NCBI GenBank assembly: GCA_017436645.1 | Contig: JAFSCR010000001.1 | Location: forward strand, 1-64,000 | Direction of reading: 5' to 3' | Source of the DNA: Clostridia bacterium | GTDB taxonomy: Bacteria > Bacillota > Clostridia > UMGS1883 > UMGS1540 | DNA length: 64,000 bases | Shown: piece after piece, positions 1 through 64,000 of the stretch | Layout: every line of letters starts with the position of its first letter | How positions within the stretch are numbered: the first letter of the stretch is position 1 | The notes under the pieces: model-generated | Seen by the model: only the letters and a program-made list of their open reading frames with translations | Databases searched by the model: none | Told to the model about the DNA's origin: nothing | Position numbers and translations under genes: made by a program

Positions 1-1
1 A

Positions 2-2302
2 ACGATGCTTTACCTCGTTAAGACCACCGGTGCATACAATGAAATCGCTTACAACAACCCCGGCCCCGCTCACCTTTCCATGGGTCAGGAAGCTTCTGCA
101 GTAGGTCAGGCTTACCTCCTCAATAAGGAAGACTGCATCTTCGGTTCTCACAGAAGCCACGGCGAAATCCTTGCAAAAGGTCTTTCCGCTATCCATAAGC
201 TCGATGAAAAAGAACTGATGGATGACATGACAGGCTTCTTCGATGGCAGAACTTACCGCGTAATCGAAGGCAAGCAGAAGGATAAGTCCAACGTAAAAGA
301 AGTTGCTATGGACTTCCTCCTCTACGGTGCACTTGCTGAAATCTTTGCAAGAGAAACAGGCTTTAACAAAGGTCTCGGCGGCTCCATGCATGCATTCTTC
401 ACACCGTTTGGCATTTACCCCAACAACGCTATCGTTGGTGGTTCCGCTACCGTTGCAATGGGTGGCGCACTCTACAAGCGCGTAAATAAGAAAGACGGCA
501 TCGTAATTTCCAACATCGGTGACGCTTCCATGGGTTGCGGTCCTGTTTGGGAAGCTCTTAACATGGGCTCTATGGACCAGATCCGCACCCTTTGGGAAGA
601 AGGCTTTAATCAGGGTCTTCCCATCATCTTTAACTTCTTCAACAACCTCTACGGCATGGGCGGTCAGACCATCGGTGAAACCATGGCTTACCAGACACTC
701 GCCAGAGTTGGTGCAGGTGTTAACCCCGAACAGATGCATGCAGAACGTGTTGACGGTTACGATCCTCTCGCAGTTATCGATGCAATGCGTCGCAAGATTG
801 CTATCATTAAGGAAGGCAGAGGTCCTGTTCTTCTCGATACACTTACCTACCGTATGGCAGGTCACTCCCCGTCTGACTCCGACAGCTACAGAACGAAGGA
901 AGAAAAAGAAGCATGGGCCAAGCATGACGTTATCGATGCATACAAGAAGAAGCTCGTTACCGCAAAGGTTGCAAAGGCTGAAGAATTCGATGCAATCGAG
1001 TCCGAAATCATTGAGCGCATGACAAAGGTTTACAAGCTCGCTATCGACGAAGAAACCTCTCCCCGCATGAACCTCCATGTAAACCCGAAGGATCTGGAAG
1101 GCATTATGTTCTCCAACCAGAAGGTTGAAAAGATGGACGACAGAGAGCCCGATGTTCTCATGCCCATGGAAGAAAACCCCCGTGTTCAGCAGATTGCACG
1201 CCGCAAGCGTTTTGCATTCGATGAAAACGGCAAGCCCTACACAAAGAATCAGGTATATCAGCTCCGTGATGGTATCTTTGAAGCAATCATCGACAGATTC
1301 TACAAAGATCCTACCCTCATTGCATACGGTGAAGACAACCGTGACTGGGGCGGCGCATTCGCAGTATACCGTGGTCTTACGGAAGCTCTCCCCTACCACC
1401 GCTTCTTTAACTCTCCTATCTCCGAAGCTGCTATCGTAGGTAGCGCAGTAGGTTATGCTATGAGCGGCGGTAGAGTTATCGCAGAACTTATGTACTGCGA
1501 CTTCCTCGGCCGTGCAGGCGACGAAGTACTCAATCAGCTGGCAAAATGGCAGTCCATGAGCGCAGGTATCATTAAGATGCCCGTTGTTCTCCGTGTATCT
1601 GTTGGTTCCAAGTACGGTGCACAGCACTCTCAGGACTGGACCGCAATCGTTTCCCATATCCCCGGCCTTAAGGTTTGCTTCCCTGTAACACCTTACGATG
1701 CTAAGGGTCTTATGGCAAGCGCACTTTCCGGTACTGACCCTGTTGTATTCTTTGAAAGCCAGAGAATTTACGACATCGGTGAACAGTTCCACGAAGGCGG
1801 CGTTCCGGAAGAATACTACGAAATTCCCTTCGGCGAACCCGATGTTAAGCGCGTAGGTTCCGACATCACCATCCGTACAGTAGGTGCAACCCTTTACCGT
1901 GCACTGGATGCTGCTAAGGAACTGGAAGAAAAATACGGCATCTCCGCAGAAGTTATTGACGCTCGTTCTCTCGTACCCTTCAACTACGAAAAGGTACTCG
2001 AATCCGTTAAGAAGACCGGCCGCATCATCCTTGCAAGTGATGCTTGCGAACGTGGTTCCTTCCTTAAGGATATCGCACAGAACATCAGCGAAATGGCATT
2101 TGATTATCTGGATGCTCCCCCGGTTGTTGTGGGTGCTCGCAACTGGATCACACCTTGCCACGAACTGGAAGATGCATTCTTCCCGCAGGCAAGCTGGATT
2201 ATCGATGCAATCAACGAAAAGGTTCTCCCGATTCCCGGCTATGTTGCAGGTCAGAACTTTACGGAAGGCGAAAAGATTCGCCGCAGCCGCGAAGGTGTCT
2301 GA
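2..2302 (+). CDS. TPP-dependent dehydrogenase E1, fused alpha and beta subunits (5' partial)
   Basis: E1 component of a 2-oxoacid- or acetoin-type dehydrogenase: it decarboxylates a 2-oxo substrate on thiamine pyrophosphate and would hand the acyl group to a lipoyl E2. Counting from the ATG at 5, residues about 15-375 are the alpha chain, with the TPP/Mg signature GDASMG (Asp173) and the closing NN pair (213-214). About 410-765 is the beta chain, with [10 protein letters not shown] and the C-terminal transketolase-like domain. In most bacteria these are two proteins; here one frame carries both. The frame is open to the window edge and the family's first conserved helix is missing, so the true start lies to the left. 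No E2 or E3 gene follows; a terminator does. Substrate cannot be fixed from sequence. Confidence 0.85.
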
Positions 2303-2321
2303 TTCTACTGCCAATAAAAAA

Positions 2322-2352
2322 AGAGAGGTTTCCGAAAGGAAACCTCTTTTTT
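2322..2352 (+). terminator. Rho-independent terminator of the E1 gene
   Basis: A perfect 9-bp stem (GAGGTTTCC/GGAAACCTC) with a GAAA loop is followed by a run of six T. An A-run on the other side lets it also end the convergent minus-strand gene. Confidence 0.9.
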
Positions 2353-2755
2353 ATTGTTGTTTATTTGGATAAACCCATTCCCCCGTTTCTGCATCTTTTT
2401 GCAAAACAAGGGCGTAGCCGCCGTCAGGACGGGAAAAGTATATTTCCGTAACATCTTTTGCAAGGGGCAACGTATATTCGCTTTTTGCACCCCATTCACT
2501 GTGCACACCGCCGAAAGTGGCATAGAACTTTAAATAGTGGGGCTTTACACCGCCACCCATATTTTTATACCCCCGTATAAATCCCATGGGCGACATAAGA
2601 CTTGTATGAAGGGTAATTTCCGTGCCGTCTGCATTTATTTCGTAGTGTGTAAGCACCACATCATTCCGCACCACAAAACCGCTACCGATAAAATATGCAC
2701 TTAAAATCAACACGATGAAAAAAATAAGTGCCACCAGCGTTTTTCGTTTTTGCAT
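2351..2755 (-). CDS. Membrane-anchored hypothetical protein
   Basis: 134-residue protein of unknown function. A basic start (MQKRK) and one hydrophobic helix at about residues 7-26 predict an N-terminal anchor or uncleaved signal, with the remaining ~105 residues outside the cell. That part is rich in beta-strand-like alternation and aromatic residues (for example GGYALVLQ), and has no cysteine and no lipobox. The start is supported by GGAGGG six bases upstream. It stands alone between a convergent dehydrogenase and the nhaC-like gene upstream in the same direction. I do not recognise the family. Confidence 0.7.
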   Translation of the reverse strand: MQKRKTLVALIFFIVLILSAYFIGSGFVVRNDVVLTHYEINADGTEITLHTSLMSPMGFIRGYKNMGGGVKPHYLKFYATFGGVHSEWGAKSEYTLPLAKDVTEIYFSRPDGGYALVLQKDAETGEWVYPNKQQ

Positions 2756-2821
2756 ACTTTTCCCTCCTTTTTTTCAGTATAACAAAAAGACGATAAAAAT
2801 GCAAGAATTCGTTTTTAAGGC

Positions 2822-2853
2822 ATAAAAAAACGGGGATGCTGTCGCATCCCCGC
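2822..2853 (-). terminator. Terminator of the nhaC-like gene
   Basis: Stem CGGGGATGC/GCATCCCCG (2831-2852) with a 4-base loop. Read on the minus strand it is followed by seven T, just past the antiporter stop codon. Confidence 0.9.
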
Positions 2854-2863
2854 AATTTGCGTT

Positions 2864-4684
2864 TTATTCCTGTACGGGCTTTTTCGTAATGGCTTTCAAT
2901 ACAAAGAGAGCTGCTACTGTTAAAACAGCGCCAATTGCAAGAAGAACTACGGCATTTGTGAAAAATGCAGCTGCCAAGTACATGACAAAGGAAACCGCCG
3001 CCACCGTAACTGCGTAAGGCATCTGGGTGGAAACGTGGTTTAGGTGATTGCACTGTGCCCCTGCGGAGGACATAATGGTCGTATCGGAAATGGGAGAGCA
3101 GTGGTCGCCGCAAACGGCGCCTGCAAGACATGCCGACATACCGATAATAAGGTATACGCTGTCGCCGGGGAAGATTGCCGTTACAATGGGGATTAAGATA
3201 CCAAAGGTACCCCAGGAAGTACCCGTTGCAAATGCAAGTACACAGGCAACGAGGAAGATAATTGCCGGCAGGAAGTTTGCAAGACCTGCAGCGGCAGAAT
3301 CCATAAGGTTCCCTACAAAGACGTCAGCACCGAGAAGACCTGTCATATTCTTAAGTGCAGTTGCAAAAGTGAGAATCAAAATTGCAGGTACCATTGCAAT
3401 AAAGCCCTTCGGGATACAGCTCATTGCTTCCTTGAAGGTGATAAGCCGTCTTGCCATCAGGTAAATAATGGTAACAACGAGTGCTACAAGTGCGCCCCAG
3501 GGGAGGCCTACGGTAGCATCCGTATTGCCAAAGGCATCAATAAAGCTTGCACCGTCAAAGAAACCGCCAACATAGATAAGACCGATTACGCAAATGATAA
3601 CGAGAATCAGGACGGGCAGGATAAGGTCAATTACACGGCCTTTGGGATTTGCTGTTTCCTTTTCAACGCCTTCAATATCATCCTGACCGGAAGTGTGGAG
3701 GTCGCCCTTATGCATTGCATTGAATTCGTGCAGCTTCATGGGACCAAAGTCAAACTTCATAAGAGTAATTGCAATAATGAATACGAAGGTTAAAAGAGAA
3801 TAGAAGTTATAGGGAATGGCACGGATGAAAAGCTCAATGCCGGAATAGCCTGTTCCCTTAGAAAACTCAGAAACTGCTGCTGCCCAGGAAGAAACGGGCG
3901 CAATCATACAAATGGGTGCTGCCGTTGCATCAATCAGATATGCAAGCTTTGCACGGGAAATCTTATGTCCATCCGTTACAGGGCGCATAACGCTGCCGAC
4001 TGTAAGACAGTTAAAGTAGTCATCAATAAAGATGAGAACGCCTAAAATAAAGGTGGCAATCGCAGCGCCCACACGGGATTTAATATGGGTTTCTGCCCAT
4101 CTGCCGAAGGCTGCCGAGCCGCCTGCATGGTTTACAAGCGCAACCATGGCACCTAAAATTACAAGGAAGATAAAGATGCCGGCTGTACCGGACACTGCTG
4201 CAATAAGGCCTTCGTTGATAACACCGTCAAGTGCTTTGACGGGATGCCAGTTAAAGGTTAAAAGACCACCTAAAAGAATACCAACAAAGAGGGAAGAATA
4301 CACTTCCTTTGTGATAAGTGCCAGCGCAATCGCTACGAGCGGCGGCAGAAGTGCCATAAAGGTAGAATAGTAATTACTGTCTGCGGGGACTTCGCCTTTG
4401 CCTTCACAGGTTTCACATACCACTTTTTTGCTGCTCAGTTCTTCTGTTTCCTGTACAGCTAAAAGGGTAACCGTTCCTTCGCCTTCACAGGTGCCGCAGT
4501 CTTCACCATCTACACTGCCTGCACCGCTGCAATCCGCACAGGGAAAAGCATGGAAATAGCCTCTGCCTTCGCAGTCCGCACAAGATACGGTTGCATCGTT
4601 TGTTTTTACGAGAAAAGCACCTATGGCTACAATTGCAAATACAAGGATAATTGCAATTGCTTTGCCTAATACTCCTTTTTTCAT
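2864..4684 (-). CDS. NhaC-family Na+/H+ antiporter with N-terminal DnaJ-like zinc-finger module
   Basis: Polytopic transporter of the NhaC superfamily (PF03553), expected to exchange protons for sodium or an organic substrate. After a signal-anchor helix (about 7-27) come four CxxCxGxG motifs (CADCEGRG, CADCSGAG, CGTCEGEG, CETCEGKG) at about residues 35-100, the pattern that binds two zinc ions in DnaJ. About 490 residues of membrane protein follow, including the conserved FIDDYFN and APVSSWAA segments. The start is taken at 4684, where GGAGGG precedes ATG by five bases; an in-frame ATG at 4723 has no ribosome site. By the positive-inside trend the cysteine module would lie outside the cytoplasm. 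The fusion is unusual and its role is unknown. Confidence 0.85.
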   Translation of the reverse strand: MKKGVLGKAIAIILVFAIVAIGAFLVKTNDATVSCADCEGRGYFHAFPCADCSGAGSVDGEDCGTCEGEGTVTLLAVQETEELSSKKVVCETCEGKGEVPADSNYYSTFMALLPPLVAIALALITKEVYSSLFVGILLGGLLTFNWHPVKALDGVINEGLIAAVSGTAGIFIFLVILGAMVALVNHAGGSAAFGRWAETHIKSRVGAAIATFILGVLIFIDDYFNCLTVGSVMRPVTDGHKISRAKLAYLIDATAAPICMIAPVSSWAAAVSEFSKGTGYSGIELFIRAIPYNFYSLLTFVFIIAITLMKFDFGPMKLHEFNAMHKGDLHTSGQDDIEGVEKETANPKGRVIDLILPVLILVIICVIGLIYVGGFFDGASFIDAFGNTDATVGLPWGALVALVVTIIYLMARRLITFKEAMSCIPKGFIAMVPAILILTFATALKNMTGLLGADVFVGNLMDSAAAGLANFLPAIIFLVACVLAFATGTSWGTFGILIPIVTAIFPGDSVYLIIGMSACLAGAVCGDHCSPISDTTIMSSAGAQCNHLNHVSTQMPYAVTVAAVSFVMYLAAAFFTNAVVLLAIGAVLTVAALFVLKAITKKPVQE

Positions 4685-4753
4685 AAAAACCCTCCTTTTT
4701 CTTCTTTTCTTTTGTGTACCCATTTTTTGTCGAAAATAGTAACACTTAAAAGT

Positions 4754-4783
4754 ATGTTACCATATTTTGAAGGTTTGTGTCAA
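4754..4783 (-). promoter_or_regulatory. Promoter of the nhaC-like gene
   Basis: Minus-strand TTGACA, 18-base spacer, TAACAT, about 70 bases upstream of the antiporter start. Confidence 0.6.
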
Positions 4784-4801
4784 TAGAAATTCCTTTTTTT
4801 A

Positions 4802-4830
4802 TTGCTATGAGCGTGAAAATATGATAAAAT
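4802..4830 (+). promoter_or_regulatory. Promoter of the flavoprotein gene
   Basis: TTGCTA, 17-base spacer, TAAAAT, just upstream of the ribosome site AAAGGAG. Confidence 0.55.
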
Positions 4831-4858
4831 AGAAAAAAATCGCAAAGGAGAATCCGGT

Positions 4859-6034
4859 ATGTACGATACCGCAATCATCGGCGGCGGTGCCTCCGGCCTT
4901 GCGGCAGCTATTATGGCCGCACGGCGGGGAAAATCCGTCCTTTTACTGGAACGGCTACCCCGAGTGGGTAAAAAAATATTATCGACAGGAAACGGACGGT
5001 GCAACATTACAAACGCCCAAATCTCGCCCGAAAACTATCACGGCACGGATGCTTCTTTTTCAAAAGAAGCACTTTCGAAGTTCCCGGTTTCGGAAACCAT
5101 GGCTTTTTTTGCTTCACTCGGTCTTCCCCTTTGGGAAGGTGAAAACGGAAAGCTTTACCCCAAAAGCCTGCAAGCCACGTCTGTTCTGGACCTGATGCGG
5201 TTGGAGCTTACACGTCTGGGTGTTGCGGAAACGGTGGATACAAATATCGTTTCTCTATCTAAAAAAGGAGATGGCTTCCTCCTGAAAAGTGAGGATGGCA
5301 GGTCTTTCTCTTCCAAAAACGTGATTTGTGCCTTTGGCGGCAAGGCGGCACCTTCTATGGGTACGGACGGCGCCGGCTATTCTCTTTTAACGAAAATGGG
5401 GCACAAGCTTATAAAGCCTCTCCCCTCTCTTTGTCAATTAAAAACAGAAAACCCCATGCGTGCCTTAAAAGGCGTAAAGCACGAAGGGGAAGCAGCAATT
5501 TATATTGACGGCAAAGCGGTAAGGACAACGAAAGGCGAAATCCTCTTTACCGATTACGGTATTTCCGGTCCGCCCGTTTTTAATTTATCCCGTATGGCTT
5601 CCGAAGGGATCAGCACAGGCAGAAAGGTAACCGTTTCATTAAATCTCATGCCTGAATACACGGAAGACGGCATTTTTGCAATGCTCCGAAAAAGAAGGCA
5701 GGCCCTTCCACATCTTGACGGGGAAAGCTTTTTATACGGCATGCTGCCAAAACTACTGGGAAGAGAAGTTTTAAAGCGTGCCAAAAATGACAGGGAGCTT
5801 GCCTATCTTCTTCATAGTTTCCCGCTTACCGTTTCCGGCGTTATGCCCTGGGCAAATGCACAGGTGACGGCAGGGGGCATTGATACAAAGGACGTAAACC
5901 CCCAGACGATGGAATCCCGTCTTGTACCGGGGCTTTACCTTATTGGTGAACTTCTCGATGTGGACGGGGACTGTGGCGGCTATAACCTCCAATGGGCGTG
6001 GAGTAGTGCATATATGGCGGCAAATGCAATATAA
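4859..6034 (+). CDS. NAD(P)/FAD-dependent oxidoreductase, BaiN/YhiN (HI0933-like) family
   Basis: 391-residue flavoprotein. The N-terminus has the FAD Rossmann fold with GGGASGLAAAI at residues 8-18. The conserved FAD segment of the family (GGYNLQWAWSSAY) is at the C-terminus, and TGNGRCNITN sits near residue 42. Length and motifs fit the HI0933/YhiN group, some members of which (BaiN) reduce bile-acid intermediates, though most have no known substrate. ATG at 4859 has AAAGGAG upstream. Single gene between its own promoter and a bidirectional terminator. The substrate is not predictable. Confidence 0.88.
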   Translation: MYDTAIIGGGASGLAAAIMAARRGKSVLLLERLPRVGKKILSTGNGRCNITNAQISPENYHGTDASFSKEALSKFPVSETMAFFASLGLPLWEGENGKLYPKSLQATSVLDLMRLELTRLGVAETVDTNIVSLSKKGDGFLLKSEDGRSFSSKNVICAFGGKAAPSMGTDGAGYSLLTKMGHKLIKPLPSLCQLKTENPMRALKGVKHEGEAAIYIDGKAVRTTKGEILFTDYGISGPPVFNLSRMASEGISTGRKVTVSLNLMPEYTEDGIFAMLRKRRQALPHLDGESFLYGMLPKLLGREVLKRAKNDRELAYLLHSFPLTVSGVMPWANAQVTAGGIDTKDVNPQTMESRLVPGLYLIGELLDVDGDCGGYNLQWAWSSAYMAANAI

Positions 6035-6040
6035 ACATAA

Positions 6041-6066
6041 AAGGACTGCAAGTCGCAGTCCTTTTT
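6041..6066 (+). terminator. Bidirectional terminator between flavoprotein and PIG-L genes
   Basis: Stem GGACTGC/GCAGTCC with loop AAGTC; five T follow on the plus strand and TTTTAT on the minus strand. Confidence 0.85.
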
Positions 6067-6068
6067 GT

Positions 6069-6773
6069 TTACGGTAAAAGTCTGTATGTACGAAGTCTGC
6101 CTGATGCAAGGCAAGGCGTAAATCCTTCTGCATATTTTACGCCGCACTGGGTGCCACGGGCCGCTGCCTGCTTTCTCTGCTCGACAATGACATCGTAGCC
6201 GTCATGCTCCCGAAGCCATACAACCTGACTTTCGTGACACGCCATCATTTTTTCTTTTGTATCCATTTCGTCTGTAATATCCACGTATTCCGTGGGAATC
6301 ATGTTGACACCCCAATCGCAATCCGCATAATAAAGCGGGGCAAGGTCCACCGCTTCGCCTGCTTCCGGCATAAAATGGGGAACGGTAGCGTCAAAGGACG
6401 CTTTAAAAACGAGCCGTTCCGTTTCTCTGTGGTCGGAGCAATAATCATTCGGGTGGTGGGTAATGATAAGGTCCGGCTTTTCTTCGCGAATAATGCGAAC
6501 GAGCTTTCTGACATGTTCCATATTAGCACTATTAATTGTCAAATCATCTATATCCGCCGTTACGGATTTAAAGCCTGCGACATCACAAGCCTTTTGGGCT
6601 TCTTTTCGTCTTATGGCACGAAGCTCTTCGGGCATAATGGAATAGTGCCCCATATTGCCGTTGGCCACATTGCAAACGGTTACATCGTGTCCTGCTTTTT
6701 TATATTTTAAAAGCGTACCGCCACAGGTAAGCTCCATATCGTCCGGATGACAGATAATTGCTAAAACTTTCAT
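6069..6773 (-). CDS. PIG-L (LmbE-like) family deacetylase
   Basis: Zinc-dependent N-deacetylase of the PIG-L/LmbE fold, which removes acetyl groups from GlcNAc-containing substrates. The zinc motif HPDD is at residues 9-12 and the downstream metal histidine is in SDHRET; THHPND is also present. Start set at 6773 (MKVLAIICHPDD), with AAGGAAT upstream; the longer frame would need a TTG start with no ribosome site. About 234 residues, normal for the family. It lies 64 bases downstream of the MATE gene on the same strand and could share its transcript. The natural substrate is unknown. Confidence 0.85.
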   Translation of the reverse strand: MKVLAIICHPDDMELTCGGTLLKYKKAGHDVTVCNVANGNMGHYSIMPEELRAIRRKEAQKACDVAGFKSVTADIDDLTINSANMEHVRKLVRIIREEKPDLIITHHPNDYCSDHRETERLVFKASFDATVPHFMPEAGEAVDLAPLYYADCDWGVNMIPTEYVDITDEMDTKEKMMACHESQVVWLREHDGYDVIVEQRKQAAARGTQCGVKYAEGFTPCLASGRLRTYRLLP

Positions 6774-6836
6774 AAATATGTATTCCTTTCTTATATTCAA
6801 AGTAATTATATCATACTGCCGCCCTTTTGTAAAGCC

Positions 6837-8219
6837 TTAATTTATATGGTGGTGATGTATAATACGAAAATGAAAATGCTTGCCCTCGAGATGGCGCATG
6901 TATATGATATAGGCTACAGAAAGCGTAAGAATGGAAAGAATCCAGCCGACGGGCCAGACCGTATATAAAAACGTAAGGTTCGGGCAAAGGGGATAAATGG
7001 CGTACACCCACACAAAGCGGAAAAGGCACATATAAACGAGGGTGGCCACAGTTGGCAGAATGGGTTTTGCCATTCCCTTTAAAACACCGCCCATGACTTC
7101 GTTAATGCCGCAAATGAAATATGTACTGGAAATAATAATCATCTTCTGTCTGGAATATGCAATAACTGCGGGCGAAGAAGACATCAGGGACGAAAGAGAA
7201 CCGGAGAAAATTGCAGACAAAGACCCAAAGGTTGCCCCGAAAAGCACTGTAATGAAGATGGCGCTCCAGAGCGTCTTTTTCACACGTTCAACATTCCCTG
7301 CCCCCATATTCTGGGCAACATAAGGAATGGTGGCAAGAGACGGCGCACACGAAATCTGATAGAGAATGCCGTCAAAATTATTGGCAATGGCGATGCCGGT
7401 GGTGGCATCGGCACCGTAGCTGTTGACAACGGATGTAATGACAACATTGGCAAGAGAATAAAGGGCGCTTTGCATCCCTGCCGGAAGGCCGATATATAAA
7501 ATCTCTTTCATTTCGGGTATGGAAAGTCTTATGGATTTCATGCGGACAGGCGGAATATCTTTGTTTTTCCGGATTGCACCGATGGAAAGAATGAGGGCAA
7601 TGCCTTGCGAAAGAATCGTCGCCAGTGCTACGCCTTCCACGGAAAAATGGAATACCCGCACGAACACGAGGTTGGCGCAAACCTTAATAACACCTGCCAG
7701 GAGCAGAAAGTACATCGGTCTTTTCGTATCCCCTGCCGCACGGAGAATCGAAGCACAAAAATTATACAGCATTAAAATGGGAACACCATAAAAATAAATC
7801 TTAAAATAAGTTGTTGCCCGTGGCAGAAGGCTTTCGGGACAATTCATCCACGAAAGGAAGGTTTTCGCAAAGGTGGTACCGATAATAAGAAGAAGAAATC
7901 CGCCTAAAAGGGCGAGTGCAAAAGCGGTATGTACTGCTTTTTCGGTGCTTTCCCCGTCCTTTGCACCAATTCGTTTTGCCACGGCAACATTGGCACCTGC
8001 GGCAATGCCGATGAGGAGGCTTGTGCAGAGCGTAATGAGCGTACCGCACGCCCCCACGGCGCCAACGGCACTCTCGTCGGAAAAATTTTTGAGAACGGTC
8101 ATGTCAACAATATTAAAAAGCGTCTGAAACACATTCATGACCATAATGGGAATAGTAAGACGAAGCAGCCCTTTTGTTATAGGCCCTGAAAGCATATCCA
8201 CTTTTGTACCGTTTCGCAT
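6837..8219 (-). CDS. MATE-family multidrug efflux transporter
   Basis: 460-residue inner-membrane protein with about 12 hydrophobic helices, of the multi-antimicrobial extrusion family. Such proteins export drugs or metabolites using a sodium or proton gradient. The N-terminal GPITKGLLRLTIPIMVMN and the IADMTVL-like IVDMTVLKNFS segment are typical of the NorM/DinF-type family. GGGAGGA lies eight bases before the ATG. It diverges from the AraC regulator at 8345, separated by 125 bases, so regulation by that protein is possible but unproven. Confidence 0.88.
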   Translation of the reverse strand: MRNGTKVDMLSGPITKGLLRLTIPIMVMNVFQTLFNIVDMTVLKNFSDESAVGAVGACGTLITLCTSLLIGIAAGANVAVAKRIGAKDGESTEKAVHTAFALALLGGFLLLIIGTTFAKTFLSWMNCPESLLPRATTYFKIYFYGVPILMLYNFCASILRAAGDTKRPMYFLLLAGVIKVCANLVFVRVFHFSVEGVALATILSQGIALILSIGAIRKNKDIPPVRMKSIRLSIPEMKEILYIGLPAGMQSALYSLANVVITSVVNSYGADATTGIAIANNFDGILYQISCAPSLATIPYVAQNMGAGNVERVKKTLWSAIFITVLFGATFGSLSAIFSGSLSSLMSSSPAVIAYSRQKMIIISSTYFICGINEVMGGVLKGMAKPILPTVATLVYMCLFRFVWVYAIYPLCPNLTFLYTVWPVGWILSILTLSVAYIIYMRHLEGKHFHFRIIHHHHIN

Positions 8220-8298
8220 TTTTCTTCCTCCCTGTTTTCATAACAGAATCAGTATAGCACCTTTTTCGAAAAGGAAGTATGTTTTTTTCGAAATAGAC

Positions 8299-8327
8299 TT
8301 GCACAAAAGATAGATTTTTTATATAAT
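8299..8327 (+). promoter_or_regulatory. Promoter of the AraC-type regulator gene
   Basis: TTGCAC, 17-base spacer, TATAAT, 17 bases before the ATG. Upstream, around 8262-8277, is a palindrome CCTTTTTCGAAAAGG that could be an operator shared with the MATE gene. Confidence 0.7.
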
Positions 8328-8344
8328 GGACGGGAGGTGAGTTT

Positions 8345-9058
8345 ATGGAGTATTTAATTGGCACCGTTTCCAATGCCACGCCCAAGCACAACCATCGTAA
8401 TTATGAAATCATCTATTATGCGGAAGGCTGTGGCACAGTTTGCACAGGAGATAGAACTTTTTCCATTTCTGCCGGCCAAATTATGATTGTGACCCCCGGC
8501 ACCACCCACGAAGCCTTATGCGACGGGGAATTTAAGCGGTATTATATTTCCGGGGACCTTTCCCGTTATTTTGCACTTTCCGCACCTACTTTGATTTCGG
8601 ACAATCCGCAAAAGGATGGCTTGTTCTTTTCTGAAATGCTTTATAAAAACAGAAATGAAAATCCGGAATACGTTTCCGCCCTCGTCAATGCCTACATGCA
8701 TTTTCTAATGCAAAGCATAAAAACGGATACAGAAATTGCAGGAATTATCAGGACCATTGCAGATACCATCACGGATACTTTTTATGACTCTAAAATTGAC
8801 CTTACGCTTCTTCTTCAAAAAAGCGGGTATGCGGAGGACTATATTCGAGCCGCCTTTAAAAAACACACAGGGAAAACGCCCACACGGTTTCTGACGGAAA
8901 CGAGAATTCGCCACGCCTGTTTTTTAATCGACACCTATAAAAAAACTCTTACTCTTTCCGAAATTGCCGAGAAATGCGGCTATACGGATTATGTATATTT
9001 CTCAAGGCGATTTAAAGAAATTATGGGTTTATCCCCCAAAAAATATGCGGCACTATAA
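8345..9058 (+). CDS. AraC-family transcriptional regulator
   Basis: 237-residue regulator. An N-terminal cupin-like effector domain (about 1-110; KHNHRNYEIIYYAEG, then PGTTHEA) is followed by two helix-turn-helix units at about 135-237, ending with the family signature around YTDYVYFSRRFKEIMGLSPKKY. Proteins of this layout usually sense a small molecule and activate nearby transport or catabolic genes. The very strong ribosome site GGGAGGTGA fixes the start. It is divergent from the MATE gene, its most likely target. Confidence 0.88.
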   Translation: MEYLIGTVSNATPKHNHRNYEIIYYAEGCGTVCTGDRTFSISAGQIMIVTPGTTHEALCDGEFKRYYISGDLSRYFALSAPTLISDNPQKDGLFFSEMLYKNRNENPEYVSALVNAYMHFLMQSIKTDTEIAGIIRTIADTITDTFYDSKIDLTLLLQKSGYAEDYIRAAFKKHTGKTPTRFLTETRIRHACFLIDTYKKTLTLSEIAEKCGYTDYVYFSRRFKEIMGLSPKKYAAL

Positions 9059-9074
9059 TTAGCGCCGCTTTTTT
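9047..9074 (+). terminator. Terminator of the AraC-type gene
   Basis: GCGGC/GCCGC stem overlapping the last codons, followed by six T; it also separates the gene from the convergent tetR. Confidence 0.65.
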
Positions 9075-9624
9075 ATACTGCAAGGAAAAAGTATTCTGCA
9101 ATAATTTCGGGGGATTCTATAAGGCCGTTATCCACCCACCATCTGACCGTTTCAATAAAAGTATAAGAAACGTGGTTTGCCCAGAAATCCAAAGGCAACT
9201 TTTCATCCTTCCGCTTTGAAAAAAGCGGAAGCTGCGTTTGTGTCAGTTTATTGAGGTTTTCCCTGAAATACCGTAAAAACACCTCATTATTACGGGAAGA
9301 TAAAAGGTCCAGGATATGGTTGTCATTTTTATAAAGATGCCTGAAAAGATGCAGATATACGGAATCGTGTTCATCACAGTTAAAGATGTGCCTGTGCGGA
9401 ACAGGGGTATCCCCAAGGGAATCGAAAATGTGGCAGAACAGTTCCTCGCAGAGTTCTTTTAAAAGGAAGTCCTTTGTTTCAAAATGGGCGTAAAACGTGG
9501 CCCTTCCCACATCTGCCTTTTCAATAATCTCACCCACGGTGATTTTATCAAATTCTTTTTTAGATAATAAAAGCGTAAAGGCACTGAATATTGCCTCTCT
9601 CGTTTTTCTTTGCCGTCTGTCCAT
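9073..9624 (-). CDS. TetR/AcrR-family transcriptional repressor
   Basis: 183-residue repressor. The N-terminal helix-turn-helix covers about residues 5-50 (ITVGEIIEKADVGRATFYAHF), and the C-terminal ligand-binding domain resembles the TetR_C_7-like group (HFxxKxxLL then a WW-containing last helix). Start chosen at 9624 because GGAGGG lies four bases upstream; the longer frame to 9663 has none. It is transcribed divergently from the cation efflux gene, and a palindrome lies in its own promoter, so autoregulation and control of the transporter are likely. The ligand is unknown, perhaps a metal given the neighbour. Confidence 0.87.
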   Translation of the reverse strand: MDRRQRKTREAIFSAFTLLLSKKEFDKITVGEIIEKADVGRATFYAHFETKDFLLKELCEELFCHIFDSLGDTPVPHRHIFNCDEHDSVYLHLFRHLYKNDNHILDLLSSRNNEVFLRYFRENLNKLTQTQLPLFSKRKDEKLPLDFWANHVSYTFIETVRWWVDNGLIESPEIIAEYFFLAV

Positions 9625-9684
9625 AGTCCCTCCGTACAGTTTTCCTTTTTTGTTCCGTATCATACAGAGAAAGCCGTTTATATG

Positions 9685-9713
9685 TTGCTTTTCTTAAAAT
9701 ACATTCATATAAT
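9685..9713 (+). promoter_or_regulatory. Promoter of the cation efflux gene
   Basis: TTGCTT, 17-base spacer, TATAAT. The half-site TGATACA begins on the last base of the -10 box (9713-9719), so a bound TetR-type protein would block it. Confidence 0.7.
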
Positions 9714-9744
9714 GATACAGAACAATATGTTCGGTACTGAATGT

Positions 9745-9773
9745 ATTGTATCACATTTTGATACAAAAGTCAA
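9745..9773 (-). promoter_or_regulatory. tetR promoter with embedded operator
   Basis: Minus-strand TTGACT (9768-9773), 17-base spacer, TACAAT (9745-9750). A perfect palindrome with 8-base arms (TTGTATCA and TGATACAA, 5-base centre) at 9746-9766 fills the spacer and most of the -10 box. This is the expected place for an autorepressor to bind. Confidence 0.75.
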
Positions 9774-9786
9774 CGGGAGGCAAACC

Positions 9787-10599
9787 ATGAAACACGAAAA
9801 AAACATTCGAATTGCATTTCTTTTAAATCTTTCCTTTTCCGTTTTGGAATTTTTGGGCGGTCTTTTTACAGGAAGCGTTGCCATCATTTCTGATGCCGTG
9901 CACGATTTCGGTGATGCCTTAAGCGTTGGAATTGCTTGGTTTCTGGAAAAGAAAAGCGTGCGAAACCCCGATGATATATACACCTACGGCTACAGGCGTT
10001 TTTCGGTTCTCGGCGGTCTGATTACAACCATTGTACTGTTTTTCGCTTCTGTATTCGTTCTGCACCACGCTGTCATGCGGCTTCTCTCCCCCGTGCCCGT
10101 ACATGCAAGCGGTATGCTTATAATTGCGGTTTTAGGCGTACTTATTAACGGTGCAGCGGCGCACTTTACCCATGATGACCATTCTATAAACGGCAGGGCG
10201 ATAAATCTTCATATGCTTGAGGACGTACTGGGCTGGGTGGTGGTTCTTGTGGGGGCCGTGGTCATTCGGTTTACGGATTTTTATTTCATCGACCCGCTCC
10301 TGTCCATTGCCGTTGCCTGTTTTATTCTCGTCCACGTTTTTAAAAATCTCTTTTTAGTTCTCCGTATCTTTCTGGAGAAAATACCCGAAGGCATTTCTGT
10401 GCAGGAAATTAAGGGAGAGCTTCTGCAAATCGAAGGTGTTAAAGATGTCCCTCGCCTTTGTGTCCGCACCCTCGACGGCGAAACCCACGCGGCAGCCTTG
10501 CATATTATAACGGATGGGGATGCAACGGCATTAAAAAAGGCTGTGCGGGAAAAACTGATGCGGTATGGTATCGGACTGGTTACGATTGAAACGGAATAA
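9787..10599 (+). CDS. Cation diffusion facilitator (CDF) family transporter
   Basis: 270-residue metal exporter that uses the proton gradient to remove Zn, Mn, Fe or related ions. The membrane part (about six helices, 1-205) has the metal-site motif SDAVHDFGDA (residues 38-47) in helix II and LEDVLGWVVV in helix V (HMLED, where many homologues have HxxxD). A cytoplasmic domain of about 65 residues follows. Start at 9787 has GGGAGG upstream; the longer frame runs back through the regulatory region and the divergent tetR. Control by the adjacent TetR protein is strongly suggested by the operator. Confidence 0.9.
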   Translation: MKHEKNIRIAFLLNLSFSVLEFLGGLFTGSVAIISDAVHDFGDALSVGIAWFLEKKSVRNPDDIYTYGYRRFSVLGGLITTIVLFFASVFVLHHAVMRLLSPVPVHASGMLIIAVLGVLINGAAAHFTHDDHSINGRAINLHMLEDVLGWVVVLVGAVVIRFTDFYFIDPLLSIAVACFILVHVFKNLFLVLRIFLEKIPEGISVQEIKGELLQIEGVKDVPRLCVRTLDGETHAAALHIITDGDATALKKAVREKLMRYGIGLVTIETE

Positions 10600-10865
10600 T
10601 GACATAAAAAGCTTGTTCTTGCCTTTGGCGAACTGTTCGCATCCGTGGGATGCGTGTCACCATAGAGATATTTTAAAAATTCTTTGGCGATATACTCGCT
10701 CACGCTCGTGCGATATATTTGCTAACGCAAATTCGATATAACTTCACTTCGTTTCGTTGCGATATGATATAAATTCCTTTTCTCGTCCCGAAGGGACATA
10801 TCGCATCCGTCAGGATATATCGCGTACGAAGTACATATCGCAAATTCCGTCAGGAATTTATATCG
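10600..10865. repeat. Non-coding chain of small hairpins punctuated by GATATA/TATATCGC
   Basis: No gene is visible. From about 10685 a series of short hairpins (GTCCC/GGGAC, ATCC/GGAT, GTAC/GTAC, AAATTCC/GGAATTT) is separated by recurring GCGATAT or ATATCGC units, with loops such as GAA and GTCA. A larger hairpin (CATCC/GGATG) lies at 10639-10653. The unit resembles miniature palindromic repeats of other Firmicute intergenic regions; function is unknown. Confidence 0.6.
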
Positions 10866-10869
10866 CTGA

Positions 10870-10909
10870 AAAAAAGACAGATTTCTTTATCGAAATCTGT
10901 CTTTTTTTC
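10870..10909 (-). terminator. Terminator probably belonging to the tRNA operon, now displaced
   Basis: Ten-bp perfect stem GACAGATTTC/GAAATCTGTC (10876-10901) flanked by long A and T runs, working in both directions. It sits immediately beyond attL, where the 3' end of tRNA-Lys lay before the element inserted, so it is best read as the old terminator of the tRNA operon, now 5.1 kb away. Confidence 0.75.
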
Positions 10910-10954
10910 TGGTGATCCATCGGGGATTCGAACCCCGGACACCTTGATTAAAAG
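10910..10954 (-). repeat. attL: 45-bp fragment of tRNA-Lys 3' half
   Basis: Identical to 16022-16066. It is the original chromosomal 3' end of tRNA-Lys (CCA, acceptor 3' strand, T arm, up to the anticodon loop) cut off from its 5' half by the insertion. By itself it cannot form a tRNA. Confidence 0.93.
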
Positions 10955-11150
10955 GCAAAATAAGTTATAACCTTCTGTGCCCTTAAAAGCTTATAAACCC
11001 CCTTTTTACGGTGTTTTTCGCTCTTGGGTTTATTTCTGTTTTGCTATTGTTTTTCTAAAAGTGTGCAACAAACTGTGCAGTTGCACACTTTTATTTTTTG
11101 TTTTTTCTGTTTATTCGTTTTAAAATAATTTATAACGAATAACTATTTTT
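10955..11150. other. Left end of element: AT-rich, with strong hairpin and arm-like repeat
   Basis: No gene is seen. A perfect 13-bp stem (11057-11069 with 11080-11092) contains three copies of the hexamer TGTGCA or its complement and is followed by T-rich DNA. The 24 bases at 11057-11080 recur with two differences at 15926-15949 near the right end, in the same orientation. This looks like an integrase arm-binding site, and could also act as a terminator for rightward reading. Confidence 0.5.
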
Positions 11151-11552
11151 TTCCGACCCCCCTCGAAACGAGGGGGGCTGTGGGGGGAGTGCGCCCCGTC
11201 GAACACGTTTCATGTTGCGCCTCCGCAGAGGCGCAAAGGGGCGCCACCCTCGGCGTGCCCCGCCGAGGGATTTTGTTCGCTCCTCCTTTGGGAAAAGCCC
11301 GTTACGGAACGGCCGATTCGCAGACCCCGGGGGGCGCCGGCGTTTGAGGCGCAAGGGCTTCGGCGGGGAACCCGCCGAAATTAAATCAGGGTTTTTCGCC
11401 GCCCCGACAGCCGCAAAGCGGCGGACTGAAAAAGGAAAGCACCACAAGGAGGGCAAGGCGGCGAAAAAGCCACCACAGCGCCCGCACCCCGGACCGGGCG
11501 GCGCAGGGGCGAAACCGAGAGGAGCACCCGAAAGGGTTTTTTATTTTCTCGC

Positions 11553-11611
11553 CTTGTCAAGGTGGAGAAAATAAATTTTCGAAGAAAATTTATTTTACTA
11601 CCTTGACACGA
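11553..11611. repeat. Hairpin repeat copy A with AT-rich inner stem
   Basis: Outer stem TGTCAAGGT (11555-11563) pairs with ACCTTGACA (11600-11608). The inner 13-bp stem AAAATAAATTTTC (11568-11580) pairs with 11584-11596 around a GAA loop. The outer arms and their short flanks (GGAG, ACT, CGA) match copy B. Confidence 0.8.
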
Positions 11612-11700
11612 CGGGGAAAGCGGAAGCATGCTCCGAGCGGGCTGCGCCGCCACCCCTTTCTTGCGGATGCAGCCCGCCAAGAAACGTTTATTTTCTTTTT

Positions 11701-11747
11701 TTGTCAAGGTGGAGGGCCGCCTACGGCGGCCACTACCTTGACACGAT
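11701..11747. repeat. Hairpin repeat copy B with GC-rich inner stem
   Basis: Same outer arms as copy A, TGTCAAGGT (11702-11710) and ACCTTGACA (11735-11743), with the same GGAG and ACT junctions. The inner stem is a different sequence, GGCCGCC (11715-11721) with GGCGGCC (11725-11731). Confidence 0.8.
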
Positions 11748-12180
11748 ACGAAAAAGGAGCACAATGGAAAAGCGCCCCTAGGGCTTAGCCGACTTTTGCT
11801 CCTTTTGGTTTTTTGTTTTCTTTCCTTATGTGTGGCCGTTTTTTTTTTTTTTGGGTCCTTGCCCCCTTGCGGAGGGGGCAAGCCGCCGCAGCGGCGGGGG
11901 TGGCTACGCTAAAGCATAGACAAGTCTGCCGTGGAGCGAATTGGACAAAATTTCAGTTTTGCGCCCCTTGTGGCTTGAATTCGCGCAGCGAATTGCGCAA
12001 AACACAAATTTTGTTCACATTCGCGAGATATGCTTTTTTTCTTTTGATTTGCACTTGCGCAGCTGATGCGCAGCGACTGCTGCCCTTTAGGTGCAGCACA
12101 AAGCAAGGACAGCGAGCTTTGTTGAGAGAAACGCCTCGGGCGTTTCCTCATGGAGCATGCTTTTGTTTTTTCTTTTCCCC

Positions 12181-12446
12181 TTCTTGGCCGCACACAGCGA
12201 GCAGAGGGAGCGCCGCTCGACCGAAGGGAGAAGTGGGCGAGCCTGCGAGCGTAAAAGAAATGCTTTATGGTTTGCACGGAACCCCGGCAAGGAGAGCGGC
12301 GGCGAGGGGCGAAGCGTTCCCGCGGAGCGGAGCGGAGCAGCGAAGCCACCGCCACCGCGAACCGAAGCCAGGGCAAGACAAAGCAAAAAGAAGGCTTTTT
12401 TTATTTAATTCTTTTTCTTGGCCGCACACAGCGAGCCTGCGAGCGT
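12181..12446 (+). repeat. Direct repeats with an internal deletion or insertion
   Basis: A 22-bp sequence at 12181-12202 recurs at 12415-12436, and a 16-bp sequence at 12237-12252 recurs at 12431-12446. In the second copy the two blocks overlap directly at GCGAGC; in the first they are separated by a short hairpin-bearing stretch (CGAGCGGCG-type dyad). One copy is therefore related to the other by loss or gain between GCGAGC repeats. Confidence 0.7.
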
Positions 12447-12467
12447 CTCCTTTTTTGCACCAAATTG

Positions 12468-12497
12468 TTGACAAAAAGCAACCGGTTTTGTTATAAT
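12468..12497 (+). promoter_or_regulatory. Promoter of candidate small RNA
   Basis: TTGACA (12468-12473), 18-base spacer, TATAAT (12492-12497): both hexamers are consensus. It points at the minus-strand XRE gene, with no plus-strand reading frame behind it. Confidence 0.65.
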
Positions 12498-12503
12498 GTA
12501 ATT

Positions 12504-12563
12504 GTGTACCACATTCCCTCGCATATTGGCGGCAAGGCGGCCAAATTTCTGCGGGGGTTTTTT
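12504..12563 (+). ncRNA. Candidate ~60-nt small RNA with intrinsic terminator
   Basis: Predicted from about seven bases after the TATAAT box to the T run at 12558-12563. A closing stem CCCTCGC (12516-12522) with GCGGGGG (12551-12557) encloses a second stem TTGGC/GCCAA, and six T follow at once, which makes an intrinsic terminator. The last bases touch the stop codon of the convergent XRE gene, so it could act on that messenger or in replication control. No homologue is recognised and expression is untested. Confidence 0.45.
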
Positions 12564-12825
12564 AATACATGTATGTTTTTGCTTTTATTCTCAATTCGTT
12601 TAGAATCGTTTTTTCTATGCCTAGCCTTTTGGAAATTTTTTCCATATTTTTTATTTTGGGCGTAATATAGTCGTTTTCATATTTCCAGTATTGTGAACGG
12701 GAGATATTTAATATATTTGCAGTTTCCTGTTGTGTAAGCCCTAGAGAAACTCTCCTCCTCTTCAAGGCGTGCCCGAAAGTTCGGGGCATGCCTTCTTTTA
12801 TATTTAAAATCGTTTCTTTTTCCAT
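12562..12825 (-). CDS. XRE-type helix-turn-helix protein
   Basis: 87-residue DNA-binding protein. The HTH_3 fold spans about residues 17-72 (GHALKRRRVSLGLTQQETA, then SRSQYWKYEND). It is the last gene of the element's minus-strand set, 24 bases after the DUF4373 protein. Preceded by GGGGG. It is shorter than a phage CI repressor and has no C-terminal peptidase part. Role unknown; it could be a late regulator of the element. A candidate small RNA converges on its 3' end. Confidence 0.75.
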   Translation of the reverse strand: MEKETILNIKEGMPRTFGHALKRRRVSLGLTQQETANILNISRSQYWKYENDYITPKIKNMEKISKRLGIEKTILNELRIKAKTYMY

Positions 12826-12849
12826 ACTATCCCCCTTTTTTATTGGTGC

Positions 12850-13701
12850 TTAATTGGTGCAATTCCTTTCTTTTATTCTTTTTTCTAGCACTCTTTTTTC
12901 GAATTCCGCTATATCATAACTGGCATTGGAGCTATAGGAAAGAAAGTTGTTTTTACCGCTTATTTTCTTTTCTGTGCGCTTTTTTATTGCATGTTGTTCT
13001 CTTATTGCCTCAAACTGCATAACGTCTTTTACGCCGTCCTTAATGGCGTTTTTTAACACTGTTCTAGTCCAGTTCCAACCTTTTCCGTCTATTTTTGCAA
13101 GTTCAATTATGTATTTTATCACGGAAAATTCGAGTTGATTCTCTATTGACCGAAGTTCCTTCTTTACTTGATCGGTCATTGTCCCGAAAAGTTTCTCATA
13201 CAATTCGGCGGCTCCGGCAGCATCATCAATCTGTTTATTTCCTTCTTTCTTTCTTTGATTTGTTTTGTCGACATTTTTTTGATAAATGTCGACATTATTT
13301 CCTAAAATGTTTACATTTTGGGGGATTTGCTCTTCACGAATCAAAAGTAATTCTTTTTTTATGACCGTTTCTTTACGCCGACGGGTGGCCTCGAGAAATC
13401 GTTTCTGTATGCCGGAAGAGGTTAAAATTCCAAATTTTTCCAGTATTTCTTTATTGAAAATTTCTCTTTTCACGGCTGCTGCTATTATATTTTCAAGCGC
13501 TTCGATAGTTAGTCCGAGCTCCCTCGCAAATAATAATGCTATATCCTTTTCCCAGTTTATGAAATAACCTTCCCCGCCATATATTTTTTGCCATAACTTT
13601 ATTATAACGGCAAAACCTTCGAGGCCGTATTCGCATTCTATCAGCTGCAGTTTCGTGTCTAGATTCGTGTCGAGCGGAAAAAAGTGAATTCCGCTTTGCA
13701 T
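12850..13701 (-). CDS. Phage-type replication protein, DUF4373 N-terminus with DnaD/DnaB_2-like C-terminus
   Basis: 283 residues. The N-terminal part (about 1-100: FFPLDTNLDTKLQLIECEYG, GFAVIIKLWQKIYGGEGY) matches the Lin1244/Lin1753-like DUF4373 domain common at the start of phage replication-initiation proteins. A linker rich in Asn, Lys and Gln follows, then about 170-230 resembles the DnaD/DnaB_2 helical domain (LRSIENQLEFSVIKYIIELA then WNWTRTVLKNAI). Such proteins recruit the host helicase to the replication origin. GGAGGG precedes the ATG. In this element it is the best candidate for replication initiation after excision. No ATPase or primase motif is seen. Confidence 0.75.
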   Translation of the reverse strand: MQSGIHFFPLDTNLDTKLQLIECEYGLEGFAVIIKLWQKIYGGEGYFINWEKDIALLFARELGLTIEALENIIAAAVKREIFNKEILEKFGILTSSGIQKRFLEATRRRKETVIKKELLLIREEQIPQNVNILGNNVDIYQKNVDKTNQRKKEGNKQIDDAAGAAELYEKLFGTMTDQVKKELRSIENQLEFSVIKYIIELAKIDGKGWNWTRTVLKNAIKDGVKDVMQFEAIREQHAIKKRTEKKISGKNNFLSYSSNASYDIAEFEKRVLEKRIKERNCTN

Positions 13702-13702
13702 T

Positions 13703-13903
13703 TTAATCCCTCCTGAAACAATCTATAAATTTTGAAAGTTCCAATACAGCCTCCCGAAAGTGTTTCGGGTCGTGTTCGTTTATAATTTCGAGTGTACTTT
13801 CTATGGCGGCGGTCAGCGTTGCAAACAAATCGCTGTCCGTTGCTTTTCCTTCAAAAAGTGTGGTGGCCTTTTTTCCGTCGAATGTGATTTTTACTTCTAG
13901 CAT
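13703..13903 (-). CDS. Small element protein of unknown function
   Basis: 66 residues, acidic, starting MLEVKITFDGKKATTLFEG with an amphipathic helix after residue 25 (DLFATLTAAIESTLEIINEH). It sits one base before the replication protein start region and 12 bases after the excisionase-like gene, so it is co-transcribed. AAAGGAG lies upstream. No family is recognised. Confidence 0.65.
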   Translation of the reverse strand: MLEVKITFDGKKATTLFEGKATDSDLFATLTAAIESTLEIINEHDPKHFREAVLELSKFIDCFRRD

Positions 13904-13915
13904 GTTTTTTCTCCT

Positions 13916-14128
13916 TTACTTACTGTTTTCCCTTCGCAACCTTGCACCGAGTTCCCCGCCCTCTGATAACCATTTGTCGAGCATGTCGGCGAAGAAGTAT
14001 TTTCTAACGCCTATGGTGAAGAAAGTTCCCGGCGGAAAAAGTTCTTCTTTTTCAAGCTGATACAGCTTGTTTCTTCCACATCTAATTTTTTTGCATGCCA
14101 TTTCTCGGGTAAGTGTTTCTCTCGGCAT
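13916..14128 (-). CDS. Excisionase-like helix-turn-helix protein
   Basis: 70 residues with a winged-helix/HTH_17-type pattern: TREMACKKIRCGRNKLYQLEKE as the helix-turn-helix, then a short wing (FTIGVRKYFFADMLDKWL). Proteins of this size and place in integrative elements are recombination-directionality factors (Xis) or small regulators. Its ATG shares a base with the stop of the Cro-like gene (TAATG), indicating translational coupling. It is basic and lacks other domains. Confidence 0.7.
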   Translation of the reverse strand: MPRETLTREMACKKIRCGRNKLYQLEKEELFPPGTFFTIGVRKYFFADMLDKWLSEGGELGARLRRENSK

Positions 14129-14325
14129 TATACCCCTTCCTTTCTTAATTCTTCAAGCGTAACATCAAGAGCATCACAAATTAAAAAAAGCTCTTCCGCA
14201 GAAAGTTTCCTTTTGCCGTTCAGTATGGCGCTGAATGTGTTTTGATTAATTCCGGTCTTTGCTGCAATGGTTTTTTGTTTTATGCCGTGCTTCTTCATAA
14301 ATGCTTGGATTTGTTTATAAAACAT
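14128..14325 (-). CDS. Cro-like XRE repressor/activator
   Basis: 65 residues from the start at 14325 (MFYKQIQAFMKKHG), where AGGAGC lies seven bases upstream; the longer frame to 14391 runs into the promoter. An HTH_3 domain fills the protein (IKQKTIAAKTGINQNTFSAI then LSAEELFLICDALDV). First gene of the minus-strand operon, divergent from the CI-like gene, as Cro is from CI or Str from Stl. It probably binds the ACAGA/TCTGT operators between them. Confidence 0.78.
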   Translation of the reverse strand: MFYKQIQAFMKKHGIKQKTIAAKTGINQNTFSAILNGKRKLSAEELFLICDALDVTLEELRKEGV

Positions 14326-14339
14326 TTTCTTGCTCCTTT

Positions 14340-14442
14340 CTACAGATTTTCTGTACATTTGTATAATACTACATATTTTCTGTAATGTCAATATAATTTT
14401 ACAGATTTTCTATATTTTTTTATTGACAATACAGAAAAAGGG
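14340..14442. promoter_or_regulatory. Operator cluster of the divergent switch
   Basis: Four related sites with the half-site TACAGA or TCTGTA: a full dyad at 14341-14354 (TACAGATTTTCTGT), partial sites near 14374-14384 and 14399-14412, and ATACAGAAAA at 14429-14438. They overlap both divergent promoters. Confidence 0.65.
14363..14391 (-). promoter_or_regulatory. Promoter of the Cro/xis/replication operon
   Basis: Minus-strand TTGACA (14386-14391), 17-base spacer, TATTAT (14363-14368). A TTACAGAAAATATGTA site fills the spacer. Confidence 0.75.
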
Positions 14443-14451
14443 TGCTAGAAT
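14423..14451 (+). promoter_or_regulatory. Promoter of the CI-like repressor and integrase
   Basis: TTGACA (14423-14428), 17-base spacer, TAGAAT (14446-14451), with ATACAGAAAA at the start of the spacer. Confidence 0.75.
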
Positions 14452-14473
14452 GAGGAAAAAGGGGGTTTAAAAT

Positions 14474-14803
14474 TTGGATAATTACATTATTGGTGAACGT
14501 GTAAAAAAGCTTCGTGAGGCAAGAGGAATTTCTCAAAAGGATTTTGCAAAAAAATTAAATATAACCGCCTCCCGCCTTTCAAATTGGGAAAACGGCTATA
14601 ATAAAATTCCTTTTGATTTTATTCCAGAAATTGCTTCGTTGCTTGGTGGGTCCGTTGATGCGCTTCTCGGTTTAGAGTTTACGGAGAGCCTTTCGAGTGA
14701 TTTGTTTTATTATTATGTCACTTTGAATGACGAGGGCAGAGAAGCACTTTTGAAATATGCTGCAGATTTATGCGAGATTTCAAAATATACTTCAAAGGGG
14801 TGA
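14474..14803 (+). CDS. CI-like XRE repressor of the element
   Basis: 109 residues starting at TTG, with GGGGG nine bases upstream. The HTH_3 domain is at about 7-62 (GERVKKLREARGISQKDFA, then SRLSNWENG). A short C-terminal helix pair (YYVTLNDEGREALLKYAADL) is typical of small immunity repressors without a protease domain. It is divergent from the Cro-like gene and directly precedes the integrase (4 bases), the arrangement of repressor-integrase pairs in small integrative elements. Without an autoproteolytic part, induction would need an antirepressor or another signal. Confidence 0.8.
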   Translation: MDNYIIGERVKKLREARGISQKDFAKKLNITASRLSNWENGYNKIPFDFIPEIASLLGGSVDALLGLEFTESLSSDLFYYYVTLNDEGREALLKYAADLCEISKYTSKG

Positions 14804-15925
14804 TTCTGTGGCAGATAAAAGAAAACTTGGACATATAAAAAAGCTTGAAGAAGGAAAGTTTTTAATCCGTGTATCTATGGGCTTCGATGAGTTTGGAAAG
14901 CGGCTGCAGGTTTCCAAAACTGTTTTCTGCGCAAGCGAAAGAGAAGCGGAAAAAGAGCTGGCCCTTCTATATGCTGAGCGTGAACAACTTGCGGAGGACC
15001 GCAGAAGCGGCGCCCCGAAAACCTTGGCGGCGCTTTATAGGGAATGGAGCGAGGCGCACGTTTCAACGCTCGAGGAAAACAGCAAAGCTTTTTATGCTTC
15101 ACTTTGGGAGAATCATATCAAGGAATTTGGGAAGCTTAATCTTTCGGCGCTCTCTCCTTCTACATGTAAAAAAATCATAGGAAACGAAAACAGCCGTACT
15201 GCGGAAGCTGTTTATAAAATGCTTAAGGCCATGTGCAGTAAGGCTGTTTTATGGGGCTATATAGAAAAGAATTACTTTGAATATATAGATGCCCCAAAAC
15301 ACAAGGCTAAAGAAAAGCTGATTTTCGATGAAAATCAGCTGGGCGCCGTTGCACGCTTTGTGCGCAGCGAGGATCTAAAATATCAGTTACTTTTCTATTT
15401 TGCCGCAGTGTGCGGTATGCGGCGGCAAGAAATCGTTGCTCTTAAGTGGGATGATATAGACTTGGGCAGCTGTTCTTTTCGTGTTTGCCGTGCGGCCGTC
15501 GCTGTGGCGGGAAAAGGAACAGTTTTAAAATCTACGAAAACGGCAAGCAGCTGCCGCCGGCTTCACCTTCCCGAATTCCTCGAGCGCCTTTTAATTCGGT
15601 ATCAAGTGGAACAATTTGAATGAAAAGAAAAAATGGGGACTTTATGGAAAGACGGCGGCTTTATCTTCACACAACATAACGGCGAGATTATGAATGTTAC
15701 CACGCCTTCGCATTGGTGGAGCAAATTTCTAGACGAGCACAGGTGTTTACCGAAAGTTACGTTTCACGGACTTCGGCACACTATGGCTAGCCTTGCAATA
15801 AAAGACGGTGCTGCGCTTCCGGTTGTATCTTCTATTTTGGGACATGCACAAACTTCCACGACGGCGAATATTTACGCCCACGCCCTGCAGGGATGGGACG
15901 TCTCCGTTTTAGAGAGTATGGGCGA

Positions 15926-15949
15926 AAAAGTGTGCAATGAACTGTGCAG
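15926..15949 (+). repeat. Arm-like direct repeat near the right end
   Basis: 24 bases inside the integrase gene that match 11057-11080 at 22 positions in the same orientation. Both contain two TGTGCA hexamers spaced identically. Confidence 0.55.
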
Positions 15950-15988
15950 CGGGGAAGGTGACAAGCATTTTTCAGGCAAAAGAAAAAA

Positions 15989-16019
15989 CGCCGAAACCTT
16001 TGAGGTTTCAACGTTTTTT
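15989..16019 (-). terminator. Element-borne terminator next to tRNA-Lys
   Basis: Stem GAAACCT/AGGTTTC with loop TTG, flanked by A and T runs on both sides, inside the last codons of the integrase frame and directly downstream of the restored tRNA-Lys. It can end the integrase transcript and, on the minus strand, replaces the tRNA terminator displaced by the insertion. Confidence 0.75.
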
Positions 16020-16021
16020 CG

Positions 16022-16066
16022 TGGTGATCCATCGGGGATTCGAACCCCGGACACCTTGATTAAAAG
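16022..16066 (-). repeat. attR: 45-bp repeat within intact tRNA-Lys
   Basis: Same sequence as 10910-10954. This copy, brought in by the element, completes the tRNA gene so that the host keeps a functional tRNA-Lys. Confidence 0.93.
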
Positions 16067-16097
16067 TCAAGTGCTCTGCCAACTGAGCTAATGGATC
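16022..16097 (-). tRNA. tRNA-Lys (anticodon TTT)
   Basis: 76 nt including encoded CCA. Acceptor GATCCAT/ATGGATC with discriminator A, anticodon loop CTTTTAA. Last gene of the five-tRNA operon and the integration site of the element. Confidence 0.97.
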
Positions 16098-16100
16098 ATA

Positions 16101-16176
16101 TGGCTGGGCTGGCTGGACTCGAACCAACGAATGCAGGAGTCAAAGTCCTGTGCCTTACCGACTTGGCTACAGCCCA
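16101..16176 (-). tRNA. tRNA-Gln (anticodon TTG)
   Basis: 76 nt with CCA. Acceptor TGGGCTG/CAGCCCA, anticodon loop CTTTGAC. Confidence 0.96.
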
Positions 16177-16179
16177 ATG

Positions 16180-16257
16180 TGGGGTGGATAGTCGGATTCG
16201 AACCGACGGCCTCTAGAGCCACAATCTAGCGCTCTAACCAACTGAGCTATACCCACC
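16180..16257 (-). tRNA. tRNA-His (anticodon GTG)
   Basis: Acceptor GTGGGTA/TATCCAC with the histidine-specific extra G(-1) facing C73, anticodon loop TTGTGGC, CCA encoded. Confidence 0.96.
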
Positions 16258-16261
16258 ATAT

Positions 16262-16338
16262 TGGCGCGCCTGAAGAGACTCGAACTCCTGGCCCACTGCT
16301 TAGAAGGCAGTTGCTCTATCCTGCTGAGCTACAGGCGC
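16262..16338 (-). tRNA. tRNA-Arg (anticodon TCT)
   Basis: 77 nt with CCA. Acceptor GCGCCTG/CAGGCGC, anticodon loop CTTCTAA. Confidence 0.96.
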
Positions 16339-16349
16339 ATGTGTAGTAA

Positions 16350-16423
16350 TGGAGCGGGTGATGGGAATCGAACCCACGCGATCAGCTTGGAAGGCTGAGA
16401 TTCTACCATTGAACTACACCCGC
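16350..16423 (-). tRNA. tRNA-Gly (anticodon TCC)
   Basis: 74 nt with CCA. Acceptor GCGGGTG/CACCCGC, anticodon loop CTTCCAA. First gene of the operon. Confidence 0.96.
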
Positions 16424-16440
16424 ATGAGCTGACTTGACTA

Positions 16441-16469
16441 ATTATAGCAGAAAACACCTGCATTGTCAA
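16441..16469 (-). promoter_or_regulatory. Consensus promoter of the tRNA operon
   Basis: Minus-strand TTGACA (16464-16469), exactly 17 bases, TATAAT (16441-16446): a full consensus promoter 18 bases upstream of tRNA-Gly. Confidence 0.92.
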
Positions 16470-16577
16470 GTAAAACTTTCAAAATAATTAAAAATATTTC
16501 CATACTCTGAAAGTTTGTGCGGATTTCGCATATTTTTGCCGTCTGTTCAGTATACTACCTTTGAAAGAGGTGATTTT

Positions 16578-17045
16578 TTGCGTAATAAAACAAAAGTTTT
16601 TGTTCTTTCCATTCTGATTGCGGTGGGTATCGGTGCGCTATCGGGATTTTTGACCCGAGGCAGCATGGACCGCTTCGAGGCTCTCACAAAGCCGCCCCTC
16701 GCCCCTCCCGGCTGGCTGTTTCCGGTTGTATGGGGCATCCTGTTTATACTCATGGGCATCAGCGCCGCTATCATTTACCTTTCGGAGAGTCCCCAAAGAA
16801 CACGGGCGCTGAAGGTGTATACGCTGCAGCTTATTGTAAACTTTTTCTGGAGCATTCTGTTTTTTAATCTTGAGGCAAGACTTTTCGCCTTCTTTTGGCT
16901 TCTTCTGCTCCTTGCCCTCGTTCTTCTTATGTTTGTTCTGTTTAAAAGAATTTCGCCCACAGCGGCCTATTTACAAATCCCATATATTCTGTGGCTTCTC
17001 TTTGCCGCATATTTAAACGGTGCCATCTACCTTTTAAATCGCTGA
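16578..17045 (+). CDS. tspO: TspO/MBR-family membrane protein
   Basis: 155-residue, five-helix membrane protein of the translocator/benzodiazepine-receptor family, which binds porphyrins and related ligands. Family marks are KPPLAPPGWLFPVVWGILF (after helix 1), NFFWSILFFNL and the final PYILWLLFAAYLN. Start is the TTG at 16578 with AAAGAGGTGA upstream; an ATG at 16515 would add residues unlike the family and lacks a ribosome site. It overlaps the convergent yqeK 3' end by 12 bases. The physiological ligand is unknown. Confidence 0.9.
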   Translation: MRNKTKVFVLSILIAVGIGALSGFLTRGSMDRFEALTKPPLAPPGWLFPVVWGILFILMGISAAIIYLSESPQRTRALKVYTLQLIVNFFWSILFFNLEARLFAFFWLLLLLALVLLMFVLFKRISPTAAYLQIPYILWLLFAAYLNGAIYLLNR

Positions 17046-17615
17046 CTTTTCCCTTTTTTCCTGTACCAGAAAATTCCGTGCCATAACGGTATCGCAGTCC
17101 AAAATAGAGCCTTTACTGAGAACGTGAGAAATGGTGGAATTGATAGCACGAATCAGAGCTTCGTCAATGTCCTTTTGGGCAAGCAGACGGAGCTCTTCTA
17201 AATCGGGAATATTCCGCCCCGGCTCGATAAGGTCAGATAAATAAATAATTTTTGTAAGCAGCGGCATATCCTCATGGCCTGTGGTGTGATAGTAAATAGC
17301 ACTTAAAATGTCCCCGTCCTTAACGCCGAATTCGTGTTTTGCAATATGGGCACCAAGATATGCATGCACAAGGCCTTTTTCAATATAACAAACAGGCTTT
17401 AAGGGAATACTTTCCCGCTCGCAAATGGCAAATGCTTCGTCTTTGGGGATATTCTTGGCGCAGTCATGCAAAACGCCTGCGATTCTGGCTTTTTCAACGT
17501 CTTCCCCATAGCACCTTGCCAGCATCTCTGCCGTGTCCCGAACGCCAAGAGAGTGTTTGAAGCGTTTTTCATCCAACATTTCTTCTAATTTTTGCAGCAT
17601 CTCCAGTTCTGTCAT
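17034..17615 (-). CDS. yqeK: HD-domain phosphohydrolase YqeK (Ap4A hydrolase type)
   Basis: 193-residue metal-dependent HD hydrolase; characterised YqeK proteins split diadenosine tetraphosphate symmetrically to ADP. The HD signature is GVLHDCAKN at about residues 46-54 with a preceding His (FKHSLGV). IYYHTTG and YLSDLIEPGR complete the site. Follows nadD by 11 bases, the conserved nadD-yqeK order. The ribosome-silencing factor gene rsfS that often comes next is absent; the operon ends against tspO. Confidence 0.9.
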   Translation of the reverse strand: MTELEMLQKLEEMLDEKRFKHSLGVRDTAEMLARCYGEDVEKARIAGVLHDCAKNIPKDEAFAICERESIPLKPVCYIEKGLVHAYLGAHIAKHEFGVKDGDILSAIYYHTTGHEDMPLLTKIIYLSDLIEPGRNIPDLEELRLLAQKDIDEALIRAINSTISHVLSKGSILDCDTVMARNFLVQEKREKSAI

Positions 17616-17626
17616 AGTATCCCCCT

Positions 17627-18181
17627 TTACCGATATAAGCCGTTTTCCTTGATGTAAGATGCAACCTCGGCCGGCAAAAGTGCCGAAGCATCCGCATTGT
17701 TTTTAAGGGTGTTTCGTACTTCTGTTGAAGAAATCACTACTTTCGGGATTTCTACATATAATGCATCCTCGGGCGGCACCCCTTCCCGTGTCACAACCAC
17801 GAACTCCGCCAGTGATTTAATGATTTCGGGATTCTTCCAAGTATGCAGAAGTGCATACGCCTCATCCCCGATTAAAAAATAGAGTTTATCTTCCGGATGC
17901 AGTGCTGCAAAATGCTGCACTGTTTCGTACGAATAACTTGTGCCTTCCTTTTTCAGTTCATAGTCCGAAACAGAAAAACGTACTTCGCCATCTGTGGCAA
18001 GTTCCAGCATCCGAAGGCGATGCACACCGTCTGCATGGCATCCCTTTTTATGGGGCGGCACGGAAGCGGGAATGAAAATGACACGGTCAAGATGCAGGGC
18101 TTCCAAAGTCTCTCTTGCCGCATGCAGATGCCCCAGATGTACAGGGTCAAACATACCGCCATAAAGTGCTATCCGTTCCAT
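17627..18181 (-). CDS. nadD: Nicotinate-nucleotide adenylyltransferase
   Basis: 184 residues. Joins ATP and nicotinate mononucleotide to deamido-NAD in NAD synthesis. The nucleotidyltransferase signature GMFDPVHLGHL is at residues 9-19 and the second ATP site ISSTEVR near 150. Length is normal for NadD. Lies 9 bases after obgE in the operon rplU-prp-rpmA-obgE-nadD-yqeK. Confidence 0.94.
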   Translation of the reverse strand: MERIALYGGMFDPVHLGHLHAARETLEALHLDRVIFIPASVPPHKKGCHADGVHRLRMLELATDGEVRFSVSDYELKKEGTSYSYETVQHFAALHPEDKLYFLIGDEAYALLHTWKNPEIIKSLAEFVVVTREGVPPEDALYVEIPKVVISSTEVRNTLKNNADASALLPAEVASYIKENGLYR

Positions 18182-18190
18182 ACCCCTCTC

Positions 18191-19450
18191 CTATTCTATA
18201 AAATCAAATTCCATGTCGCCGAAGATAACCGTTTCGCCTTCCTGAATGCCTTTTTCGCGGAGAGCATCTATGATGCCGTGGGCACGGATGGCACGCTGGA
18301 AGTAGCGCACGGATTCATCTTCACCAAAATTAATGCCACGGAGAAGCTTATCTACATAAGGCCCGGAAACGATATATTCGCCGTTTTCCACGGTGATTTC
18401 ATAGGCATCGTAGTCTATTTCCTCTTCCTCGATTTCCTCCGCCTCATATACAGGGATAGGCGGCAGAACATCCAGCATCTCCGCAATACGATTCATAAGG
18501 GCGTCCACACCCTGACCGGTGGCGGCGCTGATGGCAAAATAGGGGAAGCCCGATTCTGTAACAAACCTTTCAAATTCCGCTGCAGTTTCGCTTGGAATAT
18601 CCGTTTTGTTTCCTGCCACAATCTGGGGCCGGAGAAGAAGATCGGGATTAAAAAGCTCCAGTTCCTTTGAGATAGCCTCAAAATCCTCTACGGGGTCTCT
18701 GCCCTCTGTACCGGAGGCATCCACCACATGAATCAGAATACGTGTTCTTTCAATGTGGCGCAAAAACTCGTGGCCAAGGCCTGCCCCCGTGTGTGCGCCT
18801 TCGATAAGACCGGGAACGTCGGCAATCACAAAGGATTTATCGTGGACAGAAACCACGCCGAGATTGGGCGTGAGTGTTGTAAAATGATAATTTGCGATTT
18901 TCGGGCGGGCAGAGCTGACACGGGAAATGAGGGTGGATTTCCCTACATTGGGAAAGCCTACAAGGGCGACATCCGCCAGAAGCTTCAGCTCCAGAATGAT
19001 TTCCCTTTCCTGACCCAGCTGCCCCGGCTTTGCAATTTTCGGTGCCTGACGGACAGGCGTTGCAAAATGCACGTTGCCCCAACCGCCGTTCCCGCCACGG
19101 GCGGCAACAAAAGTTTTATTTTCACCCGTCATATCTGCCATAACCTTTCCTGTGGCGGCATCACGGATAATGGTACCCTCCGGCACACGGACGATAATAT
19201 CCTCCCCTGCTTTGCCGGAGCATTTTCCTGCACGGCCATCCTGACCGTTGGGGGCACTATAGATTTTACGATAACGGAAATCCATAAGCGTGGTCAGCTT
19301 ATTATCGGCAACAAAAACAACATTGCCGCCTTTGCCGCCGTCACCGCCATCGGGCCCGCCTGCAGGAACATATTTTTCACGGTGAAAAGACACAAGGCCG
19401 TTTCCGCCCTTGCCTGCCTTCACCGTAATTTGCGCTTTGTCTACAAACAT
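18191..19450 (-). CDS. obgE: GTPase ObgE/CgtA
   Basis: 419-residue ribosome-associated GTPase involved in 50S assembly and stress control. Order: glycine-rich Obg fold (1-158), G domain with GFPNVGKS (about 165), DVPGL and NKTD, then a C-terminal OCT domain from about 345, preceded by an acidic stretch [13 protein letters not shown]. The OCT domain is typical of Gram-positive Obg. Directly downstream of rpmA, as in most Firmicutes. Confidence 0.96.
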
Positions 19451-19508
19451 ACAAACTCCTCTTCAACAAAAAAACCGCAGACAAAAATTATCTGCGATTT
19501 TTTGCATT

Positions 19509-19790
19509 TTACTGTACAGGGTATACGCTGACCTTTTTCTTATCATTACCCATACGTTCAAACTTAACCTTGCCGGAAACGAGTGCAAAGAGCGTATCGT
19601 CGCCGCCACGGCCAACGTTTGTGCCGGGATGGATTTTGGTGCCGCGCTGTCTGACCAGAATGTTACCGGCCGGAACAACCTGTCCGTCTGCACGCTTTAC
19701 GCCAAGACGCTTGGATTCACTGTCACGGCCGTTCTTCGTGCTACCCATACCTTTTTTATGAGCAAATAACTGAATATTAAGTGCGAACAT
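19509..19790 (-). CDS. rpmA: 50S ribosomal protein L27 with Prp-cleavable N-terminus
   Basis: 93 residues. The first nine (MFALNIQLF) are the Firmicute-type extension removed by the protease Prp between Phe9 and Ala10, leaving [14 protein letters not shown] at the peptidyl-transferase centre. The prp gene lies immediately upstream in the operon, which fits. Confidence 0.96.
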
Positions 19791-19795
19791 TCGGA

Positions 19796-20116
19796 TTACA
19801 CCTCCATTATTTTTACGAATTCACTGTACTGTGCGGAAAGGGACTGCATAAATGCATACATGCTTTCCAAAAGTACATCCGCCGTTTCTCTTTCCCTATC
19901 GGAAAGGGGCGGTACCTTAAGGGAAACAAATCCTTCACGGCTTTCATATTCTGCAGGTAAGCCTGCAATTTCAGAAAGCCCGTTTACCGTGCACCACACA
20001 ACGCTTGACACGGAAGCGCAGACGATATCGTCTCCCGCCTCGCCGTAGCCCGTGTGACCGGAAACGGTAAAAGCCGTAATTTTATTTTCTTCCCTTTTAA
20101 ATTCTACCGTAGTCAT
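19796..20116 (-). CDS. prp: Ribosomal-processing cysteine protease Prp
   Basis: 106 residues. Cleaves the N-terminal extension of L27. The catalytic pair is His21 ([12 protein letters not shown]) and Cys33 (DDIVCASVS). ATG shares one base with the L21 stop (TAATG), and L27 follows five bases after its stop, so enzyme and substrate are made together. Confidence 0.94.
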
Positions 20117-20427
20117 TAGCCGTTAATCTTTTCGATCTGAACCTTTGTGTACGGCTGACGGTGACCCTGTCTTCTTCTGTAGCCCTTCTTAGGCTTGTAC
20201 TTGAAAACAAGAACTTTCTTTGCTTTGCCGTTCTTAAGAACCTTAGCGGAAACTTCTGCACCGGCTACAAAGGGAGCACCGAACTTTAAATCGGCACCAT
20301 CACAAACGGCCAGCACTTCTTCGAATTTAACGGAAGCGCCTTCTTCTGCTTCCAGCTTTTCGATGTAGACAACGTCTCCTTCGGAAACCTTGTACTGCTT
20401 GCCACCTGTCTTAATAATTGCGTACAT
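20116..20427 (-). CDS. rplU: 50S ribosomal protein L21
   Basis: 103 residues, start [14 protein letters not shown] and end [19 protein letters not shown], both diagnostic for L21. First gene of its operon, with GGAGGTG upstream and a leader of about 80 bases. Confidence 0.97.
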
Positions 20428-20506
20428 ATCAATACACCTCCTATATCACGGACTCGCTATCCGGGGTAAGCAAGACATGCTTTTAAAACCCATTCTATGC
20501 GGTTAC
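20428..20506 (-). promoter_or_regulatory. Leader RNA of the rplU operon
   Basis: About 80 bases between the promoter and rplU. It can fold (for example GCATGTCTTGC and CCCCGGATAGCGAG segments), and its place matches the known L21-leader class of Firmicutes. Assignment to that class rests on position and general appearance, not on an alignment. Confidence 0.5.
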
Positions 20507-20511
20507 AGCTT

Positions 20512-20540
20512 ATGATACCATATTTTTTTTGCCTTGTCAA
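20512..20540 (-). promoter_or_regulatory. Promoter of the rplU operon
   Basis: Minus-strand TTGACA (20535-20540), 17-base spacer, TATCAT (20512-20517). Confidence 0.85.
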
Positions 20541-20565
20541 CAGTTTTTTCTATTTATTTGAATAT

Positions 20566-21204
20566 TTACTTTATCTCTTCTTTTTTATCAGCAGTGATAT
20601 GCTGAGAAAGCGTCATAAGGCTGGCGCTTAAATGCACATTTTCCACGTAAATCCCTTTTGGCATGCGAAGCTCCATATAAGAGAAATTCCATACACCTTT
20701 TATGCCAAGTGCAGGAAGCCGCTCCGCCACTTCCAAGGCCACTTCCTTCGGGACGGTTAAAACTGCAATTTCCGGCTTTTCCCTTTTGCAAAACGCTTCT
20801 AAATCATCAATATGTCCAATGGTAATGCCGCCGGTAGTTGTCCCGACAATATCGGGTTGCACGTCGAACATACCAACTACATGAAAGCCTCGGCGTGAAA
20901 AGCCTGCATAATTTGCGAGGGCATGTCCAAGGTTCCCTGCGCCGATGATAACCAGCTTATAGTTTTGCGAAAGACCCATAATGTCGGCAATCGCTTTATG
21001 AAGTTGCTGGACGTTATATCCGTAGCCCTGCTGCCCGAACCCGCCAAAGCAGTTAAAGTCCTGACGGATTTGCGATGCAGTAACATTCATTTTCTCCGCA
21101 AGTTCGGTGGATGAAATCCGTTCAACCCCTGCGTCCTTCAAATCTGTTAAATATCGGAAATACCGCGGCAGGCGCCGTATCACCATCGTGGAAATCTTTT
21201 TCAT
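20566..21204 (-). CDS. rex: Redox-sensing transcriptional repressor Rex
   Basis: 212 residues. Senses the NADH/NAD ratio and represses fermentation and respiration genes when NAD is high. N-terminal winged helix (ISSTELAEKMNVTASQIRQDF), Rossmann dinucleotide fold with GAGNLGHALANY, and the conserved KGVWNF segment. It follows the isocitrate dehydrogenase gene by 15 bases and is presumably co-transcribed from that promoter, coupling redox sensing to a NADH-producing step. Confidence 0.95.
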   Translation of the reverse strand: MKKISTMVIRRLPRYFRYLTDLKDAGVERISSTELAEKMNVTASQIRQDFNCFGGFGQQGYGYNVQQLHKAIADIMGLSQNYKLVIIGAGNLGHALANYAGFSRRGFHVVGMFDVQPDIVGTTTGGITIGHIDDLEAFCKREKPEIAVLTVPKEVALEVAERLPALGIKGVWNFSYMELRMPKGIYVENVHLSASLMTLSQHITADKKEEIK

Positions 21205-21219
21205 ACTCGTTTCGCTCTT

Positions 21220-22377
21220 TTATAAATTTTGAATCGTTTCCATGACATAATCGGCAAACGCAGCACTGGTTGCACCGTCTGCACGGCCGGTCATAACGAG
21301 CTTCTTTTCTTCAAACATACACTTATCAAGCGCACGTGTCAGGAGATTTGCTTTTTCTACATAGCCGATATGTTCAAGGAGCATTGCGGCCGCACGAATG
21401 ATGCTGCACGGGTCTGCATACTGTGCACGACCTTCTTCGACCATTCTCGGTGCAGAGCCGTGAATCGCTTCAAACATTGCATAGCGCTTACCCATATTGG
21501 AGCTGCCTGCCGTACCTACGCCGCCCTGGAACTCTGCAGCTTCATCTGTTAAAATGTCACCATAAAGGTTCGGGAGGATAAGTACCTGGAAGTGGGTGCG
21601 ACGCTTTTCGTCAACGAGTTTTGCCGTCATAATATCAATATACCAGTCATCCACCTCAATGCCGGGATATTCCTTTGCGATTTCCTTACAGATATTCAGG
21701 AACTTACCGTCGGTGGTTTTGACAACGTTCGCCTTTGTAACAATGGAAACACGGGTTTTGCCCATTTTCTTTGCATATTCAAATGCGGCACGGGCAATAC
21801 GCTCCGTCCCTTCCGTTGTGGTAACACAAAAATCAAATGCCAGATCTTCGTCAATATGTACGCCGGCAGAACCGAGGGCGTAGGAGCCTTCCGTGTTTTC
21901 TCTGAAGAAAGTCCAGTCAATGCCCTTTTCGGGTACCTTTACGGGGCGGACGTTTGCAAAAAGGTCAAGCGCCTTTCGCATGGCAACGTTTGCGCTTTCG
22001 ATGTTGGGCCAGGGATCACCTGCACGGGGGGTTGTGGTGGGGCCTTTCAAAAGAACATGGCAAGCCTTCAGTTCTTCCATAACATCGTCAGGGATAGCCT
22101 TCATAACCTTTACACGGTTTTCAATGGTCAGGCCGTCAATGACGCGGAATTCAACCTTTCCTGCCTTAACTTCATCGGCAAGGAGATATTCAAGAATTCT
22201 CTGTGCCTGTGCCGTGATGGCGGGACCGATACCGTCACCGCCTACAACGCCGATAATAATGGTATCGAGCTTATTATAATCAATAAAATCCTTTTCCGCC
22301 TTCATACGTTCCACACGCTCGAGCTGACTTTTTATGAGTGCGGTAAATTTCTCTGCCGCTGCCTGTACTTTATCCAT
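21220..22377 (-). CDS. Isocitrate/isopropylmalate dehydrogenase family, probably NAD-dependent isocitrate dehydrogenase
   Basis: 385 residues. Oxidative decarboxylation of isocitrate to 2-oxoglutarate is most likely. GDGIGP (residues 47-52) and ESANVAMRKALDLFANVRP are the substrate segment, FFRENTEGSYA and YGDILTDEAAEFQGG the metal site, and EAIHGSAP the nucleotide loop. Isopropylmalate dehydrogenase is less likely because no leucine genes are near and the N-terminus (about 35 extra residues) is unlike LeuB. Shares an operon with rex. Confidence 0.82.
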   Translation of the reverse strand: MDKVQAAAEKFTALIKSQLERVERMKAEKDFIDYNKLDTIIIGVVGGDGIGPAITAQAQRILEYLLADEVKAGKVEFRVIDGLTIENRVKVMKAIPDDVMEELKACHVLLKGPTTTPRAGDPWPNIESANVAMRKALDLFANVRPVKVPEKGIDWTFFRENTEGSYALGSAGVHIDEDLAFDFCVTTTEGTERIARAAFEYAKKMGKTRVSIVTKANVVKTTDGKFLNICKEIAKEYPGIEVDDWYIDIMTAKLVDEKRRTHFQVLILPNLYGDILTDEAAEFQGGVGTAGSSNMGKRYAMFEAIHGSAPRMVEEGRAQYADPCSIIRAAAMLLEHIGYVEKANLLTRALDKCMFEEKKLVMTGRADGATSAAFADYVMETIQNL

Positions 22378-22416
22378 TTTTATTCATCCTTTCAGAGGGT
22401 TAATCTCATAAAGTAT

Positions 22417-22446
22417 ATTATACACAGATTGACACGGTTTGTCAAT
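22417..22446 (-). promoter_or_regulatory. Promoter of IDH-rex with overlapping dyad
   Basis: Minus-strand TTGACA (22440-22445), 17-base spacer, TATAAT (22417-22422). A dyad ATTGACA-5-TGTCAAT (22428-22446) covers the -35 box and part of the spacer; it does not match the usual Rex site. Confidence 0.8.
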
Positions 22447-22471
22447 TCTTTTCCAATGAAAGCTTATGAAA

Positions 22472-22501
22472 CAAAAAAAGGTCGGGCAATGCCCGACCTT
22501 T
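22472..22501 (-). terminator. Terminator of the LppM-like lipoprotein gene
   Basis: Stem GGTCGGGC/GCCCGACC with a 3-base loop, followed on the minus strand by seven T; it starts just after the stop codon. Confidence 0.9.
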
Positions 22502-22503
22502 CA

Positions 22504-23457
22504 TTATTCTTCAGTATCTTCTGCAGTTTCTTCCTCGTCCGCAGCAATTTCTTCTGCCGCTTCCTCGAGGCATTCTTCCACTTCTTCTGCCTGCTCTTCC
22601 ATGTCTTCCATTTCATCATCTACTGCATCAAAAACAGGAATCTCGTTGCCGTCAGCATCTACAAAGAATGCATCGGGGGTATCCTTTTTCTTGACCAGAA
22701 GAATGATAATAACGGCGAGAAGAATTAAAATTAAAATTGCCATGCCAAGGACAAGGGGATTTAAAACGGTTACTTCAAAATAAACATCCTGTGCAGGATT
22801 ATCCTTTGTCACCGTATAAGAAAGGGTTGTGCCGACAAAGGTTTTGTCACCGTTTTTGCCAAAGCAAAGCGGGAATTTAAAGTTTACCGTGCTGGAAGCA
22901 TTATCAAGAACTTCGGGATTTGCGGCTACAAGCTGAGAGGCGTACATTTGATGCAGTGCGCTGCCCTGCACATGAATCTGACCGGAAACGATGTACTTTG
23001 TACCGAAAAGGCCGTGGTTTTTCTGCACTTCCAATCCATAGCCCGATTCGTCCTTTGTAAGCGGTGTAATCATAAGATTATGCTGAATGACCATGGAATT
23101 TTTTGCTACGTCCAGAGATTTATATTTTGCACGCATCCGGGTACCGATCATACCGCCGTCTTCAGGGAAAGCTGTCCCTTCGGGCAGAACATTGCCATTT
23201 GCATCGATTCTTTCGAGTGTAATATGCTCATCCGGATTTGCAATCTGCTTATTTACGTTTTCAATATCATAGCTTGAAACGTTTTGGTCAAGGCTTGTAA
23301 AACCAAGCTGTGCATACGTTTCCTTCGGTGCAACTACGCTGGATGTGATTTCAACGCCGTCAAAGGTGCCGAATTTAAAAGTTACATCCGACTTATAGCA
23401 ACCACCAAGCATTGATACAAGCAAAATAGTCAAGAGTAAAGCTGCTGTTTTTTTCAT
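22504..23457 (-). CDS. LppM-like membrane lipoprotein
   Basis: 317 residues. Signal peptide with lipobox LGGC (Cys20), an extracellular domain of about 210 residues resembling the LppM/DUF3153 type (YKSDVTFKFGTFDGVEI at its start), a transmembrane helix near 237-258 followed by KKK, and a strongly acidic cytoplasmic tail (Glu/Asp rich, last 50 residues). A lipid anchor plus a second membrane helix is characteristic of this group. Function unknown. Single gene with its own promoter and terminator. Confidence 0.75.
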   Translation of the reverse strand: MKKTAALLLTILLVSMLGGCYKSDVTFKFGTFDGVEITSSVVAPKETYAQLGFTSLDQNVSSYDIENVNKQIANPDEHITLERIDANGNVLPEGTAFPEDGGMIGTRMRAKYKSLDVAKNSMVIQHNLMITPLTKDESGYGLEVQKNHGLFGTKYIVSGQIHVQGSALHQMYASQLVAANPEVLDNASSTVNFKFPLCFGKNGDKTFVGTTLSYTVTKDNPAQDVYFEVTVLNPLVLGMAILILILLAVIIILLVKKKDTPDAFFVDADGNEIPVFDAVDDEMEDMEEQAEEVEECLEEAAEEIAADEEETAEDTEE

Positions 23458-23486
23458 AATACATTCCTCCTATCTCGAATAGGAAC

Positions 23487-23515
23487 ATTATACCAGTATT
23501 TTGATTTGATTGCAA
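23487..23515 (-). promoter_or_regulatory. Promoter of the lipoprotein gene
   Basis: Minus-strand TTGCAA (23510-23515), 17-base spacer, TATAAT (23487-23492). Confidence 0.8.
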
Positions 23516-23527
23516 GCCTTTTTTTAT

Positions 23528-24343
23528 TTAGTCCCGAAATCCGCAAAGGGCACATGCATCGCAAAAGCGTACCCGTTTGCCGAATACTTTAAAAACTGTT
23601 TCGGGAACGTTTTTATTCTGAAAATTTTCAGCCCTGTGCAGAACAATTTGCTGCGGTGCGAGCGTAATCAAAAGACTTACAAGCAAATCATCCGAGGAAA
23701 GCATGCCCGTATCTTCGTTTTTGATTTCATCCTTCATTTGTTTTGTAACATCTTTAAAAGCACTGTCATAAAGCCGAAAAGCTCCCTCCGGACCGATGAC
23801 CACGTGCAAAAGCTGCATCCTTGCAGGCTGCATATATACATAATACTTTAAAAGTGAGATGAATTCCTCATATTCTTTTTCCGCCATATAGACTGCCGCC
23901 GCCTCTTCCGCCGCCGTGGAAAGTCGTTCTTTATACTCTTTGAGACGGAAATTGACAAAGCCCTCAACCGACAGGACTTCGCTGTCCTTCAAAAATGTAT
24001 ACAGTTTATCTTCAATGTAATGTGTACGCTCCGTGGGCGGCAAGGACTGCATCGCAAGGCTCGCATGCCGAAGAACCTCCCGCCTCTCTTCCCCTGCAAG
24101 ATAGGAATGATGGGCATTAATAATATCCGAAAGCCGTTTCTTTTCGTACTCACCCGTAATTAAATCCGCAAGGGAAAACGAGAGCATCCGTTTCAGTCTT
24201 TTCATTTCCTCCGGCGAGGTCGACGTAAACGTAATGCCCCCTCCATCATTTTCCACCTCTATACCACGGAGAACAGGTATGCTTTCTTTCGGCAAGGTAC
24301 CTGTCACCGATAATCTGTGTTGCAAATTTTCCTCCCCTTCCAA
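23528..24343 (-). CDS. ytxC: YtxC-type putative sporulation protein
   Basis: 271 residues, resembling the YtxC-like family found in spore formers. The alpha-helical middle (SVEGFVNFRLKEYKERL, then EYEEFISLLKYYVYMQP) fits the family pattern, and the C-terminus has a short cysteine-bearing tail (FCDACALCGF). No signal peptide or membrane helix is seen. It follows the DUF6873-type gene by nine bases. Biochemical function is unknown even where the gene is studied. Confidence 0.72.
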   Translation of the reverse strand: MEGEENLQHRLSVTGTLPKESIPVLRGIEVENDGGGITFTSTSPEEMKRLKRMLSFSLADLITGEYEKKRLSDIINAHHSYLAGEERREVLRHASLAMQSLPPTERTHYIEDKLYTFLKDSEVLSVEGFVNFRLKEYKERLSTAAEEAAAVYMAEKEYEEFISLLKYYVYMQPARMQLLHVVIGPEGAFRLYDSAFKDVTKQMKDEIKNEDTGMLSSDDLLVSLLITLAPQQIVLHRAENFQNKNVPETVFKVFGKRVRFCDACALCGFRD

Positions 24344-24352
24344 TTTGCAGCA

Positions 24353-25075
24353 TTATACCGTTACAAGCGGCAATATGCTGCCGATATCCACAGGGTTAGG
24401 AATGCTTCCTTCTCGAATTTTTATGCTCTTTTTTGCAAAAAAATTAAGAATATTTTTATAATCGCCATGACGGGACAATTTTCCCGTGACATATACCGCC
24501 TCTTTAGAAAGTTTGCCTGCGGCGCCGCCAAGGAACCCATAAGAAAACCCGGGGAGAAGAACGCCGCCGGGCGAAATCTCCAAAACGGAAAACCCGTTTT
24601 TTTCCGCCTCCCTTTTTATGCCGGCATCCGCCGTTACAATCGTGTGCGCATCCAGTGGCAGCACCGAACATTTGGCATACCCCTGTTTTACGGGAATAAA
24701 CAAAATACCGTTTTCAGCAAAATACCGCCGTGCCACGCTATCCGTAATTTCCGGATTGTGAAAGGCTACATTCCCAACTCTCGCTATATTATATGCCGCA
24801 TCATGCGGGTAGGTACTGTCAATGGGCGTTTCCCCACACAAAACTTCAAATCCAAGCGGCGAAAGCTTTTCCTTGTAATATGTGTAAACTTCCGGTGCCG
24901 CCAGAAGGACGTTTTCGCCAAGATGGCAAAGCTGGAGATCGGCATGGCACCGCATAGAGGGCGGCAAAGCGGGAATGGGTTTTGGTTTTATACATGTAAC
25001 ATTTTGAATTTCCAAATCGGACACGGCAACCAAAACTTCTTTTTCGGGCAAATTCGGTGTTTTTACAAGATTCAT
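24353..25075 (-). CDS. DUF6873-type protein (GME fold)
   Basis: 240 residues. Sequence marks such as PHDAAYNIARVGN, GYAKCSVLPLD, ADAGIKREAEKNG and FGFLGGAAG-like YGFLGGAAGKL look like a pentein/GME-type fold similar to amidinotransferase relatives, but catalytic residues cannot be placed with confidence. Co-transcribed with ytxC. It may be a sporulation gene by association only. Confidence 0.55.
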   Translation of the reverse strand: MNLVKTPNLPEKEVLVAVSDLEIQNVTCIKPKPIPALPPSMRCHADLQLCHLGENVLLAAPEVYTYYKEKLSPLGFEVLCGETPIDSTYPHDAAYNIARVGNVAFHNPEITDSVARRYFAENGILFIPVKQGYAKCSVLPLDAHTIVTADAGIKREAEKNGFSVLEISPGGVLLPGFSYGFLGGAAGKLSKEAVYVTGKLSRHGDYKNILNFFAKKSIKIREGSIPNPVDIGSILPLVTV

Positions 25076-25136
25076 TTTTTCACCCTTTCCCTCAAATTAT
25101 CATAAAATATACTGTACAGCCGCGGCTGATTATATA

Positions 25137-25170
25137 GAAAAGGGGCACCGGGATTTTATTCCGGCCGCCC
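25137..25170 (-). terminator. Terminator of tsaD
   Basis: Imperfect stem GGGGC..CCGG/CCGG..GCCCC just after the tsaD stop; TTTT follows on the minus strand. Confidence 0.7.
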
Positions 25171-25180
25171 CTTGTTTTTT

Positions 25181-26167
25181 TTACAAAGATGCTATGGCAT
25201 TTTGGGAAAGCGGTGCCCGCATGCCGCTTTGGTACGCATAATAGCCTGCACAGGAAATCATGGCGCCGTTATCGGTACAAAGGGAGAGCGGCGGCATATA
25301 CATTTCCATGCCGTTTTCTCCTGTCGCTTCCATAAGCGACGTTCTAAGACACTTGTTTGCCGCAACGCCGCCTGCAAGGGCGATTTTTTTCATTCCCTTT
25401 TGTTTGGCAGCTTCTATGGTCACGGATGTAAGCACATCGACGATTGCCGCCTGAAACGATGCGGCAATATCTTCTTTAATAATCGGTTCCCCTTTTTGCT
25501 CCAGACGATGCACATGGTTTATAACGGCCGTTTTTACGCCGCTGAAGCTAAAATCAAGTCCCTGCACAGGACGAGGAAACGGGATGGATGCCTTTCCATC
25601 TTCCGCACACTTACTCACAAGCGGTCCGCCGGGATAACCAAGACCAAGCACCCGTGCCACTTTATCGAAAGCTTCCCCTGCGGCATCGTCCATGGTAGCA
25701 CCTAAAACGGTGAATTCGTTGTAATCCGTCACTTCCACCACATGGCTATGACCGCCAGAGGCAACAAGGCAAATAAATGGTGGCTTTAAATCCGGATTGG
25801 CAATATAGTTTGCCGCAATATGGCCATGCAGATGATTTACGGGCACAAGGGGTTTTCCGATCGCATAGGCAAAACCCTTTGCGGCGGAAAGGCCCACAAG
25901 AAGTGCCCCGATAAGGCCGGGCCGCACCGTGGCGGCAACAGCTGAAAGGTCTTCTTTTTGGATGCCGGCCTTCCCGATTGCTTCTTCAATCACCTGCGTT
26001 ACACAAAGGATGTGATTTCTAGAAGCAATCTCCGGCACAACGCCGCCGTATTTTTTATGAATATCTGCCTGTGAATATACAACGTCACTAAGGACTTTCC
26101 GCCCGTCTAAGGTAACGGATGCAGCCGTTTCATCACAGGATGATTCAATTCCCAAAATGTATGTCAT
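25181..26167 (-). CDS. tsaD: tRNA N6-threonylcarbamoyladenosine transferase TsaD
   Basis: 328 residues. Transfers the threonylcarbamoyl group to A37 of ANN-decoding tRNAs, with TsaB, TsaE and TsaC encoded elsewhere. ASKHA fold; start MTYILGIESSCDETAAS; metal motif HLHGH; VASGGHS segment. Start at 26167 is preceded by GGAAGAG; the 41 extra residues of the longer frame are not family-like. Confidence 0.95.
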   Translation of the reverse strand: MTYILGIESSCDETAASVTLDGRKVLSDVVYSQADIHKKYGGVVPEIASRNHILCVTQVIEEAIGKAGIQKEDLSAVAATVRPGLIGALLVGLSAAKGFAYAIGKPLVPVNHLHGHIAANYIANPDLKPPFICLVASGGHSHVVEVTDYNEFTVLGATMDDAAGEAFDKVARVLGLGYPGGPLVSKCAEDGKASIPFPRPVQGLDFSFSGVKTAVINHVHRLEQKGEPIIKEDIAASFQAAIVDVLTSVTIEAAKQKGMKKIALAGGVAANKCLRTSLMEATGENGMEMYMPPLSLCTDNGAMISCAGYYAYQSGMRAPLSQNAIASL

Positions 26168-26191
26168 ATAAATCTCTTCCTTCCAATATAT

Positions 26192-26220
26192 AGCATACCA
26201 AATTTTTAAATAAATTACAA
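26192..26220 (-). promoter_or_regulatory. Promoter of tsaD
   Basis: Minus-strand TTGTAA, 17-base spacer, TATGCT, about 20 bases before the start. Confidence 0.6.
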
Positions 26221-26341
26221 GATTTAAATTATTACATTTTTGTTTTCTGCATTTTCGCCGAAAAATACGATAAAATCGGGCACTTTGCATTCGTTCTGCT
26301 GTAAATTATTGCAACTAAATTTAAGAAATTGTTAAAAAAGT

Positions 26342-26370
26342 TTGACAAAATGAAATAATTGTGTTATACT
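26342..26370 (+). promoter_or_regulatory. Promoter of the first NlpC/P60 gene
   Basis: TTGACA (26342-26347), 17-base spacer, TATACT (26365-26370). Confidence 0.85.
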
Positions 26371-26426
26371 GTGTACTGTTGAATGTTTCGTATGCCCTGT
26401 TTTTGCGAAACAGAAAGGACTTTTTT

Positions 26427-27068
26427 ATGAAGACAAAAATTAGCGCAGCCATTACGGCTACCATGTTATTTTTCACATCCACAACATGCTTTGCGGCAGC
26501 CGGAACGGTAACAGCAAGTTCCTTGAATGTTCGCCAAGCCCCGTGGAGCACAGTCATCGGCAAACTGGATTACGGCACAAATGTAGAAGTGCTCGGTGCA
26601 GAAAACGGCTGGTACCAAATTCGTTTTGGAGACGGTGTCGGTTATGTTTTCAGCGATTATGTATTACATACGGCCACGTCTGTACAAACGGAACCTGAGG
26701 CCCCTGCGGCAGAAGAATCCGCACCCACCGCAGGCGAGAACATTCTTGCCTATGCAAAAAATTTCCTGGGTGTTCCTTACCGCTATGGCGGTTCTTCTCC
26801 TTCCGGATTTGACTGCAGCGGGTTTGTAAAATTTGTTTACGGCTATTTTGGCGTAAATCTCCCCCGCACATCCTACAGCCAGATGCAGAGCGGTTATGCC
26901 GTAAGTACGGATGCACTCCAACCCGGTGATCTCCTCTTCTTCCGTGGCGGCGGTCACGTAGGCATCTATGCCGGCGATAACATGTATATTCATGCACCGC
27001 AAACAGGCCGGACGGTATCTGTTGACCCGATTGACCGCACTATCATTGCTGCTCGCCGTATTTTCTGA
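26427..27068 (+). CDS. Secreted NlpC/P60 peptidoglycan hydrolase with SH3b domain (copy 1)
   Basis: 213 residues: signal peptide ending near FAAA (about 24), one bacterial SH3 domain (28-85, SSLNVRQAP and GYVFSDYV), a short Pro/Glu/Ala linker, and the NlpC/P60 cysteine peptidase domain (100-213) with Cys130 (DCSG), His177 (GGHVGIY) and His189 (IHAPQTG). It would cut D-Glu to diamino-acid bonds in wall peptides. Start at 26427 with AGAAAGGA upstream. It is followed 68 bases later by a paralogue with its own promoter. Confidence 0.92.
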   Translation: MKTKISAAITATMLFFTSTTCFAAAGTVTASSLNVRQAPWSTVIGKLDYGTNVEVLGAENGWYQIRFGDGVGYVFSDYVLHTATSVQTEPEAPAAEESAPTAGENILAYAKNFLGVPYRYGGSSPSGFDCSGFVKFVYGYFGVNLPRTSYSQMQSGYAVSTDALQPGDLLFFRGGGHVGIYAGDNMYIHAPQTGRTVSVDPIDRTIIAARRIF

Positions 27069-27069
27069 T

Positions 27070-27098
27070 TTGACTTTTTGTATTTCTTATGCTATACT
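27070..27098 (+). promoter_or_regulatory. Promoter of the second NlpC/P60 gene
   Basis: TTGACT (27070-27075), 17-base spacer, TATACT (27093-27098). Confidence 0.8.
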
Positions 27099-27135
27099 GA
27101 TAAGGTAAGTTTTGAAATGAAAACGGAGGTTTTCC

Positions 27136-27864
27136 ATGTTTAAAAAATTTGCCATCCTGTTTTCGGCCGTTCTGGGTCTTTCCGCCCTCTTTGCGCTCTC
27201 AGCCGCAGCGGATACCTTGGGCTATGCTGCAGGCGATGTTATCAATGTGCGGCAAGTACCTGCAATGGACGCAAACGTTGTTTCTGAATTGTATCTTGCA
27301 GACCCTGTTACCGTTGTGAAAACAGAAGGCTCCTGGTGCAAAATCCGTGTCGGTGAGAAACTCGGCTATGTACATAAAGATTTGATTGTATTTAACAGAA
27401 GTGAGGTGCCGGAGCCGACGCCGGTCGTCCGCCGTCCTTCTTCTTCCTCCACTTCCCGCCCGAATTCGTCCGGTTCTTCGAACACATCCCGTGTTCCGGA
27501 GGCCACGAGCTATAACGGTTCTTTAGGAAGTCAGATTGTTTCCTACGCCAAAAACTTTATCGGCGTACCTTATGTCTGGGGCGGCACTACCCCAAACGGT
27601 TTTGACTGCAGCGGCTTTGTACAGTATGTATACCGCCACTTCGGCATTTCTCTCCCCCGGACAACCTATTCTCAGGTTGCCATGGGAAGGTCGGTTACAA
27701 GATCTAATCTTCAACCCGGTGACCTTGTGTTCTTCCGAAGTGCAGGGCACGTAGGGATTTACGTCGGAAACGAAACGTATATCCACGCACCGCAAACGGG
27801 TCGAACCATTAGCATTGACAGTATGGCAAACCGATCGCTTTATGCGGCACGACGAGTATTTTAG
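27136..27864 (+). CDS. Secreted NlpC/P60 peptidoglycan hydrolase with SH3b domain (copy 2)
   Basis: 242 residues, same layout as the gene before it: signal peptide (to about 25), SH3b domain (30-92), a Ser/Pro/Arg-rich linker of about 35 residues, then NlpC/P60 with Cys158, His205 and His217. The catalytic halves of the two proteins are close (VPYRYGG versus VPYVWGG, IHAPQTGRT in both), while linkers and SH3 parts have diverged, so this is an old tandem duplication, not an assembly repeat. GGAGG lies upstream of the ATG. Confidence 0.92.
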   Translation: MFKKFAILFSAVLGLSALFALSAAADTLGYAAGDVINVRQVPAMDANVVSELYLADPVTVVKTEGSWCKIRVGEKLGYVHKDLIVFNRSEVPEPTPVVRRPSSSSTSRPNSSGSSNTSRVPEATSYNGSLGSQIVSYAKNFIGVPYVWGGTTPNGFDCSGFVQYVYRHFGISLPRTTYSQVAMGRSVTRSNLQPGDLVFFRSAGHVGIYVGNETYIHAPQTGRTISIDSMANRSLYAARRVF

Positions 27865-27870
27865 CAAACT

Positions 27871-27905
27871 AAAAACCTGTATCCAATTTGGATACAGGTT
27901 TTTAT
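27871..27905 (+). terminator. Bidirectional terminator after the NlpC/P60 pair
   Basis: 11-bp stem AACCTGTATCC/GGATACAGGTT followed by T on both strands; shared with the convergent tmcAL. Confidence 0.9.
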
Positions 27906-29017
27906 ATTTGTATAGGCGCTCTTTTTAAATCCTGGTTTACAAGTCCCTTTGGCATAAAATAAATATCCGTTGCCCGTTTTTCCGTTTCCCATATCGGGCA
28001 ATCCTCTTTAAAAGCGGCAGGCCGTGTTATGATAGGCAAGGTTGCCGTTTTTTTCATTTGTTTCAGAATTTCCGCACCCCGCCCGTTAAAACCGAGTACA
28101 CGGATATAGGATGGCTTCGTATTTTGCGGCACATCATTCTGAATCAAAAGCTGCATCCACGCCCGTTTTATCGACGACATGTGAATTTGCTTCGTTTTTG
28201 CGTTTTCAAGGACACTTTCTACCGATGTACCATCTTGCTTTACAAGTCGTTTCCACACCGTCTCAGGCACAGATGGCGGCTTTTTATCAGCACCTGTGCG
28301 AAGGGCATATAAAAGAAGTGCCGCATAGTCCAAAAGGTGCACGGCAGAAAGGCCGTCTGTTTCATACGGCACAAAGGAGCTGATATCCTCCCCCCTGTAA
28401 AGCTTTTCCCGCAGTGCAAGCGCTGATGCAAATTTCCCCTTCGGTTCTGTATCCAGATAGTCTGCGCCTTCCCGTTTCACCGAGTGCACATCACCATCCC
28501 AAAACCGGAGATATGCGCTTGCCAGAATGTTATTCGGCGATGTTAAAACCGAAGCTGCCTCCCGGTCTACCTCGGAAAGTGCAATCTTCCTTGCCGCAGC
28601 ATAAGAGTGCCCCGCCTTCAGCGCCATTTGAAGTGCTGACCGAAATGCAGGAGGCTCCGTTTCCAGAAGAAAAGCCGCACGGCGAAGAAGAGATGCATCT
28701 CCGCATTCACTGCCAAATGAGAGGGTGCTACATACGCCTGTTGCCTTCAGCGTTTCCACTGCACCTTTGGCAAAGCCTTCCGCAGAAGAAAGGGCATACA
28801 CCGCCGGAAGCTCCAGCACAAGGTCCACGCCTCCTTTTATGGCATGAAGAGCCCGTGTCCATTTATCATAGACGCCAGGCTCACCACGTTGCACAAAACT
28901 ACCGCTCATAATGGCAATAATGCCATCCGCATCGGTCTCTCTTTTTGCTTTTTCAATATGATACATGTGTCCGGTATGAAACGGATTATACTCCGCTACA
29001 ATTCCCGTAAGAAGCAT
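27902..29017 (-). CDS. tmcAL: tRNA(Met) cytidine acetate ligase TmcAL
   Basis: 371 residues. Forms N4-acetylcytidine at the wobble base of elongator tRNA-Met from acetate and ATP. The start GIVAEYNPFHTGHMYHI and SGSFVQRGEPGVYDKW are diagnostic of the former YlbM family. Three bases separate it from the ABC transporter ATPase upstream, so it may be read through from that operon. Confidence 0.93.
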   Translation of the reverse strand: MLLTGIVAEYNPFHTGHMYHIEKAKRETDADGIIAIMSGSFVQRGEPGVYDKWTRALHAIKGGVDLVLELPAVYALSSAEGFAKGAVETLKATGVCSTLSFGSECGDASLLRRAAFLLETEPPAFRSALQMALKAGHSYAAARKIALSEVDREAASVLTSPNNILASAYLRFWDGDVHSVKREGADYLDTEPKGKFASALALREKLYRGEDISSFVPYETDGLSAVHLLDYAALLLYALRTGADKKPPSVPETVWKRLVKQDGTSVESVLENAKTKQIHMSSIKRAWMQLLIQNDVPQNTKPSYIRVLGFNGRGAEILKQMKKTATLPIITRPAAFKEDCPIWETEKRATDIYFMPKGLVNQDLKRAPIQI

Positions 29018-29020
29018 ACT

Positions 29021-29782
29021 TTACACCTCGTGCATGCGATTTAAAAATGCGCGGGTACGTTCATTTTTCGGATGATTGATAAGTGCATCCGCCGTACCGG
29101 ATTCCACAATATAGCCGCCGTCCATAAATACAACCTGATCGGAAACGCCGAGTGCAAACTCAATTTCATGGGTAACAATCAGCATCGTCATACGTTCCGC
29201 TGCAAGGTCACGAATAACACGAAGCACCTCGCCGGTAAGCTCAGGGTCAAGTGCGCTGGTCGGCTCGTCAAAGAACAGAATTTCCGGTTTTAAGGCAAGG
29301 GCACGGGCAATGGCAACACGTTGCTGCTGTCCGCCGGAAAGCGAAGATGGGTACTGTTTTGCCTTTTCCGAAAGGCCTACCATTTTAAGAAGTTCCATTG
29401 CAGTTTCTTCCACCTCGGCCGCCGGACGCTTCTGTACGGAAATGGGCGCCGCTGTAACATTCTCAAGCACTGTCATGTGCGGAAAAAGGTTAAAGTTCTG
29501 AAAAACCATGCCTGTTTTTCCGCAAATACGCCTTGCTTCCTTTTCGGGTGCATAAACGACTTTGCCGTCCACAGTGTCTGCAAGTGTTTCCCCGTCAATC
29601 CGGATAGTGCCTTCCGTAATTTTTTCCAGGCGGTTGAGACAACGGATAAAAGTACTTTTTCCGCTTCCCGAAGGGCCAAGAATGGATGTTACCTTCCCTT
29701 TTTCCGTCTGAAAGTCAATTCCTTTCAGCACCTTGAGAGAACCAAAGTTCTTTTTAAGTCCGCAAACTTCTAAAATTGCCAT
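29021..29782 (-). CDS. Polar amino acid ABC transporter, ATP-binding protein
   Basis: 253 residues. Walker A GPSGSGKS (about 33), Q-loop, signature LSGGQQQRVAIARAL, Walker B ILFFDEPTSALDPEL, H-loop VTHEIEFA. GlnQ-type sequence. ATG at 29782 shares bases with the permease stop (TAATG) and has GGAGGG upstream. Powers uptake with the permease and lipoprotein encoded just before it. Confidence 0.94.
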   Translation of the reverse strand: MAILEVCGLKKNFGSLKVLKGIDFQTEKGKVTSILGPSGSGKSTFIRCLNRLEKITEGTIRIDGETLADTVDGKVVYAPEKEARRICGKTGMVFQNFNLFPHMTVLENVTAAPISVQKRPAAEVEETAMELLKMVGLSEKAKQYPSSLSGGQQQRVAIARALALKPEILFFDEPTSALDPELTGEVLRVIRDLAAERMTMLIVTHEIEFALGVSDQVVFMDGGYIVESGTADALINHPKNERTRAFLNRMHEV

Positions 29783-30477
29783 TAGCTCTCCCTCCTTATG
29801 TGACGTGAACAACGTTTTTCGGTAAACTTAAAGATAATGGTAAGAATAAGTGTAAAGAATAAATATAATAGGGCAGCCAAAAGAAAGGCTGTTGTATCCA
29901 AATCTCGGTTTACAGCACCCTTAGCCGCACGGAGAAGTTCCGATACGCTGATGGCGGTGATGAGTGCTGTATCTTTTACAAGGGTAATGGTTTCATTGGT
30001 AATCGGGGGAATAATGCGGCTTAAAGTTTGCGGAATAATAATCTTCCACATGGTCTTGCCGCCGGAAAAGCCGAGGGCTTTTGCCGCTTCATACTGGCCA
30101 CGGTCAATGGACTCGATACCGCCACGGTAAATTTCAGCAAAATATGCTGCATAATTCAAAGTAAATGCAACAACTGCGGATGTAATCCCGTCAAAAGTAA
30201 TCCCCATACTGGGAAGCCCGTAATACACGAAATACAGCTGAAGCAGAAGGGGTGTACCACGAAGAATCCAAATGTATGTAGAAGAAACCCACTTTAGTGG
30301 GGCAATTTTAGAAATACGCATAAGCGCTACAACCAGACCAAGCGGAAGTGACAGCACGAGGGTGAGAATAAAAACCCGAAGAGAAACAAGTCCCCCTTTA
30401 AGAAGTGCCGGCATAATGCCGCCGGAATATGTAATCCATTCCAGAATTTCTGTGAAAGCCTTTGCAAAAAAATCCAT
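29782..30477 (-). CDS. Polar amino acid ABC transporter, permease
   Basis: 231-residue HisM/GlnP-type permease with about five membrane helices. The EAA loop (EAAKALGFSGGKTMWKIIIPQ) contacts the ATPase. Forms the membrane pore with itself or a partner. Confidence 0.93.
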   Translation of the reverse strand: MDFFAKAFTEILEWITYSGGIMPALLKGGLVSLRVFILTLVLSLPLGLVVALMRISKIAPLKWVSSTYIWILRGTPLLLQLYFVYYGLPSMGITFDGITSAVVAFTLNYAAYFAEIYRGGIESIDRGQYEAAKALGFSGGKTMWKIIIPQTLSRIIPPITNETITLVKDTALITAISVSELLRAAKGAVNRDLDTTAFLLAALLYLFFTLILTIIFKFTEKRCSRHIRRES

Positions 30478-30534
30478 AGCCGAATCCTTTTCCGAAAAGG
30501 CAGCTTTACCTTTTCTTTTTCTAAATCACAAAAA

Positions 30535-30590
30535 GAGGGCTGGCCCAAGAGCGAATGCTTTTCGCATACGCCCACGCAGGTCAGCCCCGC
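30535..30590 (-). terminator. Hairpin between binding-protein and permease genes
   Basis: Long hairpin GGGGCTGACC...GGCCAGCCC followed by TCTTTTTG on the minus strand, in a 126-base gap inside the operon. It probably stops part of the transcripts, giving more binding protein than permease. Confidence 0.65.
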
Positions 30591-30603
30591 AAAAGTTTAA
30601 AAA

Positions 30604-31383
30604 TTATTTAAGAAGTAAATCTTCGCCAAACCATGTCTTGGAGATTTCTGCAGCCTTGCCGCTTGCGATAACTGCATCAAGAGCCTTGTTTACTCTTTCT
30701 GTCAGTGCATCATCGCCCTTGCGAAGACCGATAACGTAAAGGTCTTCACCGAAATCTTCTTCAGCGAAAGCGTAAGCGCCTGCCTTCATGTTTGCCTTGT
30801 ACATACCTGCAACCTTATCGATGATAACGGCATCAAGTCTGCCGGCATCAAGGTCCATAACGGCTTCATCGTAGGTATCGTATTCAGCAAGACCGTCAGC
30901 AATGTCACCATAGATAGCATCAGCCTTAATGATTTCAAGTGCTGCGCTTGCGGCCTGTGTGCCGATGTTCTTGCCTGCAAGATCTGCCTTCTTTGCGATG
31001 GGCTTATCTGCAAGTGTCATGATAACAATAGAGTTATTGAAATAGGGCTTGGAAAGGTTCATTTTTTCAACACGTTCCGGCGTTTTGCTCATGCCGTTCC
31101 AGATCATGTCGATTTTCTTGCTGTCCAGTTCCATTTCTTTAGCATCCCAGACGATAGGCTTGAATTCAACTTCAACGCCCATTTCGGCTGCAACAGCCTT
31201 TGCAAGGTCAATATCGAAACCTACGAGTTCACCTGCTTCTGTTCTGAAGCCCATGGGTGCGAAGGTATCGTCAAGACCAACAATAATTTTTTCCGTATTA
31301 CCTACTTCGGCAGGTTTTTTTGCACAGCCTGCAAAAGCGAGAACGGTGCAAAGTGCTAAAACGAGTGCAATCCACTTTTTCAT
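30604..31383 (-). CDS. Polar amino acid ABC transporter, substrate-binding lipoprotein
   Basis: 259 residues. Signal peptide with lipobox FAGC (Cys20); type-2 periplasmic-binding fold of the SBP_bac_3 family (VGLDDTFAPMGFRTEAGELVGFDIDLA near the start). Cystine, glutamine or another polar amino acid are possible substrates; none can be chosen from sequence. Confidence 0.93.
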   Translation of the reverse strand: MKKWIALVLALCTVLAFAGCAKKPAEVGNTEKIIVGLDDTFAPMGFRTEAGELVGFDIDLAKAVAAEMGVEVEFKPIVWDAKEMELDSKKIDMIWNGMSKTPERVEKMNLSKPYFNNSIVIMTLADKPIAKKADLAGKNIGTQAASAALEIIKADAIYGDIADGLAEYDTYDEAVMDLDAGRLDAVIIDKVAGMYKANMKAGAYAFAEEDFGEDLYVIGLRKGDDALTERVNKALDAVIASGKAAEISKTWFGEDLLLK

Positions 31384-31433
31384 TTTAAAACATCCTTTCT
31401 TCGTTAAAAGCTACGGCTTTATCGCCTATGATT

Positions 31434-31462
31434 ATGGTAGCACTTTATCACGATAAAGTCAA
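31434..31462 (-). promoter_or_regulatory. Promoter and operator of the amino acid ABC operon
   Basis: Minus-strand TTGACT (31457-31462), 17-base spacer, TACCAT (31434-31439). ACTTTATCACGATAAAGT (31442-31459), a palindrome with 8-base arms, lies across the spacer and the -35 box, a typical repressor position. Confidence 0.75.
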
Positions 31463-31480
31463 GGAATTTTTGGTTTTTTT

Positions 31481-31969
31481 CTATTTTTCTCCGTCAAGAC
31501 CGAGAGATTCGTCATTCGTTACCCAGTCCTGCACGGAAACAATCTGGTATTTATCTTTCGTATTGCGGACAACTACCAGTTCAATGCCGGCATTAATAAT
31601 CATGCGGCGGCACATGGCACAGGAAGTGGCATCAGGGATGAGCTCTCCTGTTTTTGCGTCTTTACCGACAAGGTACAATACTGCACCAAGCATGTCACGT
31701 CTGGAGGCGCTGATAATGGCATTTGCTTCAGCGTGTACGCTTCTGCAAAGCTCATACCGCTCCCCTCTGGGGATGCAAAGTTCTTCTCTTCTGCAGGTAC
31801 CACGGTCGATACAGTTCATTCTCCCACGAGGTGCACCCGTGTAACCGCTGGAAATAATCTCGTCATTTTTTACGATGATTGCACCGTAATTGCGGCGAAG
31901 GCATGTTCCTCTGCCGATTACGGTTTCCGCAATATCTAAATAATAATTGTATTTATCTCTTCTCTGCAT
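31481..31969 (-). CDS. dCMP deaminase family protein (ComEB type)
   Basis: 162-residue zinc-dependent cytidine/deoxycytidylate deaminase. Zinc site HAEANAI with SCAMCRR, plus an extra Cys cluster in the middle (NCIDRGTCRREELCIP). Makes dUMP from dCMP for thymidylate synthesis; Firmicute members are often called ComEB. It is the gene after tuf, with a terminator-like hairpin between. Confidence 0.88.
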   Translation of the reverse strand: MQRRDKYNYYLDIAETVIGRGTCLRRNYGAIIVKNDEIISSGYTGAPRGRMNCIDRGTCRREELCIPRGERYELCRSVHAEANAIISASRRDMLGAVLYLVGKDAKTGELIPDATSCAMCRRMIINAGIELVVVRNTKDKYQIVSVQDWVTNDESLGLDGEK

Positions 31970-32004
31970 GATTTATAGCTCCCCATTTTAAATTTGATAG
32001 AAAC

Positions 32005-32033
32005 AAAGGGCTGCCATAGGCAGCCCTTTATAA
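32005..32033 (-). terminator. Hairpin downstream of tuf
   Basis: 11-bp stem AAAGGGCTGCC/GGCAGCCCTTT with loop ATA. Its T run is short (TTTG on the minus strand), so termination may be partial and the downstream deaminase gene could be read through. Confidence 0.65.
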
Positions 32034-32041
32034 AGCATATC

Positions 32042-33244
32042 TTATTTGTTGATTGCACTAACAACACCGGAACCAACAGTTCTGCCACCTTCACGGATAG
32101 CGAAGCGGAGACCTTCTTCGATAGCGATGGGAGTGATGAGTTCAACAGAAATGGATACGTTATCGCCAGGCATGCACATTTCAACGCCGTCCGGCAGGTT
32201 AACAACACCAGTAACGTCAGTTGTTCTGAAGTAGAACTGCGGTCTGTAGTTGTTGAAGAAGGGAGTATGACGACCACCTTCATCTTTGGTCAGAACGTAA
32301 ACTTCGCCCTTGAAAGCTGTGTGGGGGTTGATGGAACCGGGCTTTGCAAGAACCTGACCACGTTCGATTTCGTTTCTCTGAACACCACGGAGAAGTGCAC
32401 CGATGTTATCGCCTGCTTCTGCGCTATCGAGGAGCTTGCGGAACATTTCGATACCGGTAACAACAACCTTGCGGGATTCATCGGTAAGACCAACGATTTC
32501 AACTTCGTCGGAAACCTTTAAGGAACCTCTTTCTACACGGCCTGTTGCAACAGTACCACGGCCTGTGATGGAGAATACGTCTTCAACAGGCATAAGGAAG
32601 GGAAGGTCAGTCTTTCTTTCCGGTGTGGGAATGTAGCTGTCAACAGCATCCATGAGTTCGAGGATAGGAGCATATTCAGGAGCGGAAGGATCGTTAGAAT
32701 CACATTCCAGAGCCTGAAGAGCGGAACCTGCAACGATGGGAATATCGTCGCCGGGGAATTCGTATTCGTTGAGGAGTTCGCGAATTTCCATTTCAACGAG
32801 TTCGAGAAGTTCAGGATCGTCAACCTGGTCTCTCTTGTTGAGGAATACTACGATGTAGGGAACGCCTACCTGACGGGAGAGAAGGATGTGTTCTCTTGTC
32901 TGGGGCATGGGGCCGTCAGCAGCGGAAACAACGAGGATAGCGCCGTCCATCTGTGCAGCACCGGTGATCATGTTCTTAACATAGTCAGCGTGGCCCGGGC
33001 AGTCAACGTGAGCGTAGTGACGGTTGTCAGTTTCGTACTCAACGTGAGCTGTAGAAATGGTAATACCTCTTTCTCTTTCTTCCGGAGCCTTGTCGATCAT
33101 GTCGTATGCTTCGTAATTTGCCTTACCCTGGAAAGCAAGTACCTTTGTGATAGCTGCTGTGAGGGAAGTTTTACCATGGTCAACGTGACCGATAGTACCA
33201 ATGTTTACGTGCGGTTTGGTTCTTTCGAATTTTTCCTTAGCCAT
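32042..33244 (-). CDS. tuf: Elongation factor Tu
   Basis: 400 residues. Brings aminoacyl-tRNA to the ribosome. [28 protein letters not shown]-terminal barrels complete (ends [18 protein letters not shown]). Last gene of the rpsL-rpsG-fusA-tuf operon; a separate promoter lies before it. Confidence 0.98.
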
Positions 33245-33288
33245 TTGGAATTTCCTCCTTTAATTTGCTTTTTTATTGCTTATAGCTA

Positions 33289-33317
33289 ATAATAATATAA
33301 ATTTACAGAAAAATCAA
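33289..33317 (-). promoter_or_regulatory. Possible internal promoter of tuf
   Basis: Minus-strand TTGATT (33312-33317), 17-base spacer, TATTAT (33289-33294), in the 99-base gap after fusA. Confidence 0.6.
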
Positions 33318-33343
33318 GTGTTTTTTGGAAAAAACTACGATTT

Positions 33344-35419
33344 TTATTTCTGTCTGCCTGCTATGATTGCTTCCATAATGCTCTTGGGAACTTCTTCATA
33401 GTGGCTGGGCTGCATGGTGTACTGACCACGGCCCTGTGTCTTGGAACGAAGATCGGTTGCATAGCCGAACATTTCGCTAAGCGGTACAAAGGCAGCAATT
33501 GCCTGTGCGCCCGGTCTTGCTTCCATACCCTGAATCTGGCCACGGCGGGAGTTTAAGTCACCCATAACGTCGCCCATGTATTCTTCAGGAACGATAACGT
33601 CAACCTGCATGATGGGTTCTTTCAGAACCGGATCACCCTTGCGGCAGCCATCCTTGAATGCCATAGAACCGGCAATCTTAAATGCCATTTCGGAAGAGTC
33701 AACTTCATGGTAGGAACCGTCAACAAGTGTTACACGAACGTCAACAACGTTGTAGCCTGCCAGAACACCATTCTGCATAGCGCTCTGAACACCGGCGTCA
33801 ACTGCGGGGATGTATTCCTTCGGAATTGCACCACCGACGATTTTGTTAACGAATTCGTAACCCTTACCGGCTTCAAGGGGTTCAATTTCCAGTACGCAGT
33901 GACCGTACTGACCTTTACCACCGGACTGACGTGCATATTTGTGGTCAACACGAACAGGCTTACGGATAGCTTCCTTGTAAGATACCTGCGGCTTACCAAC
34001 ATTAGCTTCTACCTTGAATTCACGCAGAAGTCTGTCAACAATAATTTCCAGATGGAGTTCGCCCATACCGGCGATAATGGTCTGGCCTGTTTCTTCGTCT
34101 GTGTATGCACGGAAAGTCGGGTCTTCTTCTGCAAGCTTTGCAAGGGCAATACCCATCTTTTCCTGACCGGCCTTTGTTTTCGGCTCGATTGCTACACGGA
34201 TAACAGGATCCGGGAATTCCATGGATTCCAGAATAACAGGATTGGATTCGTCACAGAGTGTATCACCTGTACCGGTGTTCTTAAGACCAACGGCAGCGGC
34301 GATATCACCGGAGTAAACCGTGTCAATATCCTGTCTGTCATTTGCATGCATCTGCAGAATACGGCCGACTCTTTCGCTCTTATCCTTCGTGGAGTTATAA
34401 ACTGCGGAGCCCTTGTTGAGGGTACCGGAGTAAACTCTGAAGAAGCAAAGCTTACCTACAAAGGGGTCAGTCATAATCTTAAATGCGAGAGCCGAGAACG
34501 GCTCGGAATCGCTGGATTTACGTTCTGTTTCTTCACCTGTTCTGGGAACAACACCCTGAATCGGGGGAATGTCCGTCGGAGCAGGCATGTAAGCTACAAC
34601 AGCATCGAGAAGGTTCTGAACGCCCTTGTTTCTGTAGGAAGTACCACAGAGAACGGGAACCATTTCATTTGCAATGGTAGCTTTACGGATGGTAGCCTTG
34701 ATTTCATCGGTGGTCAGCTCTTCGCCTTCCAGATACTTCATCATCAGCTCTTCATCCTGTTCTGCAACAGCTTCAACAAGCGCTGCACGATACTCGTCAG
34801 CCTTGTCCTTCATGTCGGCGGGAATTTCTTCCACACGTTCATCTTTTCCAAGGTCATCGTAGTAAACATAAGCCTTCATTTCAACGAGGTCAATAAGACC
34901 CTTGAAGGTTTCTTCAGCACCGATAGGCAGCTGAATCGGTACAGCATTACACTGCAGACGGTCCTTCATCATCTGGACAACATTGTAAAAATCAGCACCC
35001 ATAATGTCCATCTTATTTACATAAGCCATTCTGGGAACCTTGTATTTATCAGCCTGTCTCCAAACGTTTTCGGACTGGGGTTCAACACCGCCCTTTGCAC
35101 AGAATACTGTAACGGAACCGTCCAGTACGCGCAGGGAACGTTCAACCTCAACTGTAAAGTCAACGTGTCCGGGAGTATCAATGATGTTGATACGGGTACC
35201 CTTCCACTGTGCAGTTGTAGCAGCAGACGTAATGGTGATACCACGTTCCTGTTCCTGTTCCATCCAGTCCATAGTAGCTGAACCTTCGTGGGTTTCGCCT
35301 ATCTTATGCACACGGCCGGTATAGAACAGAATACGTTCTGTAGTTGTAGTCTTACCGGCATCGATGTGCGCCATGATACCGATATTTCTTGTATTTTCAA
35401 GTGAAAATTCTCTTGCCAA
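33344..35419 (-). CDS. fusA: Elongation factor G
   Basis: 691 residues. Ribosome translocase. GTP sites [21 protein letters not shown]; domains II-V complete to the end. Normal length and order. Confidence 0.98.
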
Positions 35420-35501
35420 ACTGATTTCCTCCTCTCGTCAAGAACTTAAGCTTTTCCCACATGGAGGCCTATGCCCCACATAGGTACGGTAATTTTCAAA
35501 A

Positions 35502-35532
35502 CGGAGCCCCGGGCCCGAAGGCTCGGGCTCCG
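35502..35532 (-). other. Hairpin between rpsG and fusA
   Basis: Stem CGGAGCCC/GGGCTCCG in the 121-base gap of the operon, with a smaller CCTATG/CATAGG hairpin beside it at 35468-35484. No T run; more likely RNA processing or translation control than termination. Confidence 0.45.
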
Positions 35533-35539
35533 ATATAAA

Positions 35540-36010
35540 CTACCATCTGTAATGAGCGAATGCTTTATTGGCTTCTGCCATCTTATGGGTATCTTCACGC
35601 TTCTTAACAGCGCCGCCCATGTTGTTGGTTGCATCCAAAATTTCGTTTGCAAGACGTTCGCGCATTGTTATTTCGCTTCTAGCACGGGAGTACGTTGTCA
35701 GCCAGCGCAGACCTAAGGTCTGGCGTCTTTCCGGACGTACCTCCATAGGTACCTGGTAAGTAGCACCACCTACGCGGCGTGCTTTTACCTCCAGAACAGG
35801 CATGATGTTCTCCATTGCCTGCATGAATACTTCTACAGGCTCTTTGCCGGTCTGTTCACGAATGATGTCAAATGCATCGTATACAATTTTCTGTGCAACA
35901 CCTTTCTTACCATCCAGCATAATGTTGTTAATAAGACGGGTTACAACCTTATCTCCGTAAAGCGGGTCCGGCAAAACATCTCTTTTTGCAATAAAACCTC
36001 TTCTCGGCAC
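35540..36010 (-). CDS. rpsG: 30S ribosomal protein S7
   Basis: 156 residues from a GTG start ([16 protein letters not shown]), which has GGAGGG six bases upstream; the ATG at 36028 belongs to the ribosome-site region and would add six non-family residues. Ends [12 protein letters not shown]. Confidence 0.95.
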
Positions 36011-36173
36011 TTTACTTCCCTCCTTCATTAAATTATTTATGAATTCTCAGGTACTCAAAGCTTCTTTGCTTTGTTAGTGCAACGCGTTATTTTATAGGCA
36101 GACTTATGCTGCCGAAAAAACCGCATCGCACGCGAAAGGGTATCCTGGCCCTTTCTTCGCACTTCCGGCGGTA

Positions 36174-36587
36174 TTACTTCTTAGGACGTTTTGCGCCATA
36201 CTTACTTCTGGACTGCTCACGCTTTGCAACACCTGCAGTATCAAGGGTACCTCTGATGATGTGATAACGTACACCAGGGAGGTCCTTAACTCTGCCGCCG
36301 CGAATCAGAACAACGCTATGTTCCTGCAGATTGTGTCCTACGCCCGGAATGTAAGAAGTAACTTCGATTCCGTTAGAGAGACGTACTCTTGCAATCTTAC
36401 GCAGTGCGGAGTTCGGCTTTTTCGGCGTCATGGTTTTAACAGCTGTGCAAACACCGCGCTTCTGAGGGGAATTCTGATCAGTGAGTTCCTTCTTCAGAGA
36501 GTTTAAACCCTTCAAAAGAGCCGGAGCTGTCGACTTGGTAACGCTTGTTTCTCTGCCCTTGCGGACTAACTGGTTAAATGTAGGCAT
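36174..36587 (-). CDS. rpsL: 30S ribosomal protein S12
   Basis: 137 residues, [12 protein letters not shown] to [19 protein letters not shown] (the streptomycin-related lysine region) is wild type. Two ATGs are adjacent; the second is chosen for spacing of seven bases to GGAGG. Confidence 0.97.
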
Positions 36588-36686
36588 CATTGCACCTCCT
36601 TACCTATAAATTCTATAATAATCGGCTTTGCCGCACTATAGCATGGCTATGGGCGGTAGTTTTTCTACCGCCGCATAAAAGATTAC

Positions 36687-36929
36687 CTATTTGAGAAGGA
36701 CTGCTACTGCCGCACCCACATCAATGCCTGATGCCTCACCGAGTGCCTTGCAGCTTTCGCAGTATTCAACGGGCACACCTTGTGCCTCGCAAGCATGTAC
36801 AAACGGGGTGCTGACATGCACATCCGCATCCATAGACACGAATGCTTTTGTGGCTTCGCCCGCCTTTACTGCTTTGAGTGATTGTTTAAAACCAACAATT
36901 TTTTTGTCAGTTTTTAGCTCTTCTAACAT
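36687..36929 (-). CDS. L7Ae/L30e-family RNA-binding protein
   Basis: 80-residue kink-turn-binding type protein (YbxF-like), start MLEELKTDKKIVGFKQSLKAVKAGEA. Encoded between rpoC and rpsL as in other Firmicutes. Accessory to the ribosome or a kink-turn RNA; not essential in known cases. It has a CESCKALGE segment near the end. Confidence 0.88.
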   Translation of the reverse strand: MLEELKTDKKIVGFKQSLKAVKAGEATKAFVSMDADVHVSTPFVHACEAQGVPVEYCESCKALGEASGIDVGAAVAVLLK

Positions 36930-37017
36930 AATTCTCCTTATTCTTTACCCCCTTGCAAACAAGGAGTAAAGCCCGTTTTTTACGGGAATTTCCGGGTTTT
37001 ATCCCATACATTCGGAA

Positions 37018-37046
37018 ATTATATCACAATTTTTAGCGGATGTCAA
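37018..37046 (-). promoter_or_regulatory. Promoter of the L7Ae-rpsL-rpsG-fusA-tuf operon
   Basis: Minus-strand TTGACA (37041-37046), 17-base spacer, TATAAT (37018-37023). The -35 box lies inside the last codons of rpoC. A leader of about 85 bases with a CCCGT/ACGGG hairpin follows. Confidence 0.85.
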
Positions 37047-40000
37047 GATAATTTGCATCAATTCCCTCAAAGAGGTCATTCTCCCCTTTGGGTTCAACTG
37101 CAACATCTCTGTATCTTGCCATACCGGTACCTGCCGGAATAAGCTTACCGATGATAACATTTTCCTTAAGACCGAGCAGCGGGTCAATCTTACCTTTGAT
37201 TGCCGCATCTGTAAGAACACGGGTAGTTTCCTGGAAGGATGCTGCAGAAAGGAAGGAATCGGTAGCAAGAGATGCCTTGGTGATACCAAGAAGAATATCT
37301 TCGTATTCAGGTACCGCTTTGCCTTCTTCAACTGCCTTTTTGCAAAGGTCTTCCATAAGAAGCCTGTCTTCCAGTGTTCCCATAAGGATATCACTGCAAC
37401 CGGATTCTGTAACACGAACCTTCTTCATCATCTGGCGGACAATAACTTCGATATGCTTATCGGAGATGTCAACACCCTGCTGGCGATATACACGCTGTAC
37501 TTCCTGAATGATGTACTGCTGTACTGCTGCAGCACCGCTGATGCGGAGAAGATCGTGGGGGTTTAAGGAACCTTCTGTAAGGGCTGTACCGGGTTTTACA
37601 ACATCGCCCTCTGCCACCTTAAGCTTGGAGCCGTAGGTGATGAGGTAAGTGCGGCTGTCACCGGCTTTATCATCTGTAATTGTGATTTCACGTTTTTTCT
37701 TGGTTTCATCAATGTGAACCGTACCGCCGTTTTCGGAAAGAACGGCAAGGCCCTTCGGTGTTCTGGCTTCGAAAAGTTCAACAACACGGGGAAGACCCTG
37801 GGTAATGTCGCCACCGGCAACACCGCCCGTATGGAACGTTCTCATTGTAAGCTGTGTACCCGGTTCACCGATGGACTGGGCGGCAATAATACCAACCGCT
37901 TCACCAACGTTGACTCTGTCACCGCTTGCAAGGTTTGCGCCATAGCACTTGGCACAGACGCCGATTTTTGCATGGCAGTGGAGTACAGAGCGGATTTCAA
38001 CTTCTAAGATACCTGCTTCGTCAATGGCATGGGCTGCAGCTTCGGAAATAAGCTTTCCTTCTTCTGCCAGCACTTCGCCGGTTTCAGGATGCACAACATC
38101 CTTTGTGGGAACACGGCCAACAAGTCTTTCAAATAAAGGCTCGATGACAGCGTTGCCGTCTTTGATTGCAGAAACGGTGATGCCTTCATGTGTACCGCAA
38201 TCGTCCTCACGAATGATAACATCCTGGCTGACGTCAACAAGACGTCTTGTAAGGTAACCGGAGTCAGCCGTACGGATAGCCGTATCAGCAAGACCTTTAC
38301 GGGCACCGTGTGTGGAAATGAAGTATTCCAGAATATTAAGACCTTCACGGAAGTTTGCACGGATAGGAACCTCAACGGTACGACCCTGCGTATCAGCCAT
38401 AAGACCACGCATACCGACGAGCTGACGAATCTGGTTTACGCTACCACGAGCACCGGAGTCAGCCATCATGTAAATCGGGTTGTACTTATCAAGGCCCTTC
38501 ATGAGAGCATCCGTAACATCGGAAACGGCACCTTCCCAAGTCTTGATAACACCTGCATAACGTTCTTCGTCGGTTAAGATACCACGACGGAACTGGGCTT
38601 CAATCTTATCAACTGCCGCTTCGGCATTTGCAAGAATTTCTTTCTTTTCTTCCGGAACTTTCATATCGGATACGCTGATGGTGATAGCACCTCTCGTGGA
38701 GTATTTATATCCCATTGCTTTAATTTTATCCAGAAGAACTGCAGTTTCTGTAATACCGTGCTTTTTAATGCACTTATCAATGATTTTTCCGAGGGCGCTC
38801 TTCCCTGCCAGGAATTCAACTTCCAGGAGAAGGGCATTTTCAGGCTTCGTACGGTCTACAAAACCGAGGTCCTGCGGAATATTTTCGTTAAAGATGATGC
38901 GGCCGACGGTTGTTTCAATGAGGCCGGAAACCTTTTTGCCGTCAATTTCCTTTTCGTTTCTGACACGAATGGGAGCATGCAGGCCGATAACACCGTTATT
39001 GTATGCAAGCTTTGCTTCCTCAAAGTTTGAGAATGCCTTGCCTGCGCCTACTTCATCTTCTTTTACGAGTGTCAGGTAGTAAGAACCTAAAACCATATCC
39101 TGTGTCGGTGTTGTTACAGGCTTACCATCCTGGGGCTTTAAGAGGTTGTTTGCAGAAAGCATGAGGAATCTTGCTTCGCTCTGTGCCTCAGGAGAAAGGG
39201 GTACGTGAACAGCCATCTGGTCACCGTCGAAGTCAGCGTTAAAAGCAGAACATACGAGGGGGTGAAGCTTTAAAGCTCTGCCTTCAACCAGAACGGGTTC
39301 GAAAGCCTGAATACCGAGTCTATGCAGGGTAGGAGCACGGTTTAAGAGAACGGGATGTTCTTTGATTACATCCTCCAGTACGTCCCAGACTTCGGAACGA
39401 ACACGTTCTACCATGCGCTTTGCGCTCTTAATGTTATGTGCATAACCGCCCATAACGAGTTTCTTCATTACGAAGGGTTTGAAGAGTTCCAGTGCCATTT
39501 CCTTCGGAAGACCGCACTGATAAATCTTAAGTTCCGGACCTACAACGATAACGGAACGACCGGAATAGTCAACACGTTTACCGAGAAGGTTCTGACGGAA
39601 ACGGCCCTGTTTACCTTTCAGCATATCGGAAAGGGATTTAAGAGCACGGTTACCGGGGCCTGTTACAGGTCTGCCACGGCGGCCGTTGTCAATAAGAGCA
39701 TCAACTGCTTCCTGAAGCATTCTCTTTTCGTTGCGGACAATAATGTCAGGTGCATTGAGATCGAGAAGTCTCTTAAGACGGTTGTTTCTGTTGATTACAC
39801 GACGGTAAAGGTCGTTTAAGTCACTGGTTGCAAATCTGCCGCCGTCGAGCTGGACGAGGGGGCGGATTTCCGGCGGAATTACGGGAATAGCTTCTAAAAT
39901 CATCCATTCCGGACGGTTGCCGGAAGAACGGAAGGCTTCAACAACCTCAAGACGCTTTACAAGGCGGATTTTCTTCTGGCCCTGTGCATCTTCCACTTCT

Positions 40001-40581
40001 GCACGAAGTTCTTCTGCAAGCTGTTCGAGGTCGATTTCAGCGAGAAGCTCACGGATTGCTTCCGCACCCATGGCGGCACGGAATACATCGCCGTACTTTT
40101 CCTGCAGTTCTCTATATTCTTTTTCTGTTAAAATCTGTGTTTTTTCCAGTTCTGATGCCTTGCCCGGGTCAATAACGATGTAAGCGGCAAAGTATAAAAC
40201 CTTTTCCACTTCGCTGGGTGAAATATTCAGCATCAGTGCCAGACGGCTGGGGCTACCCTTAAAATACCAGATATGGCTTACGGGAGCCGCAAGCTCAATG
40301 TGACCCATTCTTTCACGGCGAACCTTCGCACGTGTTACTTCAACGCCGCATCGGTCACAGACAATGCCTTTAAAGCGAATTCTCTTGTATTTACCGCAAT
40401 GACATTCCCAGTCCTTGGTGGGGCCGAAAATACGCTCGCAGAACAGACCGTCCCGTTCCGGCTTGAGTGTGCGATAATTGATTGTTTCCGGCTTTTTAAC
40501 TTCACCTCTGGACCATTCTCGAATCTTTTCCGGTGAAGCAAGCCCAATCTGTATGGCATCAAACGTATTAAATTCCAACAT
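37033..40581 (-). CDS. rpoC: RNA polymerase beta' subunit
   Basis: 1,182 residues from [20 protein letters not shown]; three further upstream codons begin with GTG and are unlikely to be used. Zinc ribbon CHCGKYKR...CDRCG, catalytic [12 protein letters not shown], trigger loop and C-terminal zinc site ([13 protein letters not shown]) present. Encoded 69 bases after rpoB. Confidence 0.98.
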
Positions 40582-40649
40582 TTGTCGCACCGTCCCTTTC
40601 TATATTATTGCAGCAAAAGCTGCATCCGAACTTCTTTTTTGGGGAAACC

Positions 40650-43600
40650 TTATAAATCTTCTTCATCGTCATCGTCGAAGTCTTCCAGGTCAGCGTCGAG
40701 ATAGCTGTCCAGATCGTCTTCGTCGTCCATGACCGGTTCATCGTTTCCAAGGCCAAGTGCATCCATAAGGAGTGCATCCTCGTCTACTTCGCTGAAGCCT
40801 GCACGTTCAAATGCGCCGGCTTCGCCTTCAACGCCCTGGCCGAGTTCCTCGGGCATGATATCGTCCATATCGTCATCTGCCGATTCGCCAAGATTTACTT
40901 CTTCGCCGTCCTTATTAAGAACACGAACATCCATACCGAGAGACTGGAGTTCTTTGAGAAGAACCTTGAAGGATTCAGGAATGCCCGGGTTCGGAACATT
41001 CTCGCCTTTCACGACAGCTTCATATGTTTTTACACGACCGACAACGTCGTCCGATTTTACAGTCAGGATTTCCTGCAGCGTATATGCAGCACCGTAAGCT
41101 TCCAGCGCCCAAACTTCCATTTCACCAAATCTCTGACCGCCGAACTGTGCCTTACCACCCAGAGGCTGCTGTGTAACCAGTGAGTAGGGGCCGGTAGAAC
41201 GGGCATGAATCTTATCGTCAACAAGGTGGAGAAGTTTCAGCATATACATGTAACCGACAGTTACGGGATTATCAAAGGGTTCGCCGGTACGTCCGTCATA
41301 CAGAACGGTTTTACCGTCCGGACGGCAGCCGACCTTTTCGAGGGCCTCGGCAATATCTTCAGCCGTAGCACCGTCGAAGACCGGTGTTGCAATCTTAACA
41401 CCCATCTTCTTTGCCGCAAGGCCAAGATGTACTTCGAGCACCTGCCCGATGTTCATACGGGAAGGAACGCCGAGGGGGTTAAGAACAATGTCAAGGGGTG
41501 TACCGTCGGGAAGGAACGGCATATCCTCTTCCGGCAGAATACGGGAGATAACACCCTTATTACCGTGACGGCCTGCCATTTTGTCACCGACAGAAATCTT
41601 TCTCTTCTGTGCGATATAGCAGCGTACAATCTGGTTTACGCCCGGCGGCATTTCGTCGCCGTTTTCTCTTGTGAAGACTTTAACGTCTACGATGATACCG
41701 GCTTCACCGTGAGGTACACGAAGAGAGGTATCACGAACTTCTCTTGCCTTTTCACCGAAGATGGCACGGAGAAGTCTTTCTTCCGGTGTCAGCTCTGTTT
41801 CACCCTTGGGTGTAACCTTACCGACCAGGATATCCCCTGCACGAACCTCAGCACCGATGCGGATAATACCACGCTCGTCAAGGTCTTTCAAGGCATCTTC
41901 GCCAACATTGGGGATTTCTCTTGTAATATCTTCCGGCCCGAGCTTTGTGTCTCTGGACTCGGATTCGTATTCTTCAATATGGATAGATGTGAAGACATCA
42001 TCACGAACAAGCTTTTCAGTAATTAAGATAGCATCTTCGTAGTTATAGCCTTCCCACGTCATAAAGCCGATGAGAACGTTGCGGCCGAGAGCGATTTCGC
42101 CGTTATCGGTAGAAGGACCGTCTGCAATGATATCGCCCTTTTTAACGATTTCACCACGGGAAACGATGGGACGCTGGTTAATGCAGGTACCCTGGTTTGA
42201 ACGGGTGAACTTGGAAAGGGTCATCGCATGGCGTTCGCCTTCTTCGTCACGGATAATGATTTCGCTTGCAGAAACCTTTTCAACAAAACCGTCACAGGGA
42301 GAAAGAATTACAACGCCGGAGTCTTTTGCGGCTTTGTATTCCATACCTGTACCGACTACGGGAGAATCGGTGCAAAGAAGGGGAACTGCCTGTCTCTGCA
42401 TGTTAGAACCCATGAGGGCACGGTTCGCGTCGTCGTTTTCAAGGAAGGGAATCATGGTGGTTGCAACAGATACAACCTGCTTCGGCGAAACGTCCATGTA
42501 GTCAACTTCCGAAGGACTTACTTCCATAAATTCGTCTCTGTGACGAGCGGTTACCTTCTTATGAACGAACTTGCCGTTTTCATCCAGCTCTTCGTTAGCC
42601 TGTGCTACGATAAATTCGTCTTCCACATCAGCCGTCATGTAATGGATTTCATCCGTTACACGGCCTTCTTCTTTTATAACCTTACGGTACGGTGCTTCAA
42701 TAAAGCCGTACTCGTTTACTCTTGCATAAGTACTGAGGGAGTTGATAAGACCGATGTTCGGGCCTTCAGGCGTTTCAATAGGACACATACGGCCGTAATG
42801 GGTATAGTGTACGTCACGAACCTGGAAGCCTGCACGTTCACGGCTGAGACCACCGGGGCCGAGTGCAGAAAGTCTTCTCTTATGGGTAAGTTCACCGAGA
42901 GGGTTCGTCTGGTCCATAAACTGAGAAAGCTGAGAGGAACCGAAGAATTCCTTGATGGTTGCCACAACGGGACGGATATTAATGAGGGACTGGGGTGTTA
43001 CAATATCCAGATCCTGAATGCTCATTCTTTCGCGAACACCACGTTCCATGCGGGCAAGACCCATGCGGAACTGGTTCTGCAAAAGTTCGCCAACGCCACG
43101 GAGGCGGCGGTTGCCAAGGTGGTCAATATCGTCTGTTGTGCCGATGCCGTCAAAGAGATTGAGGCAGTAGTTAATGGAAGCGAAAATATCGTCTTCCGTA
43201 ATATGCTTGGGAGAAAGCTCATCCACACGGCGTAAGATTGCGGTACGGATATCTTCTTCGCTTTCATTTTCTGCGAGAATTTCTTCGAGAACGCTGCGGC
43301 GCACTTTGCTGCGAATGCCAAGGTCTGTCGTGTCGAAATCAACGAATTCGGCAAGGTCTACCATATTATTGGAGAAAATCTTAACGATTTTACGTTCTCC
43401 GGTCTGCTTATCGTCAAGGGCAACGTGCACAACGTTTACGCCTGCACGTTCGGCTTCTTCTGCCATATCACGGCGGATAACTTCGCCTGCAGCGACGATA
43501 ACTTCACCGGTACGTGCATCAATAATATCTTCTGCCGCAACCTGACCTACAATACGGGCAGCGATGGCTAATTTCTTATTGAACTTATAACGGCCTACAC

Positions 43601-44402
43601 GGGCAAGATCATATCTGCGTGCATCGAAGAACAGCATCTGCAAAAGAGAGCGGGAGCTTTCAACTGTAGGCGGTTCCCCCGGGCGCAGGCGACGGTAAAT
43701 TTCGAAGAGTGCTTCTTCTTCCGTCTTGGCCGCATCTTTTTCAATCGTTGTTAAAATTCTTTCGTCCTCACCGAAAAGGCCTGTGATATCCTGGTCGGTA
43801 ACAAGGCCGAGAGAACGAAGGAGCACCGTCATGGGCAGTTTTCTGGTTCTGTCCACACGGACCCAAAGTACGTCATTGGAGTCTGTTTCATATTCCAGCC
43901 ATGCACCACGGTTGGGGATGACTGTGGAAGCCAGAATCTTCTTACCTACTTTATCAAATGATTCTTCAAAATAGATACCGGGAGAACGAACCAGCTGGCT
44001 GACGATAACACGTTCAGCACCGTTTATAATAAAGGTACCCTGTTCTGTCATCAGCGGGAAATCACCCATAAAGATTTCCTGTTCTTTGATTTCGCCGGTT
44101 TCGAGGTTTCTAAGACGAACCTTTACACGGAGAGAAGTAGCGTAATTGGTGTCACGTTCCTTACATTCCGGAATGGTATACTTCGGCTTTTCATCCAGCG
44201 AATAATCGACAAATTCCAAAACGAGGTTGCCGGTATAGTCGGTAATGGGAGAAACGTCATGAAATACTTCACGGATGCCTTCCTCAATAAACCATTTGTA
44301 AGAATTCTTTTGCACCTCGATTAAATTTGGCATTTCCAAAACTTCACCGATTTTGGAATAACTCATGCGTGTGTTTTTTCCGAGTTGCACGGGATGTACC
44401 AT
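40650..44402 (-). CDS. rpoB: RNA polymerase beta subunit
   Basis: 1,250 residues from [10 protein letters not shown], where GAGGTGAG lies upstream; a GTG three codons earlier is inside the ribosome site. The rifampicin region ([20 protein letters not shown] then [10 protein letters not shown]) is wild type. The C-terminus carries a long Asp/Glu-rich tail (about the last 80 residues), longer than in many relatives. Confidence 0.98.
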
Positions 44403-44725
44403 AAATCTCACCTCATTTTAAAATTACAAAATATTGTGAAAAATAGCATTGTTTGCATGCGAAAATGCGCCTTTTCTTTTGTCGGATACGGCACACTCGC
44501 CCAATCAAATATGCATAATTATCCATTCTTATAATGCAGATTAGTATTCTACCACAAAAAGACGGGCTTGTCAAGAAAAATTTTGAATATTTTTTTGTTT
44601 TTTTCAAAAACTTGTAATGCGGAATTCCTATGCAGCGCCGCCATGTGTCCCTTGACTTTCCCTCGGGAAAATGATATACTGCATTATATATAATGAAAGA
44701 ATTTTTCAGAAAGGGACTCTTTGCC
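44403..44725. promoter_or_regulatory. Divergent control region of rpoB and mutY
   Basis: 323 bases with no gene. Minus-strand rpoB promoter: TTGACA (44569-44574), 17 bases, TAGAAT (44546-44551), giving a leader of about 135 bases. Plus-strand mutY promoter: TTGACT (44652-44657), 17 bases, TATACT (44675-44680), with transcription starting near 44687. No rplJ-rplL genes precede rpoB here. Confidence 0.85.
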
Positions 44726-45772
44726 GTGCAAAACATATACAAAGCACTTCCTGTGCGCCTTCTCCCCTGGTTTCGTGAAAATGCACGGGACCTCCCCTGG
44801 CGCAAGGACAAAAATCCATACCGTGTCTGGCTTTCGGAAATTATGCTGCAACAAACACGTGTTGAAGCGGTACGGGGCTATTTTCTGCAGTTTTTGGAGG
44901 CTTTTCCCCATATCCGTGCACTTGCCGAGGCGGACCCGGATGCAGTCCTTAAAAAATGGGAAGGCCTCGGGTATTACAGCCGTGCCCGCAATCTGCAGAA
45001 AGCCGCAAAGGTTATTATGGAAGTCCATGACGGCAAATTTCCCGAAACGTATGCGGAAATACTTGCCCTGCCCGGCATAGGTGCCTATACGGCAGGGGCA
45101 ATTTCGTCCATTTGCTTTGAAAAGCCAACGCCTGCGGTGGACGGCAATGTTCTTCGTGTAACGGCGAGAATGACCGACTCCCATTCCCCCATTGATTTGC
45201 CTGCGGTAAAAAAAGAAGTTACCGGAAATCTGGAAAAAATATATCCTGCAGGAAGCTGCGGCGATTTTACCCAAAGCCTTATGGAACTGGGTGCCACGGT
45301 ATGCACGCCCAAGTCACCCCATTGTACTGCTTGTCCCCTTTCGGATATCTGCCTTGCAAAAAAGCACGGTACCGCTGCTGTTTTGCCTAAAAAAACGCCG
45401 AAGAAACAGCGGCGCAAAGAAGAAAAAACCGTATTCTTTTTTACGTGTGGTGACAAGGTTGCCGTACAGAAACGAAATGCAGAAGGTCTTCTGGCAAATC
45501 TATGGGAATTCCCGAATATTCCTGACGTTCTTTCGGCAGATGCGGCCGTAAAAGCTGCAACAGCTTTTGGGGTTTTACCCGATGCGCCCACGAAGGCAAA
45601 AGAACGTATCCACATTTTTACCCATATTGAATGGCATATGACCTGTTATTATATTCCGTGCCGGAATACGCCGTCCTGCTTCGTCTGGGTAAAGCAGGAC
45701 GAGCTTTCCCAAAGCATTGCGCTCCCCACGGCATTTAAAATGTTTTTGGAGGATGACGATGACCGTATTTGA
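44726..45772 (+). CDS. mutY: A/G-specific adenine glycosylase MutY
   Basis: 348 residues from GTG at 44726 with AGAAAGGGA upstream; the ATG at 44693 lies almost on the predicted transcription start and lacks a ribosome site. Removes adenine mispaired with 8-oxoguanine. Catalytic Glu38 (SEIMLQQT), helix-hairpin-helix LPGIGAYTAGA, catalytic Asp139 (VDGNVLRV), 4Fe-4S ligands Cys193, 200, 203 and 209 (C-x6-C-x2-C-x5-C), and a C-terminal NUDIX-like domain. Stop overlaps the next gene by 14 bases. Confidence 0.93.
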   Translation: MQNIYKALPVRLLPWFRENARDLPWRKDKNPYRVWLSEIMLQQTRVEAVRGYFLQFLEAFPHIRALAEADPDAVLKKWEGLGYYSRARNLQKAAKVIMEVHDGKFPETYAEILALPGIGAYTAGAISSICFEKPTPAVDGNVLRVTARMTDSHSPIDLPAVKKEVTGNLEKIYPAGSCGDFTQSLMELGATVCTPKSPHCTACPLSDICLAKKHGTAAVLPKKTPKKQRRKEEKTVFFFTCGDKVAVQKRNAEGLLANLWEFPNIPDVLSADAAVKAATAFGVLPDAPTKAKERIHIFTHIEWHMTCYYIPCRNTPSCFVWVKQDELSQSIALPTAFKMFLEDDDDRI

Positions 45773-46061
45773 ACGTATATACGACGTAGTTCGCATGATT
45801 CCGAAAGGCAAAGTGGCCACCTACGGACAGATTGCCGCTCTTGCTGGAAACCCGAGATGGGCACGGGTAGTGGGGTATGCACTCCATGTAAATCCCGATC
45901 CTGATTCTATCCCGTGCTACCGTGTGGTAAACCGTGAAGGCGCCGTTTCAAAAGCCTTTGCCTTCGGCGGAGAAAATGTGCAGATTACGCTTCTTCGGGC
46001 GGAGGGGGTTATAGTGGAAAACGGCAAAGTGGACCTTTCCGAATTCCTTTGGCGTCCGTAA
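45759..46061 (+). CDS. MGMT/ATL-family DNA-binding protein
   Basis: 100 residues, the C-terminal DNA-binding domain of O6-alkylguanine-DNA alkyltransferase alone. The active-site motif is PCYR (normally PCHR; PWHR in alkyltransferase-like proteins), so the acceptor Cys is kept but the relay His is Tyr. KGKVATYGQIAALAG and NREGAVSKAFAFGG are family segments. Start at 45759 with GGAGG six bases upstream, inside mutY, so the two repair proteins are translationally linked. Either a weak transferase or a lesion flag for nucleotide-excision repair. Confidence 0.85.
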   Translation: MTVFERIYDVVRMIPKGKVATYGQIAALAGNPRWARVVGYALHVNPDPDSIPCYRVVNREGAVSKAFAFGGENVQITLLRAEGVIVENGKVDLSEFLWRP

Positions 46062-46092
46062 CAAAAAAAATTAAAAAAAATCACAAAATCAC

Positions 46093-46121
46093 TTGACATG
46101 TAAATCGGGCTGTGCTAGAAT
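46093..46121 (+). promoter_or_regulatory. Promoter of the ABC exporter gene
   Basis: TTGACA (46093-46098), 17-base spacer, TAGAAT (46116-46121). Confidence 0.85.
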
Positions 46122-46195
46122 ACCCATAATCCAAAAAAAGGCACCATCGTTTTAGGAAAAAGCAGGAATGCAAACTTAAAAAGGAAGTGGTCTGA

Positions 46196-47980
46196 ATGCG
46201 AAAGCAAAAAACGGATTATGAGGAACTTTTTCTCAAGGTAGATGCGAAAAAACAGCCTCTAAAAACTCTATTACTTCTGTTTCGAGACAATTTGGGCAGG
46301 GTTTTGCTCACAATTGTTTTTTTTGTGCTCAAAAATCTGCCTGTATGGATTTTGCCGATTCTGACTTCGGCAATCATTAACGAAGCCGTAAACCCGGATG
46401 GGCAGACCCTGCAAAAGATTCTGACCTATCTCGCTGTCGGCCTTGTGTTGATTGGGCAAAACATTCCTACCCAGCAAGGCGAAACATATTTCACCACCCG
46501 TGTGGTACGTGATATTGAGCTTCGCCTTCGCAGCGCAATCGTGCGAAAGTTGCAGCACCTCACAATTTCTTGTCACAAAACACTTTCTTCCGGTCGTATT
46601 CAATCCAAAATTCTTCGGGATGTAGACAGTATAGAGGCGCTTTCCAAAGCAACCATTACCAACATGGTCCAGTCGGTTTTATCCATTTTAGTGTTTGCCA
46701 CCATTACCATCTTTCGCAGTCCGCTGGTCGCTTTGTTCTTTCTCCTGACTATTCCCATTGCCGCCTTTATGATTAAGCACTTCCGCCGTAATATCGGCCG
46801 TACCGTCGGGGATTTCCGCAAAGAAGTGGAGCATATGTCTGCATACGTTTCGGAAATGGTAGAAATGATTCCCGTCACAAAGGCCCATGGCCTTGAAAGC
46901 GTGGAGACGGAAAGAATCGATACCCAGCTTGAAAAAGTACAGAAAAAGGCTATCGAGACGGACACGGTGCAGACGCTATTCGGCTCTTCTTGTTTTGTTG
47001 CCTTTCAGTCCTTCCAGCTCCTTTGCCTTTGCTTTACCGGTTTTCTTGCCTACAAAGGCAAAATTTCCGTTGGTGAAGTTGCCATGTTCCAGAGCTTTTT
47101 TTCGCAGCTCCTTGGCTCTTTCAGCGGACTGCTTACGCTGTATCCTACAATTTCAAAGGGCTTTGAGGCCATCGGTTCTGTTTCGGAAATTCTGGCTTCC
47201 GCGGATATTGAAAATAACAGCGGAAAGATGAAGCTTCCCACTGTAAGCGGAAACTTCTCTTTTGAAAACGTCAGCTTTACATATCCGGACGACCCGACAA
47301 TCCCGATTTTAACCGACTTTACCCTTTCTGTAAAAGAAGGCGAATATATTGCCTTTGTCGGTGAATCCGGCTCGGGGAAAACCACGGCGTTGAATCTCTT
47401 AATTGGGTTCCATTTCCCCACCGAAGGCACCGTAATGGTGGACGGCCACAACATGCGTGACATAAACCTCACCGCCTACCGCCACCATATTGCCGTCGTT
47501 TCTCAAAACAACATTCTCTTCTCCGGTTCTATCCGGGATAACATTGCTTACGGTCTTCCCCATGTCAAGGACGAAGAAATTGAAAAAGCCATTGACCTTG
47601 CCAATTTAAGAGAACTGATAGAGGAACTGCCGGACGGCATTGATACACAAATCGGCGAACACGGTGGCAGGCTTTCCGGCGGACAGCGCCAGCGAATTGC
47701 CATTGCCCGTGCCATGATCCGCAATCCCAAAGTCATTCTTCTCGACGAAGCCACAAGTGCCTTGGACAACGTTTCCGAGCATAAGGTGCAGGAAGCAATG
47801 GATAAGCTCATTTCAGGGCGCACAACCTTCGTGGTGGCCCACCGCCTTTCTACCATCCGAAGCGCCGACCGCATTGTGGTTATGCGGCACGGCAAAATTG
47901 AGGAAATCGGCACTTACGATTCCCTTATTGCACAAAAAGGCTATTTTTATGAACTTGCACGGCTACAGGAAGAAAACTGA
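46196..47980 (+). CDS. ABC transporter, fused membrane and ATPase domains (exporter type)
   Basis: 594 residues. Six-helix exporter membrane domain (about 30-320), then an ATPase with GESGSGKTT (Walker A), LSGGQRQRIAIARAM (signature) and VILLDEATSALDN (Walker B). A half-transporter that must dimerise; no partner gene is adjacent, so a homodimer is likely. Substrate unknown (lipid, peptide or drug). A long untranslated stretch of about 70 bases follows the promoter. Confidence 0.92.
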   Translation: MRKQKTDYEELFLKVDAKKQPLKTLLLLFRDNLGRVLLTIVFFVLKNLPVWILPILTSAIINEAVNPDGQTLQKILTYLAVGLVLIGQNIPTQQGETYFTTRVVRDIELRLRSAIVRKLQHLTISCHKTLSSGRIQSKILRDVDSIEALSKATITNMVQSVLSILVFATITIFRSPLVALFFLLTIPIAAFMIKHFRRNIGRTVGDFRKEVEHMSAYVSEMVEMIPVTKAHGLESVETERIDTQLEKVQKKAIETDTVQTLFGSSCFVAFQSFQLLCLCFTGFLAYKGKISVGEVAMFQSFFSQLLGSFSGLLTLYPTISKGFEAIGSVSEILASADIENNSGKMKLPTVSGNFSFENVSFTYPDDPTIPILTDFTLSVKEGEYIAFVGESGSGKTTALNLLIGFHFPTEGTVMVDGHNMRDINLTAYRHHIAVVSQNNILFSGSIRDNIAYGLPHVKDEEIEKAIDLANLRELIEELPDGIDTQIGEHGGRLSGGQRQRIAIARAMIRNPKVILLDEATSALDNVSEHKVQEAMDKLISGRTTFVVAHRLSTIRSADRIVVMRHGKIEEIGTYDSLIAQKGYFYELARLQEEN

Positions 47981-47991
47981 ACTACAAAAGG

Positions 47992-48026
47992 CGCCCGATT
48001 TCTAAACTTGAAATCGGGCGTTTTTT
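47992..48026 (+). terminator. Terminator of the ABC exporter gene
   Basis: 11-bp stem CGCCCGATTTC/GAAATCGGGCG with a 7-base loop and six T; it touches the 3' end of convergent sigK. Confidence 0.9.
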
Positions 48027-48720
48027 AGCCTTCGATTGGTTTTAAAGCATCGAGGAGCTTTTTCATGGCCTTCTTTTCGATGCGGCTGACGTAGGAACGG
48101 GAAATGCCCAGCGTTTTAGCAATTTCTTTCTGGGTTTCTTCTTGGTACGCCCCGATTCCGTACCGCATACAAATTACCCGTTTTTCCCGTGGTCGCAAGC
48201 TGTGTCGCATGGCCTCGTAAAGCTTTTTTATGCGGTATTTCATATCAATCTTCTCTGTAATATCTTCGTCGGAGCTATCCAGAATGTCGAGAAGGCTCAC
48301 TTCGTTCCCCTCTCTGTCAAACCCGATGGGTTCCTGCAAGGAAACTTCATTTTGCAGCTTGCGGTTTGCACGGAGAACCATGAGCACTTCGTTCTCAATA
48401 CACCGTGCGGCATAGGTTGCAAGACGGCTCTTTTTCTCGCCATTATATGTATTTACGGCTTTGATAAGCCCCACCGTGCCGATAGAAATCAGGTCGTCGT
48501 TATCCAGTCCTCGGGACTGATACTTTTTTACCACGTGTGCCACAAGACGCATGTTATGTTCAATCAGGATGTTTCTTGCTTCTTCGTCCCCCGCTTCCCA
48601 TCGCTTTACATATAATTCCTCCTCCGCCTGCGAAAGCGGCTTTGGAAAGGAAGTGGGCTGGCTTACATAGGAAACCATGAAAATGTTTCCGAACAACAGC
48701 TCCAAAAGATATAACCACAT
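48025..48720 (-). CDS. sigK: Sporulation sigma factor SigK
   Basis: 231 residues. Late mother-cell sigma factor. A hydrophobic N-terminal pro-sequence (MWLYLLELLFGNIFMV) is like pro-SigK, followed by sigma region 2 (ARNILIEHNMRLVAHVVKKY, DLISIGTVGLIKA) and region 4 (RPREKRVICMRYGIG, then YVSRIEKKAMKKL). Start taken at 48720, with GGGGGCG upstream; a longer frame reaches 48801. The gene is continuous, with no skin-type insertion. Confidence 0.88.
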   Translation of the reverse strand: MWLYLLELLFGNIFMVSYVSQPTSFPKPLSQAEEELYVKRWEAGDEEARNILIEHNMRLVAHVVKKYQSRGLDNDDLISIGTVGLIKAVNTYNGEKKSRLATYAARCIENEVLMVLRANRKLQNEVSLQEPIGFDREGNEVSLLDILDSSDEDITEKIDMKYRIKKLYEAMRHSLRPREKRVICMRYGIGAYQEETQKEIAKTLGISRSYVSRIEKKAMKKLLDALKPIEG

Positions 48721-48813
48721 TTTTATCGCCCCCAAAATCGTATATACATAATTTATGAGGGGAAAGGAACAAATGTGCGTGTCCCCCGGGGAAAGGAACA
48801 AGCATATGCAGAC

Positions 48814-48846
48814 AAAAAAAGTCCCACACGAGTCGTGTGGGACTTT
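48814..48846 (-). terminator. Terminator of the solute-binding protein gene
   Basis: 11-bp perfect stem GTCCCACACGA/TCGTGTGGGAC around one base, with seven T on the minus strand. Confidence 0.93.
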
Positions 48847-48863
48847 AAACGTCTAATTAAGTA

Positions 48864-50189
48864 TTAGAGGCCTTCATAGTAGAAGTCAAGTTCAGCCTGA
48901 AGCTTCTTATTTTGTTCGGCAAGGTATTCTGCGAGGTCCGGCTGCTTCTCATAGTTCTTAGCAGCACCGCCAACGCCGTTCATAATGCCTGAAGCCTTAG
49001 AAGAAACGGGGTTTTCAAGAATGGAGGAACCATGTTCGTCGATACCCTTGAAGAATGCATCTGTAGCGGCAGGCTTCTTGCCTTCGCCGGAAACTTCGAG
49101 TGCAGCCTTCAGAACCGGGAAGCCGGAAGGACATTCCTTAGCGTTAATCATCTGTGCTTCTTCGCTGAGGTAATATGCGAGGAAGTCAAGAGCTGCAGCC
49201 TGAACCTTTTCGGAAGCACCGGAGTAAATCATCCAGCTGTTGGGAACATATACGCAGGGACGACTGCCGGAAGGACCGTAGGGCATGATCACTGCATCAT
49301 AGTTGAGGTCGGGGTAGTTTTTGTTAAGAGCACCAAGACCTGCATACTGCATAAGGGACATAGCAACTTTGCCGTCACCGAATACGATTGCAGCACCGCC
49401 GCCTGCCTGACGGTCAGCATCGGGAATACAAATGCCTTCTTCCATGGGAGCGCGCATTGCCTGCATAGCTTCTAAAACCTTGGGATCATCCAGGTTAGCA
49501 TTTCTGAAGTTATCGCGGTAGGGATTTGCACCGTATGCAAGCATGAACGGGAGCCAGCCCTGGGTTACGTTGTGGTAATAGTCAATACCCCAGATATCGG
49601 TTTCGCCGTCACCATTTGTATCCTTGGTGAGCTTTCTTGCGATTTCGAACATATCGTCAAATGTCCAGTCATCTGTGGGGTATGCAACACCGTACTTATC
49701 GAAAATGTCCTTGTTGTAGATCATTGCGATAGAGTTCAGTGCGTGGGGAACGCCCCAAACGTGGGTGGTGCCGGGATCGGTAACTTCGTCCTTAACACCA
49801 TAGAGAGCCTTGTTGTACTTTGTGGCATCAAAAGTTTTGTCGATCCAGTCCTTAAGGTCGAGTGCTGCGCCTTCTGCACCGAAAGAGAATACCTGTTCGG
49901 AGTCAGAGAAGAAAACGGGAGTTACGCCGTCTTTCGCAACGATCTGGAGCTTTACTTTCTTTGTGAAGTCGCTCCATGCGCCTTCGTCTGTGGTTACATT
50001 GTACTTATCAGCAGTTGCAGCTTTAAAGTTATCGACAATTTTCATTGCGGTAACGCCATCGCCGCCGGGGAGACCGATAAGCAGGTTTGTTCTGCCCTGT
50101 GCGTCAACATCGGCAGTGCTCTTCTTACAACCTGTTGCCATTGTTAATACCATAACAATTGCTAAGGCTGCGCTGAGTGCTTTTTTCAT
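48864..50189 (-). CDS. Family 1 extracellular solute-binding lipoprotein (sugar type), orphan
   Basis: 441 residues. Signal peptide with lipobox ATGC (Cys21), then the SBP_bac_1 fold typical of carbohydrate ABC importers (NSIAMIYNKDIFDKYGV, DDWTFDDMFEIARKLT, NSWMIYSGASEKVQ). The usual two permease genes are missing on both sides; it has its own promoter and terminator. It may work with a permease encoded elsewhere. Sugar not identifiable. Confidence 0.9.
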   Translation of the reverse strand: MKKALSAALAIVMVLTMATGCKKSTADVDAQGRTNLLIGLPGGDGVTAMKIVDNFKAATADKYNVTTDEGAWSDFTKKVKLQIVAKDGVTPVFFSDSEQVFSFGAEGAALDLKDWIDKTFDATKYNKALYGVKDEVTDPGTTHVWGVPHALNSIAMIYNKDIFDKYGVAYPTDDWTFDDMFEIARKLTKDTNGDGETDIWGIDYYHNVTQGWLPFMLAYGANPYRDNFRNANLDDPKVLEAMQAMRAPMEEGICIPDADRQAGGGAAIVFGDGKVAMSLMQYAGLGALNKNYPDLNYDAVIMPYGPSGSRPCVYVPNSWMIYSGASEKVQAAALDFLAYYLSEEAQMINAKECPSGFPVLKAALEVSGEGKKPAATDAFFKGIDEHGSSILENPVSSKASGIMNGVGGAAKNYEKQPDLAEYLAEQNKKLQAELDFYYEGL

Positions 50190-50242
50190 TTAAAACGCCT
50201 CCTAAAAAATTTTGTAGGATTTTCCATCCCAATTTCGTATAC

Positions 50243-50271
50243 ATTATACCATTGGCGCCAAAAAAATGCAA
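50243..50271 (-). promoter_or_regulatory. Promoter of the solute-binding protein gene
   Basis: Minus-strand TTGCAT (50266-50271), 17-base spacer, TATAAT (50243-50248). The spacer contains TTGGCGCCAA, a perfect 10-base palindrome that could be an operator. Confidence 0.8.
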
Positions 50272-50349
50272 GACTTTTTATGAAAAAATAATAGTATCTC
50301 TGAAAAAGGCCGAAAATTCAAGAAAAATTCAGATGCAGATATGAATAAT

Positions 50350-51114
50350 TTATGTTTCCGATGCAATCTGTCTGCCTTCGTGATTGACGATATAAGGCTC
50401 TCCGTGGAGGAGATTGCCCACCGTTTCAAAGGCATATCCCTTTTCGAGGATGCTCTTTAAAATGTCCGGAAGTGCAAGCCTTGTGTTTTCCGTGCCGGTG
50501 TGAAACAAAATGAAGGCACCGCTATTCAGGCGAGGAAGAATGCGGTCTTTTATTTCCGCCTCGGAAAGTCCCTCATAATCAAGGCTGTCTATATTCCACT
50601 GAATGGTCTGCATGCCGCATTCCTCTGCAAGGCTTACGGTTTTATCTGTATATTCTCCATACGGTGCCCGCAAAAGACGGCAATCCGTACCCGTAATATT
50701 TTTCAGCACCGCACCTGCCTTGGAAATATCCTCCTTGATTGCTTTATCCGTCATTTTTTTATAATGGCCGTGGTCATAGCCATGGCTCCCGATTTCGTGT
50801 CCTGCATTTTGGATTTTCTTAACGCTTTCAGGATGCTTTTCTGCCCAGGTTCCGACAATAAAAAAGGTACATTTCGCCCCATAGGTGTCCAGCGTATCCA
50901 ATATACTGTCAATATCTTCGTTCCCCCAGGCACAGTTAAATGTAATCGCCACCTTCTTTTCTGCCGTTTCCACAGAATAAATGGGCAGATTGCCCCTGTC
51001 CTTTGCGGAAGAAGTGCGGCTGACCGTCATGGAAACGGGCACGAGGGAAATCGAAATGAACACAGCGATCAGAAGTATTAAAAGTGTATTTTTATGAAAT
51101 ACCAGAATTTTCAT
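50350..51114 (-). CDS. Polysaccharide deacetylase, PdaB-like
   Basis: 254 residues from the start at 51114 (AAAGGAA upstream). Membrane anchor at about 10-30, then a NodB domain of about 200 residues. Metal histidines His111 and His115 (SHGYDHGH) and RAPYGEYT are present. Motif 1 reads ITFNCAWGNED, with Asn60 where active NodB enzymes have Asp. PdaB-type proteins act in spore cortex or mother-cell wall modification; the Asn makes normal deacetylase activity uncertain. Confidence 0.85.
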   Translation of the reverse strand: MKILVFHKNTLLILLIAVFISISLVPVSMTVSRTSSAKDRGNLPIYSVETAEKKVAITFNCAWGNEDIDSILDTLDTYGAKCTFFIVGTWAEKHPESVKKIQNAGHEIGSHGYDHGHYKKMTDKAIKEDISKAGAVLKNITGTDCRLLRAPYGEYTDKTVSLAEECGMQTIQWNIDSLDYEGLSEAEIKDRILPRLNSGAFILFHTGTENTRLALPDILKSILEKGYAFETVGNLLHGEPYIVNHEGRQIASET

Positions 51115-51269
51115 TTTCCTTTTGCCTCCAATTAATTGCTTATATATTTTTATGACCTGCATGTCACGATTATGTTTTTTCTTTTTTGTCAGCATTGCCA
51201 TATCTTTTTTTCAAAATGCAGGGTTTTATGGGTTTTGTCAACAAAAATTACCTTCTTTTTTCTTTTTTC

Positions 51270-51298
51270 TTTACAAATAGTTTGAAATATGCTATAAT
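51270..51298 (+). promoter_or_regulatory. Promoter of the AEC transporter-pur operon
   Basis: TTTACA (51270-51275), 17-base spacer, TATAAT (51293-51298). No purine riboswitch-like fold is seen in the short leader. Confidence 0.75.
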
Positions 51299-51333
51299 AA
51301 TTTATGTATTTTTTTGAAAGGAAGTGGCGTGGT

Positions 51334-52269
51334 TTGGATATTGTTGTCAGCAAAATTCTGCTTCTCGCCATTGTGATGCTGGTTGGCTTTCTTGCGGCAA
51401 AAACCGGCTATATAAAAGGCCTTAAAAACGCCACCTCCACGCTGATTACCCGCATCACCCTTCCCCTTCTTGTAATCACCACCCTTTCGGGGCAGGCAAA
51501 GAATGCGGAAACACAAAACACAGCCCTTTGCGTTTTTATCCTCGGCATTGTGTTTGTGGCTATTCTTCTTCTCCTTGGAAAGTTTTCTACGGTCCTGTTC
51601 CGTTTTGATAAGAAAAAAAGCGATGTGCATACCTGTCTTACCGCATTCGGCAACACCATCTTTTTGGGTTACCCCCTTCTGGAAGCAATTTGGGGGCCGA
51701 CTGCCGTGTTTTATGCCGCTTTCTTTTCTATTGCCAATGACCTTGCCGCCTGGACAATCGGGGTTCTGATTCTCTGCCGTGGCGGAAAAGGAACTTTGGA
51801 TTTAAAGCGTCTTTTAAATCCTGCAACGCTTTCTTACGTCATCGGTGCAATTATGTTTATGATGTCCGTCCGTATGCCCGGCGTGATTCATGATGCAGCC
51901 GCCACCGTCGGAAGCACCACCATGGTCCTGTCCATGCTCTTTCTGGGTGCAACCCTCGCCGGCGTCCGTTTCCGTGAGCTTCTGGCCGGATTTTCTTCTG
52001 TTACGATTGTAATCATAAAAATGCTCCTCGTTCCCATTGGGGCATTTTATGCTTTACGTTGGCTGATGCCGGCGCTTGCACTCCCCGTGGATATGCTCAT
52101 TATCCCCATTGTGTGTGTCGAGCTTGCCATGCCGTGCCAATCCGTCTTTGCCATTCTTTCTCAGGAATTCGGCGGGGATACAGAGTATGCCGCAACGGCA
52201 ATCTGTCTTACCACGGCAGCCAGCCTTTTCACTCTACCCTTTATTTGCAGTTTTATTTTGAAAGGATGA
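51334..52269 (+). CDS. AEC-family (auxin efflux carrier-like) transporter
   Basis: 311 residues if started at TTG 51334, with AAAGGAAG upstream (an ATG at 51304 is at the predicted transcript start). About ten hydrophobic helices in the AEC/bile-sodium-symporter-like fold; conserved FGNTIFLGYPLLEAIWG and CVELAMPCQSVFAIL. Bacterial AEC proteins carry small acids or unknown solutes. Its stop is only four bases before purE, so it is the first gene of the purine operon here. Confidence 0.85.
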   Translation: MDIVVSKILLLAIVMLVGFLAAKTGYIKGLKNATSTLITRITLPLLVITTLSGQAKNAETQNTALCVFILGIVFVAILLLLGKFSTVLFRFDKKKSDVHTCLTAFGNTIFLGYPLLEAIWGPTAVFYAAFFSIANDLAAWTIGVLILCRGGKGTLDLKRLLNPATLSYVIGAIMFMMSVRMPGVIHDAAATVGSTTMVLSMLFLGATLAGVRFRELLAGFSSVTIVIIKMLLVPIGAFYALRWLMPALALPVDMLIIPIVCVELAMPCQSVFAILSQEFGGDTEYAATAICLTTAASLFTLPFICSFILKG

Positions 52270-52273
52270 TTGT

Positions 52274-52774
52274 ATGAATCCCAAAGTAGCACTTATTATG
52301 GGCAGCGATTCTGACCTGCCGGCACTTCGTCCCTGCGTAAAACGCCTCCGGGATTTCGGCATTGACGTGGAAGCAAGAGTAATTTCTGCGCACCGCACCC
52401 CCGATGCCGCCGCCACTTTTGCAAAAAATGCGAAGGCGCGTGGGTTCTCCGTAATTATCGGCGCCGCAGGCAAGGCTGCACACCTCCCCGGTGTTCTGGC
52501 CGCTTTTACAACGCTTCCCGTTATTGGTATTCCCATTAAGTCTTCCACGATGGACGGGCTTGATTCCCTTCTTTCCATTGTGCAGATGCCGAAAGGTATT
52601 CCCGTTGCCACCGTTGCCATTGACGGCGGAGAAAATGCGGCAATCTTAGCGGCACAGATTATTGGGCTTTCCCATCCTTCTGTAGCAGAAAAACTGGAAG
52701 AGCATAAACTTTCCATGCTTCGTGAAGTCAGCGAGAAAGACGCTCGCCTCCAGGAAGAAATTAACAATATATAA
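52274..52774 (+). CDS. purE: N5-carboxyaminoimidazole ribonucleotide mutase
   Basis: 166 residues. Converts N5-CAIR to CAIR in purine synthesis. GSDSDLP (residues 12-18), SAHRTPD and GAAGKAAHLPG form the active site. PurK, its normal partner, is not in the window. Confidence 0.95.
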   Translation: MNPKVALIMGSDSDLPALRPCVKRLRDFGIDVEARVISAHRTPDAAATFAKNAKARGFSVIIGAAGKAAHLPGVLAAFTTLPVIGIPIKSSTMDGLDSLLSIVQMPKGIPVATVAIDGGENAAILAAQIIGLSHPSVAEKLEEHKLSMLREVSEKDARLQEEINNI

Positions 52775-52790
52775 GTAAAGGGGAATAACG

Positions 52791-54212
52791 ATGAAGGACA
52801 CTAAATTACATGAAGAATGCGGTCTTTTCGGCATTTGGAATAATGACGAATTCGACTGTGCACATATGACATATTACGCGCTCTATGCCCTTCAGCATCG
52901 CGGGCAGGAAAGCGCCGGTATTGCTGTAAATGATGACGGCGTGATTATCTACCATAAGGACAGCGGTCTTGTTCCGGATGTTTTCAACGAAGTGGTTCTC
53001 GGGCATCTTAAAGGCCACGCTGCCATCGGTCATGTCCGGTACAGTTCCTCGAAAGCCCGTGAGGACGCCCAGCCCCTTGTAACCCGTTATAAAAAAGGAA
53101 CACTCGCCACTGCCTATAACGGCAGTCTTGCAGACCCGGTTGGTGAAAGAGCCCGTCTTGAAGCTGACGGTGCAATCTTCCAGACCACAAGTGATACGGA
53201 AATCATCAACTACCTTCTGGCAAGAGAACGTGTGAACACACACACCATTGAAGAAGCCGTTTCCAATGTTATCAAAACCTTAAAAGGCGGTTATTCCCTT
53301 CTTGTAATGAGTCCCAGAAAACTCATTGCCGCCCGTGACCCCCTCGGCTACCGTCCCCTCTGCATCGGCAAAAAGCAGGGAAGTTACATTTTTGCTTCCG
53401 AAAGCTGTGCCCTCGATGCAATCGGGGCAGAATTTGTCAGAGACGTGGAACCCGGTGAGGTCGTGGTGGTGGATAAGGACGGCCTCCGTTCCATTCGTGA
53501 TAACTGCACGGATAAAAGTGCACTTTGCATTTTTGAATATATTTATTTCGCCCGTCCCGATAGTATTATTGAAGGAACAAGCGTTTATGAAGCCCGTGTG
53601 GCGGCCGGCCGTGCGCTTGCCAAAGCCGATCCGGTAGAAGCTGACATTGTTATCGGCGTGCCCGATTCCGGCATCTGTGCCGCCATCGGTTATGCTGAGG
53701 AAAGCGGCATTCCTTACGGCACAGGTCTTATCAAAAACCGCTATATCGGCAGAACATTTATTCAGCCCTCTCAGAAAATGCGTGAAGAGAGCGTTGACAT
53801 AAAGCTTAACGTTTTAGCTTCCACCATTCGCGGCAAGCGTGTTATTATCGTAGATGACTCCATCGTTCGCGGAACCACCTGCAGAAAGCTGATTATGATG
53901 CTGAAAAAAGCAGGCGCCACGGAAGTGCACATGCGAATTTCTTCGCCGCTTTTCCTCTGGCCTTGTTATTTCGGCACAGATGTTCCCACAAAAGAAGAAC
54001 TGATCGGCTACAAGTATTCCGTGGAAGAAATGCGTGAAAAGTTCGGCGCAGATTCTCTCTCTTTCCTTCGCATTGAAGATTTAAAAACAATCGTTCCCGG
54101 CAGAACACGTGGCTTTTGTGATGCCTGCTTTACAGGAAAATACGATATAGAAATCCCGGAAAACCGTGAGCTTCGCTCATTCCAGGAAAGGAGACTTGGA
54201 GAAAATGACTAA
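52791..54212 (+). CDS. purF: Amidophosphoribosyltransferase
   Basis: 473 residues. First committed step of purine synthesis. The Cys10 in HEECGLFG becomes the N-terminal glutaminase nucleophile after removal of nine residues. PRPP loop [13 protein letters not shown]. Late cysteines ([23 protein letters not shown]) fit the iron-sulfur-containing Bacillus type. Confidence 0.96.
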
Positions 54213-55245
54213 GAGTGCAAACAGCGCATACAGCGCAGCCGGCGTTAATATTGAGGCCGGTTATGAGGCAGTTCGCCTTATGAAAGAACACGTAAAAAGA
54301 ACTACGACAGAAGGGGTGCTTTCCCCCATCGGCGGGTTCGGCGGCCTTTTCGCCCCCGATCTTACCGGCATGGAAGAGCCTGTTCTCGTTTCCGGCACGG
54401 ATGGTGTCGGCACTAAATTAAAGCTTGCTTTTCTTATGGACAAGCATGACACCGTCGGGCAGGACTGTGTTGCCATGTGTGTAAACGATATCGTTTGCAG
54501 CGGCGCCCGTCCCCTCTTTTTCCTCGACTATGTTGCCGTAGGTAAAAATGAGCCCGAAAAAGTTGCTTCCATTGTAAAAGGCGTTGCAGACGGCTGCGTC
54601 CAGTCCGGCTGTGCTTTGATCGGTGGTGAAACGGCTGAAATGCCCGGCTTTTATCCCGAAGATGAATATGACCTTGCCGGTTTTGCGGTAGGTATTGTGG
54701 ACAAAAAGAAGATTATTGACGGCACAAAGCTTTCGGAAGGCGATGTACTTTTAGGTCTCGCTTCCACAGGCGTACATTCAAACGGTTTCTCCCTTGTCCG
54801 TAAGCTTTTTAATATTTCCGAAAGTGCAGTTTTAAATGAATCTATTGATTCTCTCGGCACCACTTTGGGCGAAGCCCTTCTGGCACCGACGAGAATTTAT
54901 GTAAAAGCCATCCTTTCGCTTATGGAAAAAGTGGAAATCAAGGCAATCAGTCACATTACGGGCGGCGGCTTTATTGAAAACGTCCCCCGCATGATGCGTG
55001 AAGGTCTTACGGCTGTTCTGGATACGGCTTCTTACCCCCTGCCCCCCATTTTTAAACTCATGCAGGAAGTGGGCAATATTCCCGCACATGAAATGTATAA
55101 TACCTTTAACATGGGTATCGGCATGATTGTTGCCGTTAGTGCTGATAAAGCTGATGAAGCAAAAGCAATTTTAGAGGCAGCCGGCGAAACAGTTTATAAA
55201 ATCGGCGTGGTTGAAAAAGGCGAAGAAGGCGTTAAAATCCTTTAA
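54205..55245 (+). CDS. purM: Phosphoribosylformylglycinamidine cyclo-ligase
   Basis: 346 residues from ATG 54205, overlapping the purF stop by 8 bases, with GGAG in front. Makes AIR. ATP-grasp-like PurM fold: [42 protein letters not shown]. Remaining pur genes are elsewhere. Confidence 0.95.
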
Positions 55246-55289
55246 TATTCCCTAAAAACCCCGAAAAACAGAATTTTTGCAAAAACTTC

Positions 55290-55318
55290 TTGACAAAAGA
55301 TGCAAAAGGCTGTATAAT
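55290..55318 (+). promoter_or_regulatory. Promoter of rpmF
   Basis: TTGACA (55290-55295), 17-base spacer, TATAAT (55313-55318): full consensus. Confidence 0.92.
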
Positions 55319-55377
55319 ATCGTGTGTTACTACTAAAAATGTAGAAGTTTGGATTCCGGAAAGATGAGGTGTGGAAA

Positions 55378-55557
55378 ATGGCAGTACCCAAGAATAAAAT
55401 CTCCAAGGCTAGACGTGATAAGAGACGTGCAACGTACAAACTTTCTGTACCCGGCATGATTGAATGCCCCAAGTGCAAAGCTCTCATTCGTCCCCATCGG
55501 ATTTGCAGTGCCTGTGGCTACTATAAAAACAGAGAAGTAGTAAAGGTATCTGAATAA
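55378..55557 (+). CDS. rpmF: 50S ribosomal protein L32
   Basis: 59 residues, MAVPKNKISKARRDKRRAT; zinc cysteines CPKC and CSAC are both present (the zinc-containing form). Start at 55378 with GAGGTG upstream. The DUF177/yceD gene that commonly precedes it is absent. Confidence 0.96.
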   Translation: MAVPKNKISKARRDKRRATYKLSVPGMIECPKCKALIRPHRICSACGYYKNREVVKVSE

Positions 55558-55643
55558 GTCTTTTATTCTGGGCGGCAAAAGCCGCCCGGTCGTGACTTTT
55601 TACAAAAATTACATGCAATCAGGAAAGCAAAAAAGCGCTCTTT

Positions 55644-55673
55644 TTGACTCTTTTGCTTTCTTTGTGGTATACT
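55644..55673 (+). promoter_or_regulatory. Promoter of the HPr-like gene
   Basis: TTGACT (55644-55649), 18-base spacer, TATACT (55668-55673). Confidence 0.7.
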
Positions 55674-55720
55674 AGCAGAAAAGGGCACACATTGAATTTT
55701 TGCCTTGAGGAGCGTAAATT

Positions 55721-55984
55721 ATGGTATCTAAAAGCGTCACTATACTCAATCAGGTTGGCCTGCATGCAAAGGCAGCTACATTATTTATACAAAAAGCAAA
55801 TGAATTCAAGGCCTCCATCTGGGTAGAAAAGGATGCTCGCCGTGTAAATGCCAAAAGCCTTCTCGGTATTTTGTCTTTAGGGATTACACGGGGAACCGAA
55901 ATTGTGCTGTCGGCCGAAGGTACAGACGAAGCCGAAGCCGTTAGCGCACTTTGTATGCTTATTTCAGACGGTGTGTGCGAATAA
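55721..55984 (+). CDS. HPr-family phosphocarrier protein
   Basis: 87 residues. Phosphoryl carrier of the sugar phosphotransferase system or a regulatory relative. His15 is kept, but the active site reads GLHAKAA rather than GLHARPA: Arg17 is Lys and Pro18 is Ala. Ser46 with its surroundings (NAKSLLGILSLG), the HPr kinase site, is intact. No ptsI gene is next to it. Could be the general HPr with a variant site or a Crh-type regulator. Confidence 0.87.
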   Translation: MVSKSVTILNQVGLHAKAATLFIQKANEFKASIWVEKDARRVNAKSLLGILSLGITRGTEIVLSAEGTDEAEAVSALCMLISDGVCE

Positions 55985-55998
55985 AAAAGTTATAAAAG

Positions 55999-56021
55999 CA
56001 GCCTCTTTGAGGCTGTTTTTT
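55999..56021 (+). terminator. Terminator of the HPr-like gene
   Basis: 7-bp stem CAGCCTC/GAGGCTG, loop TTT, six T. Confidence 0.85.
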
Positions 56022-56110
56022 CACTTTTATGCTTTGTCGGATTATGTCATTTCCCCATGAAGATATAAAACTGAATTTTGACGCCCGCTCGGGCTGAACC
56101 ATTTTGAAAT

Positions 56111-57940
56111 ATGAATGAAAGAATAAGCGAAAAACTGAAAACATTACCGTCTTCCCCCGGGGTTTATATTATGCATGATGCATCGGGGACCATTATCTAT
56201 GTCGGCAAAGCCAAGGTCCTCAAAAACAGGGTCCGCCAGTATTTTCATGGGACTGACCATGCCCCGAAGGTGGCGGCCATGATTGAGAAAATTGCGGATT
56301 TTGAGTATATTTTAACAGACACCGAATTTGAAGCACTTTGCCTTGAGAGTACCCTTATTAAAAAGCACAAACCAAGGTATAATATTCTTCTGAAGGATGA
56401 TAAAGGGTATCCGTTTATAAAAATTTCAAATGAACCGTATCCCCGCATATCCCTTGCCAGAAAAAAAGACGGGGACGGGCAGTACTATGGCCCGTATCCT
56501 TCAAGCGCCGTTATATATGATACACTTGACGTGATACGCCGTATTTTTAACATTCAGCACTGTACCAAACGGTTTCCGCAGGAATTTGGGCGGACGAGGC
56601 CGTGTCTTTATCATGCCATGCGCCGATGCGCCGCACCGTGTACGGGAAATATATCCGAGGAAGAATATCAGAAAACTTTTTCGGAAATTGCCCGCTTTTT
56701 AAACGGCGACCACCAGAAACTCATCCGTGAACTGGAAGAAAAAATGGAAGACGCAGCCGCCCGTCTTGAATTTGAGGTTGCCGCATCCTTCCGTGATAAA
56801 ATTGAAGGCATCCGTCGCATTGCCCGTGACCAGAAGGTCATCGGCGGCCACCGTGATGCAGACATCTTTTCCCTTGCCGTATCGGATGACCTTGCTGTTT
56901 TCTCTGTATTTTTCATTCGAGGCGGTAAGCTTTTGGGAAGCCGCCTTTATCGGGAAAGTGAAGGCCTTTATGCAGATGAAGGACAAACGCTCTCCGATTT
57001 TGTGCAGGCATATTACAGCCGGGAAGTTGAAATCCCACCTAAGGTTGTTTCCGCATATCCGCTGACGGGTGATGAGGCGCTTTCTGCATTTCTGACGGAA
57101 AAGAAACAGAAAACTGTTTCCATTCATCATCCAAAGCGTGGTGAACTCCGCCGGCTTTCCGATATGGCTACCAAAAACGCTGCCCATGCGCTTGAATCTT
57201 TTAAGCTGGAGGTACTCCGCCGCACAAATCGTGACAAGGCACTTACGGAGCTTGCACGGGAAATCGGCATGAACGAAGTTCCCCACCGCATTGAGGCCTA
57301 TGACATTTCAAACACAGGCGGCAGTGAAAACGTAGGCTCCATGATTGTGTTTTTAGACGGCAAGAAAGCACCTGTTGAGTATAAACGTTTTAAAATTAAG
57401 TATATTATCGGTTCAAATGACTATGATTGTATGAAGGAGGTACTCTCCCGCCGTTTTCTCCGCTATCATGATGGGGACGACGGTTTTGAGGTTCTTCCCG
57501 ATTTGATACTCGTAGACGGCGGCATGGGACATGTACATGCCGCAGAAGAAGTACTGGAAAGGCTGGCTCTGCCCGTTCCCGTGCTCGGTATGGTAAAGGA
57601 TGACAGGCACAGAACGAGAGGGCTTGTCCGCTCGGACGGCGAGGTAAGTCTTACCCCCGGGTCTGCCGCCTTTCGCCTTGTTACCCTCATACAGGATGAA
57701 GCCCATCGGTTTGCGATTACCTACCACAAGAAACTGCGAAGCCGGAAAACGTTTTCGGGTGAACTGGACGGTATCCGTGGCGTAGGTCCTGCCAAGAAGA
57801 AGGCGCTCCTTACCCACTTCAAGTCCGTCACCGCCATTAAAACAGCCGCTTTGGAAGAACTTAACGCAGTGCCGGGCATAGACAAGCGGACCGCAGAAAA
57901 CATATTTTCTTATTTCCAAGAGAAAACGAAAAAAAATTAA
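56111..57940 (+). CDS. uvrC: Excinuclease ABC subunit C
   Basis: 609 residues. Makes both incisions in nucleotide-excision repair. GIY-YIG domain (PGVYIMHDASG then IYVGKAK), a Cys-bearing segment (CLYHAMRRCAAPCTG), UVR motif near 205-240, RNase H-like endonuclease domain (AYDISNTGGSENVGS), and paired helix-hairpin-helix at the end (GIRGVGPAKKKALL). The ribosome site before the ATG is weak. Confidence 0.96.
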   Translation: MNERISEKLKTLPSSPGVYIMHDASGTIIYVGKAKVLKNRVRQYFHGTDHAPKVAAMIEKIADFEYILTDTEFEALCLESTLIKKHKPRYNILLKDDKGYPFIKISNEPYPRISLARKKDGDGQYYGPYPSSAVIYDTLDVIRRIFNIQHCTKRFPQEFGRTRPCLYHAMRRCAAPCTGNISEEEYQKTFSEIARFLNGDHQKLIRELEEKMEDAAARLEFEVAASFRDKIEGIRRIARDQKVIGGHRDADIFSLAVSDDLAVFSVFFIRGGKLLGSRLYRESEGLYADEGQTLSDFVQAYYSREVEIPPKVVSAYPLTGDEALSAFLTEKKQKTVSIHHPKRGELRRLSDMATKNAAHALESFKLEVLRRTNRDKALTELAREIGMNEVPHRIEAYDISNTGGSENVGSMIVFLDGKKAPVEYKRFKIKYIIGSNDYDCMKEVLSRRFLRYHDGDDGFEVLPDLILVDGGMGHVHAAEEVLERLALPVPVLGMVKDDRHRTRGLVRSDGEVSLTPGSAAFRLVTLIQDEAHRFAITYHKKLRSRKTFSGELDGIRGVGPAKKKALLTHFKSVTAIKTAALEELNAVPGIDKRTAENIFSYFQEKTKKN

Positions 57941-58006
57941 AAAACTCTTTACAAACAGACTGCATCTGTGATACTGTAAAAAGAACAACGCAGAAAGGAA
58001 ATGGTC

Positions 58007-60076
58007 ATGGCAAAGAATTTAATTATCGTAGAGTCTCCTGCGAAAGCGAAAACCATTAAAAAATATCTGGGACGGGACTATTCGGTTGTTGCGTCCTTCG
58101 GACATCTCCGTGATTTACCGAAAAGTCAGCTCGGTATTGACATAGAAAACGATTTCGCACCGAAATATATTACCATCCGTGGCAAAGGTGACCTTCTGTT
58201 CACGCTGAAAAAAGAAGCAAAAGCGGCAGACCGCGTTTTCCTCGCAACTGACCCTGACCGTGAAGGGGAAGCAATTTCATGGCATCTGGCACATATCTTG
58301 GAGCTGGACCCTGCCTCGGATTGCCGTATTACATTTAATGAAATTACAAAAAATGTGCTGAAAGCCGCTGTAAAAGAGCCTCGTCCCATAAACCTTGACC
58401 TTGTGGACGCCCAGCAGGCACGCCGTGCGGTGGACCGCATTGTTGGTTATAAATTAAGCCCGCTTCTGTGGCGCAAAGTCAAAAAGGGTCTTTCGGCAGG
58501 CCGTGTGCAATCGGTTGTAACACGCCTTGTTGTAGAAAGAGAACGGGAAATTGAAAGCTTTATTCCCGATGAGTACTGGCTCATTCATGCACTTTTAAAA
58601 TGCAAGGACGGGCATACCTTCAAGGCAAAATTCCACGGTAAAAACGGCAAAAAGATGACCATTTCCGACGGTAAAACCGCCGAGGCCATCTTTGCGGATT
58701 TACAAAATGCCGCATTTGAAGTTGCAAATGCAAAGTATGATGACCGTAAAAAGGCTCCTGCTCCCCCCTTTACCACAAGCACCATGCAGCAGGAAGCGGC
58801 AAGACGGCTCGGGTTTACTTCCCGTAAAACCATGTCCGCCGCCCAGATTCTTTACGAAGGTGTGGAAATTGAAGGCCACGGCACCGTGGGTCTTATCACC
58901 TATATGCGTACCGACTCTCTCCGCATTTCCCAAGAAGCTTCCGAAGCGGCACTTTCCTATATTAAAGGTCGCTACGGCACGGAGTTTGCCCCTTCCAAGG
59001 CACGTTTTTATAAGTCCCGTGCCGCCGCACAGGATGCCCACGAAGCTATCCGCCCCACAAATATTGAAATTACGCCGGAAATCGCTAAGAAAACCTTGCC
59101 GGCTGACCAATATAAACTGTATAAACTCATCTGGGAACGCTTTATGGCAAGCCAGATGACGGACGCAATTTACAGCACCTTGCAGGCGGACATCAAGGCA
59201 GATGCCTATCTTTTCAAGGCTTCCTTTGCCAAAATGACCTTCCCCGGTTTTGAACTTGTATATAAACCGGAAGCGGAAAACGAGGACGAGGCGGAAGACA
59301 TGCTTTCCATGCGGAAGGGCGATGCACTTTCCATGAAAAAGCTGGAAAAGCAGCAGAACTTTACCGAGCCGCCGTCCCGTTATACAGAAGGTGCACTCAT
59401 CCGTGCCATGGAAGAAAAGGGAATCGGCCGGCCGAGTACTTATGCGCCGACGATTTCCACCATTTTAAACCGTGGCTATGTGGTGCGTGAAAAGAAACTG
59501 TTTATGCCTACGGAACTCGGATATGTAACAACGGACCTTATGACCGAGCATTTCGGTGACCTTATTAACGTTGAGTTTACTGCCGATATGGAATCCAAAC
59601 TTGACCGTGTGGAAGAAGGCACGGAAAACTGGGTGGAACTTCTCCGCCAGTTCTATACGCCTTTTGCCGAAACGCTGGCAAAGGCCGATGCCGCCATCGG
59701 CAAAGTGTCCCTGCAGGACGAGGTTTCGGACGTAATTTGTGAGAAATGCGGCCGCAACATGGTATATAAAATGGGTAGATTCGGCAAATTCCTTGCATGC
59801 CCCGGTTTCCCGGAATGCAGAAATGCAAAACCCATTGTAACGGAAGTAGGTGTCCCTTGCCCCAAATGCGGCGGCAAAGTCCTTGAACGTCGCTCCAAAA
59901 AAGGCAGAATTTTCTATGCCTGTGAAAACAGCGAAAAATGCGGCGTAATTTTATGGGATATGCCCACAGGTACCCTTTGTGAAAAGTGCGGCAGCCCTGA
60001 AGTTTCCAAAAAGCGTGGCCGTACCACGATAATCGCCTGTTCTAACCGTGAATGCGGAAAAACAAAGGAGAAATAA
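58007..60076 (+). CDS. topA: DNA topoisomerase I
   Basis: 689 residues. Relaxes negative supercoils. TOPRIM domain at the start (IVESPAKAKTIKKYL, DPDREGEAISWH), catalytic Tyr in GLITYMRTDSL, and three C-terminal Cys4 zinc motifs (CEKCGRNM, CPKCGGKV, CEKCGSPE with matching pairs). Start at 58007, six bases after a first ATG that overlaps the ribosome site GAAAGGAA. Confidence 0.96.
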   Translation: MAKNLIIVESPAKAKTIKKYLGRDYSVVASFGHLRDLPKSQLGIDIENDFAPKYITIRGKGDLLFTLKKEAKAADRVFLATDPDREGEAISWHLAHILELDPASDCRITFNEITKNVLKAAVKEPRPINLDLVDAQQARRAVDRIVGYKLSPLLWRKVKKGLSAGRVQSVVTRLVVEREREIESFIPDEYWLIHALLKCKDGHTFKAKFHGKNGKKMTISDGKTAEAIFADLQNAAFEVANAKYDDRKKAPAPPFTTSTMQQEAARRLGFTSRKTMSAAQILYEGVEIEGHGTVGLITYMRTDSLRISQEASEAALSYIKGRYGTEFAPSKARFYKSRAAAQDAHEAIRPTNIEITPEIAKKTLPADQYKLYKLIWERFMASQMTDAIYSTLQADIKADAYLFKASFAKMTFPGFELVYKPEAENEDEAEDMLSMRKGDALSMKKLEKQQNFTEPPSRYTEGALIRAMEEKGIGRPSTYAPTISTILNRGYVVREKKLFMPTELGYVTTDLMTEHFGDLINVEFTADMESKLDRVEEGTENWVELLRQFYTPFAETLAKADAAIGKVSLQDEVSDVICEKCGRNMVYKMGRFGKFLACPGFPECRNAKPIVTEVGVPCPKCGGKVLERRSKKGRIFYACENSEKCGVILWDMPTGTLCEKCGSPEVSKKRGRTTIIACSNRECGKTKEK

Positions 60077-60077
60077 G

Positions 60078-61367
60078 ATGCAGATTCATGTAATCGGCGG
60101 CGGACTTGCCGGCTGTGAAGCCGCATTTGCCGCAGCAAACAGGGGCTGTGCGGTTATTCTTCACGAAATGAAGCCGCACCGCTATTCTCCCGCCCACTCT
60201 ATGGAAGATTTATGTGAACTCGTATGCAGTAATTCTTTAAAGGCCTCCCGGCTCGATAGCGCCGGAGGTCTTTTAAAAGCGGAAATGGAAAAACTGGGTT
60301 CCGTCACCCTCATGGCCGCCAAGGAAACGAGCGTTCCTGCAGGCGGTGCACTTGCGGTGGACCGTGAGGCTTTTGCAAAAGCCGTTTCGGCGCGCATTTA
60401 TGCCCATCCGAATATTCGGGTGCAGCGTGAAGAAGTGACGGAAATTCCTTCCGACGGCATTACGGTCATTGCAACCGGCCCTCTTACCGACGGTGCTCTG
60501 GCTGAACAAATCCGCTCGCTTTGCGGCGATACCTTAAGCTTTTTTGATGCGGCGGCACCCATTGTTTTAAAAGATACCATTGATATGGAAAATGCGTTTT
60601 ACGGCGCACGATACGGCCGTGGCGGCGATGATTATATTAACTGTCCCATGAATCGGGAGGAATATGAGGCTTTTTACGAAGCCTTAATTTCTGCAGAACG
60701 TGCACCACAGCACGGGGTAGACAACGTTAATGTATTTGAAGGCTGTATGCCTGTGGAAATCATGGCATCCAGAGGACGGGAAACACTTTTATACGGCCCC
60801 CTTCGCCCCGTAGGTCTTCGTGACCCGAAAACGGATAAGCGTCCCCATGCCGTCGTCCAGCTCCGGCAGGACAATCAGGCCGGCACCCTATATAATCTTG
60901 TAGGATTTCAGACCAATCTCCGTTTTGGCGAACAAAAACGTGTATTTTCTATGATTCCTGCTTTGAAAAACGCCGAGTTTGTTCGGTATGGTGTTATGCA
61001 CCGAAACAGCTTTATCCGCTCCCCCGAAGTGCTTTGTAAAGACTTTTCTTTAAGAAAAAACCCGTCTGTTTTCTTTGCGGGACAGATTACGGGTGTGGAA
61101 GGCTACATGGAGTCTGCCGCTTCCGGCATTCTCGCCGGCATCAATGCGGCAAAGCGCTTAAAAGGCGATGCACCCATCATCCTCCCCGTAGAAACCATGA
61201 TGGGGGCCCTCACCCACTACATTGCAGAAAGTGCCCTCGGCGATTTCCAGCCCATGAATGCAAATTTCGGCATTCTGCCGCCCCTTTCCGAACGGATTCG
61301 GGACAAGCACGAGCGGTACCTTGCCATGGCCGAGCGCTCGCTCGCTCTGCTTTCGGAAAAAATTTAA
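60078..61367 (+). CDS. trmFO: tRNA (uracil-5-)-methyltransferase TrmFO
   Basis: 429 residues. Folate/FAD-dependent methylation of U54 in the T loop of tRNA. FAD motif GGGLAGCEAAFAAANRG at residues 6-22; LVCSNSLKA and CMPVEIMASRG segments are diagnostic. One base after topA, the usual topA-trmFO pair of Firmicutes. Confidence 0.95.
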   Translation: MQIHVIGGGLAGCEAAFAAANRGCAVILHEMKPHRYSPAHSMEDLCELVCSNSLKASRLDSAGGLLKAEMEKLGSVTLMAAKETSVPAGGALAVDREAFAKAVSARIYAHPNIRVQREEVTEIPSDGITVIATGPLTDGALAEQIRSLCGDTLSFFDAAAPIVLKDTIDMENAFYGARYGRGGDDYINCPMNREEYEAFYEALISAERAPQHGVDNVNVFEGCMPVEIMASRGRETLLYGPLRPVGLRDPKTDKRPHAVVQLRQDNQAGTLYNLVGFQTNLRFGEQKRVFSMIPALKNAEFVRYGVMHRNSFIRSPEVLCKDFSLRKNPSVFFAGQITGVEGYMESAASGILAGINAAKRLKGDAPIILPVETMMGALTHYIAESALGDFQPMNANFGILPPLSERIRDKHERYLAMAERSLALLSEKI

Positions 61368-61386
61368 TTTTTTCCTTTCTCAGGAC

Positions 61387-61415
61387 TTGATTTTTATGGG
61401 AAAATGCGGTACAAT
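61387..61415 (+). promoter_or_regulatory. Promoter of prs
   Basis: TTGATT (61387-61392), 17-base spacer, TACAAT (61410-61415). Confidence 0.7.
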
Positions 61416-61449
61416 ATAAGAAGTGATTTTAAGGAGGAGCGATTTACTG

Positions 61450-62463
61450 ATGATAACCCACGGAAATGATATCAAAATCTTCACAGCCAATTCCAATAAA
61501 CAGCTTGCCTCTGCCATTGTTGCAGAGCTGAAAAACAAAATTGCGGAATATAAGCTCGGTGCCGAAGGCAACGGTATGCACATCGGTGAAATCAGCCTTG
61601 GCAAATCGGAAGTCGGCAAATTCAGTGACGGTGAAATTTTTGTAAACATCAACGAAAGCGTTCGCGGCAGTGATGTTTTTGTTGTACAGTCCACCTGTGA
61701 CCCTGTCAATGACAACCTTATGGAAATGCTCATTATGATTGATGCTTTCAAGCGTGCATCTGCCGGCAGAATCACCGCCGTTATTCCCTATTACGGCTAC
61801 GCCCGTCAGGATAGAAAAGCAAAAGCACGTGATCCGATTTCTGCAAAGCTTGTGGCGGACCTTATCGAAACCGCCGGTGCGGACAGAGTGCTGACCATGG
61901 ACCTTCATGCCGCACAGATTCAGGGCTTCTTTAATATTCCCGTGGACCATCTTTTGGGCTTTACCAAAATCGCACCCTATTTTATGAAAAAATTCGCTGA
62001 CCATATGGACGATGTTGTTGTTGTTTCGCCTGACTTTGGCAGCGTTACCCGTGCAAGAAAATTTGCACAGCGTCTGGATGTTCCCATTGCCATTATTGAC
62101 AAGCGTCGTCCCCGTCCCAACGTTGCTGAGGTTATGAACATCATCGGCGACATTAAGGACAAAACGATTATTCTCGTTGACGACATGATTGACACGGCAG
62201 GCACCATCACAAACGGCGCTTCCGCCCTTATGGAACGTGGCGCAAAAGAAATTTACGCCTGCTGCACACATCCCGTTCTTTCCGGACCTGCGCTTGAAAG
62301 AATCGAAAAATCGCCCATCAAAGAACTTGTTGTTCTGGATACGATTGCACTTCCGCCGGAAAAAATGCTGGATAAAATTCAGGTCTTGTCTGTTGCAGAC
62401 ATTTTTGCAGAAGCCATCAAACGTATATATGCTGATATTTCTGTCAGCCCCATGTTTGCATAA
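61450..62463 (+). CDS. prs: Ribose-phosphate pyrophosphokinase
   Basis: 337 residues, some 20 more than the common form, mainly through an insert near the N-terminus (about 20-45). Makes PRPP from ribose 5-phosphate and ATP for purines, pyrimidines, NAD and His. [19 protein letters not shown] (metal and ATP site) and [14 protein letters not shown] (PRPP loop). ATG at 61450 is about a dozen bases from GGAGGAG; a GTG at 61423 is less likely. Confidence 0.93.
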
Positions 62464-62483
62464 ATTGCAAAAAGTACATAAGA

Positions 62484-62515
62484 GGGAATTATCGCCATCG
62501 GTAATTCCCCTTTTT
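62484..62515 (+). terminator. Terminator of prs
   Basis: 8-bp stem GGGAATTA/TAATTCCC, then CTTTTT. Confidence 0.85.
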
Positions 62516-62545
62516 GTAATTTAAACTTTTTAAGGTGGTAAATCT

Positions 62546-63427
62546 ATGCCCTCTCTCGGAAAGCTTCTACTCATTATAAACCCCATCGCCGGAAAAATGC
62601 GGGCAAAATCCATTGATTTTCCCGCGCTTTTCTCCGAATATGATGCTACGGTTTATTATACAAAAGACGGCAAAAGCACAGAAAAATATGTAACCGACCA
62701 CGCCGCCGCATATCAGCTTTTGGTCTGCGTCGGAGGTGACGGCACTTTAAACCGTGTGGTAAACGGCCTCATGCGCCTACCCTCCCGTCCGCCTCTTGGG
62801 TACATTCCTTGCGGCACTACCAATGATTTTGCCACCAGCCTCGGCATACCGAAAGAAATCGGCAAGGCCGCAGAGGCAATCCGCCACGGCTCGCCCATGC
62901 CCATTGATGTAGGTACTTTCGGCAATCGCTATTTTACGTATGTGGCGTCCTTCGGCGCCTTTTCCGATTCATCCTACAAAGCTTCACAGGATGCCAAAAA
63001 CCGTATCGGCCACATGGCATATGTTTTCGAAGCCGTGCGGGATATTCCCAACATCCGTCCCTGCCGTATGACGGTAGAAACGGAAAGCGGCATTTTAAAG
63101 GGTGAATATATTTTCGGGTCCATTTCCAACTCCACCTCACTTGGTGGTATCATGCGCCTTTCCCCCGAAAACATCAGCTATGATGACGGTCTTTTTGAAG
63201 TCATGCTGATTCGCATGCCCCGCTCTGCCACGGATTTGCAGCAGATTGTTTTTTCTCTCATCCGCAAGCAGTATAATTCGGACCTCATCACATTCTTTAA
63301 ATCAAGGCACCTCACTTTTTCTATGGACCAGATTTTCCCCTGGTCCCTCGATGGAGAGTTTGAAGAGGGTGCAAATATTGTTGAAATCAAAAATCAGCCA
63401 AAGGCAATCGTCATGCAGCTGTCCTAA
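62546..63427 (+). CDS. Diacylglycerol kinase family lipid kinase (YegS/BmrU-like)
   Basis: 293 residues. GGDGTLNRVVNGL (about 73-85) is the nucleotide loop and PCGTTNDFA the family's second motif. Phosphorylates diacylglycerol or a related lipid at the membrane; feeds phosphatidic acid recycling. AAGGTGG lies upstream of the ATG. Confidence 0.9.
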   Translation: MPSLGKLLLIINPIAGKMRAKSIDFPALFSEYDATVYYTKDGKSTEKYVTDHAAAYQLLVCVGGDGTLNRVVNGLMRLPSRPPLGYIPCGTTNDFATSLGIPKEIGKAAEAIRHGSPMPIDVGTFGNRYFTYVASFGAFSDSSYKASQDAKNRIGHMAYVFEAVRDIPNIRPCRMTVETESGILKGEYIFGSISNSTSLGGIMRLSPENISYDDGLFEVMLIRMPRSATDLQQIVFSLIRKQYNSDLITFFKSRHLTFSMDQIFPWSLDGEFEEGANIVEIKNQPKAIVMQLS

Positions 63428-63459
63428 GATAGCTGCTTTTTTCGAAAGGAGGCAGAAAA

Positions 63460-64000
63460 ATGCATGAATTGCTCGCCCCGGCCGGAAGTTTTGCGGCAAT
63501 GGAAGCGGCAGTGTGCGCCGGTGCCGATGCTGTATACCTTGGCGCAAGCCGCCATAATGCAAGGCTTCACGGCGAAAACTTTACGGATGAAACACTTCCC
63601 GATGCCGTAAAATACTGTCACATTCGTCATAAAAAAGTGTATTTAACGCTGAACACGCTTCTTTCGGACAGGGAACTTCATGAAATGTCCGAGTATGCCC
63701 ACTTCCTCTCGGAAACGGGGATTGACGGCGTAATTGTGCAGGATATCGGTCTTGCCTCCCTTCTTCGCGAGGCTGTACCCACGCTGCCCCTGCATGCAAG
63801 CACCCAGATGACGGTGCATAATTCTCTTGGCATAAAAAGAGCCGAGGCGCTCGGTTTTAGCCGTGTGGTTCTTGCCCGTGAATCCTTCTCCCCTGCGCTT
63901 ATTGCGAATTCACCTCTTGAAATTGAAGTGTTTATTCATGGTGCTCTTTGCATTTCCTATTCGGGACAATGTTATTTCAGCAGTATGCTGGCAAGAAGGA
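63460..64000 (+). CDS. U32-family peptidase (3' partial)
   Basis: First 180 codons; the gene runs off the window. Start ATG at 63460 with AAAGGAGG upstream. MHELLAPAGSFAAMEAAV and YLGASRHNAR open the family fold, and the U32 signature EVFIHGALCISYSGQCYFSS is present near residue 155. Members act as peptidases or, in other branches, in RNA or cofactor modification (RlhA, UbiU), so the activity is not certain. Confidence 0.92.
   Translation, partial: MHELLAPAGSFAAMEAAVCAGADAVYLGASRHNARLHGENFTDETLPDAVKYCHIRHKKVYLTLNTLLSDRELHEMSEYAHFLSETGIDGVIVQDIGLASLLREAVPTLPLHASTQMTVHNSLGIKRAEALGFSRVVLARESFSPALIANSPLEIEVFIHGALCISYSGQCYFSSMLARR

Follow-up and report, generated by a model that had tools for sequence, protein, structure and literature searches.

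The element lies within a 64,000-nucleotide stretch of clostridial DNA that was analysed as a whole (hereafter the window), and is bounded, as an earlier note on this DNA had proposed, by a perfect 45-bp repeat. The two copies (10910-10954 and 16022-16066) are exact and spaced 5112 bp apart, and the repeated 25-mers of the window come solely from them. The right copy forms the 3' part of an intact tRNA-Lys(TTT) gene (16022..16097, minus strand), the final gene of a Gly-Arg-His-Gln-Lys tRNA cluster, and the left copy (10910..10954, minus strand) duplicates the 3' half of that gene. Adjoining the left repeat is a hairpin with 18-bp, 100% complementary arms (10868..10909), which probably served the tRNA cluster as its original terminator in the host. 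The rebuilt tRNA-Lys has a terminator on its element side (15982..16020, minus strand), which resembles the sequence found at the same place in another genome, G004. Inside the repeats, a left arm-type integrase site comprising two half sites (11057..11080, plus strand) pairs with a right site located within the 3' end of the integrase gene (15926..15949, plus strand), the two being identical at 22 of 24 positions and starting 102 and 96 bases from the core, respectively. Their best 20-mer matches at 18/20 positions, whereas 60 shuffles gave no more than 16/20. Such repeats flank the core on both sides in all three elements whose ends were mapped (the target and two relatives, G078 and G112, described below), and the motif is similar between the target and G078. 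The arm-type repeats, matched on either side of the att core, show that both element ends are complete, and a truncated left end was rejected because the left repeat is in place. Thus an integrase, an att repeat that rebuilds the tRNA and arm sites on both sides are all present, as is typical of tyrosine-integrase elements in tRNA genes. The tRNA-Lys gene was found without the element in G003, G004 and G005, with no clean pair in which both flanks match; G004 and G005 carry possible scars.

We then assigned the genes using Pfam and PHROG, whose matches agree with the predicted set of an integrase, a CI/Cro-like switch, an excisionase-like protein and a replication-type protein. On the plus strand, a CI-like repressor of 109 aa (14474..14803; HTH_3, 5e-15), with HTH matches alone and no peptidase domain, precedes a tyrosine integrase frame (14808..16021; PF00589, phrog_1). 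On the minus strand, a Cro-like HTH protein of 65 aa (14128..14325; HTH_26, 7.3e-13; HTH_3, 8.4e-13) is followed by a 70-aa Xis/AlpA-like HTH protein with weak matches (13916..14128; HTH_17 in Pfam, E 0.0072; phrog_66, E 0.0021), by a 66-aa protein without a significant match or assigned family (13703..13903), by a 283-aa replication initiator of the Lin1244_N/DUF4373 type (12850..13701; PF14297, 2.2e-23; phrog_2562 replication initiation, 1.3e-45) and, as the last gene of this cro-xis-rep operon, by an 87-aa HTH_3 regulator (12562..12825; 1.6e-12). The Xis-like protein shares 40% and 36% identity with the same-place stretches in G078 and G112. The division into integrase and repressor in one direction and cro, xis and rep in the other is that of phage-inducible chromosomal islands (PICIs), as had been claimed. 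The eight element proteins scanned gave no significant match to capsid, tail, terminase or relaxase, and none of them was recognised as a structural, packaging or conjugation protein; for the initiator, a tape-measure match fell short of the threshold (E 0.0092). In PADLOC, run on six proteins, three regulators matched HTH models of a generic kind, and the Xis-like protein had a single weak match to mad1 (E 0.0026).

Between the divergent gene sets lies a switch region (14341..14414) in which repeat and pattern searches identified three candidate operators resembling TACAGATTTTCTGTA, at 14341, 14370 and 14400, with one further site within two mismatches elsewhere in the window. These three sit between divergent promoter-like sites, one for the cro-xis-rep operon (14363..14391, minus strand; 11/12 consensus) and one for the CI-int operon (14423..14451, plus strand; 11/12 consensus, with TG before the second hexamer). 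Such promoter-like sites number 13 against 6.1 in shuffles (sd 2.9), only about a twofold excess; in the AT-rich G112 element the excess is not clear (39 against 32.3 in shuffles, sd 5.6).

All genes of the element are open except the integrase, the frame of which reads through with a single in-frame TGA (15621-15623). The stop leaves an upstream part of 271 aa and precedes most of the catalytic residues, after which the frame continues through 16021 into the tRNA. Both parts match PF00589, and the downstream part carries what we take to be the HxxR, H and Y motifs. As the frame is cut ahead of most catalytic residues, the element's own integrase is probably unable to integrate or excise this copy, which would then probably be stranded. 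This stop is absent from the earlier note, as are the arm-type repeats, the three operators, the iterons inside rep and the orphan promoter with its terminator. An assembly or sequencing error in an otherwise fully intact element would agree with a downstream part that is still open and matches PF00589, and with the absence of any other broken gene; we nevertheless consider it highly improbable, since 5 of the window's 39 complete long ORFs end with TGA, which is therefore not a sense codon here. The same count gives no support to an alternative genetic code for TGA.

The left third of the element (10955..12503) is palindrome-rich, mostly has a G+C content of 0.50-0.60 and lacks coding signal, in line with its earlier description as mostly non-coding. 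Its 3-base periodicity is 0.8 (10955-12560), compared with 6.0 for rep and 5.4 for the integrase, seven of its ORFs gave no Pfam match at E<=0.1, and its DNA found no match among plasmid or phage records; on these grounds we rejected hidden genes. Strong folding (z under -2) was seen in 29 of the 62 100-nt windows that covered both strands. A palindrome of the form TGTCAAGGTGGAG...ACTACCTTGACA occurs twice by pattern match (11555..11608, and 11702..11743 with a different middle). We rejected it as a signature of this family of elements: the pattern was found in 4 of 391 genomes of the class (including that of the target) and one viral contig, and was not adjacent to the element's relatives in the stretches inspected. 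Near the far end of the left third lies an orphan promoter (12468..12497, plus strand; 12/12 consensus) with an 18-bp spacer and a TG ahead of its second hexamer; it belongs to a set of five promoters in the window that match the consensus exactly. Downstream of it, a putative small RNA roughly 60 nt long (12504..12563, plus strand; -22.6 kcal/mol, z -2.85) terminates with a hairpin and T-run, and the combination of promoter and terminator suggests a small RNA gene at 12468-12563. At the gathering threshold, Rfam recognised nothing besides tRNA in 10000-17000.

A long non-coding stretch with many strong hairpins is also what might be expected of an integrative mobilizable element carrying only an oriT in this region and moved by a conjugative element, and relaxase-less iOriT elements are a recognised class according to PMC11389934. 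This reading seems very unlikely, because no relaxase was found among the element proteins scanned, the left third is dissimilar to every plasmid record, with no oriT recognised by similarity to plasmids, and the CI/Cro-like switch and phage-type initiator point to phage-like control.

The initiator gene contains three candidate origin iterons spaced 21 bp apart (13264..13317; consensus AATGNNNACATT), an arrangement like that of SPP1, where oriL lies within gene 38, the gene of the origin-binding protein (PMC6316719). Several Lin1244_N/DUF4373 relatives also have 21-bp iterons at the corresponding place, and those of L010, L011 and L048 are equal in position and spacing; the repeats could instead reflect a repeated peptide motif. 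The initiator family is common to the phrog_2562 modules of Bacillus phage Pavlov and Listeria phage B054, whose genomes measure 40-48 kb compared with the 5.1 kb of the target, and whose initiators share 35-42% identity over 43-50% of the protein. Among genomes of the order, the initiator was found in 1 of 28 (the target's own) at E<=1e-15; within the family, 4 of 6 genomes matched at E<=0.001, those other than its own through short C-terminal pieces of 18-25 bits, and neither of two viral-contig stretches matched. A 5549-bp record, MT838208, was rejected as a circular relative: it is linear, and the initiator is the sole element protein that it matches.

We next compared the target with its two end-mapped relatives, G112 (4506 bp) and G078 (8365 bp), the only comparable elements found, both in tRNA-Lys(CTT) in other families and both with an intact integrase. 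In G112, both gene set and gene order agree with the target (integrase PF00589, 7.8e-25; HTH_3 repressor, 1.8e-16; HTH_17 protein, E 0.0012; Lin1244_N initiator, 2.4e-18); the small protein at the Cro position has no Pfam match. At 147 aa, its initiator reaches half the length of the target's (29% identity over 112 residues) and lacks iterons of the target type, and, taking the tRNA as reference, its integrase gene lies across the att core from the position seen in the target. In G078, integrase, repressor, small HTH protein and Xis-like stretch are followed by a primase-type protein replacing the target's initiator. By tblastn pieces, the target integrase is 44-50% identical to those of G078 and G289 and 37-44% identical to that of G112. 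A class-wide search at E<=1e-30 recovered 4 of 391 genomes including its own, the G078 integrase found only its own genome among 398 of the phylum (E<=1e-75), and the G112 integrase only G112 among four genomes of that family (E<=1e-60). Pfam detected no structural family in the eight G112 or nine G078 proteins scanned. The outcome that the earlier note had named as damaging, relatives that clearly form the termini of some bigger prophage or ICE, was thus not seen: the end-mapped relatives measure 4.5 and 8.4 kb and gave no structural gene in these scans. Since both lack a detected structural gene, the small size of the target may be native.

These comparisons also bear on whether the element is what remains of a full tRNA-Lys prophage that lost all DNA separating rep from the left att repeat; the left third would then be a scar with later drift. 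Both att arms would survive such an internal deletion, the integrase is already interrupted, the close initiators of L011, L012 and L046 sit in surroundings that, by eye, resemble phage early regions, and two phage-like contigs, L065 and L068, have tRNA-Lys 3' sequence adjoining their own integrase. Against this stand the equal gene set of G112 and the similarly compact G078, each with its integrase intact and without any structural gene detected, the open state of the other genes, and a left third without any phage-record match or coding trace. Integrase similarity to phages is likewise low: the G078 integrase shares 26.2-28.6% identity with the best 20 of 2276 phage records (22.6-28.6% together with the best 20 of 580 plasmid records), the upstream part of the target integrase matched five of nine viral contigs at 22-30%, a short piece in L068 reached at most 33%, and a further search aligned the integrase in 1 of 88 viral contigs at 19%. 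We therefore regard a prophage remnant as unlikely, if still worth serious consideration.

The reading that we prefer, with a probability of roughly 0.6, is that of a minimal phage-related integrative element at the tRNA-Lys 3' end, most likely a satellite-like hitch-hiker. PICIs are defined by a divergent repressor with int on its side and xis, pri, rep and ori on the other, by att sites never occupied by prophages, by the lack of phage structural and lytic genes, by a typical size of around 15 kb, and by phage-dependent induction, interference and packaging in phage particles (PMC6092414). The target resembles PICIs of the SaPI type (PMC6092414) in the order of int, repressor, xis and rep, in direct repeats at its ends and in that no structural or lytic gene was found among its eight proteins. 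It differs in measuring 5112 bp, in the placement of its candidate iterons inside rep and not after it, in its interrupted integrase, and in that no primase, interference gene or terS was found. Its att sequence is also shared with phages, as judged from a 44-bp pattern with three two-fold positions that lies next to an integrase in two of five matched contigs (the phage-like L065 and L068), both from other hosts. Like the PICMIs (PMC10803314), the first of which measures 6110 bp, it is small, combines an integrase with an AlpA/Xis-like HTH protein (here a weak HTH_17 match) and a replication gene, has a large non-coding region and lacks capsid remodelling genes; PICMIs, however, occupy the fis site in Vibrionaceae and encode a DUF3987/DUF5906 primase, whereas the target sits in tRNA-Lys with a DUF4373 initiator and a CI/Cro-like switch, and gave no primase match. 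The StCI satellites of Streptococcus thermophilus (PMC13376191) are likewise Gram-positive islands with direct repeats, an integrase, regulators and replication proteins, but use other integration sites and have demonstrated excision and phage induction. The same source puts phage satellites in general at 7-20 kb. The target thus appears to work like a minimal phage satellite yet departs from PICIs in its size, its att site common with phages and the lack of a detected primase. Of the earlier proposal of a minimal satellite-like element, the tRNA-Lys integration, the PICI-type order, the lack of any detected structural gene and a left third without coding signal all stand. That this copy would be a working satellite is less well supported, with its integrase interrupted, several PICI features lacking and no helper prophage found: the genome gave no portal match, its single terminase ORF with a tail-like neighbour is probably a remnant, and no packaging signal was recognised in the element.

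From the ends, genes, repeats and promoter-like sites described above, we infer how the satellite-like element would operate; the binding of the repressor, the function of the origin, excision and dependence on a helper are all predicted. The tyrosine integrase would bind the doubled arm sites flanking the core on either side to insert the circle, rebuilding the tRNA, and the CI-like repressor, bound to three operators between the divergent promoters, would keep the cro-xis-rep operon off. On derepression, Xis would favour excision and the DUF4373 initiator would replicate the circle from iterons within its own gene. Transfer would need the particles or pores of another element, as no such gene was found; for the present copy, mobility is in doubt given its interrupted integrase. 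A narrower and rather doubtful idea is that of a rare, dispersed clostridial micro-satellite of 4.5-5 kb at tRNA-Lys with only integration, a CI/Cro-like switch and a Lin1244_N initiator (here with an internal origin), and perhaps a small RNA gene near its far end. Were this true, the present copy would need integrase activity supplied externally or by two parts made separately. Without packaging or interference proteins, any effects on a helper would come from DNA sites or RNA of the non-coding third. If the small relatives work, one integration module, a switch and a replication gene would mark the lower size limit of satellites in Clostridia, and the 4.5-kb G112 element, with its intact integrase, would be a convenient model for minimal satellite needs. 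Finally, the stop in the target suggests that calling satellites from gene layout should include a check for broken integrases.

We favour reading the element as a minimal integrative element, related to phages and working in the manner of a small satellite; the integrase of this copy is interrupted. It is bounded by the perfect 45-bp repeat of a tRNA half that the earlier note had described, with exact copies at 10910-10954 and 16022-16066 spaced 5112 bp apart, and this direct repeat is the sole source of repeated 25-mers in the 64-kb window. The right copy lies inside a complete tRNA-Lys(TTT) gene (16022-16097, minus strand), the fifth and last of a tRNA cluster. On the element side this tRNA is followed by a terminator (15982-16020) that differs from the perfect hairpin (10868-10909) flanking the left copy towards the host DNA. 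As expected from insertion at the 3' end of a tRNA gene, the element would have rebuilt the tRNA and brought along its own terminator, the insertion displacing the old 3' half and the old terminator to the far (left) end.

A short doubled arm motif is present inside the element on both sides of the core (11057-11080 and 15926-15949; 22/24 identical); compared by 20-mer, the arms reach 18/20 at best, and shuffles (n=60) at most 16. We limited this comparison to the three elements with two definable ends, namely that of the window and those of the genomes G078 and G112, leaving out a third relative, G289, whose ends are unmapped. G078 carries a motif similar to the window's arms on both sides, as the reverse complement, and G112 has a doubled motif of its own on both sides of the core. 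A doubled motif at attP is also reported for helper-embedded phage-inducible chromosomal islands (PICIs; PMC10111431). Because the doubled motif flanks the core, both ends of the element look complete.

Between these ends we found the proposed gene set of integrase, CI/Cro-like switch, excisionase-like protein and replication-type protein, the excisionase-like match being weak. The plus strand encodes a CI-like HTH protein (109 aa; 14474-14803), closely followed by a tyrosine integrase (from 14808), and the minus strand a Cro-like protein (65 aa), an Xis-like protein (70 aa), a protein without family (66 aa), a Lin1244_N/DUF4373 initiator (283 aa) and a further HTH protein (87 aa). Of six proteins run through PADLOC, three regulators drew generic HTH matches and the Xis-like protein a single weak one. 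The assignment of the latter as Xis-like draws on low-scoring profile matches (E 0.0072 and 0.0021), on its position and on 36-40% identity to stretches in the relatives. The integrase frame contains an in-frame TGA (15621-15623), a codon that is a stop here, since it terminates 5 of the 39 complete long ORFs in the window. The first catalytic arginine region falls within the 271-aa upstream part, and the HxxR, H and Y motifs beyond the TGA; the intact G078 integrase, used as a query, aligns along the same frame with the one TGA inside. In the integrated state, the frame continues (15624-16091) across the antisense of tRNA-Lys.

The upstream integrase part matched 4 of 391 genomes of the class at E<=1e-30, own included, with identities of 46% (G078), 48% (G289, where an integrase is likewise present) and 39% (G112). 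In G112, copies of a 47-bp tRNA-Lys(CTT) repeat lie 4506 bp apart and enclose an intact 386-aa integrase (PF00589, 7.8e-25), a 102-aa HTH_3 repressor (1.8e-16), a 69-aa protein with no Pfam match at the Cro position, a 65-aa HTH_17 protein (E 0.0012), a 147-aa Lin1244_N initiator (2.4e-18; 29% identical to the window's over 112 residues) and three further small ORFs, one weakly matching a CopG-antitoxin (7.9e-5). The gene set common to G112 and the window's element is thus borne out by Pfam scans. In the G078 element, copies of a 46-bp tRNA-Lys(CTT) repeat stand 8365 bp apart. Its integrase is intact (1.4e-30) and its repressor carries Peptidase_S24 (2.5e-20); a small HTH protein also resembles, below threshold, the HTH of a terminase family (E 0.0024). 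Also present are a 620-aa protein matching AAA_25, Toprim and the DnaG zinc-ribbon, and an Xis-like stretch. Seen from the core, the integrase gene is found towards the anticodon in G112, and on the 3' side in the window's element and G078. The main rival reading, a prophage reduced by deletion, is less likely in our estimate; an internal deletion could also leave complete ends. The two relatives with mapped ends, which the earlier note had asked about as possible ends of a larger prophage or ICE, proved to be elements of 4506 and 8365 bp in which Pfam scans (E<=0.01) of part of the ORFs, 8 proteins in G112 and 9 in G078, found no structural family. With a stringent cut-off of E<=1e-75, the G078 integrase matched only the window's genome among 398 genomes of the phylum; it also matched 2276 phage records (26.2-28.6% identity among 20 listed) and 580 plasmid records (22.6-26.5% among 20 listed), and the window's upstream integrase part matched 35 plasmid records (21.5-28.3% among 8 listed).

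Gene direction follows the PICI-type split suggested earlier, with integrase and repressor one way and regulator, xis and rep the other, but no primase was found among the proteins scanned and the candidate iterons lie inside rep. Size and an exclusive att site, two PICI criteria given in PMC6092414, do not fit; we therefore do not class the element as a PICI. PICMIs, satellites of ~6 kb, have large non-coding regions and are without capsid remodelling genes (PMC10803314). Among the titles and abstract starts surveyed, with most subscription journals outside this coverage, none describes tRNA-Lys elements of such build in Clostridia. A helper search in the own genome gave no phage portal (0/1, against 4 of the 14 named control genomes), which is not proof of absence because the genome is 94% complete. 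Two matches to terminase family phrog_2 were detected, on contigs C19 and C33, but this family is not specific, since 11 of the 14 control genomes match it. On C19 (stretch L064:1731-3713), a 441-aa terminase-large-like ORF and a tail-like neighbour stand alone among host genes and are probably a prophage remnant; the matched stretch has three stops, all upstream of the ORF's start. The C33 match is weak (19.4 bits) and lies inside a 768-aa frame.

Three palindromic sites, TACAGATTTTCTGTA and two forms with one mismatch, start at 14341, 14370 and 14400, and one other occurs in the window at up to two mismatches. They overlap or flank a promoter-like site on the minus strand (14391-14363, 11/12) and come just before one on the plus strand (14423-14451, 11/12), within a region (10800-16200) holding 13 such sites versus 6.1 (sd 2.9) in shuffles. 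This arrangement resembles the layout of a CI/Cro switch, with the palindromes as putative operators.

In line with the largely non-coding left third noted earlier, 10955-12503 gave no coding signal. Its G+C is mostly 0.50-0.60, versus 0.32-0.48 in most of the remaining sequence; it matched no plasmid or phage and, apart from itself, nothing in its own genome but stretches of 34-76 bp. Many hairpins are predicted: among 62 100-nt windows (31 per strand), 29 have z < -2. Its right edge carries a promoter that fits the consensus exactly and has a TG (12468-12497). Exact consensus promoters number five in the window; by eye, each of the other four leads within ~110 bases to a tRNA, or to a start codon preceded by a purine-rich stretch. 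A 59-nt stretch downstream of the 12468-12497 promoter, closing with a T-run, has a fold energy of -22.6 kcal/mol (z -2.85), and Rfam matched no family except tRNA. G112 too has an exact consensus promoter close to its far end (L051:11409), oppositely oriented relative to rep. It is followed by a hairpin with a T-rich tail (-23.2 kcal/mol, z -4.98), and the interval holds no listed ORF of 50 aa. The two stretches share no visible sequence likeness, and the AT-rich G112 DNA has promoter-like sites without excess (39 versus 32.3, sd 5.6, in shuffles); both are candidate small RNA genes only. Separately, a palindrome TGTCAAGGTGGAG...CTACCTTGACA with variable middle occurs at 11555-11608 and 11702-11743, and in the stretches L052 (325-362), L053, L054, L055 and L057. 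A few distant Clostridia share it (4 of 391 genomes, counting the own one), at a contig end in G374 and, for one of its two copies, in G172. A viral contig of 5.7 kb that, by eye, encodes a Zot-like P-loop protein has it too.

Within rep (12850-13701, minus strand), three candidate iterons AATGNNNACATT lie 21 bp apart (13264, 13285 and 13306). Across eight rep genes, with up to two mismatches to this form allowed, three sites at 21-bp spacing occur in four (the window's, L010, L011 and L048), two in L012, and one in L046 beside a 21-bp-spaced repeat of other sequence; L013 has just 21-bp-spaced repeats of other sequence, and G112 (L051) no AATGNNNACATT-type iterons. Several sites are palindromic or almost so, which suggests a function in DNA; they encode a repeated peptide as well, so a protein repeat is a possible alternative reading. 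In SPP1, oriL sits inside gene 38, which encodes the origin-binding protein (PMC6316719). Initiator relatives were present in 4 of 45 candidate stretches of genome contigs and 0 of 2 from viral contigs; L011, L012 and L013 look by eye like phage early regions. Matches in 31 of 50,697 phage and 14 of 72,556 plasmid records include none covering 80% of the protein. At E<=1e-15, only the own genome matched among 28 of the order, and at E<=0.001 four of six family genomes did, the three besides our own with short C-terminal pieces. As a further observation, the DUF4373 initiator gene at L010:7968-8855, which carries three iterons at 21-bp spacing, stands by itself: its neighbours are of host type and, by eye, none is a phage gene.

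Finally, the Gly-Arg-His-Gln-Lys tRNA cluster was found in the same-genus G004 and same-family G005, and Gln-Lys at a contig start in the same-genus G003; in the 15-16 kb beside each, no comparable element is present, weak HTH hits or short matches being all that appeared. The window's left flank, by eye a gene of cation-efflux type, has its sole match among these relatives elsewhere on the same contig of G004, so a clean before/after pair is missing. Behind the tRNA, G004 and the element are similar in sequence (82% over ~56 bp), and in G005 (L028) the last 18 bases of tRNA-Lys (4141) recur 208 bp downstream (4349). Both may be scars of older insertions, and the site therefore looks like an insertion hotspot. 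Furthermore, the tRNA-Lys 3' sequence is present in five viral contigs; in two of them, L065 and L068, which have phage-like genes by eye, a different integrase (28-33% identical) adjoins it, and the site is thus common to phages.

Follow-up and report, generated by a model that had tools for sequence, protein, structure and literature searches.

Two copies of a widespread hairpin with promoter-like boxes in the gene-free region of a 5.1-kb element integrated in tRNA-Lys

To our knowledge, very few single-strand promoters have been described, and nearly all of them come from enterobacterial plasmids. One study used five known Frpo/ssi sequences as its queries (PMC11541004). Frpo is a stem-loop of single-stranded DNA that bears −10 and −35 boxes (PMC9849209; PMC11541004), and RepL/pSN2 plasmids replicate by the rolling-circle mode, while single-strand origins of the ssoA type have RNA polymerase as their priming enzyme (PMC5703833). 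The sso1 of ICEBs1 has been assayed in the sso-less plasmid pHP13 (PMC4595007). In the present study, a window of 64,000 nucleotides (the whole stretch of DNA analyzed, from the Clostridia bacterium assembly GCA_017436645.1, contig JAFSCR010000001.1) was examined, in which a 5.1-kb element has integrated in tRNA-Lys, with 11151-12460 as its non-coding part. Two hairpins in this region belong to a family that appears to be so far undescribed, since no paper containing both half-motifs was found in a literature search. The F-plasmid leading region, including Frpo, gave no sequence match to the motif.

A sequence-only reading had described 11151-12460 as hairpin-dense, GC-rich DNA with no gene inside, and this description, including its boundaries, was borne out. 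The GC content of the region is 0.567, compared with 36-38% in the adjoining genes and 0.36 in the next 500 bp rightward. Within it are 9 perfect stems that do not overlap, each 7 bp or longer and closed by a loop of 3-10 nt; 100 dinucleotide-preserving shuffles averaged 1.1 and never exceeded 4, and the median for 1310-bp windows across the whole 64 kb is 1. An equal count was reached in one other such window only, the overlapping one at 10481-11790. Most sub-regions fold as RNA far better than their shuffles (z from −3.7 to −7.1). The folding excess is absent at 11845-11990 (z −0.3) and not strong at 12180-12329 (z −1.95) or 12300-12449 (z +0.8), the last two values indicating that the right end is GC-rich and not strongly structured. 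ORFs of 99-227 aa are present, and the protein-coding reading was rejected because none of the 8 overlapping ORFs tested matched Pfam at E≤0.1; no recognizable protein is encoded.

From left to right, the region begins with a hairpin of the form CCCCCCTCG-AAA-CGAGGGGGG (11157-11177), followed by GTGCGCCC at 11189. The stem scan then gave 9-bp stems at 11215-11236, 11247-11269 (terminator-like) and 11359-11379, a 10-bp stem at 11858-11882 and an 8-bp stem at 12128-12146, and repeat analysis combined with folding gave a long stem, GGGTTTTTCGCCGCC/GGCGGCGAAAAAGCC, around a second hairpin (11389-11471) and the hairpin AAAAGGAGCACAA/TTTTGCTCCTTTT (11752-11806). A long imperfect hairpin with 23-nt arms lies at 11942-12017 (fold z −3.95), and two direct repeats of family D4 (CTTGGCCGCACACAGCGAGC) lie on the plus strand at 12162-12202 and 12396-12436. 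No relatives were found of the hairpins at 11157-11379, 11752-11882 and 11942-12146, and no close homologue of the whole region was present in 98 relatives, phages or plasmids. The hairpin zone also extends beyond these limits, to 11056-11148 and, outside the element, to 10620-10910. Within the former, a palindrome TTATTCGTTTTAAA...TTTATAACGAATAA at 11104-11148, perhaps a regulator site or terminator, recurs at 85-91% identity as a single site in the same genome (G000:C28:79098-79141) and near position 1501 in two genomes of another family (L004, L005). The stacked palindromes of type GATATAAATTCC...GCGATATATC at 10620-10870, just outside the element, have related copies on three other contigs of the assembly (G000 C33, C14 and C24). 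Downstream of the region, on the plus strand at 12468-12562, a perfect sigma-70 promoter (TTGACA-18-TATAAT with extended TG, 12/12 matches, 12468-12497) precedes about 60 nt that end in a strong hairpin and a run of T (12504-12562; z −2.4, with an inferred start), possibly a small RNA of the element that is convergent with the adjacent HTH gene.

The limits of the element are set by a 45-bp exact direct repeat, TGGTGATCCATCGGGGATTCGAACCCCGGACACCTTGATTAAAAG, at 10910-10954 and 16022-16066, which corresponds to the 3′ end of tRNA-Lys; the right copy lies within the intact tRNA gene (16022-16097, minus strand), and the hairpin region forms the left quarter of the element. On the minus strand, profile matches identified an Xre/CI-like HTH protein (12562-12825), a phage-type replication initiator (12850-13701; Lin1244_N and the PHROG replication initiation protein, 1.3e-45) and an HTH repressor (14128-14391), together with a weakly matching excisionase-like HTH protein (13916-14128) and a 66-aa ORF with no match (13703-13903). 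A CI-like repressor (14474-14803, profile match) and a tyrosine integrase (14757-16091) are encoded on the plus strand, and three operator-like repeats CTACAGATTTTCTGTA lie between the divergent repressor genes (14340-14414). An in-frame TGA (15621-15623) interrupts the integrase gene, which could point to a defective element, a sequencing error or recoding. Iteron-like repeats TGTCGACATT with 21-nt spacing lie inside the rep gene (13266-13315) and make a stronger origin candidate than the GC-rich DNA does, and the Rep looks theta-type with its iterons inside its own gene. The att repeats, integrase, repressor and replication module are those of a small integrative element, and the gene set, which includes no structural genes, is satellite-like; the element encodes neither a relaxase nor a rolling-circle Rep. 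No close relative of the element was found: searches with Rep and Int returned distant phage homologues only, and MT838208, considered as a sister element, proved to be an ordinary phage fragment. At the corresponding site in two related genomes (G002 and G007), similarity either runs past the tRNA or another integrase is present; the different integrase at the corresponding tRNA-Lys of one of them (L228, G007:C4 near 3402) makes this tRNA look like an integration hot spot.

The two central hairpins, at 11536-11627 and 11683-11762 on the plus strand, share the form TGTCAAGGTGGAG-stem-loop-ACTACCTTGACA. Copy 1 (core 11555-11608; 42.9 bits) has a 13-bp AT-rich inner stem and copy 2 (core 11702-11743; 55.2 bits) a 7-bp GC-rich one, so that the flanks are alike, the inner stems are unrelated, and both stems pair perfectly. 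Folded as single-stranded DNA, the copies reach z-scores of −6.0 and −6.1, respectively, and their relatives −5.1 to −9.7. The sequence-only reading had named random scattering of the hairpins over the genome as an argument against function here; in a covariance search of the 1.75-Mb genome assembly, both copies were found only in this region, nor does the region itself recur elsewhere in the genome, and the genome-repeat reading (dispersed, REP/BIME-type) was rejected. A known RNA was likewise rejected, since Rfam returned only tRNAs in the window at the gathering threshold and only chance matches, none credible, at E≤10.

A pattern that fixed only TGTCAAGGTG...TACCTTGACA was searched in 85,000 species genomes and matched 66 stretches. 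In most of these, a variable inner hairpin is flanked by GAG (or GAA) and (A/T)C, bases that had not been requested, and a minority are coding or chance matches. Pattern matches judged to be of the latter kinds (e.g., L147, L170-L171, L173-L178 and G005) were left out. With relaxed patterns on viral contigs, CAAGGTGGAG...CTACCTTG remained invariant and the outer stem varied with compensation, giving the family form CAAGGTGGAG-variable stem-loop-CTACCTTG within a variable outer stem; the search patterns account in part for the invariance of the core. Carriers include Clostridia, Verrucomicrobia, Planctomycetes, Ignavibacteria, Nitrospirae, Bacteroidales, Lentisphaerae, Rickettsiales and others, as well as inovirus-like genomes, tailed phages, a 1,361-bp RepL plasmid and insertion sequences of Clostridia. 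Covariation, which had been proposed as a check on function, is strong in both the inner and the outer stems: among 20 members, 95.8% of cells pair, 8 pairs have changed on both sides, and doubly changed cells number 56 against 17.9 in shuffles. The alignment has a covariation score of 0.388, compared with 0.106 for shuffles and at most 0.085 when slid. Fifteen other carrier genomes hold 1-3 distinct copies each, the exception being a multi-copy IS family of Clostridia with a DDE (rve-like) transposase, in which the hairpin copies lie inside the IS. In these elements (L161, L162, L083, L111, L131 and others), one hairpin stands by the 3′ end of the transposase gene and is followed by GATATAAT, and contigs often break at the hairpin. 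The window copies have neither of the IS flanks, TGGGTGACACTTTTC and GATATAAT.

The fixed stem of the family holds a −35 box (TTGAC). TTGA is present in the fixed stem of 40/43 non-IS members; most patterns favored TTGA, and the last scan, run without the A requirement, gave three true members lacking A. A −10-like hexamer (TAnnnT, at least 4/6, 13-19 nt after TTGNNN) follows on the 3′ arm in 19/43 members and on the 5′ arm in 5/43, with 3.1 expected after shuffling; the 43 members are not fully independent, as the Verrucomicrobia copies are related, and so are L104, L112 and L117 from one genome. In several members, the −10 box lies at the stem base or in a stem mismatch, as described for Frpo (PMC9849209). 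In the window, TTGACA is present, and the 3′ arm of copy 2 carries a promoter-like TTGACA-16-CACAAT (11738-11765, plus strand, 10/12 matches) with a weak −10 box, whereas copy 1 has no −10 box.

Regarding genomic neighbors, three inovirus-like contigs (L142, L150 and L152) carry genes for a G2P-type Rep and Zot beside the hairpin, and a fourth contig (L135) encodes a Rep_trans-like protein with a weak Zot match. These four and the RepL plasmid pRGF00211 (L157; 1,361 bp) are rolling-circle replicons by their gene content; the window element, with its Lin1244-type Rep, is not. In pRGF00211, a gene-free stretch with several GC-rich palindromes lies next to the conserved hairpin, and among the loci found this architecture is the closest to the window region. 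In two loci (L076 and L145), ArdC-like anti-restriction genes start about 95 nt from the hairpin, in a direction that would be served only by a single-strand promoter, and in L142 and L152, rep is found to the right of the hairpin and shares its strand. Across non-IS loci, 21 left genes start beside the hairpin whereas 10 have their end there (p=0.07), so gene orientation beside the motif is suggestive only. No gene adjoins the window hairpins in either direction.

Based on these observations, a possible mechanism is proposed, tentatively, in which the region is the gene-free, cis-acting part of the satellite-like element and its two central hairpins act as a promoter or priming site on single-stranded DNA. 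When the DNA is single-stranded, the hairpin may fold and rebuild a duplex −35 box (TTGAC), with the −10 box placed at the base of the 3′ arm. Host RNA polymerase could then bind and start a transcript or primer templated by the 5′ flank of the hairpin, as in F-plasmid Frpo or sso. We infer that the element passes through a single-stranded stage, during which such priming would convert incoming or replicating single strands to double strands. A single-strand promoter or priming site fits because the stem covaries, the −35 box is duplex, the −10 box lies on one arm and members occur in single-strand replicons; since no gene adjoins the window hairpins, second-strand priming is the likeliest use there. 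Four readings were first offered for this DNA: a structured RNA, a single-strand or replication origin, a packaging region and a nest of palindromic insertions. For at least two hairpins, the covariation, the boxes, the inoviruses and the RepL plasmid now favor a single-strand origin or promoter; a structured RNA is conceivable, with no match in Rfam. The bounded element, with its integrase, repressor, xis-like and Rep genes and its 45-bp att repeats, also supports the proposal. It is weakened by the absence of both a relaxase and a rolling-circle Rep from an element whose Rep looks theta-type, and by the −10 box, which is only CACAAT in copy 2 and missing in copy 1; in addition, several carriers are double-stranded phages, many Clostridia copies are inside IS, and no relatives were found for the remainder of the 1.3 kb. 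More broadly, and with somewhat greater hesitation, the family may be a cross-phylum promoter or priming hairpin recognized by RNA polymerase on single-stranded DNA, a portable start signal gained by unrelated mobile elements, among them filamentous and tailed phages, rolling-circle plasmids, IS elements and mini-satellites.

The hairpin could instead work in double-stranded DNA or in RNA, either as an ordinary rightward sigma-70 promoter whose −35 box lies in a palindrome (a regulator site or supercoil cruciform) or as a transcript leader or terminator. TTGACA with a −10 box at 14-18 nt on the 3′ arm does read rightward as a normal promoter, the inovirus rep genes of L142 and L152 run in that direction, and members occur in double-stranded DNA phages and IS elements. 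However, the variable arm spacing and the covarying inner and outer stems point to a folded single strand rather than a dimer operator, the two ArdC cases have no rightward gene in the right orientation, and the window combines a weak −10 box with no downstream gene, which together leave this alternative unlikely. Yet another account is a nest of palindromic insertions or IS remnants without function here: in Clostridia, copies are found within IS elements that carry a DDE (rve-like) transposase, direct repeats whose second copy has suffered a deletion occupy 12162-12446, palindromic intergenic DNA is also found outside the element (10620-10910), and the integrase is interrupted. Relics should lose their structure, but both window copies keep theirs intact with unrelated inner stems, lack the IS flanks and have no other copies in the genome, and this account is the least probable of those weighed here.

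A further reading makes the region, hairpin included, a site for packaging or transfer (cos/pac or oriT), through which a satellite would exploit a helper phage or conjugative element. This is suggested by the satellite-like gene set without structural genes and by the tailed-phage contigs, in 5/12 of which terminase genes are no more than about 4 kb away from the motif. The C6/G6 palindrome followed by GTGCGCCC at 11157-11196 presumably resembles some oriT sites, though weakly. Noncoding gaps near terminase are common, however, and a single terminase site does not account for a motif that inoviruses and IS elements share with a 1.36-kb plasmid. The oriT reading (inverted repeat plus GTGCGCCC) was rejected: no GTGCGCCC oriT-like site was found in the 1.5 kb around each of the relatives' relaxases, the literature gave no usable match, and the genome itself has a relaxase remnant only. 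The terminase-like match on contig C19 has no sequence in common with the element, and a helper prophage there was rejected on this basis in what is an incomplete genome. A packaging or transfer site is judged somewhat less likely than the double-strand or RNA reading.

If the proposed single-strand promoter or priming function is correct, a sequence-defined hairpin with −35 and −10 boxes would provide a general handle for finding single-strand promoters, how mobile DNA starts working while single-stranded would become a testable question, and the gene-free part of mini-elements would gain a concrete role to test.

Compared with phage satellites (PICI, P4-like) and small integrative elements, the window element has a similar tRNA att site, tyrosine integrase, divergent repressors, excisionase-like protein and phage Rep, but it is only 5.1 kb long and carries 1.3 kb of non-coding hairpin DNA in place of packaging or cargo genes, with no helper found. 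The intergenic hairpin between Zot and Rep in the inovirus-like contigs recalls the complementary-strand origin and packaging region of filamentous phages, whereas the same motif is also found outside inoviruses. Like the sso (ssoA/U/T/W) of rolling-circle plasmids and ICEBs1, the family occurs as a non-coding hairpin in small replicons that generate single-stranded DNA, and a RepL plasmid has the motif; in contrast, the family core appears to differ from the sso motifs, and the window element has no rolling-circle initiator. With Frpo/ssi of the F and ColIb-P9 plasmids, the family shares a long hairpin, predicted to fold in the single strand, whose stem holds a −35 box (followed by a −10-like hexamer in 19/43 members), and, in some members, an adjoining anti-restriction (ArdC-like) gene; a position upstream of leading-region genes is seen at the two ArdC loci only and not in the window. 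The family differs from Frpo/ssi in its invariant CAAGGTGGAG...CTACCTTG band around a variable inner stem and in its spread across phyla, phages and plasmids, and its activity is putative. The family may work like Frpo or sso without being counted as a member of either.
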